The notes beneath the pieces are model-generated. The model saw only the letters and a program-made list of their open reading frames with translations, did not search any database and was not told the DNA's origin. The translations under genes and the position numbers were made by a program. A stretch of DNA of 64,000 bases, taken from positions 992,001-1,056,000 of the forward strand of contig OY978097.1 in the NCBI GenBank assembly GCA_963854735.1, given 5' to 3'. The DNA is from Marvania coccoides (lineage: Eukaryota; Chlorophyta; Trebouxiophyceae; Chlorellales; Chlorellaceae). Position 1 is the stretch's first letter. Each line of letters begins with the position of its first letter. Positions 1 through 64,000 of the stretch are shown here, piece by piece.

Positions 1-377
1 CCGTGCGTGGCGCCGTTTTGGCGGGGTGCTGCATCCTTTTCAGCCGAATTATCTCCAAAGACGCCGACCCTACGGCCAACCCACTGTGGCAGTTGGCCAC
101 GCAGATGGGGGCGCGGTGCGTGCGCGAAACGTGCGATGAGGTCACGCACGTGGTGGCTCGGGATCGCACGGACAAGACAAAGTGGGCTATGGCAGCTGGG
201 AAGCACACGGTAAACCCCGAATGGGTTTTGTGCTCTGCGTTTACTTGGGAGCGAGCGGAGGAGGAACGGTTCCCTATCGCGTCGCAAAAAAACGGCGCGG
301 CGCCGCCTCCAGTGGCCTCGGAGGCAGCGGACGCCGCAGCGGCGCTTCAAGCGGCAGGCGGCGGCGGCGCCGCCTGA
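1..377 (+). CDS. RNA polymerase II CTD phosphatase-like protein (FCP1/CPL type), C-terminal BRCT part, 5' end cut by window
   Basis: The frame opens at base 3 and runs to TGA at 375-377, giving 124 residues of a longer protein whose 5' part lies outside the window. The sequence reads as a BRCT domain: an LAGCCILFSR start strand, PLWQLATQMGA, a THVVARD strand and a final NPEWVLCSAFTWERAEEERF helix. This order, with the hydrophobic GCxxxFSR start and the THVV..TxKxxWA motif, is what FCP1/CPL-type CTD phosphatases carry after their catalytic FCPH domain, where BRCT binds the phosphorylated Pol II tail. The tail after residue ~95 is low-complexity Ala/Gly. The catalytic DxDxT part is not visible here, so the phosphatase assignment is inferred from the BRCT style; another BRCT protein remains possible. 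Confidence 0.7.
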   Translation, partial: VRGAVLAGCCILFSRIISKDADPTANPLWQLATQMGARCVRETCDEVTHVVARDRTDKTKWAMAAGKHTVNPEWVLCSAFTWERAEEERFPIASQKNGAAPPPVASEAADAAAALQAAGGGGAA

Positions 378-627
378 TTTATGATGGCTCACTTGATGAT
401 ATACATGAAATGAATGGGAAAATGTGTTTTACACACAATATACTGCAAAATGACGCCAATTATTGAAACCTGGTGGAAGGGGGAAAATCGTAGCTTGGAG
501 GGAAAAAGAAACAAAAAAAGAAATAAAATGGAAGGCGCTAAGAAATTATAAATAAAGGAAAAGAGGTAATAAAAAAACAGCAAGAATAAATGGTACACTC
601 GATGACATTCAATATAAACATGGCGAG

Positions 628-1619
628 CTAAGCATCAGACTCTCCCGCAGGCCCTACTTTAGCTCGTTTGCCAGCGGGCTCGGCGCCGGCAACTGAACCG
701 TCGGCATCAGCCGGCAGCAGCGTCGAAGGCGTGTGAGCCTCTCCTTGGAGGCGAGTCAACATTCCCAAGGCTGCTTTTGTGCGCCTGCAAGCAATATCCC
801 CGGTTTTAGAAGCGATGTCGATAAATTTAATATTCCATAAATGTATCGCGTACCTCAGCATTGCGGCCTTGCTGCCGTTGGTTGGTTCGTGTGTCTCATT
901 AGATTCATTCTCGAAAGCATCTCCGGAGGCGGTTGGCTTTCTCAGGCTGCTCACTTGCGCCTCCGACTCCCTCACCAGCCGGCTGATGGCCTCAGTGGAC
1001 ACAAACGGCTGGTGCAGAATACTCATCATGTAGGCCTGGCTAGGGGCACCTGCATCCGATGGGCCGCCTTTGTTAAGCAGCTTTTGATGTTTCTTCAAAA
1101 TCTTAGCCACGCCTGCGTAGTTCACAAGGCTCCAGTGCAGCAGCAGCACGAGCTCTCCGTGGAAGTCGACGAAAGAGCTGCGGAGGCTCTCTTCCGTGCC
1201 AGGAGCGAGAGAAGCACGTCTGTCCGACAGCGTCTGAAGTTGAATCACGGCTTCCTCTTCTCTCTCGATAAAATAAGCATTGATGCGCCGCAGATCATTC
1301 TGCAGCATGTCGATGAAATGCTTCTCTTCTTCATCCGCAGCGGCTTCGTTCCCTTCCGCTCGCTTCTCTGCAGCTGCTTTCAGCACTTTCTTCAAGCTCT
1401 GCAGGTATCACCAGCAACGATGATTATTCTTCGTAAACACTATATAAGTAGAAGACCCGTTTTCTTCTAAGGAGTTTCTCAAAAGATTTGCTTCAATGAT
1501 GAAAAGCAACGGGAAAAGAAAATTTCACCCACTTTGTACTGAAGGAAAAATCCCAGGGGCTCCTTTTCTTCCTCTCCATCTCCCTTTTCGAATTCGCTGA
1601 GCAGCTTGGAAAACTTCAT
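628..1619 (-). CDS. SPX-domain protein (inositol-pyrophosphate/phosphate sensor)
   Basis: Model: exons 1533-1619, 854-1398 and 628-784, joined on the minus strand to 262 residues. Exon 1 encodes MKFSKLLSEFEKG through FFLQYK and exon 2 resumes with SLKKVLK, reconstructing the start of an SPX domain (MKFxK...FLxYKxLKK). Further SPX signatures are the helix FIDMLQNDLRRINAYFIEREEE (seen at about residues 55-75), VNYAGVAKILKKHQK (the basic phosphate-binding helix) and the final HQPFVSTEAI. There is no RING, EXS or MFS domain afterwards, so it resembles the stand-alone SPX proteins that tune phosphate-starvation responses by binding inositol pyrophosphates. The 69-nt intron at 785-853 is a multiple of three and stop-free, so retention would add 23 residues. 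It is convergent with the CTD-phosphatase-like gene. Confidence 0.85.
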
Positions 1620-2034
1620 GAGAGAGCCAGCCTGCCCCAAAAGCCCAGCCTAAAGGTTGTCACTTCTGACGGCTTGGATTGATCGTGCTGTTTTTGTCCC
1701 AAAGGGACCAAGAGTCGGAGCTTTCCACCCCTTTTATATTGCGCGGAACAAAAAATAAATTGAAATGATTAATTAAACATTACTGGCGATAGTCGCAAGA
1801 TTCCTCTACTTTCGCAGGATTCCTAGTTTTTTTCTTAAAAAAAAACAAAATGCATGCTCTGCGTGCCATGGTCGAAGTCAAAACTAGACGACTTTTTTTT
1901 GAGGACCGCTTCCTGCTCTCTATGATTTCATTCATCTTGTTGTTTCCATTTCACTTTGTATTCATTGCCTTCCCGTGTGTCAAGTCTCTTGGGCCTCTTA
2001 AGCCCTAGGGCCCTAAGCCCTAAGCCCTACTCCG
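1620..2034. promoter_or_regulatory. Divergent intergenic region between SPX and Fanzor genes with telomere-like repeats
   Basis: No gene is visible in these 415 bases. The left half carries T- and A-runs and is AT-rich. The right end, directly before the Fanzor ATG, holds a degenerate telomere-like run at 1998-2030: two perfect CCCTAAG heptamers at 2011-2024, a variant CCCTACT at 2025, and an upstream inverted partner at 2003-2013 (CCCTAGGGCCC). The region probably contains both gene promoters and, if the Fanzor gene is mobile, its left boundary. I could not find a convincing terminal inverted repeat matching the other side of the gene. Confidence 0.5.
1998..2030. repeat. Degenerate CCCTAAG (telomere-like) repeats just upstream of the Fanzor start codon
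   Basis: The stretch reads TTAAGCCCTAGGG, then CCCTAAG twice and CCCTACT. On the minus strand this is a (CTTAGGG)-type repeat, close to plant/algal telomere units (TTTAGGG) but not identical. It also contains the palindrome TAGGGCCCTA (2005-2014). It could be an interstitial telomere-like insertion scar, a telo-box promoter element or a transposon end; sequence alone does not decide. Confidence 0.55.
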
Positions 2035-3185
2035 ATGGGGGACTCTGCAGAGGCTGGGGGGAGTGGCCACCCCCCCCCCGCGCGTCTCGCTGAGGAGGTG
2101 CCACCGCCAGAGCCGCCCGATACAGAACAAGAGCACGGGCACGGGCTGACCAAGAAAGAGAAGGACACGCACTGTCTGATCACGAGACAGACCGGGCCGA
2201 GCTGCTGGAGGAATCAAGAGGTGGCGGCCGAGCTCTTGCTCGCATCAGAGGTAGTCACACAGGTGAGCCGCGGTTTTGAGTAGAACTGAACATCTTTGAT
2301 TGATCTTTCACCCACGGCCACGCGCCAACGCCCTGCACGCTGCACGCTGCACGCTGCTAACCAATTCTTCTCCCCCCTCCCCTCCCCGCAGTCCCGCATC
2401 ATCGGGTGCGAGGTGTTGGTCTTCCACGTTCTTCGCTGCATCGAAGCCAGTGCCGCTGCCACTGCCAATGGCACCACCGTGGATCCCATCGACAAGCTGG
2501 AGGTCATCAACAGCAACACCATCCGCCGCGCCTTCATGGCGCCGCTCCACGGCCACGTCAAGACAGTCCCTGGCGTGCAGGACGACCCCGCCCTCCACCA
2601 CTCATTCAAGTTGTACAAGGAAATGGACGGAGCTGCTGCCGCCATCAAGTACTGCCATGACAGGCACGAGCCCTACATGACAGAGATGATGAACATGGTG
2701 GCCAGCGATTTCCACACCAACATCAAGACCCACCTGTCTAGGAACACGTGGCGGTACACTCTGAAGTGGCTAATGCTGAAGCTCGTCAAGAAGCGCGATG
2801 CAACCCAGGACTTCTTCTACCTCACGGAAACCCATGCGCGCGCAAGGTCTGCGGCGCATGCCATGCGGAAGGCCGCCTTCTCCGGGGACGGCCGCCTGGA
2901 GGTCGTCGTGGACAACTATTCGTCGCTGGCCCACACCCCCCAGAGGGAGCGCGAATGGATGGCCACCGTGGTGAACACCGTGCACACCGAGCTCAAAGCC
3001 AGCGGCCTGCGCCTCCCCTACACCTGGCTCCACAGCGACGAGGGCAAGTTTGACGACGAGGAGGCGCTCAAGGTCCTTCCCTGGCTGGCCAAAATGGCTG
3101 AAGACATGCGCAGCGACTTGGAACAGCCGCAGCATGCGCCTGGGCCTGAGTACGAGTATGATTCTGACGAGATGGAGGAGAGCGG

Positions 3186-3265
<80 letters not shown>

Positions 3266-4755
3266 CCACCTCCCGGGCCCAGCCCCGCAAATGGCGCGTG
3301 CGTGGCCGCTGTACCGTGGCGATTTTACCCATGCCCAGCACCAAGCGCATCCACGTCCCTGTCTGGGGAGACACCATGGCGAAGGTGGCGCATGCTGCGG
3401 CGGTGAGGATGGGCGGGGACGCAGGCGAGGCCTGGCGTCACAGTGTAGCCCCACCAGGCGTGATTACCACAACCCAGGAGTTCTGGACGCCGCTGCTCGA
3501 CCTGGGGCGCGTCCACACGTCCAAGCGGCTGGAGTTTGCCCGCTTCCTCCGCACCGACGGAAAGCACGTTGCCTTGAACTTCAAGCGGGAGCTCACAGAT
3601 GTGGAGCGCATAGCAGCAGCGGCCACCCGGGCCGTGAAGGAGGCCACAAAGAAGAATCCCAAGCTGTGGACGAGACTGGGGACGGCAAGCGCGACAGGGG
3701 CGGAAGACGCCATGGCCCAGGTGTTCAGTGGGGTGGGCGAGGACGCGGTTACAGCCATGGAGGGGTTCCGCACCCACCTGATTACCACCGCCAGAAGGAT
3801 GACGGGCTTGGGGCCTAGAGGTCTGCCGCCGCCCTATCAGGACCTGGAGTGGGTACCGGTGCTGCCGCCTGGTACCCGCGTCTGCGGCCTGGACCCCGGC
3901 CGCTTAAACATCATGACGGTGGCGGATTTTGACCTGTCCGCCGCCAACAATCGCAAAGCCCCCGCCACCGCCGCCCACGGCCCACCCGCCGCTGCTTCCC
4001 CCAAATTCCCGGCGCGTTCGTGGTCCGCCGGCGAATACTACCATGGCATGGGCTTCACCTGGGGGGCCCAGCAGTGGCAGAACAGCCTGCGCTCCGACCG
4101 CGGCAGGCCAACGCGGACGTACTTCGACCGCCTGCGCACCACCCCTCGCAGGGTGGGCACCCTGGCACACTTCACAACACACTTGAACGAGGCCCTGCGC
4201 ACCCGCCCCGCGGTGCGCCCCTTCACCATGCGGCCAGCGTGGGCCAGGAACGACTGGTACGTCAAGCGGCGCTCCAACAGCTTCCTGGACCAAATGGCGA
4301 ACGACGTGATGCGGGGCGAGAAGACCAGCCGCCGGGCCCCTGGCGAGCCTGTCCCCCGGCGCATGCCCACCGTGATCGCCCACGGCGCGGCCCTCCCTGG
4401 GCAGATCATCGGCACGGCTCCCGTGGGCAACCAGCGCCTCTACCACGCCCTGGCGCGGCGCAGGGGGGCCCACGAGCCGGTGTGCTTGGTGGTCCCCATT
4501 GACGAACATTGCAGCTCCCGCGACTGCTACGCCTGTTCAACCAAAATGAAACCCACTCCCTCCCCCGAGCACCGCAAGCGACAGTGTGATCACACTGCAT
4601 GCATTCGCTTCCAGCGCAATATCGACAGGGATGTGAACGCGGCGATCAACATCATGCTGTACCTGCTGTGCGAGCTACACAACTGGCCCCGCAGCGCATT
4701 GGTACGGCCTAGGCCTCCTCCTTCGCCGGGCGGCGGCGGTGGCGGCGGCGGATGA
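2035..4755 (+). CDS. Fanzor (eukaryotic TnpB-like RNA-guided DNA nuclease)
   Basis: Model: exon 1 2035-2262 and exon 2 2392-4755, separated by a 129-nt GT-AG intron with a CTAAC branch-like motif and pyrimidine-rich 3' end; 863 residues, uninterrupted. C-terminal RuvC/zinc-finger core: RuvC-I GLDPG with Asp577; the usual RuvC-II glutamate site is replaced by VIAHGAA (about 737-743), while a glutamate sits about 40 residues on in IDEHCSS (Glu781), the rearrangement known for Fanzor nucleases; zinc finger C788-x2-C791 and C808-x4-C813; RuvC-III RDVNAAINI with Asp823. The middle holds the EFARFLRTDGKHV-type motif typical of the family. A (GCT)25 tract encodes Ala342-367 and the tail is poly-Gly. 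An N-terminal KKEKD patch could help nuclear import. Unlike every neighbour it is not a conserved housekeeping gene, so it is probably a resident of a mobile element or a domesticated copy. Activity is inferred, not shown. Confidence 0.88.
2263..2391 (+). other. Spliceosomal intron inside the Fanzor gene
   Basis: GTGAGC donor at 2263 and CCCCGCAG acceptor ending at 2391. Exon 1 supplies exactly 76 codons and exon 2 continues in the same frame into SRIIGC. The intron contains an in-frame stop shortly after the donor, so it must be removed to join the N-terminus. Its presence argues against bacterial contamination. Confidence 0.75.
3187..3264 (+). repeat. (GCT)25 trinucleotide microsatellite encoding poly-alanine in the Fanzor ORF
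   Basis: Twenty-five uninterrupted GCT units (3187-3261) plus one GCC give 26 alanines between an acidic segment (DSDEMEES) and TTSRAQPRKWRVRGR. Codon purity suggests recent slippage expansion rather than selection on the amino-acid sequence. Confidence 0.95.
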
Positions 4756-4915
4756 GAATCGACGCGTAGAAAAGTAGCTCCAACCGCCCTGCGGTTGCAC
4801 AAGATGATTTCCACTCTCTGCACTCAATCAGATGACGAATGTCGAAGCAATGATTGAATCCTTGCTCTAGTTTCCTTCTTGTGCCCTGTTCTTTCAGGTG
4901 TTTTTACCTGATTTA
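4600..4915 (+). ncRNA. Candidate Fanzor guide RNA (fRNA/omegaRNA) region at the 3' end of the gene
   Basis: In characterised Fanzor and TnpB loci the guide scaffold overlaps the 3' end of the nuclease ORF and runs into the 3' flank. Here that zone contains a perfect 7-bp hairpin right after the stop codon (CAACCGC 4781-4787, loop CCT, GCGGTTG 4791-4797) and a second 6-bp hairpin (TCAGGT 4894-4899, loop GTTTTT, ACCTGA 4906-4911). Boundaries are a guess; no transcript evidence is available. The second hairpin could equally be part of a 3' UTR. Confidence 0.35.
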
Positions 4916-4979
4916 AATTAAAATATATCTTTCTTTAGTTCAGCCACAGGTTAAACATGTTACTATAGATTTGATTCCA

Positions 4980-4993
4980 CGAGCAGCTGCTCG
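4980..4993. repeat. 14-bp perfect palindrome between convergent Fanzor and FKBP genes
   Basis: CGAGCAGCTGCTCG is self-complementary without a spacer. It lies 36 nt beyond the FKBP stop codon on the minus strand and about 225 nt after the Fanzor stop, so it may belong to a 3' UTR, a dimeric factor site or an element end. Confidence 0.5.
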
Positions 4994-5028
4994 CCCCAAA
5001 AATTCTTCCTATCCGATTTAACTCAAAT

Positions 5029-5998
5029 TCACGCCGCATCTGGCCTCTCCAAGTTGGCCAGTTCCAGCTCAAATTTCAGCGTCTTCCCCGCCATCATGCT
5101 GTTGGCATCCAACTGCACGTTTTCATCGTCACACGCAACCACCACCGCCATGCCGCCATTAGAAAGCTCAACTACCTGGCCCACTTGAACGCCGCCTTGG
5201 CTGCAATGCTCCAGGGGGATAAGGATTGAGGCAATACTTGCAGGGAGAGAGGCAAATCAGAGATTTGAAATGAATTCACAAATAAATAAATAAATTAATT
5301 AACCCACTTTTTGTATCGTCCCTCCAGCCGCTCGATCTCTTGGTGACCCCTCGGCACCGTAAAGAGCAGCTCTTCCTGCCATGGCCCTCCCTCCACCTGG
5401 CAAGCAACGGCAACGCGTTTCGACATCAGTATATTTATATCTTTACAAAACCACTCGCAGCTCGCCCTCATTTTCAATAAAAATTACCTTGAGGCCCACA
5501 ATGTCTCCTATGCTGAGGCCGCGCACCGCCTCATCGAATGCTTCGAAGATGCGGTTGCCCACTATGTCGCCTGTGCCCACTTCAAAGGTGGTGGGCTCGT
5601 CGCTGGCACGGGTGCTCTCAAGCACCTCCCCATTCTCATTGATGCACGCCCAATGCAGGGTCACGATGTCGCCCTCCACCGCACGCATCGGACCGCTCGC
5701 TGTGTGGCCAAAGGAAACGCGCATTCGTGAGAGAATGAGAGGGGTAAACATTGTATGCGCACCGCTGCCGCCTCAAGAAGAGAAATGGTGGGAAATAATG
5801 CTCACCCTCCTGCTCTGCAGCGCTGGCGATGCACGCATCGCGTGTACGGCTGAGAATTGGTGCTGCAAATGGATGATGGCGAGGCCGGAGACTGGGGCGT
5901 GCGATTGATTTTTTCGCAGATGACATCGCACTGCATCTTCTAAGCTGCAGCGAGGCATCGCTCCTCGCAAGGCTGTAGGTTTGTTTAATTGCCGCCAT
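5029..5998 (-). CDS. FKBP-type (SlyD-like) peptidyl-prolyl isomerase with organellar transit peptide
   Basis: Model on the minus strand: exons 5806-5998, 5488-5699, 5308-5396 and 5029-5200 (221 residues). Residues 1 to about 65 are rich in Ser, Ala and Arg, lack acidic residues at the start and look like a chloroplast or mitochondrial transit peptide. The mature part starts VEGDIVTLHWACINENGEV and continues GDIVGNRIFEAFDEAVRGLSIGD, an FKBP fold split by an insert-in-flap segment (VPRGHQEIERLEGRYK... VELSNGGMAVVV... DANSMMAGKTLKFELEL), which is the SlyD arrangement. The last exon has two in-frame acceptors, after 5200 (TTGCAG) or after 5236 (GCAAG); the second would insert 12 residues. Role: prolyl isomerisation and chaperoning in an organelle, by family. 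Confidence 0.8.
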
Positions 5999-6186
5999 TT
6001 ATTTAAAATTTTAATGAATTAAATCAAGAATTAATTAATGATTATCCAGATTAAGCAGCCAGCGACGCCTCACATGCCTTGTGCGAGCTGTACTTCTTCT
6101 CGCATTATCTACTTTCTGATTCAGTAAGGTTCATTCCCAACTGATATTATCATTACTAAATTTATTAATACAATTATAGAGCGTAT

Positions 6187-9100
6187 TCATGCAAATTTGA
6201 GGTCTGTCGGCCACTTGGGGAAGGCCCTCTTGTACAAAGTCATGCACACGGCGTCCTGCTGGCTGATGGGCCCATCGAAGATGCACTTCATGGTGCCGTG
6301 GGTGCCCACCGGCTCCTTGATCCGTCCCCGCCGCCCCGACTTCGTCCACAGCTCCACAGGGCGGAACCACCGCACGTCTTCAGCGGCGTGGAACATCCAT
6401 CGCACGACAGCCTTGGACTTGTGGGCCCTGACCGGATATCCAGACAGCACAATGCGTTTCAAGATGACTCGGTCGGGGTTGCAGTCGCGCACGGCGCCCG
6501 TGGCAGCCAGCGCCACTCCTCCGCCCGGCCGAAGCTTGAACGCCAGGGTGGGCAGCGGTGGGTAGGAGATTGGGGCGAAGAAAGTGGCCATGGAGGGGCG
6601 TCCATCCATCAGAAACCGGTCCATCTTGTGCTTGTCCGCGCCGTGCTCGTCGCTGGAGAAGATGGGGCGGGCTGTGAACGAGCGCAGTCCCGTCACAAAC
6701 AGGAGCTCTTCCTTGTTGGCGATGGGGTCGGTGAACCCGGAGACCTTGCGCACGGATGCGTTGACCACCGACAGCTTGCACTCGTGCTGCAGCAGCCCCC
6801 AGGCAGCCAGCACTGGGGCAGCACCAGACTGCGACGCCCTCACCCGCTCCACAACCGCAAGAGCAGCTGCTGCGGGCACCGCGGCCGCATGCACAGACAC
6901 ATAGGTGCCTGCGGGCACGCCTACGCCCGGCGCAAGCACCCCTGAGACAGCCTCCTTGGCGCGTTTGTGCGCGCGCTTGAAGTTTTCAAATGCAAACACT
7001 CGCGCATAGTCTTGTGGTAGATCTTCGCGGGGGTCCCAGGGGGAGGTGCGGTAGCTCTTTAGCCCGCGGTACCGCGCAAACCGCTGCCTTGCGGGCACCC
7101 CCATGGGGGTCTCCACCTCGTCTGGGAACTGCACATCATCTCCTTCCGCATCTCGGCGAGCTCTTAGCCCCATAGCGCGCGCTTCTTCGTCCTCTTCCTC
7201 CTCGTCATAGTCCATGCCAACCTCGGTACCGGTTTCAGCGCGGTCCCAGGCGTCTCCGCCGTCCCCTTCGCCTACGTCAGGCTCCATCATGCCTCGAGCG
7301 TTGGCAGCATTGCCGTGAGGCTTGTCAGCCATGGGCACCGCGTCAGGCAGCGACTCTTCTTCATCGCCCTCCTCGTCTTCTCCGCCATCGTCCCCCTCGA
7401 AGTCTTCTCCATCAAGGATCCAGGCAGCCTGGTAGTCTGAAGTTCCTTTGGGGACCCGCCGCCGCGCCGCTGCCGCCGCCTCCTTGAGCTCTTCCTCCGT
7501 GGGCCACGTCTGTTCGTTGTCCAGCAGGTCGGGCTCGTTCTCACGCACCAGCGGCTCGCGGGCGTCGGGGTCACAGCGCGCCAAAACTGCAGTGGACGCC
7601 TCAGCGTCCATGGCAGCGGCGCCCTGCCCCCTGCTGCGCATCGCTGACGCGCCGTCGGGGTCGTTCGCGGGCGCGGGCTCAGGCTCGCCCTCAATCACCT
7701 CGATCTGGAAGTCTCCAGCGGTGGGCACGTGCAGTGCTTGAGCTGCTGTCAACGGGGTGCCTCGGACGAACCCACGCAGCACCAGCCGCCCCAGCGAAGG
7801 GTCTGCTGGGTCGGGCAAGAAGTCGGCGGACTGTGCCACTAGCTGCGGGCGCTGCCGCCGCCACATGGGCAGCGCGTGGGGGCTGTCAGCGAGGTGCCGC
7901 AGCACCTGCTTGAAATCAACGGCAGTGTCGGCGGAAAACACCTTGTAGTCCCCAGGAAGGTGCGCCAGAAAAGCCTCGGCGCCGCGCTTCTTGGCGGCGG
8001 AGCGTTCCTTGAGGGAGGGCTGGCTGGCGGTGGCGTTTTGTCGTGCGGGCGTCTGGACGAGCGCCATCAGCGATGGCACCCCCATGGCACGCAGCACGGT
8101 CAGCGCAGCAGCACCCTCAGCGTCGACGGCCACGGCGCGGGCGTCACCCGGCAGCACGCACAGCACAACTTCTGCCGCGCGCGCCAGCTCCACCGCAGCC
8201 AGCGGATCTGAACGGTGGGCAGTGGGCGGCGGCAAAAAGGTGAACTTGACCTTGCGACGGTCGGGCAGGCTCATGGTGAGGGGGACAAGAGGGTGGGCCT
8301 TAACGGGGGCGTCTTCAGCGTCCATCTCCATCGCAGGAGCAGCGCCGTTGGTGCCCTTGGCGTCTTCGGCTTCTTGTCGGTCTGAAAATGCAGCCATGAG
8401 GCCGTTCCACAGGGACTGGACGTCCACATCGTCGGATAGGGGGAGCACAGCCACGAGGCATGGCGGTCCCACAGCGCGACGGGCTTCTAGGAGCTCGGCG
8501 CGCTTGCGGTCACGCTGCTGCTTGGCAGCGTTGACTCGGTCGGCCTTGCCGTGCGCAGTGTGGGAAGACTTTATGCTGGTGCGGTGGGCGGAGTCTGCGA
8601 AAAGGGAAAGGGAGAAAGGAGATAAAATATGAGAGTGTGCACGAGGAAGAACAGTCTTCCAAAAAACCAGCGAAAATACAAAAAAAATAACAGTAGGAGG
8701 GGGTGTTGAGGTGCGGTCAGAGAGCTGGGTAATAATCATTTGCCTTGGCTCATGCGAAAGATGGTTATAAACATTTTTTTCTTCATTCCGGTCAACACCT
8801 CCCTCAAAACTCAAACTCAATGAATACAACGCAAAAAAATTGACGACCTCAGAAAGAATGCGTGTCAACAGGTGGCACGGTCTGCCTTCTGACAAACTGT
8901 GAAAATTTTGGTATACCTCACAGGTCGCTTCTTTATTCAGTAACTACAAAAGGCCGCTTACCCTTCTTATCACGGTGCTTCTCCCTGGCGCTCCTGCCGG
9001 CACGGCGGCCAGCCTTGTGCGGCTGCAGAAGGGCAAACAAAAAGGAGACGGGGTTTTGGTCAGTTCACACTTGCATACATAAGCTATAATCAATCGAATA

Positions 9101-9209
9101 TGGCGATGTTGAGCAGGAGAACACAGATGTGATGCATGCAACTCAAGCAAGAGTGGCGCAGGTGGTGAATTGAGCATACCTTGTTGCGCTGAGTGCCTGG
9201 CCCGACCAT
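6187..9209 (-). CDS. TSR1: Pre-rRNA-processing protein TSR1 homologue (40S subunit biogenesis)
   Basis: Model: exons 9180-9209, 8962-9022 and 6187-8594, 832 residues. The short first exons encode MVGPGTQRNK and PHKAGRRAGRSAREKHRDKK, matching the basic N-terminus of TSR1, which exon 3 continues with DSAHRTSIKSSHTAHGK. The middle carries an AARP2CN-like domain and a long acidic stretch (Glu/Asp-rich, about residues 430-540). The C-terminal RIBIOP_C region is recognisable from LQHECKLSVVNASV, the FVTGLRSFTARPIFSSDE segment and ADKHKMDRFLMDGRPSMATFFAPISYPP. TSR1 is a GTPase-like but inactive assembly factor that blocks premature translation-factor binding on pre-40S particles. The 367-nt intron at 8595-8961 is unusually long for this locus. 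The gene is divergent from the NPSN SNARE gene. Confidence 0.92.
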
Positions 9210-9666
9210 TTTTCAATATAAATCAAAGCATCAAATCATCTGGAGAGGCCAAAGGCCGCGCTGAAAGAATCAATGAGTGGCGGCGCTCGGTTACACTCTC
9301 AGGGCCTCGCCTCGTCTGGGCTACTTGGCCGTTTGGGAATGCATGAATTTGAAAACGTCGGAAGAACAAATTGCAAATGCCCCCGATGGAAAAAGCCGCT
9401 ATGAACGGAAAATTTGATGAAGAAAGACTTTGAACCGCGGGGCAAAACACCCTTGTGAGCCTGATCAGGCAATAAATTGAGCGTTTTCTGGATCGCGATC
9501 CCCTTTGAGCCAAGCCCGCGTGCGCCAGGCAGCCCTGCACACAGATCGGACAACGCGCTACACAAATTTGAACTAATCGACGCTCCCTGGTGCTTCTTTT
9601 TCCACTATTTTTTTTAAAAGAAACAGTTTTGGGGAAGGGCTTGCAAGCTAGGATACCGGCGATACC
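9210..9666. promoter_or_regulatory. Bidirectional promoter region TSR1/NPSN
   Basis: This 457-nt gap separates two divergent start codons and holds no conserved ORF. The open frames seen here are short and do not resemble any protein. No TATA box or repeat stands out; a T8-A4 run lies at about 9609-9620. Confidence 0.5.
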
Positions 9667-10593
9667 ATGGCGGGCACCAGCGAGGCTCCCCCCGAGGTTT
9701 TGCCGTATGAGCAAGAAATTCGCTTGAATGCCCTGTTTGACGAGTTGAGCGACGGCTTCAAGAAGCTGGACAAGCTGTCCGACGCCAAGCAACAGTCGCT
9801 GCTCAAGGACATGACGGCCCAGATGCAGGAGTGCAAAACGTCAGTTCGATCACCGCCCCCCCACCCTTTTCTTTTTATTTAACGTTTTGCGCTGACCCAG
9901 TTGTACTAACGTACTCACGCCGCCTTGCTCCTTTGTCTGCAGCCTCATCCGGGACTTTGAGAGGGACGCCCGAGCAGACAACATGCCGCTGGATGAGCTG
10001 AACCACCGAAAGAAGCAGCTGGTGCAGGAGCTCAACAGCTTCATTGGCCTCAAAAAGGCCTACAGCGTGCAGCTATCGCACCGCAACGAGCTGGTGGGCG
10101 GTGGTATGGAACCACGTCTCACGCAGGAAGACATGAACGGCAAGTTTTTCAAAATATTTATAAGTATATGTATTGTGCCGACCGAACTCTTTTGCTATTT
10201 TCTTTTAATTAAGCAACCCGAACTAATATATTTCACCATTTTTCTTAACGCCCCGCAGATATGACGTCTGCCGATTTGATGGAGATGGGGCGCAAGCAGC
10301 TGAAGCAGACCGACGAGTCGCTCATTCGATCAGAGCGACTGGTCAACGACACCATCTCGATCGGCGCGCAGACAGCGGAGACGCTACAGGTGCAAGGGCA
10401 GCAACTGGGCAAGATCGCGGACGATCTGGACGAGATCCACTTCAGCATGAAGCGGGCCAGCGAGGTGCTGAGAGACATGGCACGGGGGCTGGCAACAGAC
10501 AAGTGCATTCTGGCATTTTTGCTGCTGGTGGTGCTGGCAATTTTAGCGGTGATCATCCTCAAGGTGACGGGCAAGGGAGACGCAAAGATATAG
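9667..10593 (+). CDS. Novel plant SNARE (NPSN-type Qb-SNARE)
   Basis: Model: exons 9667-9839, 9943-10139 and 10259-10593, 234 residues. The N-terminal three-helix region (EQEIRLNALFDELSDGFKKLDKL ... LNHRKKQLVQELNSFI) is followed by a Qb SNARE motif with heptads from ETLQVQGQQLGKIADDLDEI onward and a C-terminal membrane anchor (CILAFLLLVVLAILAVIIL) with a short luminal tail. Length and architecture fit NPSN11-13, which act at the plasma membrane and cell plate. Intron 2 (10140-10258) begins with GCAAGT rather than GT: only the G|GC junction keeps DMNDMTSADLMEMG in frame, so it is a GC-AG intron. Confidence 0.9.
10140..10258 (+). other. GC-AG intron in the NPSN gene
   Basis: Exon 2 ends ...ATGAACG and the intron starts GCAAGTTTTTC, ending CCCCGCAG. 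The nearest GT (10144) would shift the frame, whereas the GC donor restores GAT ATG ACG and the conserved SNARE reading frame. Confidence 0.8.
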
Positions 10594-11018
10594 TTTACTT
10601 ATTATTTATTCCCGCCTTGTACCGACGACGCCTCCCCTCATTTATTAAATGTATGACCCCCTTCCTGACTCTGTTTTGCTAAGTTATCTGCGCAATTGAT
10701 TTTATTTATGTAATCTTAAAGAATGGCAGCACAGCCAGTTGAAAGAGAGAGCTTTTTTTTGGGGGGGGGGGGGTCGTTTTTTCATTGTCGGCAGAAATTA
10801 CGAATTTCAAGCAGCATTCCATCCTTGAAATAAATAAATAAAATGCTACGAAGAAGAAACGCCACTCAGTCATGGGCTGCAGTGGCCCCAGCCCGAGATT
10901 TCGGCAAACCAAGGTAAACGAAATGATTCGATCAATCACTCACTTTTTAAAAAATTAAAAAAAAAACGTTCAACCCACGGCATTGTGGTGTTCGTGCAGG
11001 GGAGATGACGAGGCTGCC
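10594..11018 (+). promoter_or_regulatory. Intergenic region NPSN to ALG9 with a T8G13 homopolymer run
   Basis: No coding potential is evident. At 10753-10773 there are eight T followed by thirteen G, a G-tract that could be slippage-prone or form a quadruplex-like element. Just before ALG9, TTCGTGCAG ending near 10999 resembles a splice acceptor, so a 5'-UTR intron is possible. Confidence 0.4.
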
Positions 11019-12841
11019 ATGGCGTGTTACGTCAGCCCCGCAGCTGCGCTGGTGCTGCTGCTCACCGTCCGCCTCCTCTCCGCCGCCTCCAACATAATCC
11101 ACGACTGCGACGAAGTCTTCAACTACTGGGAGCCCCTACACTACCTGTTCTACGGCTATGGCCTTCAAACCTGGGTGAGTTTGCAGCTTTTGATTGATAA
11201 ATTGTTGCATGGCAGCGGCGGGAGGAGATTTCTGTATTGAAGGTCTACTGCCCATTCCTTTATTTGCGGGTCTTTTTCAGAGTCGAACAAATATTAGAAC
11301 AACTTGCTTTGAAACAGGAGTACAGCTCAGCGTATGCCCTGCGATCGTGGTGGTATCTTCTCATTCACGCTGCTGTCGGCGCCCCCACCGCCCCCCTGGT
11401 GGGTCCCCACAAGGGCAAGCTGGTAGTGTTTTACCTCATTCGCGCCGCGTTGGGCGCGCTATCAGCGCTGACCGAGAGCTGGCTGTACAGCGCAGTGATG
11501 CGGCGATTCAGCCCCACACTCGCGGCAGCCTTCCTTGCGCTGCTGTGCACTTCCAGCGGCGTGTTTGTGGCCTCCACCGCGCTGCTCCCGTCCTCCTTCA
11601 CCATGTACTTTGTCACCGCAGCCGCAGCCGGCACACTATCCAATAAACCGTATGGCGTAATTTGGTCAGCGGTGGTGGGCATTATTTGGGGGTGGTGCGT
11701 GGCTGGCATCGCCTACCTGCCGTACGCCATTTGGATACTATTATGCAGCTTTGATACAGTGTCAAACTGGAAGCCATTCGTTTCCCACGTGAAAACCCTG
11801 GTGGTTGCATTGCTGTACACGCTTGTACCGCTTGTTGTGGCCGACAGGCTGTATTACGGCAGCTGGAAGGCCTCCCTGTGGAACTTTCTGATGTACAACG
11901 TTGCGGGGGGCGGCAAGAGCGCGCTGTACGGCGTGGAGGGGCCTTGGTATTACCTCAGGAACGGCATCAACCAGCTGCAGCTCGTGCTGCCCCTGGCGCT
12001 GGCTCTGCCGATACTGGGGGCGTTTGCGGTGCTTCTTGGCCTTCCTCGGGAGGTGCGGGACATTCCAGGACCAGACTTTGGCCTCGGAGCGGCCATCACC
12101 TCATTTTATTTGTGGCTGTTTGCCATCTCCATGCTGCCGCACAAGGAGGAGCGCTTTCTGTACGTCGTGTACCCGCTGGCGTGCCTCGCAGCGGCGTCTT
12201 CGTTGGACCTGCTGTCGCGCTTTGTGCGCGGGGTGCTGCCGAGGCGCTCCGGCGCTGCTCTGGCAAGGACAGGGGTCACAGCTGCGCTGGTGGTCAGCAC
12301 GCTGCTCTCTCTGTCCCGCGCCGCGGCGCTGGTCTCCCATTACGGCGCCCCAATGCAGATTTACCGCGCTTTGCCCTCCCAAAGCGGCAACAGCGGCATT
12401 GAGATTAGTGTGTGCGTGGGGGCTGAGTGGCACCGCTTCCCCTCTTCTTTCTTCCTCCCAGGCCCAGACTACCGCCTGCGGTTCCTAAAATCGGGGTTCT
12501 CTGGGCTGCTGCCTCGTGGGTTTGAGCCTTTGGCTGGCGGCACCAGGGCAGCCCCGCCGCAGCTCAACGACCAAAACCGGGGAGAGCCAGACAACTACTG
12601 GACCTCTGCTGAGCGCTGCGCCTATGTGGTTACCCTGTCGGAAGGTGGGAGGTGGTTGGACGATGCAGCGTTGGGCAATGCTGAGGATTGGGAGGTGGTG
12701 GCAGAGGCCAAATTTCTGGATGCTGCAGCGTCTCCGGCATTGACACGCGCGTTTTACGTGCCGTGGGTCTCTGCGCGGAGGAATACGTGGCTGCGCTACG
12801 CGTTGTTGCATCGGCCACAGCATGGGTTGATTAATTCATAG
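11019..12841 (+). CDS. ALG9: ALG9-type dolichyl-phosphate-mannose alpha-1,2-mannosyltransferase
   Basis: Model: exon 1 11019-11174 and exon 2 11318-12841, 559 residues. The luminal signature HDCDEVFNYWEPLHYLFYG after the first membrane helix is the GT22 family hallmark with its catalytic acidic residues, and the continuation QTW|EYSSAYALRSW across the intron is typical of ALG9. Several hydrophobic helices follow (for example VVALLYTLVPLVVAD, LPLALALPILGAFAVLLGL), then MLPHKEERFLYVVYPL, a second conserved family motif, and CVGAEWHRFPSSFFLP with RFLKSGFSGLLP near the C-terminus. ALG9 adds the seventh and ninth mannose to the lipid-linked N-glycan precursor in the ER lumen. ATG at 11019 is chosen as the only in-frame ATG before the signature; upstream frame has only non-ATG starts. 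Confidence 0.92.
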
Positions 12842-12897
12842 TTGAAATACACAACGTGTTAACAAACAACAACATACAAAATTAAAGAATTTAATTA

Positions 12898-13134
12898 AGA
12901 AAACTCTTTCGATGTAGAAAACACAGTTTTCTACATGTAGAAAACTCATTCGATGTAGAAAACACAGTTTTCTACATTTGAGAAAACTCACCCATTGTAG
13001 AAAACTCAGTTTTCTACATGTAGAAAACTCATCCATTCAGAAAACTCATCCATTCAGAAATCTCAGTTTTCTACATGTAGAAAACTCATCTATTGTAGAA
13101 AACTCACCCATTGTAGAAAACTCAGTTTTCTCAT
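12898..13134. repeat. Palindromic short-repeat array (AGAAAACTC core, 12 copies)
   Basis: Between the convergent 3' ends of ALG9 and the MFS gene, twelve copies of a core AGAAAACTC (one AGAAATCTC) follow each other every 17-25 bases. Two unit types alternate: a hairpin unit in which GTAGAAAAC is followed by its inverse GTTTTCTAC after a three-base loop (ACA or TCA), and a linear unit GTAGAAAACTCATCCATT. Where a hairpin unit meets the next unit, the perfect 20-bp palindrome GTTTTCTACATGTAGAAAAC arises (12926-12945, 13009-13028, 13066-13085). It may act as a bidirectional transcript terminator or be remnant of a foldback element. Confidence 0.92.
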
Positions 13135-13167
13135 GTTGGGTTTTTGCATTGGCGGCAGACAATTATA

Positions 13168-14962
13168 TTATCGTTGGCGCAGAGGAGCGGTACTATCTTC
13201 TTCTTCTGGCGGTGGCGGCGGAGGCTTGCTATTAGAGCTGCTGTCTCCCACGAGGTCAACCCCCAGGTGCACCCCACGGTACACGAAGATAGTTGCCAGA
13301 GAAACCACCGCTGCCATTGCAAAGGGCAGGAACTGGTGCCCCCAAGATGACCCCCCCACAGCCCGAAACAGTCGCAGCGAGGCTGCCCAAGAAACGCCGC
13401 CCAGGGCTGGGCCCAGGGCTCGGACCCCGGAGGCAATGGTCTGCCCCACCCCGTTCACCGCTCCCAAACTTTCAGGAGGTGCCACAGCGTTGACCAGCAC
13501 TGCAAGGCACGGCGAAAAATAAATAGGTTTAGGGGGGCTTTCATTAAACGTTAATGCACTAATGGCATATCAGTGGAAGAGGTTGTGCCACTCACCGAGG
13601 CACGACGTGAAAGCGTTGGTGGCGGCAATGGACTTGGCTCCTAACGCGAGCCACATGGTAGCAGCAGCGGGGGCAAAGGAGGCGGAGGCCACGGGGATGA
13701 ACAGCGCCGCAGGCACGGTCTGGATGAGGCCCCAAATGCACGTGCGCACCACTCCTATTCTCCGAGAGAGCCAAGGGTACCCCCACCCCGCCCACGCGAC
13801 GAGAGCAACCCCACTAAACGCCAGAGGAGGCGCTAAAGTAGAGGTGGAAAAGCCCAGCCCCCCTTCAGACACCGGGGAGCTTGCAAAGATGGGGATGAGC
13901 TCGTCCAGCACGATGTGAGCAAAAGCTATACAGCCGTAACCAATTAAACACAGGATGACGTTGCGTTGGCGGTGCCAGGGAAGCTTCCTATCGCTTTGCT
14001 GCAAAACTGGAGAGCCTTTGGCATGTAATGGGCCGTTGCCGCTGCCATTTTCGTCTCCCGGCAGCCGTTGTCTGGTTTCCTCTCCTTCAAACGACGCATT
14101 AGTCATTTCCACTTCAGCTCCTGCCAGGGGACGGCTCTCTTCTTCGTCTGTTTTCGCCAGGGAGTAGCCCTCGGCTGTCTTGCCCCGCTTGGGGCACGTC
14201 TCCGTGAGAAGGAAGACGACAAAAATGAGGGCCACGAGGCTGAGAAGCGCCGCAGATAGGCAGGGCAACAGGTATGGCCTGTAATTTGAGGGAGAGACAA
14301 AAAAAAAAGAATGTCTTAAGAAAATGCTGGATTTCTGCTTGATTTCAAGGGCCTGAAAAGGAAAAAAGAAGTCCCACCCACCTGCAGTGCATCAAGCTAT
14401 TCTTTGCACACACAGAGGCGAGCCCTCGCAAAACGCCCTTTTCCCCGCATGGGTGGGCAAGAACGCCACCCATGATGGGTCCTATCAGCATTCCTACCCC
14501 CCACACCAACGATATCATACTCATCGCCTTGGCCTGCCCGCTGGCCGGCAAATACTCCCCCAGCATCGCTTTTTCAGCCCCGATGATGGCGTTGAACAGG
14601 CCGCTGACCGCGCGCGCGGCAATCGCTTGCGCATACGAGCCGGAGAGGCCGTAGGAGATGGCTCCCAGGCACGAGCTGACGTTCCCCATCATCAGGATTG
14701 GAAGCCGCCCAATGTGGTCGCTCACGATCCCTAGAGGGTAGCTGGTGAGAAGCTGCGCAGCGCAAAAGCTCGCCCCCAAGAGCCCGGTCAACGCTCCGAC
14801 CCTCTCTTCAGAAGGGGGCTTGCCGTCAGTGGCCTCTGCTGCCAGGAAGTCTCGTACCATGTAGGCGCTCAAGACAAAGGGGAGGGTTGTCTGCACCCCC
14901 TGCGTCATGTGGGTGTAGTAAATCACCCACAGACGGATTGGTTTGGGCCCATTTGGCGGCAT
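13168..14962 (-). CDS. MFS transporter, ZIFL/tetracycline-resistance-like
   Basis: Model: exons 14382-14962, 13596-14278 and 13168-13499, 531 residues. N-terminal half: RLWVIYYTHM TM1, a conserved loop GIVSDHIGRLPILMMGN (the MFS motif A, G-x3-D-x2-GR), RAVSGLFNAIIGAEKAMLGEYLP and a GVGMLIGPIMGGVLAHP stretch. After an acidic central loop with low-complexity sequence, the second half includes VRTCIWGLIQTVPAALFIP and ends VLVNAVAPPESLGAVNGVGQTIASGVRALGP, typical of the plant zinc-induced-facilitator-like group. Substrate is not predictable; family members move metal chelators, potassium or auxin at plasma or vacuolar membranes. The gene is convergent with ALG9 across the palindromic array. Confidence 0.85.
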
Positions 14963-15394
14963 TCAAAGGGCTGAAGACTCTTCAGGCGAGCGCATCACCA
15001 AGTATCTTCGGGCGGTGCCTCGCTGGTTGGTTAGGCTGGAGGAGGTGGAGGAGGTAAAAAGCGAGTCAGGGCTCGGGGAGCTAATGGTTCACTTTATGCA
15101 ATCAAGAAAAAGGCGCATTTTTCAGCTGCAGCCTTGAAAAATAGTTGAAATTATTGTGACATTTTTTTTGCTTCAATTTCCTTGTTCGTATAGTTTGTAG
15201 GTTGACAAAACAGTATTTAGCATATGCAAGGAAAATAACTGCAAACTGGAGCCTGGAGTTGGGTGGGAAACAACTTCTGGACGAGAGCTCTCATCTCGAG
15301 ATGAGCTGAAAATATCTTTAGCCACATCATTTGGATTGTGAGTTATTTCACTTTATTTCATTTCAGGGAAACTAATAAAGTAACCCTGCATACA
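14963..15394. promoter_or_regulatory. Bidirectional promoter MFS transporter / phosphatase
   Basis: A 432-nt gap between divergent starts without coding potential. It contains GAGAGCTCTC (15283-15292) overlapping the perfect 16-bp palindrome CTCATCTCGAGATGAG (15290-15305). TTTCATTTCAG ending at 15366 could be the acceptor of a 5'-UTR intron for the plus-strand gene. Confidence 0.45.
15290..15305. promoter_or_regulatory. 16-bp perfect palindrome, candidate dimeric factor site
   Basis: CTCATCTCGAGATGAG reads the same on both strands with no spacer. It lies about 90 nt before the phosphatase start codon and 328 nt before the MFS start codon and is preceded by a second, overlapping 10-bp palindrome. 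Function as a protein-binding site is inference from symmetry and position. Confidence 0.4.
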
Positions 15395-16593
15395 ATGTCG
15401 CTCGCCCTGCACCGTGGCGCTGCCACAGGGACCTCCCTGATTCACGCTCCCTCTCTGGCAAAGCGAATCAGTCACCGTGGAGCGCGCCCCAGCACCTCCC
15501 AAATTCCATATATTCGCAAGTCTGTGCGCGCAGCTGCCATTGACGCCGTCTCGGCCACTGCTGACCTGCCATCGGTGACCCCTGCTGGCGATGCCTCTCC
15601 CACCACCTTCCCTCCCCCTCTCGCCCCCCTGGACGGTGAGAACTGACTCATTTAATCGCCTACATCCCCGAAACAATATTTTTACACCCCCAAAACCCTT
15701 GAACCATCTTCTCACATTGTTATTCTTTCACACACAACAGCTTCTTATGAGGACGCCTGCGCCTTCACCCCTTTCGCCAACTGGATCATCCCCGGGCGCG
15801 TGATGCTTGGGCGCTACCCTTACGTGGAGCCCAACCGCACCATCTCCCGCGACGCTGGCGACTCCCAGCTGGTGGCCATCATTGACAGCGGGGTCACCAC
15901 CTTTGTTTGCCTGCAGGCAGAGCTGCCGCCGCAGGAGCAGATGCGCCTGGCGGGGGTGGAGGGCTTCCTGCCCTACCGCGCCGCCGTGCAGATGATTGCC
16001 TCCTCCCGGTCGGACCCTCCCTCGCTGGAGGAGGTGGGCGCGCTGAGGACGCCCGAGCTCGACAGGTACCTGCCGCCCCGCAGGCGCCCCGCCAACTACC
16101 CCCCGCGCAGGCGCGTGGCCGTGGACTTTGTGCACAGCGGGATCACCGACCTGAGCATCCCAGCACAGCAAAAGTGAGATTATTATCATTCGAATTCGTT
16201 AATGGATGTGGATCGTGTCTTCCGGTTGGATTGGGTGAATTTTGAAGATAGTTTATTGCTGAATAAAACATGTATATTGTTTTGCGTGTCAGTATACTTA
16301 CAAGCGAATGATATTTGCTGCGCTGCAGGGCGGAGGAGCTGGTCGAAGAGCTGGTGGCACGGCTGGAGCGTGGGGAGAGCATGTACATCCACTGTTGGGG
16401 GGGCAGGGGGCGTGCTGGCACCGTGGGATCGCTTCTGCTGGGCAGAATGTACGGCATGAGCGCTGAGGAGGCGTTGGAGCGGGTGCAGCGCGGCTTTGAT
16501 ACCCGAAGAGACGACAACAGGCGCTCGCCCGAAACGCCAGAGCAGATCGCCTTCGTGAAGGACTACATCAACAAGAAGCTGATGAACAACTGA
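15395..16593 (+). CDS. Dual-specificity/tyrosine phosphatase-like protein with plastid-type transit peptide
   Basis: Model: exons 15395-15635, 15741-16173 and 16329-16593, 312 residues. The first ~75 residues are Ser/Ala/Arg-rich and nearly free of acidic residues, consistent with a chloroplast transit peptide. The phosphatase core begins at FANWIIPGRVMLGRYP and carries the catalytic loop HCWGGRGRAG: nucleophile Cys247 and Arg253 form the C-x5-R signature of cysteine phosphatases. A long basic insert (RYLPPRRRPANYPPRRR) precedes it. The general acid is probably the Asp of the HSGITDLSIP loop. Substrate unknown; relatives act on phosphoproteins or phospho-glucans. Start chosen at ATG 15395, the first ATG that yields a plausible transit peptide. 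Confidence 0.82.
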
Positions 16594-16976
16594 AAATCCC
16601 TGGTACATGCATTTAATGACCTTAACCCCCGATTGAATTAAATTCTTAGGGAAGCTTTTTCAAAAAGAAAAGCTTTTCACCGCAACTCATACGAATTCTT
16701 TCCTCCCTTTCATTCCCCCATTCAATTTCATTTTGTTATTATTGCTCTGTCTCTGTGTGTCTATTATTAAGTAAAAATTGTATTGGCAGAGAAAGAATGA
16801 ATGAAGCGGAAGCGCACAGGGGCCGAAGCATTAGCCAATCAAAGGAAGGGTTAATGGCCAGCAGCAAGTACACAAAGAATTAAGGAAGGGAGAAGAGAAG
16901 AAAAACGTTTTAGCGAGTGCAATAAACAAAAGCGAGGGGCGAGAGGTCGAAAAAACTAACAGAAAAAGAGGATCAA
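16594..16976. other. Intergenic region between convergent phosphatase and SAPS genes
   Basis: No gene found. A self-complementary GAAAAGCTTTTC sits at about 16668-16679 preceded by a near copy AAGCTTTTTC, likely a foldback in the phosphatase 3' UTR. The remainder is A-rich, with purine-rich runs towards 16980. Confidence 0.4.
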
Positions 16977-19617
16977 TCACGTTTTTACGTCCTCAAATGT
17001 TGGTTTCCAATACATCCCGGTAGGATTAAATCCCGGGGCGGTGGTCTCCTCCTCCTTGTCCTCCTCCCCCCCTGCCTTCTCCTTCCCTTCCTCGGCTGCC
17101 CCCCCATTTTCTTGCGCAGCCTCCTCCTGCTGCCCACCGCTGCCTTCTCCACCCCCTTGCTGCGCTGCACCATCTTCGGCAGCGGTTTCTTGCACGCTGA
17201 GCCCCGCCATGCCGCCCTGCAGCCCCACCAGCCCTTCAGCAGCGTCGATGTCGTCAAGCACCACCGCGTCGTCCTGCATATCATCCAGAGACTCCGCGCC
17301 AGGCCCCACGCCGCCCACATCACCAGAGCCAGCTGTCGAGCTGTCAGCCGCCGCCGCCGCCGCCGCCAGCACAGCGTCCTCTTCTGACGAATCATCAGAC
17401 TCGCTGCTGCCGCCACCCACGTCGCTGCCGAACGCAGCAAACGGCTCTATAGGCACCTCCAGCTTGCCCATGCCCACTCCTCCACCACCACCCACTCCTC
17501 CCCCGCTGTTGCCGCCCTGCCCAGGCAGCTCCATCACCCACTCTGGCGGGGTTCCCTCCTCTTCATCATCCTCATCCTCGTCGTACACCCCATACCGCTG
17601 GTAAACCTCTCGGCTGTAGGCTGCGGTGTCCAGGGCCGCAAACTGCACGTCTCCCTGGTACAGCGAGGCCTCGCCGCCCAAGTCTTGGCCGTGGGTGGCG
17701 GGGCGGCCGCACTGCCACGCAAACACGCTCTCCAGCTTGTTGCGGGGCTCCAACCGGGTGGCCACGTGCACGCGCCATCCTTCGTGCCCCTCCAGAAAGT
17801 CTCGCACCAGGGGACAGCTGTCGGCCAGGTGGTGCAGGCGGTTGGCGATCTGCGTCAGATGGCCGCAGTACCCGGCGCGCATGGGGCGACGCTCCCTGGC
17901 TGGCTGCTGCGCATCGGGGTTGGGCTCGGGCTGCACCGTTTCGGGGGCTGCCACCAGCCAGTCCACGAGCTTGGCGTCTTTGAGTAGGAATTCACGAAGG
18001 CCGTCTGTGCCTGGCTCAAACGCAGTCAACAGCGCCGCCACGCCGCCATGCAACGCGTTGTTGAAAGGGTGCTCCAGGAACAGCTCCATTGCGCGCTGCA
18101 CCGCCCCCGTGCGCATCACAGATTCCTCTGCTCCTGGGTCGGCAGTGCGCAGCAACGCAGCAATCAAATCCACCGCCTTCAGCCGCAGCTGTCCCACGGG
18201 GGTGCGCACCAGGCCGAAGGAAGTGCGCAGCTCCCGTTCCCCTGCCGAGCCGTCGCCCAGCAGCGACACCAGACGGTCTGCGGCGGCGGCAACACAGCGA
18301 ATGGCCTCCGCTCGCAGCTGCTCGTGCACGTCTGCTGCGGACCCTGCACCGCTCCCCATGCCGCCTCCCATTGTGGGGTCTGTCATGGGCAGCGGCTCCA
18401 GCAGCGCTATGCATACGTTGAGCGCGTGAGTGGCCGCTCGGCCGTCGTGCAATGCCAGCGCTGCGTCCACCAGCCGCTGCATAAACTCAGGGCTGGCCAT
18501 GCTACGCGTGAGGGGCGACGACGTGGACCGTGCCACCGCCGCCAGCACCTCCGCCGCGTTCGCCTGCCCCTCTGCCGGCGCTTCCGGGCCCAGCGCCTCC
18601 ACCAACAGCCCCAGGAGGTCGGTGCCAGACAGCCACTGCAGCGCAGCCGCGCTGGGGTAGCTGCGCGGGTCGTCTGCGCCGACCAGCCGCGCCAGCACCT
18701 CTGCCACCGAGGTTGTATCGACGTGGCTCACGAGCGCGGGCAACAGGTCGTGCCGTCGCTGCAGAAACTGCATGACGTCCGTGGAGCGGCGCAGCAGCAG
18801 GGAGCCAACCACCCGCGCGAAGTAGCCCGCCAGCATGGAGTTGAGGGGGCGGGGTTGGTGCAGCAGGCCAAACAGTCTATCTAGCAAATCGTCGCTCTCA
18901 AGCAGTGTGTTGTACACGCCCTCAACCTCGCAGCAGAAGATCTCGCACGCCGCGAATGGGTACTTGTACTGCCGCTTGGCGTCGGCATCGGGAGGGGCAT
19001 CTTCAACGAGGTAAGCAACCTGCCATGAAGGGGGGGAGAGTGTGAGGAATTACAGTTGCCAGTGTTATACGGATAAGCAATTTTAGGCTGTGTTGTTAGT
19101 TGAAATAAGCGGCAGAACGGGCGAAATGACAGCAGTATTGGAGAGTGGGGTCTCACCAGCTTCTCCACGGTCTCCTTCTGCTTGAGGAACGTCGTCAGCC
19201 GGGCGTTGAGCGACTTGCACTCTTGAATGAGCTCATCTTCGTCCAGCAGCTCTTCGAGGGTGTAGTCTTCTTTGTCTAGGATAGAATCGATTGGACTGGC
19301 TGCACAGCGCAAGAAGGGAAACAGAAATCGCCAGTGAGGAGGGTTTCAGGGATTGTGGACATCAAACGAAAAATAAAAGTGCCGGACATCCCCAAGCTCA
19401 TCAGGAGTGAGCCGAAAACGGACCTGTATTTAGCCCAGATACCTGCATTCACAGAAAAGACCATGCGTCACAAAAGAAAAAGGGACAAAAAAAAAATGTA
19501 ATTGAATTTTGCATGCAAGTCTTCCCAGACAGCACCATCCGCGCTCTGGGTACCACCGCAATCACGATCACTGGTGAACACCCCGTAGAATCAGTTAATG
19601 CTTACCCTCCAAAACAT
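16977..19617 (-). CDS. SAPS-domain regulatory subunit of protein phosphatase 6 (SIT4-associated)
   Basis: Model: exons 19606-19617 (12 nt, MFWR), 19424-19442 (19 nt), 19157-19299 and 16977-19019; 738 residues. The joined N-terminus MFWRVSGLNTASPIDSILDK matches the canonical start of SAPS proteins and is followed by EDYTLEELLDEDELIQECKSLN and YKYPFAACEIFCCEVEGVYNTLL, the conserved PP6-binding core. A long alpha-helical, HEAT-like region follows, then an acidic Gly/Glu-rich low-complexity C-terminus. SAPS subunits escort the PP6 catalytic subunit to substrates in cell-cycle and membrane-traffic control. The two tiny 5' exons are deduced from splice sites plus conservation; the donor of the 19-nt exon (GTCCGT) is weak. 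Confidence 0.87.
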
Positions 19618-20120
19618 GCCGCAAAATTAGCCCTTCCTTCCTTAGCCCTCTCGCTCCTCTCCCACTTGAAATTTCTCCCAGTCTCTCTAAATTATAATCA
19701 CGATCTGTGGAACGGAGAATGAATCGAAACGCACTCGTCTCGACAAATTAATCAAAGAATGGTTGGCACTGCAGCAAAAATTATACTTGCCACGCGCAAT
19801 GCGCAATCTGTGTAATGTAAAATTTTTTCAAGTGAGTGTGCCGCAGTGAGAAGCATTATGGCCAATAATGCAGGCGGAAAAATACTTAGGAAAGAGGAAA
19901 AAGCTAGAGGAAATTTTGCTTGGGTATTTTTTTATTAGTAAATATATGTTTTTGGCTCAAAAATGGTGTACCGAAGGTGACAGCGAGCGGCGGGGAGCCA
20001 TACCTTTGAATACAAAAGTGATCATCTTAATTTGCAGAATAAACCTCTCTAAACTGCACCGTCTCGGGGAGTTCATGGTGTCGGAGGACTGAGTGAGAGG
20101 TAGAAGCAAGGTCGCCAACT
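19618..20120. promoter_or_regulatory. Divergent intergenic region SAPS / WDR48
   Basis: 503 nt between two divergent start codons, AT-rich, with no ORF resembling a protein. T- and A-runs (for instance around 19925-19945) are present. It presumably holds both promoters; no clear motif found. Confidence 0.4.
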
Positions 20121-22802
20121 ATGTCGTACTCGCAGACCGGCTATCAGTCCAGGCGGCAAGAGCGGACGGTGACTTTTGTGTTCCCCCACACCAGCGGCAA
20201 GGTACACGGGGCCTCTTCTCATTCTTATAAACATACTGCAAAGCAGCATATACATATCCCCTTATTTATTGGTTCCTTTCATTTTGCAGCACTGTGCTGG
20301 CATCAACTCGGTCGTGGTGTCACCCGACGAGGCTCTGCTATGGACAGCCTCCAGAGACTCGCTGATTAAAAGGTAGGCTGCATAATATTATCCACCACAG
20401 TCCCATGCTACAAGAAGCTTTTGAAGTCTTTTTTTTAGCTCCTCTGCCATTTTACAAAGAGGTTTTTAATTATTTTTTTCAGGTGGGATGTTTCTGGGCC
20501 TGAGCCGGCCCTGGAGGCCGACTATGAGGGCCACGTCGATTGGGTCAACTCCGTAGTGGCTCTGAAGGGGGGCATGCTGGTATCAGCTTCCTCAGACAAG
20601 ACTCTGAGAACGTGGAACGCTCTCAGCGAAAATCCAGTCAGCGACGCCTGCTACTGCGAACACACAGACTACGTTAACTCCCTGGCGGCGGCCACCACCC
20701 GCCCTGTGGTAGTCTCGGGCGGGCTGGGGGGTCAGGTGATGCTGTGGGACTTGGGAGAGACGGGGAGAGCATGTGCGAAAATTGAAGGCGTGGCCGGCAG
20801 CGTGTATTCCCTCTCCTGCGACGCCTCCGCGGCGGTGGTGGCTGCTGGAACGGCGGATGGATGCATTTGGCTGGTAGACAGTCGCACGGGGCGGGCGGAG
20901 GCGCAGCTGCGGGGCCACTCTGCCACGGCGCGTGCGCTGTGCATGCCTGGCGATGCTTCCACCTTGGTGTCTGGGTCTTCCGACCACACGATCCGCGCGT
21001 GGGACCTACGTCAACGCCGCGCCGCGCACACGTTGGCTATTCACACAGACAGCGTGTGGGCGCTGGCGCCTGGAGACCCCTCGCTCTCCGTTGTTTACAG
21101 CGGCGGGCGCGACGGCTGCGTGTACCGCACCCACCTGACCACACGCGTCAGCGAGGTGGTGGCGGTAGAGAACAAGCCGGTGACTGCGCTGGCAGTCTGC
21201 TCTGCCACTGGCTCCATTTGGGTTGCTACCACCAGCAGCACAATAAGGAGGTGGGAGGGGTGCGGAGCAGCGCCTGCTGCGCCCCCACCGCAGCCTGGAC
21301 AGCTGTACACATTCGTAGCGGGATCTTTGCCAGCAGTGCGCGCCAGAACCGCGTTTGTGGGGGGCGGGCAGCGGCCGCCGCTGCGCCCGGCCGCTGCGCC
21401 TGCTGCCGAGGTGGTGGGCGCGCCTCCCGTGCGGCAGGTGGCTGTGCTGACCGACCGCCGTCATGTTTTGACCCAGGATGTCGACGACAGGGTGCTGCTG
21501 TGGGATTTGAGCGTGGGGGCACCTGTGCGCGACATGGGCACCATGGCCACGCTGCAGGACGCGGAAAGGGAGCTGTTTGACCCCGCACACAACGTGTGGC
21601 CCTGGTTCCAACCCGACACCAGGCTCGGTAAGTATATATATTTATTTTCACAATATATCCTACTTTTTTCCCAAGACAATTTTCGTTTTCATCTCCTTTT
21701 CACTCAGTGCTCCCTCTCATCCATTTTCTTTTAAATCTAGTTTATCTCGTTTTGTGTCTCTTCAGGGTGCCTGGCTGGGGTGATGGAGCCGCCTGGATGC
21801 TTCCTGGCCGAGGCCTATCGCCGAGACCTGGGAGACGTCAAAGCAGCAGCAGACGCCAAGGTAAACATGGCACAGCACATGCTGGGGGCGTTGTTCGGCC
21901 AGTGGGTGGAACGAAAACAGGCGGCGGAAGCGCAGCGGGACGCAGCAGCAGCAGCAGCAACGCCGCTACCGGTCACTTTGATAGGCGGCGGCAATGAAGA
22001 CCAAGACAGCCCCATGCAGGACGAAAGTGGGGGAGGAGACAGCACGAAAGCAATGAGCCAAGAGCTGCCTTCGCCGCTGACCGCAAAGGAGCCGGCGCTG
22101 GCCCGCCCCCCCGCCTTTTCTCTGCGCTCCCAGCTGCCGCCTGTGATTATGGTTTCAGAGGGCAATGGGGTGCCCCCCTGGCGGCGCCGCATCGACGAGT
22201 TTGATGGGACCGAGCCCGAGGATGCGGTGGTGCCACGCTGGGTGGGAGACTGCGTGCTGCGGGGCAGAGTCCCCCCTGGAAAGGACTTGAAAATGGCCTT
22301 CACACTGACACCAACTCCCAACTCAAAGCTGCCGTCGCTGCTGCAGAGCCGGCTCAACGCGCCGCGGGTGCTGACGGTGGACAAGGTGGCGGACTACGTG
22401 ATGCGGAAAATGGGGGAGGAGGGGGTGAGCCTGGCGGAGGAGCCGCTGTTTTGGTCGGCAGAAAAGCACGAAATGTGGGAAGCCGAAAAAGAAAGTGCAG
22501 GCGGAGAGAGTCCAGGGGCAGAAGCAGAGGGTGGCAGTGGTCGTGGTGGCTCGCGAAGGGGTGGCAATGGCGGCGCAGGGGGTGCTTTGGGGGCAATGGG
22601 AATAAGGCAACTGCGGCCGGCGTCACCGCCGCCCCCACCGCCGCTGCTCATCACCTGCGGGGGGGCGGCAGTGCCGTGGGACTTCACGCTGGCGGCGGTG
22701 AAGCAGTGGATGTGGAAGCGGTCTGAGGATCTTCGCCTCGAGTATGGATTTAGAGCGCCAGGACAGCCGCTGCGGCCGCCAATCATTCGCCCTCCTGTGT
22801 AG
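20121..22802 (+). CDS. WDR48: WDR48/UAF1-like WD-repeat protein (deubiquitinase cofactor)
   Basis: Model: exons 20121-20201, 20290-20372, 20483-21627 and 21766-22802, 781 residues. The N-terminus contains a beta propeller with blades readable as HCAGINSVVVSPDEALLWTA..SLIKRWD, GHVDWVNSVVAL..TLRTWN, HTDYVNSLAA..VMLWD, GHSATARALCM..TIRAWD, IHTDSVWALAP. The C-terminal part beginning GCLAGVMEPPGCFLAEAY and including VPRWVGDCVLRGRVP and the final PLLITCGGAAVPWDFTLAAVKQWMWK corresponds to the DUF3337/ubiquitin-like region specific to WDR48. WDR48 activates USP1, USP12 and USP46 deubiquitinases. Gly- and Ala-rich inserts lengthen the C-terminal part relative to animal proteins. Confidence 0.9.
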
Positions 22803-22980
22803 CACTAGAAAACGCGAATTTTGTGGACTTTAATTTTTGTTTCCTCCAAGCCCTTCGTTTTTTCATGGCACCTCATAAAATAAAGTAACGAACTGGCAGC
22901 TGTAATGTTTTCCGAGTGCATGAAGTCATGCTACTATTACACAGAGTAAAAAAGCAGAATGAGGTTACTCTCTGAGCTAA

Positions 22981-25900
22981 TTAGCGAGCAGAGATATGGC
23001 CGGCACCATTGGTAAGCTCTCGCAGCGCCTCTCTCACTTTCGTGTTCTTTCCCTGCAAAAGACCGCCAGCCACCCAGACACCACCACCCTGCCCTGTGGT
23101 CGATTCCTGCGAGGGCACCGCCCCTACGGCCTCCAGTACCTTCTCCAGAGCCTCCAACTGGGAGCTCACGGTAAGCAGGCCCTTGGTGGCCTGCTGTGCC
23201 GACGCATCCGACCCCTTTTGGCCCTCCAGCTTATTGAGGTAGCCCAGCGCGGCAGAGCGCTTCTGGCCCAGCATGCGCTGCACGCCCTGCATTGTAGCCA
23301 CCGCCCCAGGCCGCCGCTCCACCTTCTCCGCCCTCTGCGAGTCAGCAACCAGGCTGCTAAACACTGAAACCACAGCCAAGAACGCATCGCCGCGCTCCCT
23401 CAAGCGCTGCAGCAGCTCTAGAAGAGACACCATGGAGGTATCGTCCTCTACACAGGCCTTCGCCGTAGGGAGCTGTTTGCAGGCGATCACGTTGCCCACA
23501 GCGGCCAGACTCCAGCGACAGGCCTCGCCCATGCCCCTGTCTCTAGCGGCAGCCGCCGCGCCCTGCAGTAGCGCAGGCACAGCGCCGGCGTCGGAAACCA
23601 TGGAGCTGCAGCCAATGCTGGCTTCGGTGCAGCGAGCCAGGTCCCTGAGGGCGGCGACGGCAGGCAGCCGCCCGCGAGCGGCAGCAATGGCGTCCAACGC
23701 TGCCCTCGTTTTGTCGGCCAGGGTGGCGCCACGGGAAGAAGGCTGCAACGCAGCGCGCAGGCGGGTGCGAATGGCCAGCATCTTTCCAGCGTCTGGGTGC
23801 CCAGCACGCACAGCGTAGCCCCTCCACCCCGTCTGCACCACCAGCGCCGCTTCCTTGACCTCTTTGAGGCGGCGCACCGCCAGGAAGGCCCGCAACTGCT
23901 TCTGGATGGTCGTGGCTGCAGCAGAGCGCGCCGCCAGCCGCTGGCGGTAGGCTGCTTGCAGCATTCGGGCGGCTTTGCGAGCTCTGAGGAACCATGCTCG
24001 ATCTCTGAAGACAGGGTTCCAGGAGGCGATGACAGCTCTGGCGTCCGCCTCACGTCGTGCCCGCTGCCGCTCCTTCACAGCCTTTGCCTCCAGCAGCGCG
24101 CGGTGCTGCTGGCGCCCAACGTGGCCACGCCACGCCGCCTGGATGCGCTGCGCAGCGGCAGTCTTCGCTGAGAACTGCGCCATGATCTTCGCCAGCTCCA
24201 CCATCTTGCGCTTGGTCTGCAGCACTGCGAGCTCCCGCCTGGCAGCGATAAACCGCCGCGCGGCCCTCTGAATGGTCTCCACCGCCTCCCGCCGCGCCGC
24301 CGCCTCATTTCGCGCCAAAAAGCCACGGAAGTGCCGCTGCAGGGTCGCTGCTGCAGCGCGGAGGCGCAAAAACTCAGAGCGGGCAGAAACCCCGCGCCAG
24401 GCTGCCTGCAGCCGCATCGCAGCGTCCTCTCGCCGGTGTTGAGCAATCAGTTCCGTTGCATAACGCCTGAATGCCGTCTGAATGAGCACCGCCGCCTCCC
24501 GCTGAGCCAGGAACCGCCGCCGTTCGACGGTGCGGCGCCAGGCCGCCTGGAGTTTGGTGACAGTCCGGTGTTCAGTCGCGGCCTGGTTGGCTTGCAGCAG
24601 CAGGGCGTGGCGGCGGAGGGCCACAGCTGCAATCATCGGAGCGAGGAAGCGATCAAACACTTCCTGCCGCCCCAGCACCCCTCGCCAAGCAGCTTGAATG
24701 GTCACAGCAGCAGCTCGTGCGCGCAAGAACCGCTCCCTGTCGGGCTTTGCCCGCCACGACGCCTGCAGCCGTGTCACAGCTCTTTCCAGCTGCCGCCGGT
24801 CTTGCGACAGCAGGCGCAGCCCCCGGCGCAGCAGCCACGTCCTTGCGCAGCGCTGCACCACGCTGGCAGCATAAACCCACCGTTGGAGGTGCTCTCCGGG
24901 GGTGAGCTGGCGTTCCGCACCTTGCCGCTGCCGCCACCGCCGCTGGATGGTCATCGCGGCTCGGTGCTCGCGGTTGCACTCGATCAGGCTGCGGCACAAA
25001 AAGGCAGAGAATAACGCCGCAGCCCGAGGGTCGGCGCCGCCCTCGTGCAGGAAGTCTTCTGCGACGAGGAGAGGAGGAACGCCCAATGAGGCGACGGCAG
25101 ATCGCAGCAACTCGAAATTGGAGCGCACGCCTGTTGCTGCCTCCGCCAAGCTGGTGCCTGATGGACAGGCAAAAATGCTGCCCAGCGGCATGAGGGCAGC
25201 CCCCAAGTAATGGTGCACCTGTTATCAATGTATGGCAAAAAAAATGTAAGCGTACTGAAGAGTAGCGAATCATCCAAAACATGACAAATATATCTTTAAT
25301 TTGCCTTACCAAAAGACAGAACACCCGACCATCTGCAAGCTCCTCCGCGAATCCATTTACTATCACACCATACTTCCCGGCCACAGCCTGCACCCACTGC
25401 AGCAGCGCCGCCACGTTTGCCGCGCCTGCCCCCGCCTCCACCGCCAGCGGTCCCCCCGCAAAGCCGCCCTCCTCAAACACCCCGCCTAGGTGCTCCACCT
25501 CCATGCGCAGCTGGGACAGCGCCGCCAGCCGGGGCAGCTGGAAGCTTAACGCCATGCGCCACAGCAGGCACGTTGTGGCCTCAGGGTCGCCATCCACCAC
25601 GTCAGCAGCCTCCAGCCCACCCTGCCCCCTGGCCCGCTGTATGTTGGCCAGGCTCAACCCCGCGCCGCGCAGCACGCTGAGCGCGAGTTCGACGTTGTGC
25701 AATCTGTCAGGGCGTCGGGCTGCAGGGAACCGAGCGCGGTCAAACGCGCAACCATTTTTGGCGCGATCTTCCGAGGTAACGAACGCGTCCACGGTCCGGC
25801 ACAGTCTCAGCCCGTCCCGCAGGTCCACAGCGAGGTTTGCAAAGCTGAAATCCAGCTCCGCTAAGGGGGTCTGCAGATGGGACACGCGGTACCCCAACCG

Positions 25901-27277
25901 CCCCACAACACGCGCTACCTCCGACTCACCCAGCAATGGGCCCAGCGCCGCCTGCAGCACCGCTTCTGAGGACGCAGGAGTCCCCTGCTTGCCCGGTGCT
26001 TTTCGTCGCCGAAACAGCAGCGGGGCGCCCTCTGGCGGGGCTTCCGCAGCTCGGTCGAGAACCAGGATCACCAGGAGAGCTCGGTGGGCCACCAGCGCCC
26101 CGAGCTGGTGCCAGTAGGCCGCGGTTCGGGCGCCTTTGTGGCGTGCCAGCAGCCCTGAGTCTGCCACCAGGTGCTGCACGACCGCGTCGCTGGTGTGGGC
26201 GGCAATAGGGCACTCCATGGCCACCTCCGCTGCGAGCCTGAGCCACAACGGGTGGTAGGAGCCCAGCGCCCTTCGCAAACCGGCCTGCTCCCGCACACCG
26301 GTAAGCGCAGCCTCAGCGTTGGGCGTTTTCAGACGGCCTCCAGCCAGCCACTCCTTCACCCGCGCCATTGCGTCGTACACGTCCGGGTATTGAGCGCACA
26401 GCTGCGCCAGACGGCCGCGCATGCGTCCCTCCAGCTGCAGCACTGCACGGGGAGCCCCAGCCCCAGCAATGGCCCAGCCGCCGTCTTCTTCCTTGCAGCT
26501 GGCCGAAACGGTGAGCACCGAGTTGAGCCACATGCGCAGGGGAGGCTCCTGCCGGTCCAGAGACGATGCCCGCAGCGCGGGAGAAATCTCGCCGAGCTTG
26601 CTGTTGCGCTCCAGGAGGTGCAGGAAGGAAGGCTTAGGAGGGGTGAGCAGCTTCCTTGGCGAGCAGCTGACGGGCTTGAGTGCGGGCGTCCGCTGTTTGG
26701 CTGCTCCCTGCCCCTCCTCTTCGCCAGGCTGCTGCTGCCCCAGCGCTCCCGCTGCTGCCGCTGTCTCAGCATTGCCGTGCGAGACTTCTGGCAGCTCCAC
26801 CAGCACCCGCTGCGCTTTTCCGAGCGACGGCAGCTTCTTCCGCCGGGGCTGCGAGCCGCAAAGCACGCCAACGGCAGAAATTGCAGCGCGGGCAACAACC
26901 GTCGAATCTGGCCCGCACAGCTCCAGGGTCTCCGCCACGGGACCCTCTTTGCCGAGGTTGAGGCTTAGGCTGACAACAAAAGCGGAATCGGGGGCTAGCT
27001 TGACGACAGGGCACGGGCTGCCAGCGTCCATGAGCTTCGCCCAGGGAGGGCGTGCCAGGCGGAGTTCCACCACCAAGTCCGCGACGTTGCGCAGCTCAAG
27101 AGAGATTGTCTTGGTCTCTCCAATAGTCACTCGCCCGCAATCCAGAAAGGGGAGCTGCAAACGTATATAAAAATCAGCCAAAATGTAAAAATAGCGAGCC
27201 ATCGAACCAACGAACGATAATTTTTGTCGGGCCCTCACCTGCACACCGACAAATTGTGGTACTTGTAAAGTTAACAT
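22981..27277 (-). CDS. ASPM: ASPM-like (abnormal spindle) microtubule minus-end protein
   Basis: Model: exons 27239-27277, 25310-27154 and 22981-25218, 1373 residues. Order of domains: an N-terminal ASH-type beta domain (LPFLDCGRVTIGETKTISLELRN), calponin-homology region (SFANLAVDLRDGLRLCRTVDAF ... YGVIVNGFAEELADGRVFCLL, continuing across intron 2 into VHHYLGAAL), then about 13 IQ-like motifs (patterns such as AAVTIQAAWRGVLGRQ, AAMRLQAAWRGVSAR, AALVVQTGWRGYAVR), each a calmodulin or myosin-light-chain site, and an ARM-like C-terminal region. Shorter than human ASPM because of fewer IQ repeats. Acts at spindle poles and microtubule minus ends in mitosis. Intron 1 (27155-27238, 84 nt) is stop-free and a multiple of three. 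Confidence 0.88.
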
Positions 27278-27653
27278 TGCTGGGCGATGGGGCAGAGCAA
27301 CTTCCCCGCCCTCCAAGTCAAAAACTTAACAACTAACTAACTAACGCATAATAAAAGTGCTTCTCGGTTTGATGGAGTTGTGAATTTTTATAATACGGGT
27401 TTCATATATTAATAAAATATTTAAGTTACTTTGTCTTGATGAACGAGAGATAGTTTGCATTCATTGTAAAAAATCCATTTTCTTTTGCCGTTTTCGGCAA
27501 AATGCCGTCGATTTCTCACAAATATTTGATGATTAGTTGTTTCTAAAGTATATATAAGTCTTCCGGCATGCGTGCTCGACGCGGTCTGGCGTTTCATCTG
27601 ATTTCGTCAGTATTTTAACAACTAATAATATTTATGGTTACCCCTAAAATAAT
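27278..27653 (-). other. AT-rich spacer between ASPM and PGPP1 genes with a strong hairpin
   Basis: No coding potential. TTTTGCCG (27483-27490), loop TTTT, CGGCAAAA (27495-27502) form a perfect 8-bp stem. It lies downstream of the PGPP1 stop codon on the minus strand and upstream of ASPM, so a 3'-UTR/termination role for PGPP1 is plausible. Confidence 0.45.
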
Positions 27654-28808
27654 TCAATATTCATCAGTTTTTTCCAAAAATGTTGTGAGCGCCTCGGGAT
27701 CTGCCACCAAGGGATGCGCCGGCGGAGCCACACCTGCTCTTCGACACCCCGCCACAAAGGCCCCCTCCACTCTCCGCGCCTGCAGAAGCCAGCATCAACA
27801 TTAAAACTCGGCAAAATTCAAAGCGGCAAAGTCACATTCCATACTTCAAAATATTGAAAGAGTTATTTCTATTTTTTTCTTCAACTTACCGCTCTCACTG
27901 CCTTGGGCTCACCTTCCTTGGTGAACGGCTGCGGCCGGATGGTCAGCATGCCTAGCCGGTTTCCAAAGGCCACGTCCGTCAAGTATCGATCCCCGATCAT
28001 TATCAACCGCTCCGCTTTGCACCCAAAATGCTTCTCAACGTCCTCTGGCCCGCCAGCCGGCTTCTTCTCTCTGTGCCGCAGCACCTGCACCCCCAGGGCT
28101 TCCTCCAGCGCCTTCGCTTCTGTGCCCTCCGGGTCAAACTGCTCCAGCCCTGCTGAGTTGCTGTACAGCACCAGCCGGCCGCCAAAGACGGCAGAGCACT
28201 CCGCCAGAGCCTCGACAGCCGAGGGGTGGAGCTCAAGGCGGTAGGGTTCTGTGAGAGTGTTGTCCTTGTCGAAGATGCAGCCCTCGAACCCCGCGGCACG
28301 CAGCGCAGCCCAGCGCACAGAGCGGAGGTCGGTGACCTCGAGGTGAGGCAGCGCCATGGACTGATCAGACTGCCATGAAAGAAAGAAAGAATTCAAGGTG
28401 AACAAAAGGCAGAATTGTGTTGAATAATGTAACGCAAAAAAATCTGCTCTTACCAATGCCACCCTGGCGAAGAATGCGATTCCAGCTGCGTTGAAGCTCT
28501 GCCCCAGGCGCTGCCACGTAGACAATTGCACCGCATTTTTTTCCTACAAGGACATGTTGAATATGTTCAAGCGTGAATCCACCTTAAACAGCGCCAATTA
28601 ACGCCCCTGTAAGTTGTTTTAAAGGCACCTGCTCAGCTTCGGCAGCAGCGGTGGCGTCGGAAATCGCTGGCGCGGCCTCTTCTGCAGGCTGGGGCGTTGC
28701 GCTGCGGGTCATGGGTCTTTTGGGGGTCGCCAGGTGCCGGTAAACTAGGACGTAGCCCCTTGAAGAGGCTTGCAGGTGTCCAAATGCTCGAAAGTGCGAT
28801 TTTTGCAT
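27654..28808 (-). CDS. PGPP1: Phosphatidylglycerophosphate phosphatase (PGPP1/GEP4, HAD family)
   Basis: Model: exons 28629-28808, 28454-28543, 27890-28369 and 27654-27779, 291 residues. The first ~60 residues (MQKSHFRAFGHLQASSRGY...) look like an organellar transit peptide. The HAD core shows motif I FDKDNTLTEPY (nucleophile and acid Asp), motif II YSNSAG, motif III Lys in the RHREKKPAGG segment and motif IV MIGDRYLTDVAFGNRLGM. Exon 4 restores the conserved end GVAPPAHPLVADPEALTTFLE. The enzyme dephosphorylates phosphatidylglycerophosphate to phosphatidylglycerol, needed for thylakoid lipids and cardiolipin. Without exon 4 the frame would stop just past the donor at 27889, which is why a naive ORF looks truncated. 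Confidence 0.9.
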
Positions 28809-29054
28809 CGCCGTCTCCCAGAGGCGAGCGGGACCCAGAGCGATGATTCCTTTTTTTAATTATACGTGTCAAAATTAAAAAAAAAACGAGCTCTTGAGTG
28901 CGTGGCAAGTTTTTGGGCGAGGAAAGTTTTGTGACAGTTCTCGAGGCCCCTTTCCGTCTGTATCGTTTATTAAATAAAGATCAACAGTAAAAAATCGCTA
29001 TTATGGAGAGATGCTGCAGAACAATCAGGGTGCGCAGTTGCTGAGGTGCTCTTA

Positions 29055-31870
29055 ATGGGACACTGTGTGAGTAGACCAGCAGTGGCGGAGGAGGGGCCAC
29101 CCGAAGTGAAAGAGGTGCGTACACATGTGTATCGTGAATGTTTCTGGCCGCCCTTAAGGTCCACCGAAAATAATAGCCAAATATCACACGACAACAAAGC
29201 AGCCATCGATCTCATTGAAAACTTGTTTGGAAATCGCAGACTGCGCAGGTGATAAAGTCAAGAGAAAATGGACAGGCCACAGAGAGCAGCGCTGTTTCGG
29301 CCCCCGCAGCAACCCCAGGAAGCGGCAGCGAGTTCATCCCGCCGCCCAAGCCCGACAACGAAGAGCAGCGAGTGAAGTTGTTGCAGGCGCTCAACATCTT
29401 GGACACGGAGGACGAGGACAGGTTCAGCGCCATCACCAAATTGATATGCTCGGTGTTCAACGTGCCCATTGCCGCAGTCTCACTTGTGGATGCAGATGAG
29501 TTGTTGGCTGCCGTACCGCTGATACTTACTTTGATTTTTTTTCAAAGCAATAACAACAACGATGTATTGTTTGCCTCCACGACCCTCACATTCCCCCCCT
29601 CTTTCTTTTGGTGCACAGAGGCAGTGGTTCAAAGCCGCAGAGGGGTTGGGGGGCGTGTGCCAGACCAGCAGGGACATATCCTTCTGTGGTCACACCATCC
29701 TGCCCCCCATCCCGCAGCTGCTGGTCATAGAAGACGCGCTAGAAGACGTGCGCTTCTCCGGCAACCCGCTGGTCACAGGGCCGTTGGGCATTCGATTCTA
29801 TGCCGGCGCCCCCTTGGTGTCATCAGCCAACGGCTATCGCTACGGCTCCCTCTGCATAATCGACTCCAAGCCGCACAAGGACTTCACCGCGGAGCAGCTC
29901 AACATGCTGGCGCAGTTTGCGGAGCTCACGGTGCGCGAGATCGAGAAGGACAAGCTGGAGCTGCTGCAGAAAATGGTGGCGGAGCAGCGCCTGGAGCGAT
30001 CGTCGCTCTCAGGCAGCCAAGTATCCCACGGCGGCGAGTCCCTGCGCAGCAGTATCTCCGAGCTGCCCTCAGAAACCGCGTACTGGGGGCTTAGCCGCGC
30101 GGCCGACTGTTTTGTGGAGGGCGTGATGCTGGTGGACGTGACCACGCCTTCGTGGCAGGTTTTGTACACAAACATGGCGTTTTCCGCGGTGTTGGGGGTG
30201 CCACGAGATGAGGCCACATCGCAGGGGTTTTGGGACATGTTTCGGGGGCCTGGGCTGGGCCCAGAGGCGTGTGACGCTTCGGTTATTGCCAATGAGCCAT
30301 TCTCCATCACGGTGTCGCTGCAGAGCATCTACAGGCAGACCCCTAAGGCGGTGACCATCGACTTCAGGCCCACGGCCACCGCGCAGCTGGGGGTGGTGGG
30401 CGTGCCCGCGGGAGTGAACTATGGACGGCGAACTTCGCTGAGCAGCGATGGCGTTGCCTCGGGGCGCCCCTCAAGCATCAACGGCAAGGGCGCGCTGGTG
30501 AACAACTACAGCAGCACTTCCCCTGGAGCCACATCCACTGCACCCACCACCGCCACCGCCACCCCCACCTGCAACACCCACCGCTTCTTCTTTGCCATAG
30601 TGCAACCAGATCAGTTGCGGCCGGGGGCGATACGGCCGGTCAGCGACGGCGGGCGGCGGTTTGGGCTGGTCAGCAGCCCCGCGCTGACGGCCAATGGCAG
30701 CTTCAATAGCCGGCAATCGGGCGGCGCCGGCGTGCCTGCGCTGTCCAAAGCGGCGCCCACAGCGTTTCAAGACGTCCGCCTGGGTCCGCTCATCGGCCGG
30801 GGGGCGTACGGCAGGGTGTACCGCGGCAGCTGGAACGGCAACACGGTGGCGGTTAAGGTGATGGAGAGCACGGAGCGGCTGGCCACGCCAGAAGACCCTC
30901 ACGGTCGGCCGGTGGACGAAGAGGAAGGGGCCCCGACGGGGGCCAGGGGGCTGTTTGAAGCCGTGCTTTCTTCCTCCCTCAGCCACCCCAACGTGGTGCA
31001 CACCTACCAGTATGCGGTGCGCCCAGTGAGCAGGCCAGTGGGCAACACCGGCGGCAGTCGACGGGGGTCCATCGACTCTGCTGGGTCCTCCAACCACACC
31101 CAACGCCCCCAGCGGCTGTCCGAGGTATGGCTCATCTCGGAGTTCTGCAACCGGGGCCCGCTGCTGACTGCCATCGAGCGTGGCGCGTTTTTGACGCAGC
31201 CCTCTGCACAGTACGGCCAGCCCAACCTGATCGCGGTGCTGCAGACGCTGCAGGAGGTGGCGGCAGCCATGTACTACCTGCACTCGCACGACATCGTGCA
31301 CGGTGACCTCACGGGCGGCAACGTGCTGCTGACGTCGTCGGACAAGGACGCTCGCGGCTTCTCGGCAAAGGTGGTGGACTTTGGGCTGAGCAGAGTGTGC
31401 GGGGAGGAGGGGTTCTTGCAGACAAAGACCATGGGCTGCGCAGAGTACATGTGAGGCAGAACGTTTTTTCCCTTCTTTCACTATTTTTTTTCCTGCTTAA
31501 AAAAAAATAAACGCTAATTTTGCTTCTCTGCCTACCGCGCAGGCCCCCTGAGCTCATCACCAGCGGCATTTTGACCAAGGCTGGGGATGTGTACGCCTTC
31601 GGGATCATCATTTGGGAGATGTACGTGGGGCGGCGGGCGTGGGAGGGGATGCAGCCGGGTCAGGTCCTGAAAAAGGTGGCCAGCAACGAAATGCTGCAGT
31701 TCCCGCCGCAGACGCCGCACCGACTCAAGGTACTGGGCGAGCGGTGCATGACCATGCAAGCAACCGCGCGGCCCACATTTGCCGAGGTGCTGTCGGAGGT
31801 GAACGCCATTTTGGCCGATACAATGAGCATACTGCAGCAATTCCTGCACGCAACCGGAGCGAACGGATAA
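29055..31870 (+). CDS. GAF-PAS domain protein kinase, non-RD, with N-myristoylation signature
   Basis: Model: exons 29055-29114, 29249-29499, 29621-31450 and 31543-31870, 822 residues. Exon 1 starts MGHCVSRP, a myristoylation/palmitoylation-type N-terminus, suggesting membrane attachment. A GAF domain (LLQALNILDTEDEDRF ... PIAAVSLVDAD.QWFKAAEGL ... SFCGHTI, about 45-190) precedes a PAS domain (CFVEGVMLVDVTTPSWQVLYTNMAFSAVLG, about 255-350) and a Ser-rich linker. Kinase domain from ~490: glycine loop GRGAYGRVYRG, Lys in VAVKVM, catalytic HGDLTGGN (about 663, Arg of HRD replaced by Gly), DFG at ~689, and MPPELI. Expanded GAF/PAS-kinase families of this kind are known in green algae and may sense light, redox or small molecules. 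The PAS lacks an obvious LOV cysteine motif. The intron 2 boundary is ambiguous. Confidence 0.85.
29500..29620 (+). other. Intron 2 of the GAF-PAS kinase with ambiguous (possibly non-canonical) boundaries
   Basis: A GT-AG solution (GTTGTT at 29500, CAGAG end at 29620) gives DADEQWF at the junction. A shift of two bases (GAGTTG at 29498 to CACAG at 29618) would give DADRQWF, the usual GAF consensus, but requires a GA-AG intron. Length is 121 nt in both cases. Confidence 0.55.
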
Positions 31871-32409
31871 TTTCCCCTTTTTTCTTCCACCACAGCAGCT
31901 GTTTCTCAACATTTTTGGGGGAGGAAAGTGTATCTTAACAAGAACAAAAAAGCTTACAAACTGCGTGACGTGACGCTTCAACTCTCCTCCCCTTTCGCAA
32001 GTAATAATACCAATCAACCATCCACTGACATTTACTTACTGATTTGTATTACTGGCGGCTAGTTGTGTTTCTAGGCAGCGAGCTTCCCCCTTTCCCCCCT
32101 TCTTTCTACCATGTTTCAAGGAACCTGAATGAAGAAAGTCACCCATTGCAAATTGCCTGGGAATGAGCATTGCTGCGGTCCTTCTGAATATAGTATGATT
32201 GATCTACAGTGCACCAAGCAGGCGCCCCTGGCTTCTTTTACGTACGTGTACCACTTTTTTCCTTTTGCTTTGAGCGAACTGTCAGTAAAAACGTTACGAG
32301 GCAAAATCCGTTGTCAAATTCATATAAGAAAGGGTTCAGAAGGAGAAAAACAAGCACAAACACACAACAACAAACAGCGCCAACCCTTGCTGCCGGCCCC
32401 TCTATCAGC
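31871..32409. other. Intergenic region between convergent kinase and RPB2 genes
   Basis: 539 nt with no recognisable gene. The sequence is a mix of pyrimidine runs (around 32080-32105) and A-rich runs (around 32330-32375). I looked for tRNA or snRNA motifs and saw none. Confidence 0.4.
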
Positions 32410-35400
32410 TCAGAACTGCAGCCGTGGCGCAATGCACCTGCAAAAGAAGAAAGGGAGCACAAGGAGATAAATTTCTTCGCTGTTCTTTGAACAGCAAAAT
32501 GCAAATGTTTAAACCTTATCCTTACATGGACATGAGCTCCTGGAACAGCAGCTTGCACGCGTACGGCAAAAACACCTGCACGATGCCAGTTGTTGCCTTG
32601 CACGCCTGGCAGTGGAACGTCCCCTTGCGTAGGTTGGCCACAGCAATCAGGCCGCAGGCCTCGCACACATGCACGCGGTAGGCGTCGCTCTGGTAGTACA
32701 GCCGCTCCTTGAGGAACGCAGCAGCGCCGTGCGAGATGATGCAGTCGCGCTCCATCTCTCCAAACCGCAGTCCGCCGTCGCGAGCCCTTCCTTCCACCGG
32801 CTGCCGCGTCAAAATCTGCACTGGCCCCCGCCCGCGGCTGTGCATCTTGTCGTCTACCATGTGCTTGAGGCGCTGGTAGTAGGTGGGGTTGAGGAAGATC
32901 TGTGCCCGGAGCTGGCGCCCAGTATGGCCGTTGTACATCACCTCCCACCCGCGACTCTGGTAGCCGCACGCGTGCAGCGCCTTGGAGATGTTGTCCACGG
33001 TGACCGCGGTGAAGGGGGTGGCGTCGCCCTCCTTCCCTGCGCACGCCGCCACTTTAGACATGAGCGCCTCCACCAAGTGACCGATGGTCATTCGGGAGGG
33101 AATGGCGTGGGGGTTGATGATGAGGTCGGGCACGATGCCTTCTGCGGTGAACGGCATGTCCTCCTGGGTGTAGGTGATGCCGATGGTGCCCTTTTGGCCA
33201 TGGCGGGAGGCAAATTTGTCGCCGACCTGGGGGATGCGAATAGAACGCACGCGCATCTTCACGAACCGCGCGCCGTCGCCACCCGTCGTCACCAGCACCG
33301 AGTCCACCATCCCTGACTCGGAGTGCCGCAGCGAGGTGGAACAGTCCTTGCGGGAGAAACGCTGCGGCATGCCGGAGCCGTCGTCAGGCAGCGGGCTGGT
33401 CTTCCCGATCACCACGTCGTCGCCGCTCACCCGGGTGCCCGGGGGCGCGATGCCATCGTCGTCCAGCTTGTCGTAGGTGCCGTGCCGCATGCCAGCAGTG
33501 ACGTCCCTGCTGGGGCGCTCTATCGTCTCCTGCACCAGGCTGCCCTGCTTCTTCTCCTCCGTGCGGTACGACCGGAAGAAGATGGACCGGAAGATGCCGC
33601 GGTCGATGCTGCTCTGGTTCATCATGGTTGAGTCCTCTTGGTTATAACCTGAGTAGCAGGCAATCGCCACGATGGTGTTGATGCCCGCCGGCAGCTCGCG
33701 GAAGTGGAGGTACTCCATGCCACGGGTGGTCACCAGCGGCTTCTGCGGGTAGTACAGCACGTAGCCCTGCGTGTCCATGCGCACTTGGTAGTTGGTGACG
33801 TACATCCCCATCGCCTGCTTCCCCATGGCGCTCTGGTACGTGTTGCGGGGGGACTGGTTGTGGTCAGGGAAGGGGATTATGGAGGCGCACACCCCCAGGA
33901 TCATGGCAGGGTGAATCTCGCAGTGGGTGTAAGGGGCGGTGTAGCCCCCGCCGCCCCCACTGCTGCCCGCCAAACTGTCTGCCCGCGCCGCTTTCACGTC
34001 GCCGATGGTCATCGCGATCAGCGTGGTCTCTTCCTCCTCTACGTCCACGTACTCGATGGCCCCCGCCTCCACCAGCCCCTGCCAGGAGGCCCCGGTTTCC
34101 TCCGCCCGTGCCAGCGCCATGATGTCGCGCTTCCGCACGCGCAGCTCCTGCCCGTCCACGATGAACAGCGGCCGGCAGCACCGCCCGTAATCGGTGGTCA
34201 GCCGCAGCTCCTGCAGCCGGATGTCGTGCACAACAGAGACCTCGGTGGACACGTCGTCCTGCCGCCGCATCGCCCGCAGCGCCGCCACCAGCTCGCCGGG
34301 GTCGCGATGGATGCCCACCCAGGAGCCGTTCACAAACACCTTTGTGGACCTCGCTACCACCGAAGGAGGCACCTCCTCCAGCCCCTCAGTGGCCCACTCA
34401 TCCAAAAACTCCAACACCGGCCCAGCAGCACACCCCACCGAGATGTACGTCATCAGCGCCAAGTTCTTCACCAGGCCGCACGCCTGCCCCTCGGGGGTCT
34501 CCGCGGGGCAGATGACGCCCCACTGGGAGTTGTGCAGCTGGCGCGGCTTGGCCAGCTTGCCCTCCCGGCCGATGGGAGAGTTGATGCGGCGCAGGTGGGA
34601 CAGTGTGGACGCGTACGTAAGCCGGTTCAGCACCTGGCTCACGCCCGGGCGCATCTCCCCCACCCCCATCACTCCCCAGTTTCCGGTGGCCAGGCTGTAG
34701 CGCAGCCCTCGGGTCACCGTGTCTTTGTTGACTGCTGCAGGGACGTTGACCTCTTTGCCGCGGTCCACGCAGCGCTGCACATACCCGCGCACATCCTTAG
34801 TGAGCTTGCGGAACAGCTGCCGGAACAGCCCCGCCAGCAGCGGTCCGCCCAAGTCCAGGCGCTTGTTGGCGTAGTGGTCGCGGTCGTCCTCCTCCCGCCG
34901 CCCCAGCGACACCAGCAGCATGCGGTGGATGACGTAGCCGAAGAAGTAGGCCTTGCGGGTCTCCAGGTGGGCGCCGGCGCCCAGGTGCGGCAGCAGCTCC
35001 TTCTGCAGCAGCTCGCGCGCGTAGGCGATGCGCTTGTCGCGGGTGGCGCCCACCGTGGAGCCGCGCTTGCCGATGTAGTCCAGCGCCACCTCCTGGCTCT
35101 GGATGGGGAAGGCCTCCTCAATGGACGGCCGCAGCGCCTCCATCATTTCAGTGTCGCCGAAATCGTACACAATGTGCTCCAGAATGTCGCGATCGGCCTG
35201 TTTGCAGAGGTGGGAACGTTAGTTTCAGGGAAATTCGATTTAATTTTGGGGGTTAATTCTGAATAAAACAGAACTGAATTCGGTTGAGGGCGAGAAGAGA
35301 TGATTCCCCCCCAAATAAAAAAACAAAAATAATAATAATATAACCAGATTAAAAACAAAAAAGTAGCTCACCACAAAGCCCAGGGCCCTAAAAACGATGA

Positions 35401-36340
35401 GGATGGGGATGTCCGAGCGCACGTAGGGCAGAGCCGCCCTGATGGCCTGCCCCGACCCCTTCTTTGCTCCCGCCCGCGACAGCATCTTCACCTGCATGGT
35501 GGAAACCGCGTGCGAGGAGTTCTCGCGCGTGGAGCGGCACTCCGCCACGTACGCGTACTTGGAGGGCTGCGACTTGCGGAACACGTAGACGTGGTTGTTG
35601 GCCATCCGCTCCTGCGCGATCAGCACTTTTTCAGAGCCGTTGATAACAAAGTAGCCGCCCTGGTCGTAGGGGCACTCCCCCAGCTCCATCAGGTCGCGCT
35701 CCGAGCGCTCCGCCAGGTTGCAGTAGTCTGAGCGCAGCATGATTGGTACGTCGCCGAGAAACACCTTGTCATAGTCAACAACATCTTCCTCCACCAGCGG
35801 CTCCCCGTCGCCGCCGTCGGGGGTGGGCCGGCGGGTGATGACGCGGCGCTTGATGTCAACGTACAGCGGCGCGGCGTAGGTGAGGTTGCGCAGGCGAGCC
35901 TCTTTGGGGAACATCACCACGGTCTCGCCGTCAGGCTCCACAAACGTGGGCTTGGAGAGGTAGATCTGGCCAAACTCCACCTGAAACTCCTTCTCCTCGT
36001 CCTCATCCATGGCCATCCCGGGGTCGTGCTGGTTCTGCGGCTTCACCGAGATGAGGCTGTTTTCGTCGACGATGTCTTGGATGTTGGTGTTGATGAACTC
36101 GTTGAAAGAGTCCAGCTGCTGCCGAACCAGGCCCTTCTCCTCAAAGTACGCGCTGATGACCGCCCTGCAGGTAACAATTCCGGGGGAGAGAATGAAAGTG
36201 AGAACCGTGCCGTCGTTGAAAAGAGAGAACGGTAATAAAGGAGCCTGGAGGGCTTTAAAAACTCGCCATGCGTCGTCTTCGTCGATCTCCTCGTCGAGGT
36301 CCATGTCCATCATATGCTCCTCTGCTTCGTAAGACGCCAT
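32410..36340 (-). CDS. RPB2: DNA-directed RNA polymerase II second-largest subunit (RPB2)
   Basis: Model: exons 36267-36340, 35372-36164, 32526-35197 and 32410-32437, 1188 residues, the same size as land-plant RPB2. Exon 1 ends in GCA TG and exon 2 starts G GCG GTC, giving the conserved [18 protein letters not shown]; the intron (36165-36266) therefore starts with GCGAGT and is GC-AG. Recognisable blocks: [77 protein letters not shown] (active-site region), [17 protein letters not shown] and the C-terminal zinc ribbon [25 protein letters not shown]. The last exon of 28 nt supplies CIAPRLQF after LFQELMSM. It forms the main DNA/RNA cleft of Pol II with RPB1. Confidence 0.97.
36165..36266 (-). 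other. GC-AG intron in RPB2
   Basis: The only GT near the exon end would produce the wrong phase; a GC donor (ATG|GCGAGT) joined to CTGCAG|GGCGG restores TGG GCG GTC ATC and the invariant AWAVISAYF block. Length 102 nt, a multiple of three and free of stops. Confidence 0.8.
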
Positions 36341-36815
36341 TGGGGAAGATCACTGTAAAAATATTAAATCAGTCTGCCAGCTTAACGCAGCGGCAACAGA
36401 GAGCGCCACCAGGCGCTAAAGCGCTTTATGTTGCAGTTCAAATTCCAAAATATAAAATTAAATTTGTTTAGAAAAGCTTTGTGTGATGATTGAATTTTCG
36501 AGTTGAAATCGCCGTCGGCGCTGGGATGCAGGCGTTCGCCGAGCAGCTCTGACGCGAAAACAACTTTTTTTATGCGCTGGAAATCAAAGGGGAGCTCGAA
36601 ATTAGCCCCAAAAACTTGGGAGCTGGACTTGCAAACCTTGCCATTCAATTTTTTTGCATCTGCTGATTGAAGGTCTAGCCCAGCCCGATTTCCTCAATTA
36701 CAAATATATTTATTACATTGTCATATCCGATCACAAGCATCACGATAATTAAATATGAAAGCGCTGTATTCATTCACAAACCGTTGGTATACGCATCCAC
36801 GTCGGCACACATAAA
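36341..36815 (-). promoter_or_regulatory. RPB2 upstream region / downstream of carotenoid oxygenase
   Basis: 475 nt with no conserved ORF. It should contain the RPB2 promoter near 36341 and the 3' end of... the next minus-strand gene upstream lies at higher coordinates, so its 3' UTR falls below 36816. The open frames present are short and composition-driven. Confidence 0.35.
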
Positions 36816-38649
36816 TTATTGCTGCTGCTTGAGCTGCTCCTTCGACACAAACGTGCCATGGAACCCAAACGGCACGCGCTGCGGCATCAGCACCTTGGAC
36901 ACAGGCGTAGAACTCATCGTTTTGGCGTCGTAAACCACCAACTCTGAGCGATCCACATTAGAATCGTGGACAAAGAGCACCAGGTACCCATCGTCCTCAT
37001 CCTGCGCCCCTTTGCGCGGCACAAACGCCGGCTCACCGCCCAGACGGCCGGCCCCGTGGCGAATCAACCCTGCCAGCGCCGCTCCGCTTCCGGAAGCAGC
37101 GAGATCGGCCTTGGCGATGCCGGGGAACTGCGGCACCCCCTCATCGCTGGCGTCGTAGGTAGCGAAGTAGGTGAACTGCGTGGGACGCCCCACTTTCGAA
37201 GCTGGCACGATGGGAAAATCTCCAGACACGTCACAAGCCCTTGAGGCAGTGGCCTGGCCTGTGGCGAGATCCAGCGTGGCGCGGGTGAGGTAGGGCGCCG
37301 ACTCGATGCTCTGGTCGTTGATGTTGTCCAGCGAAAACTCCGCCATGGTGCACAGGAAAATTTCGATTTTATCGCTGCCGACCTCCCAGGCGTTTGCCAC
37401 GTGGAAGCACATGCAGGAGTCGATGGAGAACCAACGCAGACCCTCCGCGGATTCTGCGTAGCGGTCCAGCACGCCCAGCCGCAGCGGTGCCGCCTTGTCC
37501 AGCACAAACGGCATGCCGCCCTCTTTCACCATTTTTTGGGGCCTAAAGAAGAGCGGTGCCTCCACGAAAATGACGAAACGAGAGGTCAGCGCGAAGTCGT
37601 GCATCAGCGTGGGCTCCCGCACCCCAGGCACTGGGATGTCAGCAGTCACCTCACCCGCAGCGTTGAGACGGGTGAGCCACAGATAAGGGGCCCTGGCCAA
37701 GGAGTAACTGCAGCAACAAAACAGCAACAATACCTGTTTAGAACTTGATGAAACTAGTACTGACTTTAGAGATGGGTGGAATCTAGAAATGGTTCGAGCA
37801 GAGAGGTGGCTGGGACGTGGCAACCAGTGCTGCGAAGCGAGTACACAATGAAAAGCTTGCTACTCACCCAAATGCAAACATCTCTCCCGTTTCGGGGCAA
37901 ATTTTGGGGTGGGCGGTGAAGGCGTGGTCTACTCTACCATCGAAATCCAGGTGGGCCACGGTCGAGAGGGCGCCGTCCTCAGCAATTCGAATTTCGTAGG
38001 GGCTGTCGCCCTCATGCAGGGCCAGCAGCTTGCCAGCATGGAACACCACGTTAGTGTTGGCTGTCCCGATCCCACCGTTGGTCTTCACAACGCCCGTTTT
38101 CTTCTTCAGCGCGTCCAAACCGATGTGCAGGAGGCCAAAAATGCCGGCGGCGTCTCCAATTTTGCCGCAGGCAGCGTAGCCCGCCCTCTTTTCTTCGCGC
38201 AGCCGCGCCGTGTCCACCCATCTGTTGCAGTAGATGGCTTTGCCGCCATGGAATGACACCGCGTGCACCATTCCTGCAGTGCAAAATTTGAAATAACAGG
38301 GAGCGGAGGTCAGCGGAAAATACTTTAGTATGTAACAGCGAAAAGAAGGAAAAACAATAGAGGATACATGAAGGGGGATTTCAGCGTCCGCACCGTCGCC
38401 GTCAAACAGGTGGTAGCGGCCAGTGGGCTTATAGTATGGGTTAGGTCCAGTTCTTATTACAGCGCCTCCTTCAAGTTCCGCCGGGAGCTGTCCCTCAACC
38501 GCCAGGTCCGCTTTCAGCGTCTCAGAGTCCACCGGCGCCCAGTTGTTGCTCAAGAAGGGGCTCGTAGGGGCCCGATCAGCGCCATCGAGGATGCACAGCG
38601 CCTTCTCCAGGGCATAGGTGATGTTGTTGGCAAGAGAATACAGCGCCAT
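36816..38649 (-). CDS. Carotenoid cleavage dioxygenase (CCD1/NCED-like, RPE65 superfamily)
   Basis: Model: exons 38394-38649, 37868-38273 and 36816-37707, 517 residues. N-terminal [33 protein letters not shown] is the family hallmark. The four iron-binding histidines are visible: His207 (TAHPKICPETGEMFAFGY), His257 (TLMHDFALT), His323 (CMCFHVANAWE) and His504 (FGFHGTFVS). It therefore looks catalytically complete and should cleave a carotenoid or apocarotenoid double bond with O2. Lacking a clear transit peptide, it is more like cytosolic CCD1 than plastid NCED/CCD4, but subfamily cannot be fixed by eye. It is followed upstream on the same strand by an oxygenase-like orphan gene. Confidence 0.92.
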
Positions 38650-38965
38650 TGGGCTAGCAGCTGGTCAATTTGCGCGTGAAATTAAATGTTCAGCTCGTTG
38701 CAAGCTATAAAATAGAGCGACGATAGGGCAAAATAGATACTTGAGCGTGTGGATTATTTTCAATCTTCTTCAAAAAAATGTTGGTCGCTTGCCTCTCCTT
38801 CTTCTTCACGCTGGATTTATGGCATAAATAAACCTGCTTTAATGAAATAAATAATGCGTTTGAACTGTGGGGAGAAGAATATTGTGGACAATCGGTCCCG
38901 CCTGCTGAGCTGTGCTAAGTGTTATGTGAGCATGAAAGCAGGCATCGTTTCGCTCACAGCCCAGC
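38650..38965 (-). promoter_or_regulatory. Promoter region of the carotenoid oxygenase / 3' flank of the 2OG oxygenase-like gene
   Basis: 316 nt between two tandem minus-strand genes. AT-rich, no coding potential. A TATAAA-type motif lies on the minus-strand side around 38705-38715 (CTATAAAATAG on plus). Confidence 0.35.
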
Positions 38966-40503
38966 CTAGCTCTCGCTCTCAGATGAAGATCCACCATCAC
39001 TGCTGCTGCTGCTGCCGTAAGGCTCGCACTTAACCAGAGCTGCCCCGACCTTCAACTCTCCGCCTGCAGCTATCAACTGCTCGCTGTCAATGGGGCAAAG
39101 GCTCAGCCCTGGGTGCTTGATGGTCACGGCAAGGCCACCTTGAGCCACACATCCACGCGTCTCCAACACATCATCAATCTGCAAGCCAGCGGGAAAAAAT
39201 ATGCATAAAGTTCTTCTTCTTTTCAACAAAATAAAAGCCATTGTCGTTGCCTACCATGAGCATGCCTTCCTCTCCCAGTTCAGATTCTACAACTTCAATC
39301 TCTTTTGGCTGCGTGCATTCTGGGCTCTCCCCTCCGCTCCCTTCAGCAATCGGAGGCCGCTCCTGCTCCCCCTGCTGCGTTTCTTCAATTCTGTTGATTT
39401 TCTGGGGCTTCCGCCGCCACCAGTTCACCAAGAAGGTGGCTCTCCTGTCTAACTGCCCGCAGTCCAGCACCCCGTGGCCCAGCGCGCCGTCAAACAGGCA
39501 ATACGAATTTGCAAGCGGGAAAACAAAGGTGCTGCTGGTAGGGTCCTCTGGCAGGGGACAGCCAGCTTCGTGGTCAAAGCGCTGGTCGTTGATCACCGTG
39601 GGGGCTTGCAGCGGGCCATCGGCGGAGCCCGTAAGGTACAGCACAGAGCTGAAAATAGGGTTCACCATGTGCCGGGCGTCAGCCATCGCATGCTCGTCTT
39701 TATCAAAGTGAAATTCCAAGCCCCGACCGCCTTCATAAACCTAGAAGCAAAGAGGGAGAATGACCAGGAAACTTTCGGTAAAGAAATTGGTTTACAGAGG
39801 CCTCCATGCAACTTCGTTTTGCTGCTTGCAACACCTCAACAACATTTCAACGTTGTTCTCGCTCACCTGGACCCAGTACTCGGCTCCTGCCCATTCATGA
39901 GGTAGGAGATCGCCCATGAGGTCGTAGAGCCGGCACACGGCAGCTTCTGCGGGCGTGGCTGCCCTTTCAGCCCCCGCCTTGACGACGTCTCGAGGCAACC
40001 AGTAGTTGGGGCAATCGCTTAGCCCGTCGGCGTCCCCCTGCATTGCGAAAATTTGCAAATGAGTTTACATATTGTGGTCTCGGCCGCCAGAGCTGACAAG
40101 GGTCATCCCATGGGGTGCAATCACCAGATGAACTGCCTCACCTGAATGGCGTCGAGAAGGGATAAAGGCAGCGCCCCAGCAAAGACCTGGGAACTGTTAG
40201 GCATCTTAGTATTGCATTTTATATAGAATGCAGATCTTCGCCGCCCTGAGACACCTCACCCGCCCAATCTCCTCGTTTGAAAACAAACTCGTTTCCTTTC
40301 TCTAAGAAAAGCACATTGGGTTCGTATAAATATATAAAAGCCCAATTAATTAATTCAGGTTTGCACCATCTCCAAAAGAGTGCTGTTTGATTAGGAATTT
40401 GTGTGTCTTCTTGACAGAAAACATCTACGTTGCCAGCCTCACCCATCCCCAGCTTGCAAGCCCTCAGTAACATACCCATTGCAAGGTGCGAATTCGTAGC
40501 CAT
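38966..40503 (-). CDS. Putative 2-oxoglutarate/Fe(II) oxygenase-like protein
   Basis: Model: six exons, 40429-40503, 40260-40301, 40142-40186, 39867-40037, 39255-39740 and 38966-39178; 343 residues. No close family recognised, but the core shows a double-stranded beta-helix pattern: LEFHFDKDE (His122-x-Asp124), about 75 residues later GALGHGVLDCG (His200) and RRATFLVNWW (Arg210/211), the HxD...H...R spacing of 2OG-Fe(II) oxygenases. PIFSSVLYLTG between them fits a beta strand. The C-terminus is acidic and ends in a Ser/Glu-rich tail. The first three exons are short and their junctions are chosen for phase and splice-site quality, so the N-terminal 54 residues are less certain. Enzyme activity and substrate are unknown. 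Confidence 0.65.
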
Positions 40504-40665
40504 TCAGATCCCTGCAATTCCCCTTTCCTTAACTCAGCTTGTGATCAAACGACAGACATCATCTTGATTTAGACATAATTAGGCTGGGTTTCTCGGTGGT
40601 ACAACACCCAATTCACCCACCCACAGTGCCCATCGCCCAATCCCCGTCATTGCAGCGCTCCAACG

Positions 40666-41826
40666 ATGCCTGCCAACAAAGTCAGCTCTCCGCTGGACGG
40701 CAAACCCAGCGAGAGCTCCCCCTCCCCCCGCACGCCTGGCTCCGCCTCCCACCTCGCCGTCCCTGGCTCGCAGCAGCAGCAGAAGTCTTCAGAGAAGCGC
40801 CCCGGCAGCGGCGTTCGGGCGGCCCTGGAAGATGCTGCTCTGAAGCTGTCCTCCGCTGGGTTCACCTTGGAGGAGCTCACCAGGCAGCAGCAGTTTGACA
40901 ACCCCGTCTTTTCCGCAGCGAAAGGCAGCCCCTCCAAGCAGACCACCCCCAAGCGGACCCCCGTCAAAGCAGGCTCAGCAGGGCTGGCCACACCTCGCTC
41001 CACGCCTCGGTCGGCCAAAGAGGCGCCTGGCAGCACCCAAAAGGAGGAAGCCAGCCTCTTCCCGCGCAGCTTCGCGGTCAAGAACGCCCTCCTGCGCGAG
41101 GGATCCATGCAGGGTGGCCTCGCTGCATGGATGAGGCTTCAGAAGACTCTGGAGCCAGGTGAGGAGGGAGGAACCAACGCAGAGGGCGGACACAACGGTG
41201 CCGACTCCCCGGAGTCGACGGCTGGCTATGGCATCGAGGAGTTCTCGCTGCCGCCGCCCCCCAAAAAGTCACTGTGGCGGAAGACGCTGGACTTTCTCTT
41301 TCTGGCGGGCCTGATGGCCGGTCTGATGGTATTCCCCACTCTCATGCTAGCTGTGCTGCACCCCGTCTCCGGGCCCACCGACGCTGCCTTGGCGTCCCTG
41401 CACCAGAAAGATGGGGCAACGGGGGCTATGACGCTTCACACCGCCTTCTCTTCCAGCTGGGCGACCTTTGGCGTGCCGCAGTGGCCCGCGCTGGTGGCTG
41501 TGAGCCATAAGCTGGGCGCGGTGTTTGGGCGCGGCCTGCACCAGCTCAGGGCGCAGGAGGTTCGCAGCACCGTGGTGGAACCTCCGCCTGCAGTGGAAGG
41601 GCTGGAGAGCATGAAGCAAACGCTCATGGTGGCGGTAGCGACCGTGGTGGGCGTCGGGCTGGCCATAGGCGTGGTGGGAGTCGCCCTAGGGGCTGCGCCG
41701 TTGATGGCCTTGACGGGAAAGGGCGATGGCGGCGCTGAAGGAGAGGAGGAAGATGTGGCAGAGGAGGAGGAGGGAGAGATCGTGGCTGATGAGCAGGTGC
41801 CTGCCACCGTTGCCCAAGAATCGTGA
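40666..41826 (+). CDS. Uncharacterised membrane protein, 386 aa, single exon
   Basis: Intron-less frame from ATG 40666 to TGA 41826. The first ~200 residues are Ser/Pro/Lys-rich and disordered-looking, with many SP/TP sites (SPSPRTPGS, KQTTPKRTP) suitable for proline-directed phosphorylation. Two hydrophobic segments follow: LFLAGLMAGLMVFPTLMLAVL (about 211-231) and VAVATVVGVGLAIGVVGVALGAAPLM (about 318-343). The end is very acidic (EEEDVAEEEEGEI). I do not recognise the family. The arrangement, a long cytosolic tail plus two helices, would suit an ER, plastid-envelope or Golgi membrane protein, but that is inference. Its start lies 162 nt from the divergent oxygenase-like gene. Confidence 0.75.
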   Translation: MPANKVSSPLDGKPSESSPSPRTPGSASHLAVPGSQQQQKSSEKRPGSGVRAALEDAALKLSSAGFTLEELTRQQQFDNPVFSAAKGSPSKQTTPKRTPVKAGSAGLATPRSTPRSAKEAPGSTQKEEASLFPRSFAVKNALLREGSMQGGLAAWMRLQKTLEPGEEGGTNAEGGHNGADSPESTAGYGIEEFSLPPPPKKSLWRKTLDFLFLAGLMAGLMVFPTLMLAVLHPVSGPTDAALASLHQKDGATGAMTLHTAFSSSWATFGVPQWPALVAVSHKLGAVFGRGLHQLRAQEVRSTVVEPPPAVEGLESMKQTLMVAVATVVGVGLAIGVVGVALGAAPLMALTGKGDGGAEGEEEDVAEEEEGEIVADEQVPATVAQES

Positions 41827-43234
41827 GATTTAACAATCGTAGTATCATCTGAATTTGAATTTTATGACAGTGTCACCAGCTTTACTTCCCTCTTTTTCTC
41901 CTTTCTTTTTCTTATTATTTTGAATGCGTCCCAGCAGCTAGGGGGCAAAAGTGTGTGAGCGTGCTCTACTCCAGTTTTTCAATTATCTTTATTGGATGTT
42001 AACCTCATTTCTCATTACTACTTTGTTTTTAACATCGACCCCCCGAAATGCTTCATCCAACGACAACAATCGTGTGAAATCGAAAGCGCGTTCCTGCGTG
42101 CCCAATTGGGCATTTGTAACGAGAGAGAAAACAAACTAACTCACGTATCCATCCTCTGTCAATCCACCGCCTTTTTACATCGGCAGCATTTTTTTTCACT
42201 TGCTTCGAAGAGCATTCTAAGACTGCATCCAAGGTTTCTTTCGCTTGGGAGAAGCATGCTGCATGTTTAAACAGGTTCCCTGCATCAAGAAAGGATGAAC
42301 ACGAGTCAGAAAAGGCCGAGGATCTGAAGCACTCTACAATTGTTGCTTTAATGAGAAAGAGCCCATACGGTTGGCTTCAGTCGAAGAAATTCAACCAATA
42401 TTATCAGTTTCTTCAGACTTGTCGTCAGAAGCGCGGATAATTTTATCATCATTGCCAATGGGGCTGGAAAGCGGGTCAACAATAAAGTAATAAAGTAGCA
42501 TGTTCAATGTATGGTTACCTTGACAAATGACAACGATACCTGCAGCCCACAATAAGCCGAGTATTTGGCGGTGCTCTGGGGAGAGTCTTCAGTGGAGGGA
42601 GCCAGCCTGAGTCTGAGAGCTGGGTCACTCACTGTCTCGACATTGCTAGCAGCGCTGCACAAACCTATCGGATGCAGATTGAACATCCCTGGTTCTCTAT
42701 GTGTTTAGCGACACGTTCGAGATGAACATTGCACGGGCAAGACGATAGTTTGCTGGCAGCATCAAAACTCTCATCAAGAAAATCCTGGCTGCGACACATG
42801 CATGCAGCCCAGCGGGCGCTGATCCTCCCTGAGAGACTCACCTGGTGAATGTCCCGATCGAAAAAAAGAGATAAAGAAGAGCTAACGAGCCCCCGTGAAA
42901 GGAAAAAAAAAAGTGGCATCCCAACAACACAGAACACGGTTTCAGGTGGAGGCAGTGAACTGCTAGTGTTCTTCTTTACGTCTCATTTTATTTATTTAAA
43001 GTCAATGCCAGGCATGGCCGCTTCTTTTTTCTGAGAACCGCGTTTTTCCTTCGAGGTTTGAAGTAACTTCAAACCATTTTTTCCCCTCTCTCCCCCCGAA
43101 TACACGTGTTTATTATTATTATTATTTCATCAATGCAACGCAAAAATTAAATGGATGCCCCTCGGCAGTAGCTCCGCATCTTCATTTTATTTTTATTTCA
43201 AAAATTGTTGTTTGATCGTTCCCCATTTCTCGCA
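41827..43234. other. 1.4-kb stretch without a confident gene
   Basis: The largest gap in the window. The plus-strand flanks (41850-42500, 42860-43230) are AT-rich and look non-coding, with a (ATT)n run at 43110-43130. The centre (about 42500-42850) is less AT-rich and, read on the minus strand, contains open segments with coding-like composition and GTGAGT/CAG splice-like signals; see the separate entry. Confidence 0.5.
42400..42860 (-). other. Possible small spliced gene or structured non-coding RNA (unresolved)
   Basis: Minus-strand open segments at about 42840-42690 and 42686-42510 have balanced base composition unlike the surrounding AT-rich spacer and are bordered by GTGAGTCTC, GTGAGTGACC, TCTCCCCAG and CTTTCCAG splice-like signals. 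Several joinings are possible, for example a short frame ending in a Lys/Asp/Glu-rich tail (DDKSEETDNIG), but none matches a family I know. It may be a lineage-specific short protein, a decayed gene or an RNA gene. Low confidence in any coding model. Confidence 0.25.
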
Positions 43235-45328
43235 ATGGCAGCGACAGCCAGCGTGCCAGAGCTGGCGCTGGTGAAGGACGTGCTGCACTGCTGCCAGGGC
43301 ATTGACGGCGGGCGGTACATCTGGCTGCAGGGCGACGACGACACCTTGGGTCGCTTCGTGTGCGGCAGCGGCGTGGACATCCCCGCCGCGCAGCAGCAGC
43401 TCATCAGCAAGATCACCGAGCTGGGGTGGCTGCTGCGCAAGGTCAAGGAGCTGACCCACAAGGCTGCAGCCCTGGGCAGCGTCGAGCACGAAGCACTGGT
43501 GGCGGCCTGCAGCAAAGAGATCAACAACTGCTACCGCCTCATCGCCATCCTGGAAGCCCAAGTCCAGGCCCAGCCACCCCCCTCCACCGACCCCCCAACC
43601 ACCCCCTCGGACTCTGTGGGGCAGCTGAGCCTCCGGCGGTTGGCAGTGTGGCTGGCGGAGCCGCAGCAGCGCTTGCGCGTGCTCACCGGCTGCCTGGAGG
43701 CCACTCTCCCGCTCCGAGGGGGCCAGGTCATCAACGCACTGCACGCCATGTCGAAGCATGGCGATCCGTTGGTCAGACGCACTGTGGCACCGCTCCTTGA
43801 AGAAGCCTGCGTTCCGTTCTTCAAGCGCGTAGCCCGGTGGGTTCTGGACGGCACCCTGGGCAGCGACCCTTCCCCCAGCAGTGCCACCGCAGACTTCATG
43901 ATTGCGGACACCCACACCGCCTCAGATCGCCTAGCTGCGGTGTGGGGGGGCAAGTACGTGCTAGACGCTGCCATGAAGCCGCGCTTCGTCAGCGACGAGC
44001 TCGCGGAGCAGGTGCTGACCGCGGGGAAGACAGTGGCGTTCCTAAGGGAGCGGTGCGGCGACAGCGAGTGGGCGGCGGCGATGGCAGGGCAGTCAGCACC
44101 CAACGTTGACAGCAGCGGCAGTGGCAGCGGAGGGGGAGGGGCGGCGCACCACCTGCGGTGGCTGCACTCGGCTGTGGCGGACGTGCGGGCCACTGTGGGC
44201 GGGCGGTTGCTAGACATTGTGATCCGTAGGGAGCGTTTGCCAGCTCACCTCTCTGCGGTGCGAAAGTACGTGCTGATGGGGCAGGGCGACTTTGTTCGCA
44301 CGCTCATCGACCTGGCGGTATCGGACCTGGACCGTCCCGCCAAAGATTTGAGCGTGTTTTCGCTGCAGGGGCATGTGGAGACGGCGCTGCGCTCGTGCGG
44401 CGCTGCAGCCGCGGACGCAGACCTGCTGCACCACGTGCAGGTCAAGCTGAACCGTCCGCTGGATGGGGACACCGGGTGGGACGTGTTTGCGCTGACCTAC
44501 GGCGTGGAGGGTCCCGCTTCGGTGGTCTTAAGCCCTGACGCTTTGTCGGTGTATGGCCGCGTGTCCCGCCTGCTGTGGAACATCAAACAGGCGGACCACG
44601 TGGTAGCGCGCGCCTGGCATCTGCTGGACGGGGTGGGCCACAGCCTGGCGGCGCTGCGTGCGCTGGAGAAGGAGCACGGTATTGACGCGGCTGCGGTGGC
44701 AGGCAACGTGCCGGCTCTGCTGCGGTACCTGCACGCCCAGCGCGCCGATATGTCGCAGTTTGTGGCGTCACTGCAGGCCAAGGTGGTGTACGAGGTCATT
44801 GAGCCTGCATGGGGCATTGTTGAGGCGGAAATGGCGGCAGCTGCCGACCTGGATGCCGCCATTCAGGCGCACTCCAAAGGGCTGGCTGCCATTTCCGAAG
44901 GCACGTTCCTGGATGGTGCGCCTGGCGGAGAGGGAGCCGCCGGCGGGCGGGGCAGCGCTTCGGAAGTGCATGCCGCTCTGCGCTCTGCGCTGCGTGCTGT
45001 GCTGGACATTCATGGCCCCATCTGGCGGCTGGCGGACGCGGTTGAGGCGGCAGTGGTGGAGCAGACGTCGTTCCTGAAGCGCGTGCGGGAGAGCGAGGCT
45101 GTGGGAGAGTGGAATGAAGAGGTTTATAACTCTCCGCCTGGGGTCTCGAGGGACCTGCTGGTGGAGGTGCGGTCAGGGGCGTGGAGGGTACACAGCGCGT
45201 TTGACCGTCACGTGCGCACGTTCCACTCGCTGGTGCCCCAGCACTCCCACTTTGACTTGAGAACAACATGGCTGTCGTCATCGCGTTCAGAGTCCACAGA
45301 AGTGGGGGGATTGCCACCCAGGGATTAG
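43235..45328 (+). CDS. GCP3: Gamma-tubulin complex component 3 (GCP3/Spc98)
   Basis: Single exon from ATG 43235, 697 residues. The opening ALVKDVLHCCQGIDGGRYIWLQ and the block CSKEINNCYRLIAILEAQV are hallmarks of the GCP3 N-terminal GRIP1 region; the middle has RLAVWLAEPQQRLRVLTGCLEATLPLRGGQVINALHAMSKHGDP and PFFKRVARWVLDGTL; the C-terminal half includes RLPAHLSAVRKYVLMGQGDFVRTLIDL, a conserved gamma-tubulin-binding-domain element. GCP3 forms the gamma-tubulin small complex with GCP2 and nucleates microtubules. Compared with plant GCP3, roughly 150-200 N-terminal residues are missing; the sequence before the ATG is AT-rich, so either the protein is genuinely short or upstream exons were not found. 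Confidence 0.88.
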   Translation: MAATASVPELALVKDVLHCCQGIDGGRYIWLQGDDDTLGRFVCGSGVDIPAAQQQLISKITELGWLLRKVKELTHKAAALGSVEHEALVAACSKEINNCYRLIAILEAQVQAQPPPSTDPPTTPSDSVGQLSLRRLAVWLAEPQQRLRVLTGCLEATLPLRGGQVINALHAMSKHGDPLVRRTVAPLLEEACVPFFKRVARWVLDGTLGSDPSPSSATADFMIADTHTASDRLAAVWGGKYVLDAAMKPRFVSDELAEQVLTAGKTVAFLRERCGDSEWAAAMAGQSAPNVDSSGSGSGGGGAAHHLRWLHSAVADVRATVGGRLLDIVIRRERLPAHLSAVRKYVLMGQGDFVRTLIDLAVSDLDRPAKDLSVFSLQGHVETALRSCGAAAADADLLHHVQVKLNRPLDGDTGWDVFALTYGVEGPASVVLSPDALSVYGRVSRLLWNIKQADHVVARAWHLLDGVGHSLAALRALEKEHGIDAAAVAGNVPALLRYLHAQRADMSQFVASLQAKVVYEVIEPAWGIVEAEMAAAADLDAAIQAHSKGLAAISEGTFLDGAPGGEGAAGGRGSASEVHAALRSALRAVLDIHGPIWRLADAVEAAVVEQTSFLKRVRESEAVGEWNEEVYNSPPGVSRDLLVEVRSGAWRVHSAFDRHVRTFHSLVPQHSHFDLRTTWLSSSRSESTEVGGLPPRD

Positions 45329-45498
45329 GAAATCACTATTTTCATAACAAGACAGCCCGTTCATACGTTTGACCCCTTTTCTCTCGATTATTAGCATATT
45401 TTTTTATTACCGTGTGTTTTCTACATTTTTCTCTTGTTTCTGGCCATCAAAATTGTGTCGAATTTAAACTGTTATCAGTATAGAAAGAAGTAAAATAC

Positions 45499-46198
45499 TC
45501 AACGAGACAGACTTAGCAGCTGCATCCAGTACTCGTCCCCCTCCTCCAGCACAAACCTCTGTCCTGGCTGGCTGCCAACTCGCACTTTGTCCAGCTTTGC
45601 CTCCAGTCGGTGATGAACGTCCATGGTGTGGGCACGCAGCCACTCCGCCAGCTGACCCTCCCCAACAGAAGGGTCGAGCAGGGGAGGCAGCAGCAGCTGC
45701 TTGGCGTTAGCATACCACCCAGGGGCGAATGCTTTGTTGGGGGGAGGCGGAGCAGCGGGGCGGTTGGTCAGCCAGTCCCAATTCAGCATCTATAAGGGTA
45801 TTTTTGAATTACATTGATTTGTTAAATTTGAGGTGATATAAACGACTCGGACTATGCGTCTTACCAGGAAGAACCCGGCGCCAGCGTCGTCCCAAAGGAT
45901 GCAACGCTTCCCAAGCTCCAGGGCCGCCCGGTCCATCAGCATCACTCGGGCCTCGTCCCAGGCAGGCTGGCGTCCTGCGTTCTCGGCCTGCATTCGCCGG
46001 ACCTCCTCATCCAGCTGCGCCTGGCGCTGAATTCGCTTCTCCAGCACCTCGGGATTGTTTTTTCTGCAAGGTACAATTTTAGTTTTATTTAGGCCAGAGC
46101 TGCGCACAGTACTTTGCAGGTACTGTAGCTGTATATGAAGCTATAAAGGCGTCTACTCACGCTGCTGCATAGAAATTTGCGTGGTCTTTGGTAGCCAT
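45499..46198 (-). CDS. Uncharacterised small conserved-looking protein, 175 aa
   Basis: Model: exons 46161-46198, 45865-46063 and 45499-45789, joined in frame with consensus splice sites to 175 residues. Begins MATKDHANFYAAAKNNPEVLE, followed by a charged coiled-coil-like helix (KRIQRQAQLDEEVRRMQAEN), then CILWDDAGAGFFLMLNWDWLT and a C-terminal part ending FVLEEGDEYWMQLLSL. Rich in Trp/Leu near the end, no signal peptide or membrane segment. I do not recognise the family; consistent splicing and amino-acid composition argue it is a real gene. Confidence 0.7.
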
Positions 46199-46879
46199 AG
46201 CTGTCTGGGCCATATTTTTATTTAATTTCGTTTTTTGCAAATATCAGGGGATTCTGAGCAATACCCGAGGCAGAATTTGGGAGTGTGGAATGAAAGCAAT
46301 CGTGTTTTTGAGAAAAAGGTTGCTCCATTGCGTGCAACCGGGAGACGCACGGTCAAACAAACCTAAACAACAAAATTTTGCGCGTTTGACCAGCCAGCGT
46401 GTTCTGCGTCATGCCTCGTGTTAGAGAGAAATGCTGGCGTCCAGGGTTTTAGTGCTACTGGTGAATTCCATATGATGACGTGAAAACGAACGTTGCTGGT
46501 TATTTCATAGCTACTTTTTCCCTTTATTCAATCGGTAATATATTAATTAATGAGTGCTTTGAAGCGTTCTCTCTTTTCTTCATTTGCTGCTGATAATTAA
46601 CGGTGTTTACATTTACGAAACAATTCATGGCAACTCCCCCATACATGTATCCCAGCAGCTGTGGCAAAAGAACGCTAAAAAAAATATAACAAGGCATGCA
46701 ATAATCTCGAACACATAAGCAGCAGGCATAAGCAACATGTTGCGCAAAAAGAGAGGCTTGATTTATCAGTAGTAATGTACAAAAGGTTGAGACGGTGGGA
46801 CACACAGGATGTGTTAATTCTTCATATCAAAAAAACAAATAAAATGCAATGTAGGCAGCGCTGCTTTTTCTCCAACATT
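46199..46879. other. Intergenic region upstream of the 175-aa gene and downstream of PEPC
   Basis: 681 nt, AT-rich, without recognisable protein or RNA gene. It separates two minus-strand genes and must hold the promoter of the 175-aa gene near 46199 and the PEPC 3' UTR near 46879. Confidence 0.4.
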
Positions 46880-49800
46880 TTACCCAGTGTTTTGCATGCC
46901 TGCACAAATATGAAAGAGAAAAAAGAATGCGTTAAGATCAGTCTCTGCTGCATTCTTTCTGCACAGCAAAATTTGTTATTTCGCAACAAAAAAAACTCGG
47001 AAGAAAGAGAAAAAACTTGCCTGACGCCACGCCCTTCATGCTGATGATCAGACAATCTTCCACAGCCTGCAGCAGGGGTGTAGAACCTCCCAGCCCCCGC
47101 GACATCAGCTCCATCGCCTTTTGGTCCGGCTGGTACGTGCCCAGCACCTGGTCCGGAGACTTTCCAGCCGCCACCTCGCGCAGCGCCTTGAGGCAGTACA
47201 CCTGCAGGATGTTGAGCGGCGCCACGTAGGGCGCGCGCAGCTGCAGCTTCTGCTGCAGGAACGCCGTCGACTGCGAGCTCAGCAGCCCCGGGTGCTTCAT
47301 CACGCTCAGCAGCATTGCCTCTGCGTCGTGGAACCGCGCCAGCAGGTCGTCCCCCAGGGTCTGCAGCTCGGGCCCCACCAGGTGGCGCTCATACACTTTC
47401 ACCACCCGGGGGTCTGCCTTGGCAAACACCATCTCCAGCATGTCCAGCATCACCCGGAAGAACGTCCAGTTCTGGTACATGTCCTGCAGCAGCTCCAGCC
47501 CGCCCTCCTTGTCCATCACGCACCGCAGCGCCTCCCCAATGCCCAGCCACACCGGCAGGTGGAACCGAATCTGCGTCCATGCAAAGATCCAGGGGATGGC
47601 GCGCAGGGTGTCGATGGAGCCAGCGGCGCGGCGCTTGGCGGGGCGGGAACCGATGTTCATGCGGCCCAGCTCGTTGACGGGGGTCACCGCCTGGAAAAAT
47701 TCGATGAAGCGGGGGTCGCCACGCACCACTGCGCGGTAGGCATCACACGAGACCTGCGACATCTCCGCCATGGTGTCGCGCCACAGCTTGGAGGGGGCCA
47801 CAGAGGGCGCCATCGTGGCCTCCAGCACCGCCCCTGTGTAGAGATCCATGGTGCGGAAGGCAATTTCCTTCTCGCCAAACTGCTGCTCCACCGTCTCGCC
47901 CTGCACCGTCACGCGGATGGCGCCGCGGATGGTGCCAGGGGGCTGCGACAGCACCGCCAGGTGCGCGGGCGCGCCGCCACGGCCCACAGTGCCTCCTCGC
48001 CCGTGGAATAGCGTCAGGTGGATGTCAAACTCGTCAGCCACCTTCACCAGCCGCTCCTGCACCTCAAACAGCCCCCACGCCGCCGCCACCCGGCCCGCGT
48101 CCTTCCCGCTGTCAGAGTAACCAATCATGCACTCCTGCTTGCCCTTGATGTGATCCCGGTACCACTCGCTGGAGAACAGCTGTCGCATGGCGGTCTCGGC
48201 GTAGATGAGATCGTCCAGGGTCTCAAACAGCGGGGCCACGCGCAGGGGGGTCTCCACCCCACACTCCTTCTGCAGCAGCACCACCGCCAGCACATCGGAG
48301 GCAGTGTGCGCCATGGAGATGATGTAAGCGCCCAGGGAGTCGGGGGGCAGCTCCGCCAGCATGCGGAAGGTGCGCAGCACCTCCGCCACCTCGTCAGACA
48401 CCGGGAACGCAGGCGGCAGCAGCGGGCGTTTCCCGGCCAGTTCCTTGAGCAGGAACGCCATGCGCGTGTCCTCGTCCCACTCCTTGTAGGACCCCACCCC
48501 CAGGTAGGTGGTGATGGCGTCCATGGCGTCGGTGTGGCGCACGCTCTCCTGCCGAATGTCCAGCCGGCAGAGGTGCAGCCCAAAGGTGCGGGCCTGGCGA
48601 ATGACGTCCAGCAGCTTGGAGTTGGCCATGGAAGAATCGCCGCAGGCCAGCAGCGAGGAGTGGCACGCCTTGAGTGCGTCCAGCAGCTCCTCAGAGTCAG
48701 AGTACGCCAGGGGGTCGGTCTGCAGGGCCTCGGTGAGACGGATGGTGGGGTGCTGGCTGGCGTGCAGCAGCACCTCCTTGGTGGCGTTCAGACGGTCGCG
48801 CACGTCCGAGAGCACCATGCGATAGGGCTCGTTGGAGGACATGAACACGACGTCGTAGGCGTTCTTTTTGGTGGTGACCTCGCGGTACGCCTCGGGGGCG
48901 TGCAGCCGGGCCTGCACCGCGGCGGCGCGGTCGTGCAGCTCGGGGGTGGCGCGCCAGATGGACAGCTCGAACATCAGCTTCTCGATCTGCTCGGTCAGCA
49001 GCGTGGCGGCGGAGAGACGGGCGCCAATGATGACGTCACGCGTGGTGTCAGCGGTAACATTGGGGTTGCCATCGCGGTCGCCGCCCATCCAGGAGCCAAA
49101 TGTGAAGGGGGTGGCGTCCAGGGGGAGGCGGGGCTGTCCGATGTTGGCCAGGGCGGTGTCGATGCGGCGCAGGAACACTGGCAGGCCGTGAAAGATGGTC
49201 TCGTGGAAGTAGGTCAGCCCCTGGCGGGACTCGTCCTCGGGGGTGGGCGCACGGCGGCGGATCTCATCCGTGCGCCAGGCCGCCTGGATCTGCGAGCGGA
49301 TCTCCTCCAGGCACTCGGTGCGCTCGTAAGGCGACATACGAGTGTTGTGCAGGTGGTCCATCTCCGAGCGGATTTTGCTGTATTTCTTGAGCAGCGACTG
49401 ACGCATGGCCTGGGTGGGGTGCGCGGTGAACACCAGCTCCACGTTCTGCGTGCACAGCGCCGCGTGGACGGCTTCGGGCGCCACCTTGTTCACGCGCACC
49501 AGCTTTTGCAGGGACTTGTTGGTGGAGCGGGTGGACTGCTCGACGTCTCCCACGCGCTGGGCCTTCTCCAAGCGCGCGGTGACGATCTCTTCAGTGAGGT
49601 TGTGCAGGTTGAGAAGCTGTGAAAAGGCCGAGGCCACCAGGATGCGCTCGTCAGGCTTCAGCGCGCCCAGGCGCTGCTCCAGCATCTCGAAGTCGGAGTC
49701 AGACTCGCTCATGCACCAGGCCTGCGAGAGGAAAGTGGGAAGATTTTGGTTGATTATTAGGGCGGGAGGAGGGGCGGAACAGGGTTTGGGTGGGGTGGGA

Positions 49801-50035
49801 GGATTTTAGGGTGGGTGGGGGTGGTGAGCGCGGGTGCAGGGGCACCAACCTGAGCCAGGGTGAAGATGACATCGATCTTGTTGGCCAGCTCGGGGTGGTA
49901 GTGGCGGAAGACCTGGGAAAAGATCTGGCGTAGGAGGTCGTCGTCCTCCTTCAGCAGCGCCTGGTTGACCTCCAGAGAATCGATACGGTGCAAATCGAAG
50001 CTGGGTGATGCCGCAAAATTGGCCATTGAAGTCAT
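46880..50035 (-). CDS. PPC: Phosphoenolpyruvate carboxylase, plant type
   Basis: Model: exons 49850-50035, 47021-49721 and 46880-46899, 968 residues, standard PEPC length. The 20-nt last exon supplies GMQNTG, the conserved plant-type C-terminus, after VASG; its intron (46900-47020) starts GCAAGT and is GC-AG. Catalytic blocks present: VFTAHPTQ (His163), FGSWMGGDRDGNPNV, GYSDSGKDAGR and FHGRGGTVGRGG (bicarbonate/PEP site). The N-terminus (MTSMANFAASPSFDLHRIDSLEV) lacks the textbook plant phosphorylation motif, so regulation by PEPC kinase is doubtful. The enzyme forms oxaloacetate from PEP and bicarbonate, replenishing the TCA cycle. Divergent from SEH1. Confidence 0.96.
46900..47020 (-). other. 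GC-AG intron before the last exon of PEPC
   Basis: Exon 2 ends GTGGCGTCAG and the intron starts GCAAGTTTTTTC; acceptor TTTGTGCAG. Joining gives TCA GGC ATG CAA AAC ACT GGG TAA, the expected SGMQNTG end. No GT donor nearby gives this frame. Confidence 0.9.
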
Positions 50036-50394
50036 CTGAGCTGAGGTGCTGCCGGCTAGGTTTATAATTTATATTCTCGCACAATGCTAGCGGCGAGGGG
50101 CTGAATTCCAGGGCACGCTACAGGCCCCGGGATATGTATACGATGATTACAGCAATATAAAAAAGACTGATACTCGTCAGGAGGCGGGCTGAAAAAAGCT
50201 GCATTGAAAAAAGAAAAGTGCCGAAAACTCGAAAAAACCATGCGAAGGCAGAGTTTTTTTCATATTCAACACGTTGAAAAAATCACGCTGAACCCCCTGG
50301 CATCGAGAACATCGCCATCCGCATCCATCAATAAAATTCAAAAAAAACAATTTTATCGGTCTTGATCAGCTTCTCAAGCTATAAAACAAATCGA
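50036..50394. promoter_or_regulatory. Bidirectional promoter PEPC / SEH1
   Basis: 359 nt between divergent starts, AT-rich with no ORF of interest. CTATAAAAC lies at about 50380-50388, very near the SEH1 ATG, so probably not its TATA box. Confidence 0.4.
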
Positions 50395-51357
50395 ATGTCT
50401 ACCCGTGTAACGGGGGTGACGCCTCTGGGCGCATCCATCATCCACGTCGCCTACAACATCCCCCACACCCAGATGGCTACAGTGGATGCCGCCGGCGGGG
50501 TCGCCACCTGGCAGCGCCACGGCCAGTCTCGCAGCTGGGAGGAGGGGCCATCCTGGGACTCGCAAGGGCTGAGCGTCACCTGCATCTGTTGGGCAGCCCC
50601 AGAGTTCGGCAACGTGGTGTGCGCAGGGACTTTGGAAGGCTTTGTGTGCTTCTGGGCGCAAAGCGCAGCAGGGGAGTGGACGCGCCGCGCCGCCGTCGCC
50701 GCCTCCGCTCGCGCCGCCACCGCTGCCGCCTTTGCCCCGCGCCAAATGGGCGTGGGCCCCCTGGCTGCCGTCGCATTCGCCGACGGCAGCGTCAAAACGT
50801 TTTTGGCAAGTGCCAAGTTGGACGCAGCGTCGTGGGACGTGCACAGCGAGCTGCAGCTAGAGCCCACCGTGGGGGGCGCCACCTGCCTGAGCTGGCGGGA
50901 ACACGACCCTGCGCTGCCCCTGCTGCTGGTTTGCGGGACTTCAGGCGGCGGCGGAGCCCAGATTTGGGTTTTTAGAGAGCAGCTGCTGCGGTGGGAGCGC
51001 GCGTGCAGGCTGGAGGACGGCGAAACAGGGGGGGCTGTGTCAGGGGTGGCGTGGGCTCCGCGGCTGGGGCGGCCGCAGGACTTGGTTGCCGTAGCCAGCG
51101 GGCGCAGCGTGACGCTGTGGTCGCTGCATGGGGCTGCGGACGCGCTGCAGGCGGAGCGAGTGGCGGAGCTGCAGCACGACCATCCGGTGTGGCAGCTGGG
51201 GTGGAATATGCTGGGCAACTGGCTGGCAGCATCGACTGAGGGCGGTGAAGTGTGCATGTGGCGCCCCGACCTTGCTGGGGAGTGGCAGATGTTCAACAAG
51301 ATAGTGGGAGGCAGCGCAGAAGAAGCACAACCGAATGGTGCTGACATGATGGCATGA
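50395..51357 (+). CDS. SEH1: SEH1-like nucleoporin / GATOR WD-repeat protein
   Basis: Single exon from ATG 50395, 320 residues. WD repeats typical of the SEH1/SEC13 family: IIHVAYNIPHTQMATVDAAGGVATW, VTCICWAAPEFGNVVCAGTLEGFVCFW, FAPRQMGVGPLAAVAFADGSVKTF, the GAVSGVAWAPRLGRPQDLVAVASG segment and HPVWQLGWNMLGNWLAASTEGGEVCMWRPDLAGEW. The APRxxGxxLA...ADGxVxxF blade favours SEH1 over SEC13. SEH1 belongs to the Y-complex of the nuclear pore and to the GATOR2/SEA complex. The first ATG in frame was chosen; the frame upstream lacks another ATG. Confidence 0.85.
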   Translation: MSTRVTGVTPLGASIIHVAYNIPHTQMATVDAAGGVATWQRHGQSRSWEEGPSWDSQGLSVTCICWAAPEFGNVVCAGTLEGFVCFWAQSAAGEWTRRAAVAASARAATAAAFAPRQMGVGPLAAVAFADGSVKTFLASAKLDAASWDVHSELQLEPTVGGATCLSWREHDPALPLLLVCGTSGGGGAQIWVFREQLLRWERACRLEDGETGGAVSGVAWAPRLGRPQDLVAVASGRSVTLWSLHGAADALQAERVAELQHDHPVWQLGWNMLGNWLAASTEGGEVCMWRPDLAGEWQMFNKIVGGSAEEAQPNGADMMA

Positions 51358-51427
51358 CTGTTCAATTAAAGTTTAAAATTTACTAATTTAGTAGTATATT
51401 ATTCACAATTATTAGGGGGGAAAGGTA

Positions 51428-52166
51428 TCACTCCGCTGCTGCTCCTGCTTCGCCAACAGCGCTGCCCTTTTGAATGACGCCCTTCTCGTACTTAATGTAC
51501 TCGCCCGGCATCCTGAATCCTGTGAAGGTGCGGTTGCCTGTCCGCAGCACCCCAACTCGAGGCATGTTTTGCCACGCAATGACGACATTGAATTCCCGAC
51601 CCCTCAGGCTGCCCTCCTGGTCCGCTGTGACGAAGGGATACAGCGTCTTTAGCTTGGGTTGGTATATCAACGCATTTTCTCGCCGTTGGATGATTGCGTT
51701 CCACAGTATCATCTGGTTCGCTGGGTTGCGGGGTGAGGCAAATTCAATGCTCACGAAAACAAACAGCTGCTTGGTGTTCCACGTGAACTCGCTGCGCAGG
51801 TCTGCCGTCATGTTGAAGGCCAGGTAGGCCTGCGGATTTCATTTAATTTGGGGGAGGGAGGTGAGGAAAAATGGAGGCGGCGAGAAGCGGAAATATATTG
51901 GGAAAATGTGTACTACTCACCCGGTCAACGCCCTTTTGCTTCTTCAGACCTTCGACGCCCAGGTAATCTACCGATACGATTGAGCTGGCTGTGTGGAAGA
52001 AGTCTGCAGAGCGAAAGAGAAGTTAATAAGATGTGATCGAACGAGAAAATACTGAAGATGAGAAATGGGGTGGCATACCTGTGATGGTGACCGCCAAGCA
52101 CATTAAGGCCAGCACTGTGCCAGCATAGGTTGCAAGAGCATTCACTCTTTGCCAAAATGAGTGCAT
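51428..52166 (-). CDS. SPCS3: Signal peptidase complex subunit 3 (SPCS3/SPC22)
   Basis: Model: exons 52079-52166, 51921-52003 and 51428-51829, 190 residues. The N-terminal MHSFWQRVNALATYAGTVLALMCLAVTITDFFH forms a single membrane anchor (about 8-28); the luminal domain shows the family blocks AYLAFNMTADLRSEFTWNTKQLFVFVSIEF, NQMILWNAIIQRRENALI and GREFNVVIAWQNMPRVGVL. SPCS3 is an essential subunit of the ER signal peptidase. The extension after YIKYEKG is slightly longer than usual. Confidence 0.93.
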
Positions 52167-52427
52167 ATTACTTTGTTTGATCTCTCTCCTCTCGCACCAA
52201 GCCTACTGCTTTTGGGTCCCACAACCGCAAGAAATATTGCTAAAATTAAAAAAACAATCTGCATGGTGTCGAAATCTGCGTCTTGTTTTGGACTGACCAA
52301 GCCACCCTGGCAAGTGAAATATGGCCCATGCCCACGAATTCGCTGGAACTGCTATATCTCAATGCCATCGTTACACCATTAGCATTCACTAGAAGAAATA
52401 TCTGGAAAAAGAATGTGCGTTTCTCTT

Positions 52428-53678
52428 TCATTGCTGGACGTCTTTCTGCTGTTGGGTTCCCACCGTCGCTGCCACTCTCTTGGCCCATCCTCGTGCCGCT
52501 TGATACGCCGCTTTATACACTGCCACCGCCCGCGCCGCCGAGCTCTCGTCGCCTGCAACCGCCACCTTCTTTTCAACCGCCGCCGCCAGCCGCTCCTCCT
52601 CCTCCTCCTTCGCTTCTTCTGCCGCGTCTTCAGCGTCTGCGGCCTCCTCGGACGTCAACGCCGCCAAAAACGGCCGTCGCAGCTCGTCCAGCACCCCTCC
52701 CCTGCCGTATGCTTTCGGCCCGCCATCTAAGTAAATTCTCTGCTCCCCGCCCAGTGCAGCAGGCAGCGGCACGTCCACAGCCAGCAGCGTCATCCGCAGC
52801 TTCCCTGATTTTTTCTTCGCTTCCACCGACACCAGCCCCCGCCGCTCCGAGCCCTTCAACGGAAATATCATGGCTACTCGACGGGAGCGTAGCTTTGGCC
52901 GCAGCCCCTTAATCTTGAGGCCCCCGCCCGTGAGAACGCTCGCACGCACGTCGGAACCCACCAGCGGCGCGCCCAGCACCTCCAGCGCCCCCGGGTGCGT
53001 GTTCAACCGCAACATGGCGGCCCTGTAGACGGCGGCGGGCGAGATAATGAAGTGGCGGCGATACAGCCATGCTGCGCCGAGCATGGACAGAGCTGCACCC
53101 AGTGAGATGACACCTGTTACTGCCATCGACTGGGATACGTCTACAAACGCAGAGGCTGTCATTCGCATGGTGCGCCACACCAGGTAGGCTATCGTGAGCA
53201 GGCCAGCGCCCAAAAGCTTGGTGCGGTGGCGCTGCCAGGCGGCCTCCAGCTGCAGCGACACCGCGCGCTGCAGGCTGGAGGGCTGGTGCAGCGAGTCCAG
53301 CATCCGCTTGACGCTGGGCGGCAGCATGGACATTGCTTTTTGGGAGGCGAGTGCCGGGGCGGAGACGGCGGCCTTCAGCGCGCTCTGCACCTTTTCCCGC
53401 GTGCTGCCGCTGCTTGAGAGTCGTCGGGGGGGGAGGTAGGGTGCCCAGGCGTGCAGGCGTGGTAAAGGGTTGTTGCAAGGGAGGGTGGGGGCGCCTGGCG
53501 ATGGCAACCGGCTGGTGATACTTGCTGCCGTGGGTTGCCGGCTTGCCAGGTGTGAGAACTCTGCGGAACGGGTAAATACATTGAAGGCCTGCCTGAGGGG
53601 GCCGTCCGCAGCTGGCGACGGAAGCGATCCCTTGGCGGTGAAAATTTTTTCAAGTTTTTTGGCATGTCGTAGCATCAT
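52428..53678 (-). CDS. COA1/TIM21-like organellar membrane protein
   Basis: Intron-less frame from ATG 53678 to TGA 52428, 416 residues. The first ~80 residues are basic and Ser/Ala-rich (MLRHAKKLEKIF...), compatible with a mitochondrial or plastid presequence. Membrane segments: LLGAGLLTIAYLVWR and VISLGAALSMLGAAWLYR (about 165-220). The next block, YRAAMLRLNTHPGALEVLGAPL with GGGLKIKGLRPKLRSRRVAMIFPLKGSERRGLVSVEAKKK, resembles the COA1/TIM21 fold seen in a plant protein group annotated as cytochrome-oxidase assembly factors. The C-terminus is Ala/Glu-rich coiled coil. Placement in the family is tentative. Confidence 0.6.
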   Translation of the reverse strand: MMLRHAKKLEKIFTAKGSLPSPAADGPLRQAFNVFTRSAEFSHLASRQPTAASITSRLPSPGAPTLPCNNPLPRLHAWAPYLPPRRLSSSGSTREKVQSALKAAVSAPALASQKAMSMLPPSVKRMLDSLHQPSSLQRAVSLQLEAAWQRHRTKLLGAGLLTIAYLVWRTMRMTASAFVDVSQSMAVTGVISLGAALSMLGAAWLYRRHFIISPAAVYRAAMLRLNTHPGALEVLGAPLVGSDVRASVLTGGGLKIKGLRPKLRSRRVAMIFPLKGSERRGLVSVEAKKKSGKLRMTLLAVDVPLPAALGGEQRIYLDGGPKAYGRGGVLDELRRPFLAALTSEEAADAEDAAEEAKEEEEERLAAAVEKKVAVAGDESSAARAVAVYKAAYQAARGWAKRVAATVGTQQQKDVQQ

Positions 53679-53924
53679 GGCACGCGAACTGTCCTTGACT
53701 TTTGCGATTAACAATTAATAATATTTGCAGTGGGAAATGATGGCAAAAACGCAGGTACCAACGTACAAAAGTTGTTAAATTTAAAAAAATTGTTTAATTT
53801 TCGCAATTTGAATAGCTTTAATAGCTTTATATTCTATAGAACATCAATAATGTGACGATGACCCTGGCAGACGCATCTCTTGGGTAATAATAAAAGAATT
53901 AATCTTGTTCAGGTCGATATTCCG

Positions 53925-55979
53925 ATGTGGAACACGTTTAAACACATCGCAAACGAAGCAATTGAAACAGCAAAGGAGATCCGCGAGGCACACCAGGCGA
54001 GCGAGCGAGGAACACTCGGTTCAAAGTCATTTTCTGGACCTCAACAAGATCCGTTCATTCTCACCGCGTCCCTCTTCTGTGCACTGCAGACTGCTCGTTG
54101 GGAAGATGAAGAAGACGTGAATGGGGGCGGGGCGCAGGCTGCATCCTACTCCAGCGACCTGCGACCTTCCCCTTTTGCCTCTCAACCGCTGCAACCCTCG
54201 CAGCCAGCTCCAGCTTTCCAGCCGCCTCCAGTCGCACCTCCATCTGCGCCGCCTGCATCTGCGAGCACCGCAGCAGACAAAGGAGGGCAGGACGTTGCAG
54301 CACGCTTGGCGGCCTTGAAAGCAAAATTGGCGGCAAAAAATGCTCTGCCTGCCACTAGCGCTGGTTCTAGTAACGCAGTGGTTAGTCAGCCTGTGGCCCC
54401 TCCTAATGCTGCGCCAGCTCATCAGTACCAGCCCCCCCGACCGCCGCCATCATTTCAACAGCAACCGCAGCAGCAGCAAAGTCGCACCGATGCTGTTACT
54501 GCTGCAGCTGCAGCAAACCAAGCTGATGAGCTGCACCGACAGAGGCGAGAGCAGCAGGACGCCGCCGCAAAAGCGCACTTTTCCGAGGTGTCTGCGCTGC
54601 GGGAGGAGCTGCAGGCGACGCGGGGAGAGGCCGCCGCAGAACGACAACGGGCAGCCGCCCTGGAGGCACAGGCAGCGGCGCTGCAGGCTCGAGCTGCGGA
54701 GGCGGAGTCTGCAGCGGCTGCCGCGGCCAACACCAGGGCTGCGGCGGCGGAGAACGAGCTGAAGGCGGCCAGGGCGGAGTGCGCTGCGTTGCACGAACAG
54801 CTGGCCTACCAGCGCTCCTCCCAAGCGCATGCCAGCGCTGACGAAGAGCAGCTGCGTCGGGATCTGGCGTCCGCAAAGGCTGCAGCCGCTGCGGCGGACG
54901 CCGAGCGCACCGCAGCCAAGCAGCAGCTGGGGCGGCTGAAGGGCCAAATGTTGAAAGAGCAGGAGGATGAGGAGGAGAAGGTGAAGTGGAGGGTGGCAGC
55001 TGAGGTGAAGCTGGCTCTGGAGAAGATGGGGGTGGGGCCCAGCGGGCTGGCCTCTGGCGTTGACAGCGCCGAGAGCGCCAGGCTGCAGCAGGAGGCAGAG
55101 GCAGCCACGCAGCGGGCGGAGCGCGCCGAGAAAGAGGCGGCACGGTGGGAGTCGGTGGCTGCTGCTCGTGACGCCGAGGTTTCCAACATGCAGCGCGCCC
55201 TGGGGGAGCTTTCGTATGAGTCGGATGCTGCGGAGAGAATGCGGGGGGAGCTGAGGGCCATGCAGACGGATGTGCACGCGCTGCGGGGCCAGTTGGAGTC
55301 GGCCAAGGTGGGGAAAGAAGCCGCGGAGGCTGCCGTCGCGGCAGCGCAGTCGGAGGTCGCTGCTGCCAAGGCGGCAGCAGCGGCGGCGAGGAGCGCAGAA
55401 GCTGGCGCTCAGAGGGAGGTTTTGGCTAGTCGGGTGGCGCAGCAGGAGCTGTCGAAGCGGGTGCAGGAGCTGAGTGGGGGGCGGGGCGCGTTGGACCGCG
55501 CTATGGTGCTGCAGGCTCTGACTGAGATGGCCAGCAGGCGGAGCTCCACAGACGATGTGCTAGACGTGATAGCAAGGTTAGAAAAGGGGCCGGAGAGAGG
55601 AGATGTTACTTTAAAAATGCAAATGTTTCGCTAAATCACCTAGACGATTTCCATTTTGCATGGGGTTTATTTATTTTTTTCTTCTTCCTGCAGGTCGTTG
55701 GGGCTGACTGCTGATGAGCTGGCTGCCGTTAAGGCGGCGAGCAAGCAGAGCTCGGGGGGTGCAGCGGGACCCTCCCTCGCTTCTTCGTGGGTGGACTTCT
55801 TGGAGTCTGCAGTTGAAGAGGACGGCAGCAACGGCCCCCAAGCGGCACTGCCACCGCCGCCGCCTCCAGTGAGCTGGGTCCCTCCGCCCGGCTTCCCAGC
55901 GCCACAGCAGCCTCTCCCAGTCACCAGCGCTGGCGTGTCAAAATCTAGCTCTTACATTTCTAATGCTTCTATTCTTTGA
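53925..55979 (+). CDS. Golgin with GRAB-type domain (GMAP-210/Rud3, golgin candidate 3/4-like)
   Basis: Model: 53925-55576 joined to 55694-55979, 645 residues; a probable extra GC-AG intron (53997-54089) would reduce this to 614. N-terminal MWNTFKHIANEAIETAKEI resembles the amphipathic start of golgins. A Pro/Ala-rich linker precedes a long Ala/Glu/Arg heptad coiled coil (about 215-520). Near the end, LDRAMVLQALTEMASRRSSTDDVLDVIARSLGLTADEL reproduces the GRAB domain that binds ARF1 on cis-Golgi. The tail is Pro-rich. Coiled-coil composition makes homology by eye weak outside GRAB. Divergent from the COA1-like gene. Confidence 0.7.
53997..54089 (+). other. Probable GC-AG intron in the golgin gene
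   Basis: CACCAG|GCGAGCG at 53997 and CTTCTGTGCACTGCAG at 54074-54089 look like donor and acceptor. The segment is 93 nt, stop-free and phase 0, so both spliced and retained forms keep the frame. Confidence 0.5.
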
Positions 55980-56165
55980 CTACCCTCTTTTTGGCCCTTT
56001 TTGTGTGTAATTTCCTTTTTCTTTCAAGTGCAATAGTAAAAATATAGTAGTCGATAAACAGAATTAAAACTAGCAGCAGCAGCAACCGAAACTGTATGTG
56101 TAAAAGTAAGAAAAGAAAAGCAATTAACAAAAACACGTTTTCTATAAAATCCGAAATCCTTTCTA

Positions 56166-59100
56166 TCACGACACCATGCTGCCAACCCTGGTGGCAAACA
56201 GCTCGCTTAGCACTTTTTGCACCTCTGGCGGCGCCAACTCGCAGCTGATGAGGTTCGTCAGCAGCGGGAACAGGTCCTTGATGTGAGATCGGAAGGCGTC
56301 GGGGCTGAACGCCAGCAGCGCCTTCAGGGTGGCCACAGCCAGCGGCGCCAAGGCCTCATTCTCCGCAGCCAGCGCGGCCATGGCCGCAGCTGCCGCCCCG
56401 CCGCCCATCGCTGCCGCCTCCGCTGCTGCGCTGGCAGCCAAGCTCTGCTGCTCGAATCTCTCCAGGTTGTGCAGGCACAGCGCTCCCAGGCGGGACTCTA
56501 CGTCCGCTGCCTTGCGCAGCGCGTCTGGGCCGCAGGCCGTCACCGTGAGCAGCACCGACAGGTGCGCCTGGGCGGCCTCGACCTCAAGCCGCAGCAACGG
56601 AGGGTCTGGGAGGGCGCGTTCGGGTCCCACAGCGTCCGCTGCCTGCGCCATCGACAGCGAGTGCCGCAGCCCCACGTCCGCGTCCGTGTCAACTGCGTGC
56701 TGCGCGATCGTTCGCAGCACATCCAGTAGCGTCACAGCCGCTGTGGTGGGCAGCGATCGAGAGTGCGCTGCGTACACCTCCCCGCACGCCTGCGCCAGAA
56801 GCAGCTGCGTGGAGGCCCGGCATTTCACCTCCGCCAGCCGCCGCGCGCCTGCGCCCTGCCCCAGGGAGTACCCGCTGCCTCCGCCGCTGCCGCCGTTGGC
56901 CATTTTCGTGGCGTCGGTTCGCACGGCCATGCGGTGGTGAATGAGGTCCGACACCGCGGGCAGCGTGTCTTCCGCTGCGCTGGAGAAGGCGGCTGTCACT
57001 GTGCTCCAGGTGGCTGCATCACCACCTTCCCCACACGCCAAGGCCAGCCGAGTCAACGCCGCCACGCCCACAGCTGCCAGCGCAGGGTGCGACCGCCGCA
57101 CCAGTCCACCCAGCAGGTCCAGCGTTCGCTCCAGCAGCTCTGGTACTGCGCTGTGGTACCTCGCCACTACGTCCACCAGATGCTGCAGCGTTGCGGTACA
57201 AGTTTCGTACAGCCAGGAGTCCACCTCCGCGCGCCGGGCGTCGTCGGTGAAGGTGGTGGTGTCGGTGACCTCTGCGCGCACGTGGTCGAACATTGGCAGC
57301 AGCACCGAATCGTACACTCGCACCCAAAACTGAGGGGTGAAGGAGGCGCCGTGGTACTTCAAAATGTCAAAAAGAACGCCCAGGGCGCCGTATCTGGAGT
57401 GGGTAAGGGGAGAAAGAGGAGTGAGTTACTTTGAACGGAAGGAAATAAATATATATCAGTAAAAATAAAAATAAAAAAATATATATATATATAAATAATG
57501 TCGACCAAGGAATATGATTCGTCTTTACCTGATCTCCTGACGGGGATCAAACGTGAGCTCCGACAGGCCAGCCAGCAGCGGGAACCAGAAGTACATGTGT
57601 TCATCGCGGTCGGTAAACCTGATGGCGCTGCCGGCGCCGCGGGACTCAGCAGCCGGCGCCGCGGTGGCCGCCGCTGCCGCCGCCGCCGCGCTCACCGCCT
57701 TGGCCGCTGCCTCCGCCTCCGCGGGGCCGGTGCGCGGCCTGATGCGGTGCGCGTTACGGTCCAGTGCTGCTGCCCCTGCTCCCTCTGGCAGAGTTCCAGA
57801 CGCCACCTCAGTGATGTCCCCCTCCGCCAGCTCCAGCGCACAGAACCGCAGGAAGGCGATGGCGTTCAGCGACACGTCCAGCGAGTGCGGGTTGTTGGTG
57901 AAGGCTACCAGGCAGTTCACGCAGTCGGTGAACGTCGTGGTCTCGGTCTCAGTGATATGCGCGAAATGCTCGCGCACGATCTTCTCCACGGTGTCGAACG
58001 CCAGGCGCACGATGTGGGGGGAGTCGTCGCCTGCCGCGGTGGTGAACACCATGAACACGCTCTTCCATCCCGACTTAATATTGGCCACGCGCGCCAGCAC
58101 CATCTGGCTGACGCAGCGAATCACCAGCTCGCGAATCTCTGCGCTTTTGGAGTGGCGCACCAGCGAGACGAAGGGCCGCAGGAAATCGTTCTGGAAGGTG
58201 TAGTTGGCCAGCTCGTCGCGCTCCAGAAACTTCATGGCCAGCTGGCGGAGGGAGTCCACGGCAAACATGGAGACAGCCAGGCTCTCGTGGCAGCCCACCG
58301 CCGTGAAGAAGTCGGCAAGCACCGCCCAAATGCGGCTCCACACCAGTCGAATGCGATCCATGTTGAAGTGCGCGATCTCCACGATCTTGCTGAGCGAAAA
58401 GACGCGAGGGGGGCCGCCGGGCTTCAACTCCTCTCTGGCCACCGAGCAAAGCGTGCTGACGAAGCCCACGATGGCGTCACTGTCCAGCCGCACCGAGTCA
58501 ATGAAGAAGCGGTTGAGTTCTTGCGAGTCCACTGCTCCCAAAATGCCGGGGGAAGGCAGAGCGGCAGCCAGCGCTGCAGGGTAGGCTTTGCCGCCTGGGC
58601 CCTTCCAGGGCGCGGCTTGCAGGCCCATGTCGCTGATGCTGCTGTAGGACTCGACGGTGACCATCTCTGCGCCCTTGAGGGTGGCGAAGAGCGCCGCATC
58701 AGATGGGACGCCCGCCTCAAGCTGGTTGATCAACTCAAAGCGGGACACGCAGCGCAGGATGTCGCCCCAGCTGTCGCCCAGCGAGTTGCCCTCGTGATCG
58801 GCGATGTGCAGCAGTGCCCTGCACGGTAAAGAAAGGGAAAAAGAGGAGGGAAAATGGTGAATATTTCACTCAAACGTGTGGGCAAAAAAATTGCTGAAAA
58901 GGAGCAGGAATAAGAGCTCGAATAAAAAAAGAGGGGGGAAAATCGACAAACCTGAAGGCGAGTGCGTGCTTCAGCCGCATTCGTGCGGGGGCTTGCAGCA
59001 TGGTGAACATAGTGAGAGAGGACAGGAAGGTCGCCTGCAGCATGCCCATGCCCAGCCGCGAGGTCAGCGCCACAGCCGACTCAAACCCATTCAGACATTG

Positions 59101-62100
59101 CGCCACAAAGAAGTCGTTGTTCTCCTCCTCAAACAGCACGCTGAAGGCGCCCAAGGTGGGCGCCCACGCCACATCCACCATCGGCCGCACCGCCTCGCCG
59201 TCCCTCGCCTCGTAAAACGTGGCACCCTTGGCCTGCTGCCGCAGGAACTCGTGGGTGCGGCGGATGGACTCTTCCGTGGGCTCCGCAGCGGCTGCAGCCT
59301 GCCTGCCGGGGATCAACGCCATCACAGTGTCCAGCCACCCCGAGGACGCCGCTTCCGCCTTTGCGGCAGCCGCGCCGCCACCCAGCCCCTCCCCAGGCTC
59401 GTCCTTCATCTTGATCTCGTTATTTACGATGCGGTCGTACAGCGCCTCCATAAATTCCGCCGGCAGGTCCCCACCGTCGTTGATGCCCCGATTGTTGCGC
59501 ATAAAGTCGGACTTGGTCATCTTCACCTTGACCATGGGGTTGTGGGCGTCGGTGTTGAGCATGATCACGCTGTAGGCCAGCACGTAGGCCACGTCCGCGC
59601 TCTTGAAGGCGTCCTGGTTGCACACCACAAAGCGCTCGGCAAACTTCTCCATCAGCCGATCGATCTTCTGCGCCTCGCCGGGCAGCCGGAAGCCCTCCAG
59701 GAACTTGCGGATGGCGGCGTCAAAGTCCATGGCCACGAAATCCAGCGCATCGACGTACGCGTGCATGACTTTCAGGTTGAAATCGTCCCGCTCACCCAGA
59801 TAATCGCCGATTTGAACCTTGTCCAGCCCGCGGGTGGCAGCTAGGAAGTGTGCCACAGTGGCGGGCTCCTCCCCCAGCAGCCCCTGCGCCTGCAGGAACG
59901 CCACCCCCTTCTTAGGCTTCTTGTTGAACTGCGCAACGCCCTGCTCAAACACCTGCTTGAACGCCTTCCACGACCGCAGCAGCTCCGCCTCGCTGCGTCC
60001 GCTGCCAGCCCCGCCAGGGGTGACCATGGGAACGCCCCCCTCGGTGGACCCAGAAGCCAGCCGCTCCATCCAAGCCTCCCTCAGGCTCTCCTCCACCGCT
60101 TTCACCTCTGGCAGCGCAGCGGGGGCGTTGCCGTTGGCAGCAGGGGCTTCCTCCCCACCCGGGGCTCCACCCGCCACCGCGTCCTCTTCCCCCACGCTCC
60201 TCAAACGAGCCCCGCCAGCGGCGGCGATCGAAGCATCGTACCACGCTTGCAGCGAGCTCAGCGCCGCCGCCAGGCACAGCAGCGCCTCGTACCGCAGGGA
60301 CTGCATCTCGGGGCCCTCTGAGGTGCCCGCAGGGGGGTGACTGCCCTGCGCCACACGCACCAGCGCTGCCACGGAGCGCTCAAACAGGTTGGCGCCCCCC
60401 AGGTCGCAGTCATAGTTCACAAACAGATCCACCAGGATCTGGCCGTCGGAGCACAGCGTGTGCAGGCAGCGCAGAGCCACCGCGCGCTGCGCAGCGTCCG
60501 CCACCATGGGGGACGGCGCAGCAGGGCCGCCGGCTGCTCCTGCGCCAGGGCCCCCCGTGGGCGGCTCGATGGGGCGCAGCAAGATCATGGGGTAGAAAAC
60601 CCCTACCTCCGCCTTTAGGTTGCGCCTGAAATGCACCACCAGGGTCAAAAAGATGGAGGCACACAAACGCTGCGCCTGGGCGGCCGGCGAAGCGCAGTTC
60701 TTCAGCAGTGACAGGCACAGGTACTGCTTGATGGCGCCGATGAAGCGCTCGCCCGTGCGGAACGCGGGTCCGCTGTTCTCCAGCAGAATTTTCAGCAGCT
60801 CCAGCGCCAGCACTTTGCCGCGCAAGGTCGTCAGCTCCGAGCTCACAGAGGGGTCGGCGCTGCGGATGGACAGCTTGCACAGCGCACGGAACACCAGGAA
60901 GGCGTCCTTCTGCAGCACAGCCGCCAGTGCGCTGGGCGTGCTCGCCACGGCAGGACCCCCGCCACCTTCACTACCCCCAGGCGCGTCCTGCTTGCCCTTG
61001 CTGGCCTCCGACGAGCCTTCCAGGTCTGACTCGGAGCCCTGGCGCGGCACCGCCGCCTCCGCTGGGTTCCAGCTGATGCGCTGTGAGTCCACGGGGTCTG
61101 AAGGGTCAAAAAGTTCATCCACAGCAGGCCCAGCAGCGTCAGTGGCCACCGCAGCGAAGGCATCGTCCAGCCCCGCCTGCACCCCCTCTGCAAACGTCCC
61201 AAAGGGGTCCACCGCCGACGCCACGTCGTGCAGGAACTGCTGCACAAACACCGACATAGACGAAGAGTCAGAGGCAGGCAGCCCCAGCACGTCTGTCACC
61301 GCCAACGGGGGCACCACCACCGACAGCGTGCCGGCCTCCAGTCGCTGGAACACCACGTTGAGGGTCTGCGTGAGCGTGGCCTTGGCGGTGGCTTGAGTGA
61401 CTTCTGAGCGGGAGGTCAAAAACACGTTGTAAGCGGCGCGCACCGCCAGCAGCAGCGCCTGACCGTGCACGGTGAGGGAAGGGGAGGTGGTCACGGTGAG
61501 CAGCGCCTTCAGCAGGCGCAAATCCACGGCGTCATCGCCAGTGTCATCGCACCGACAAATGAGCTCCACCGCCTGCGCCTGGGGGGGCTGCGCAGCGAAC
61601 TGCAGCGGGGAAACCAGGCCCTCGGGGGTGTCTTTACCCCCTGTGCCCCGCAGCGCCTCCTCCCGCTTGTGGTTGATTGAGTGCACCGGGCCTTGAATGA
61701 GCTTGAATGACACCAGCTTTTGCAGGCAGTCTAGAGCCACGTCCATGACTACAGGCTTGCGCGTGTCGATGGCGTCGCGCAGCACCAGCATCATGGCGCG
61801 GGCGGCGCCGTCGGCGAGCGCCCCGGGGCGGCGGCGGGGGCGGCTGGCAGGGCTGAATGTGTGTGGGAGTGACAGCGGCATGTGCCCTGCGTCTGCCCCC
61901 TCAGCTGTCGCGTCCTCGATCTTCAGCGTCAGCTTGAACTCGCCGTCTCCGGCTGGGGAGGGGCACAGTCCCACGGAGACGGCCGGAGCGCCGTCTTTGT
62001 CACCTGCCGCTGCTGTTGGCGCTTTGCGTGGAGTCTCTGGCTTGGGAGACACGGGGCTCAGGGGAGCAGGATCCTGTGTTTCCAGGCCGGTGCCCATGAA

Positions 62101-62247
62101 CACGTCGAGCTTCTCCAGCAGGGCGTCCAGATCCGTCTGCAGCTTGGCATATTTTCTGCCGGCGGTGTTTTGTTTGATCTTCTCCAGGCAGGGCCGGATG
62201 AGCACTGAGGCGGACACAGCTGCCGTTGAGGCAGCAGGATCAACCAT
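56166..62247 (-). CDS. BIG-class ARF guanine-nucleotide exchange factor (Sec7 domain)
   Basis: Model: exons 58952-62247, 57529-58818 and 56166-57393, 1937 residues. N-terminal DCB/HUS regions (SVLIRPCLEKIKQNTAGRKY ... TLVVHFRRNLKAEVGVFYPMILLRP) precede the Sec7 domain at about 772-950 with the catalytic glutamate finger in FRLPGEAQKIDR (Glu858) and the NTDAHNP motif. HDS regions follow: ALAFRALLHIADHEGNSLGDSW, LFATLKGAEM..., FTNNPHSLDVSLNAIAFLRFCA and the C-terminal FWVRVYDSVLLPMFDHVR, WLYETCTATLQHLVDV. BIG proteins load ARF1 with GTP at the trans-Golgi and endosomes. The start ATG 62247 was preferred over an upstream non-ATG frame. Confidence 0.95.
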
Positions 62248-62338
62248 TTCGTGGTGATTTACCTGCGTGGACAGCACGGAGAGTAAGCCATTGTGGTTTT
62301 CACTCGAGGGGAACTAACACATGATTTGTATGTGTCTC

Positions 62339-62542
62339 TTACTTCTTGAAATGCTTGAACAGGACCGAATCGTCGCGCCCCTTCTTCGACAACCAGCTGA
62401 TTAACCTCAAAGCAGCACCTTCTGCGGCCTTTGCATCTTCAGGATTCGCCTTCACAATGCGCCTAATGTTATGTTTCAACTTGGCCTGAACGGGCTCAGG
62501 GAGGTGCTTTAAATCCTTCAAGATCCGTCTCAAAGTGCTCAT
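62339..62542 (-). CDS. Small basic protein, 67 aa, uncharacterised
   Basis: Short frame from ATG 62542 to TAA 62339 with good codon composition. It is helical and basic: MSTLRRILKDLKHLPEPVQ then AKLKHNIRRIVKANPEDAKAAEGAA and a C-terminal LISWLSKKGRD. The LRxxLKxLxxLP pattern and size recall small LYR-like mitochondrial assembly factors, but a true LYR tripeptide is missing, so the family is not assigned. It is divergent from the FTHFS gene with 216 nt between the start codons. Confidence 0.6.
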   Translation of the reverse strand: MSTLRRILKDLKHLPEPVQAKLKHNIRRIVKANPEDAKAAEGAALRLISWLSKKGRDDSVLFKHFKK

Positions 62543-62758
62543 ATCTTTTTATACAATTGCGTCCCCAGAGCAACGCAGGGGTCTGTAAAAATGTACATTT
62601 TTATTTTGGAACGCAGACTGTTTGCAGCAATTTCCCCCCAATTTCGCATCAAAATTAAAGATTTGTAGTTTACATACGCTGATAAACGCATTCTTGGGCC
62701 ACTCCCCCTAAAAAATCCACTTCTTGACACACAGCTGAAAAAACTTGATCCGTGCGAG

Positions 62759-64000
62759 ATGGCTACTATTGCGCGGCCTCTGGAGGTCAAAACTCCCACA
62801 CCTTCTGACATTGACATCGCCCAGGCGATTGAGCCTTTGCCCATCACCCAGATCGCCGAATCCCTCGGCCTGAATGAGCTGGAGTTTGAGCAGCACGGCC
62901 GAACCAAAGCCAAGGTACTGCTGAAGGAGACGCTGGCCCGCCTGGGAGATGCTCCCAACGGCAAGTACGTGGTGTGTGCGGGCATCACACCCACGCCTCT
63001 AGGTACGCCCTCCCTTTAACACAACATTCACATTCTTTTCGGTTATTGCCACCCGCCCAGTCACACCCAAGTAGCTTTGCCTTATAAACAAAATAAATCA
63101 GACGTTAATGGCGGTAAAAACTCCACTCTTAACAATTTATAAAAACACTTCTCCCTTCCCAATTAATTAATTAATTAATTAATTTAATAATGCACAGGCG
63201 AAGGCAAGTCGACGACCACTGTCGGGCTGTGTCAAGCGCTGGGCGCGCACCTCAATCGCAAGGTGGTCACCTGCGTACGACAGCCCAGTCAGGGCCCCAC
63301 CTTTGGTATCAAGGGCGGTGCAGCGGGTGGCGGCTACAGCCAAGTCATCCCCATGGAGGAGTTCAACCTCCACTTGACCGGTGACATCCACGCCATCACC
63401 GCCGCCAACAACCTTCTGGCCGCCGCCATCGACGCCCGCATGTTCCACGAGGCCAGCCAGTCGGACGCAGCGCTGTTCAACCGGCTGTGCCCCCCCAACG
63501 TGGACGGCTCTCGCTCCTTCACGCCGGTGATGCGCCGCCGCCTGCGCAAGCTGGGCATTGACAAGGACGACCCCAACGAGCTCACCGAAGAGGAGCGCGC
63601 GCGGTTTGTGCGCCTGGACATCGCCCCCGACACCATTACGTGGCGGCGAGTATTGGACACAAATGATCGCTTTCTACGGGGGATCACCATCGGGCAGGGC
63701 CCCCAGGAGCGCGGAATGACGCGCTCCACCGGTTTTGACATCGCCGTGGCCAGCGAGATCATGGCTGTGCTGGCGCTGGCCACTTCTCTGGGCGATATGA
63801 GGGAGCGGCTGGGGGCGATTGTTATTGGGCAGTCGAAGCGGGGAGAGGCGGTGACCAGCGATGATCTGGGGGTGGGCGGCGCGTTGACGGCGTTGATGCG
63901 CGATGCGCTGAACCCCACGCTGATGCAGACTGTGGAGGCAACACCGGTGCTGGTGCACGCCGGTCCCTTTGCCAACATCGCACACGGAAACAGCAGCATT
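62759..64000 (+). CDS. Formate-tetrahydrofolate ligase (10-formyl-THF synthetase), 3' end cut by window
   Basis: Model: exon 1 62759-63002 and exon 2 63198 to beyond 64000. The protein starts [22 protein letters not shown] and reads [40 protein letters not shown] (P-loop spanning the intron), [40 protein letters not shown] and [13 protein letters not shown], all hallmarks of FTHFS. It activates formate with ATP to make 10-formyl-THF in one-carbon metabolism. Monofunctional as far as visible, like the plant enzyme. The 195-nt intron includes a (TTAA)n run at about 63160-63186. Confidence 0.97.
63160..63186. repeat. AATT/TTAA simple repeat in the FTHFS intron
   Basis: Six consecutive AATT units end just before the splice acceptor at 63197. 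A low-complexity run typical of the AT-rich introns here. Confidence 0.85.

Follow-up and report, generated by a model that had tools for sequence, protein, structure and literature searches.

The window that we analyzed is a 64,000-nucleotide stretch of the genome of the green alga Marvania coccoides (C1:992001–1056000, in an assembly of 22.46 Mb and 15 contigs), and it contains an intron-bearing gene of the TnpB/Fanzor kind; features lie on the forward strand unless stated otherwise. Re-derived to the base from splice consensus and reading frame, the gene model starts with the ATG at 2035 and ends with the stop codon at 4755. Exon 1 (2035–2262) holds 76 codons and exon 2 (2392–4755) a further 787 plus the stop. 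The 129-bp intron predicted between them (2263–2391, GTGAG...CCCGCAG) has its donor GTGAG at 2263 and an acceptor ending at 2391, splice sites that we infer from consensus and frame. The spliced coding sequence, 2592 nt with the stop, translates into 863 residues with no internal stop; read unspliced, the frame hits stops within the intron, and an in-frame TAA lies upstream of the ATG at 2014. The rebuilt model reproduces what the sequence-only reading had described, namely the exons, the intron, the length of 863 residues, the acidic residues D577, E781 and D823, and a frame free of stops and frameshifts. Fanzor genes reportedly contain introns.

Two stretches of simple repeat accompany the gene. 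A tandem TGC repeat (3186–3263) encodes a run of 26 alanines. Directly before the start codon, at 1999–2029, stand about four telomere-like TAAGCCC units, inside the element described below; the telomere repeat of the host is TTTAGGG.

Two near-identical copies of a 3.0-kb block

The gene is part of a block, at 1871–4880, that recurs on another chromosome, at C4:1842501–1845553. Similarity between the C1 and C4 sequences ends abruptly on both sides of the block, and the flanks are single-copy, as found in the genome search for 70 bp on each side at C1 and as DNA for 1662 bp on the left and 1201 bp on the right at C4. Where the sequence-only reading knew of one gene, the genome thus contains a second full-length copy; searches with the protein, with both end sequences and for the TNB domain family found these two copies and no third, a count that is a lower bound.

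The copies differ by five substitutions (1901, 2149, 2681, 2695 and 4871) and by indels of a 7-bp intron unit, of 51 bp of alanine codons and of 1 bp after the stop. The intron of copy 2 accordingly measures 122 bp, one unit less than the 129 bp of copy 1, and its alanine run is 43 residues long, the extra 51 bp being in frame. Its reading frame is likewise open, with 880 residues, and the catalytic and zinc-binding residues are the same in both copies. The alanine tract differs by 17 residues between the copies, with the remainder of the protein barely altered. Each of the three substitutions in coding sequence is an amino-acid change, a pattern with no hint of selection on function; as about a quarter of random changes would be silent, though, three are too few for selection to be judged.

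Because both copies retain the intron, the copying occurred at the DNA level, and the near-identity of the copies, the shared intron and the sharp block ends together lead us to a recently duplicated mobile element. The block is a mobile element of about 3.0 kb, copied recently as DNA, with one recognised gene. The sequence-only reading had taken the intron as the mark of a settled eukaryotic copy, and this part of it is unsupported. What "settled" implies is a domesticated Fanzor, a host gene retained at a single site to serve the cell. The intron, the intact frame and the conserved neighbors, FKBP and TSR1 among them, would suit such a gene, but the second copy has identical boundaries at an unrelated place on another chromosome, the copies are so nearly identical that one must be recent, and two protein searches turned up no relative that could attest to long conservation. 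We regard domestication as very improbable.

Family assignment of the predicted protein

In the translated gene model, an aspartate stands at residues 577 and 823 and a glutamate at residue 781. The first aspartate belongs to a DPG motif at RuvC-I (D577-P578-G579, 3892–3900), located by motif search and by alignment with viral TnpBs. The RuvC-II glutamate, E781 (4504–4506), occupies the alternative position, six residues ahead of the first zinc-finger cysteine (E781-x6-C788). The zinc finger, C788-x2-C791...C808-x4-C813 (4525–4602), was located by regular expression and by Pfam, and the RuvC-III aspartate, D823 (4630–4632), lies in RDVNAA. A single regular expression starting at residue 781 captures the whole series E-x6-C-x2-C...C-x4-C...RDVNAA. 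The protein also fits the pattern D-X(125,275)-[TS][TS]-X-X-C4 finger-X(5,50)-RD, with D577, a spacing of 206 residues, S784-S785, C788–C813 and the RD at 822–823.

Two of these features separate Fanzor from TnpB. In the available text of PMC10711439, Fanzors are told apart by a DPG motif at RuvC-I together with a RuvC-II glutamate that precedes the zinc finger by six residues, a pair said to occur in <1% of TnpB-family proteins; both are present here, as D577-P578-G579 and E781-x6-C788. A TDG motif, which the portion of the literature at hand describes in the WED domain of Fanzor1, was found by motif search at residues 464–466 (3553–3561), 113 residues before D577; it is the only TDG in the 863 residues, and such a single occurrence is not rare.

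For comparison we used 109 viral ORFs, a non-random set gathered by a DRDVNAAINI-type pattern that matched at least 120 loci; among 121 loci, 108 had an RDVNAA-type ORF of at least 100 residues, and L017, which is not a TnpB, was added. The alternative glutamate occurs in 4 of the 109, and DPG in one (L055), but outside RuvC-I; the two never occur together in this set, and no member of it has the Cx4C half-finger. From 104 ORFs found, 83 with a clear RuvC-I and then, after removal of near-duplicates, 60 were kept for a TnpB profile. D577 aligns with the RuvC-I aspartate of these 60 proteins, a set picked beforehand for its RuvC-I motif, and at the position aligned with E781, 41/60 have R and 3/60 have E. 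A search of the viral contigs for the spacing Cx4C-x8-RDVNAA returned four stretches, one of them a short chance frame and the others three near-identical TnpBs with neither DPG nor the alternative glutamate, and for this reason the Cx4C spacing alone is no mark of a Fanzor.

Profile scores point to the same family. Pfam PF07282, the Cas12f1-like TNB domain, matches with E 5e-6 and, at 27 bits, exceeds its cut-off of 26.3; both genomic copies lie above that threshold. NCBIfam gives weak matches only, far under the cut-offs, with TnpB and Cas12f2 ranked first. Against the profile of RuvC regions from 60 viral TnpBs, the protein reaches 27.2 bits (E 1.4e-7), while the top score among 770 decoys, made up of 500 shuffles and 270 ORFs of the window, is 6.7 bits. 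The useful scores, from Pfam and NCBIfam, thus name the TnpB/Cas12f group, and another family is not preferred. Together with the rebuilt gene and the two fingerprints, the TNB match supports the earlier description of a chromosomal algal Fanzor gene that bears an intron, keeps its triad intact and is free of disabling changes, and the further suggestion of a potentially functional nuclease is compatible with the sequence seen.

Within the family, assignment to Fanzor1 over Fanzor2 fits both the length of the protein and the missing match to a serine recombinase: PF00239 has no match in the genome (intron-split or very divergent genes could escape such a search), and as a control the same search was positive in 10 of 14 genomes. 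Fanzor1 genes are described, in the part of the literature at hand, as lying outside IS607 elements, that is, without a serine recombinase. Fanzor2 and TnpB of the IS607 type share with our protein the RuvC domain, the zinc finger and the RD ending; they differ in the serine recombinase, which is unmatched in this genome, and in length, the present protein having roughly double the residues of the TnpBs in the PDB. On these grounds, rather than by phylogeny, we class the protein as a putative Fanzor1.

Close relatives did not emerge. Exon 2 as a whole, compared with 5.8 billion proteins (public eukaryote sources included), gave 8000 scored candidates and none at E ≤ 0.001, in a search that needed shared 5-residue words and was probably swamped by low-complexity candidates. 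Residues 540–840, compared with the same number of proteins under the same need for shared 5-residue words, gave 3869 candidates and none at E ≤ 1. No exact words of the protein occur in the viral contigs, and a WNRDVNAA-type pattern found one unrelated protein there, L017. In a PDB sequence search the top places went not to Fanzors but to ribosomal L40 zinc fingers (E 0.0014, and 0.25 in a second search); we regard these matches as a resemblance between zinc ribbons, and in plain sequence comparison the result speaks against a Fanzor match. When three viral TnpBs were added to a profile, TnpB-type proteins came first in the PDB, the mimivirus Fanzor2 (9b0l) scored 4.6e-17 and the Guillardia theta Fanzor1 0.089, a ranking driven mostly by the added TnpBs. 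The green algae with recorded Fanzors include Chlorella vulgaris NJ-7, according to the available part of PMC3627910, and a description of the present element was not found among the matches listed for open-licence literature on Fanzor or TnpB in algae, Chlorella or Trebouxiophyceae. The element is a divergent addition to the known Fanzor family in an unusually clean, recent two-copy state, and no new kind of system; its protein may found the new algal subfamily that the sequence-only reading had in mind.

That the TNB domain is common to TnpB and Cas12f raises the question of a prokaryotic TnpB, brought in by contamination or by recent bacterial transfer. We find this hardly credible. The 3.4-Mb contig begins with plant-type telomere repeats, and the three contig ends read (the start of C1 and both ends of C4) show TTTAGGG/CCCTAAA. 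The adjoining gene is green algal: the TSR1 neighbor has a best match at 68% in the protein search, with Chlorella vulgaris at 57% and Parachlorella kessleri at 54%. The gene has an intron, combines DPG with the alternative glutamate and encodes 863 residues as against about 410 for TnpBs in the PDB, and neither of the two protein searches found a close bacterial relative.

Element ends and the candidate guide RNA

Outside the gene, the element comprises only 164 bp on the 5′ side and 125 bp on the 3′ side, which leaves too little room for a transposase, and none of its own was found within the element outside the Fanzor gene. No inverted repeat was found at the very ends, and within 2 bp of them neither copy shows a target duplication of ≥3 bp. 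We also considered a 5-bp repeat, GTGCC, as a target duplication; it occurs at copy 1 only and at loose offsets, and we take it as chance. A subterminal inverted repeat of 8 bp is formed by AAACTAGA (1881–1888), 10 bp inside the left end, and TCTAGTTT (4866–4873), 7 bp inside the right end, where copy 2 differs at 4871; it was noticed post hoc, and 39 of 5000 random pairs equal it. A 7-mer, GTCGAAG, that occurs at the left end and again close to the right one was rejected as a signal, since 227 of 2000 random pairs reach 7. With this 7-mer chance-like and with no end repeats or target duplication, we make no assignment to Helitron2.

These ends bear on a different origin, in which a 3-kb block was copied once by break repair, as an ectopic templated insertion whose ends are accidental and whose true ends lie elsewhere or are lost. 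Such an event would account for just two copies having been found and for the want of both a terminal inverted repeat and a target duplication. A chance copy would be cut anywhere, however, and this block consists of just the complete gene with 164 bp before and 125 bp after it; its right end follows soon after the stop codon, as in Fanzor1 elements (Spu-1), and the 8-bp repeat, for all that it was seen post hoc, is matched by few random pairs. We judge a break-repair copy unlikely and read 1871–4880 as the element itself.

A mover could be encoded elsewhere in the genome. One Helitron protein locus was found genome-wide (C3:2198330–2198964). The element ends match the 50 kb around this ORF no better than shuffles do, and an 87% match over 31 bp between the element and the ORF (E 2.4e-4) was dropped as GGC-rich low-complexity DNA. 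Near the Helitron (C3:2190001–2200000) lie long inverted repeats, of 294 nt at 97% and 204 nt at 100%, and about 11 kb from it an ORF that by eye resembles a reverse transcriptase. To the left of copy 2, at a distance of 1.7 kb, a 445-codon frame (C4:1839504–1840838; L004:1505–2839) resembles by eye an EnSpm/Plavaka transposase, and C3 holds two distant relatives of it; as neither the frame nor a relative matches a transposase family in Pfam, the label is unproven.

In SpuFz1, as given in the available text of PMC10432273, the guide-RNA scaffold consists of about 75 nt at the right end of the element and the guide of the next 14–15 nt outside. By analogy, the 125 nt at the 3′ end of the present element (4756–4880) could serve as a guide-RNA scaffold, and the 15 nt of flanking host DNA at 4881–4895 would be the putative guide of copy 1. 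The candidate scaffold contains a 7-bp hairpin, CAACCGCCCTGCGGTTG (4781–4797), with z −3.5 as DNA, and copy 2 is short of one C in it. The fold of the whole 125 nt is not above shuffles (z 0.31); folded as DNA, the last 45 nt reach z −1.61 and the left 60 nt z 0.14. Rfam gave nothing at its cut-offs over the candidate scaffold, and a genome search with the right end found no gene-less element retaining it.

These results also suit an element on its way out, whose frame is intact through recency only and whose guide RNA or nuclease is already dead. Consistent with this are the presence of two copies only, the one base missing from the candidate RNA hairpin in copy 2, the weak RNA fold, the protein-changing nature of all three coding substitutions and the unstable length of the poly-alanine tract. 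Neither copy, on the other side, has a stop or frameshift, and catalytic and zinc-binding residues are preserved in both. Decay of this kind is a real, if lesser, possibility.

Proposed mode of spread and comparison with known Fanzor systems

We think it quite likely that the locus is a mobile element of the Fanzor1 kind, about 3.0 kb long and with one recognised gene, which was recently copied in a green alga and works by an RNA-guided mechanism. The gene product would be an RNA-guided DNA endonuclease, and its guide RNA would be transcribed from the right end of the element, its last ~15 nt supplied by the adjoining DNA. The complex would cut DNA that matches the guide, for example the same chromosomal site minus the element, and repair would copy the element into the cut site, so that it is kept or spreads. 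The first insertion at a site would be made by a transposase of unspecified kind acting in trans. Counting against this explanation are the fold of the right end, the protein-changing coding substitutions (too few, at three, to judge selection), the scant 164 + 125 bp in which a transposase would have no room, and the failure to find a gene-less element with that end, a target duplication or a protein relative. A variant, to which we give a slim chance, is a homing-like, RNA-guided selfish gene of a eukaryote: a minimal Fanzor1 element, lacking recognisable transposon ends, whose spread would depend chiefly on RNA-guided cutting and repair copying; as the guide-matched cut and repair would by themselves copy the element in, a transposase of its own would be unnecessary.

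Known systems share parts of the arrangement that we favor, a Fanzor1 mobile element. As described in the accessible text of PMC3627910 (Bao and Jurka 2013), the Fanzor1 element CMe-1A, found in the red alga Cyanidioschyzon merolae, offers a precedent and resembles the Marvania element in its length of about 3 kb, its lack of terminal inverted repeats, its algal host, a target duplication that is not determined and an unclassified transposon kind; it differs in having about 150 copies, some 80% identical to their consensus, whereas two near-identical copies are found here, a likeness drawn by description only. In Auxenochlorella, which like Marvania belongs to the Trebouxiophyceae, a class already known to harbor Fanzors, the Fanzor element is, by the available part of PMC12636532, the most abundant repeat of the genome, in contrast to the two copies found here, and this likeness too is by description only. 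The same source gives the Auxenochlorella telomere repeat as TTAGGG, compared with TTTAGGG in Marvania. SpuFz1 of Spizellomyces punctatus (PDB 8gkh) is, like the present protein, a Fanzor1 in a small element (Spu-1) with a RuvC domain and a C4 zinc finger; the passages available of PMC10432273 also give Spu-1 a right-end guide RNA, 30-nt inverted repeats and 134 gene-less elements, the latter two of which were not found here. GtFz1 of Guillardia theta is another algal Fanzor1 at a locus seemingly without inverted repeats or a transposase, going by the same passages, but N replaces its third catalytic D (available portions of PMC11423790 and PMC10432273), which in our protein is preserved as D823.

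What benefit a Fanzor brings to the elements that carry it is described as an open question in the available text of PMC10432273 (Nature 2023). A two-copy, nearly undiverged element with defined ends and intact genes, in a small genome with telomere repeats at the three contig ends read, offers a clean system in which to study this role. Two candidate guides can be read from the two flanks, and strains that lack the one or the other copy would show how the element moves. As no relative was found in two protein searches, the protein may add to the diversity of RNA-guided nucleases in nature; the concept of what a Fanzor is stays unchanged by this element.

Elsewhere in the window, a tandem array at 12898–13136 has units of 41 and 57 bp composed of AGAAAACTC plus its reverse complement, so that hairpins could form in every unit, and a C/D snoRNA, snoU36a, lies on the reverse strand at 42372–42457, scoring 68 bits against an Rfam cut-off of 45.
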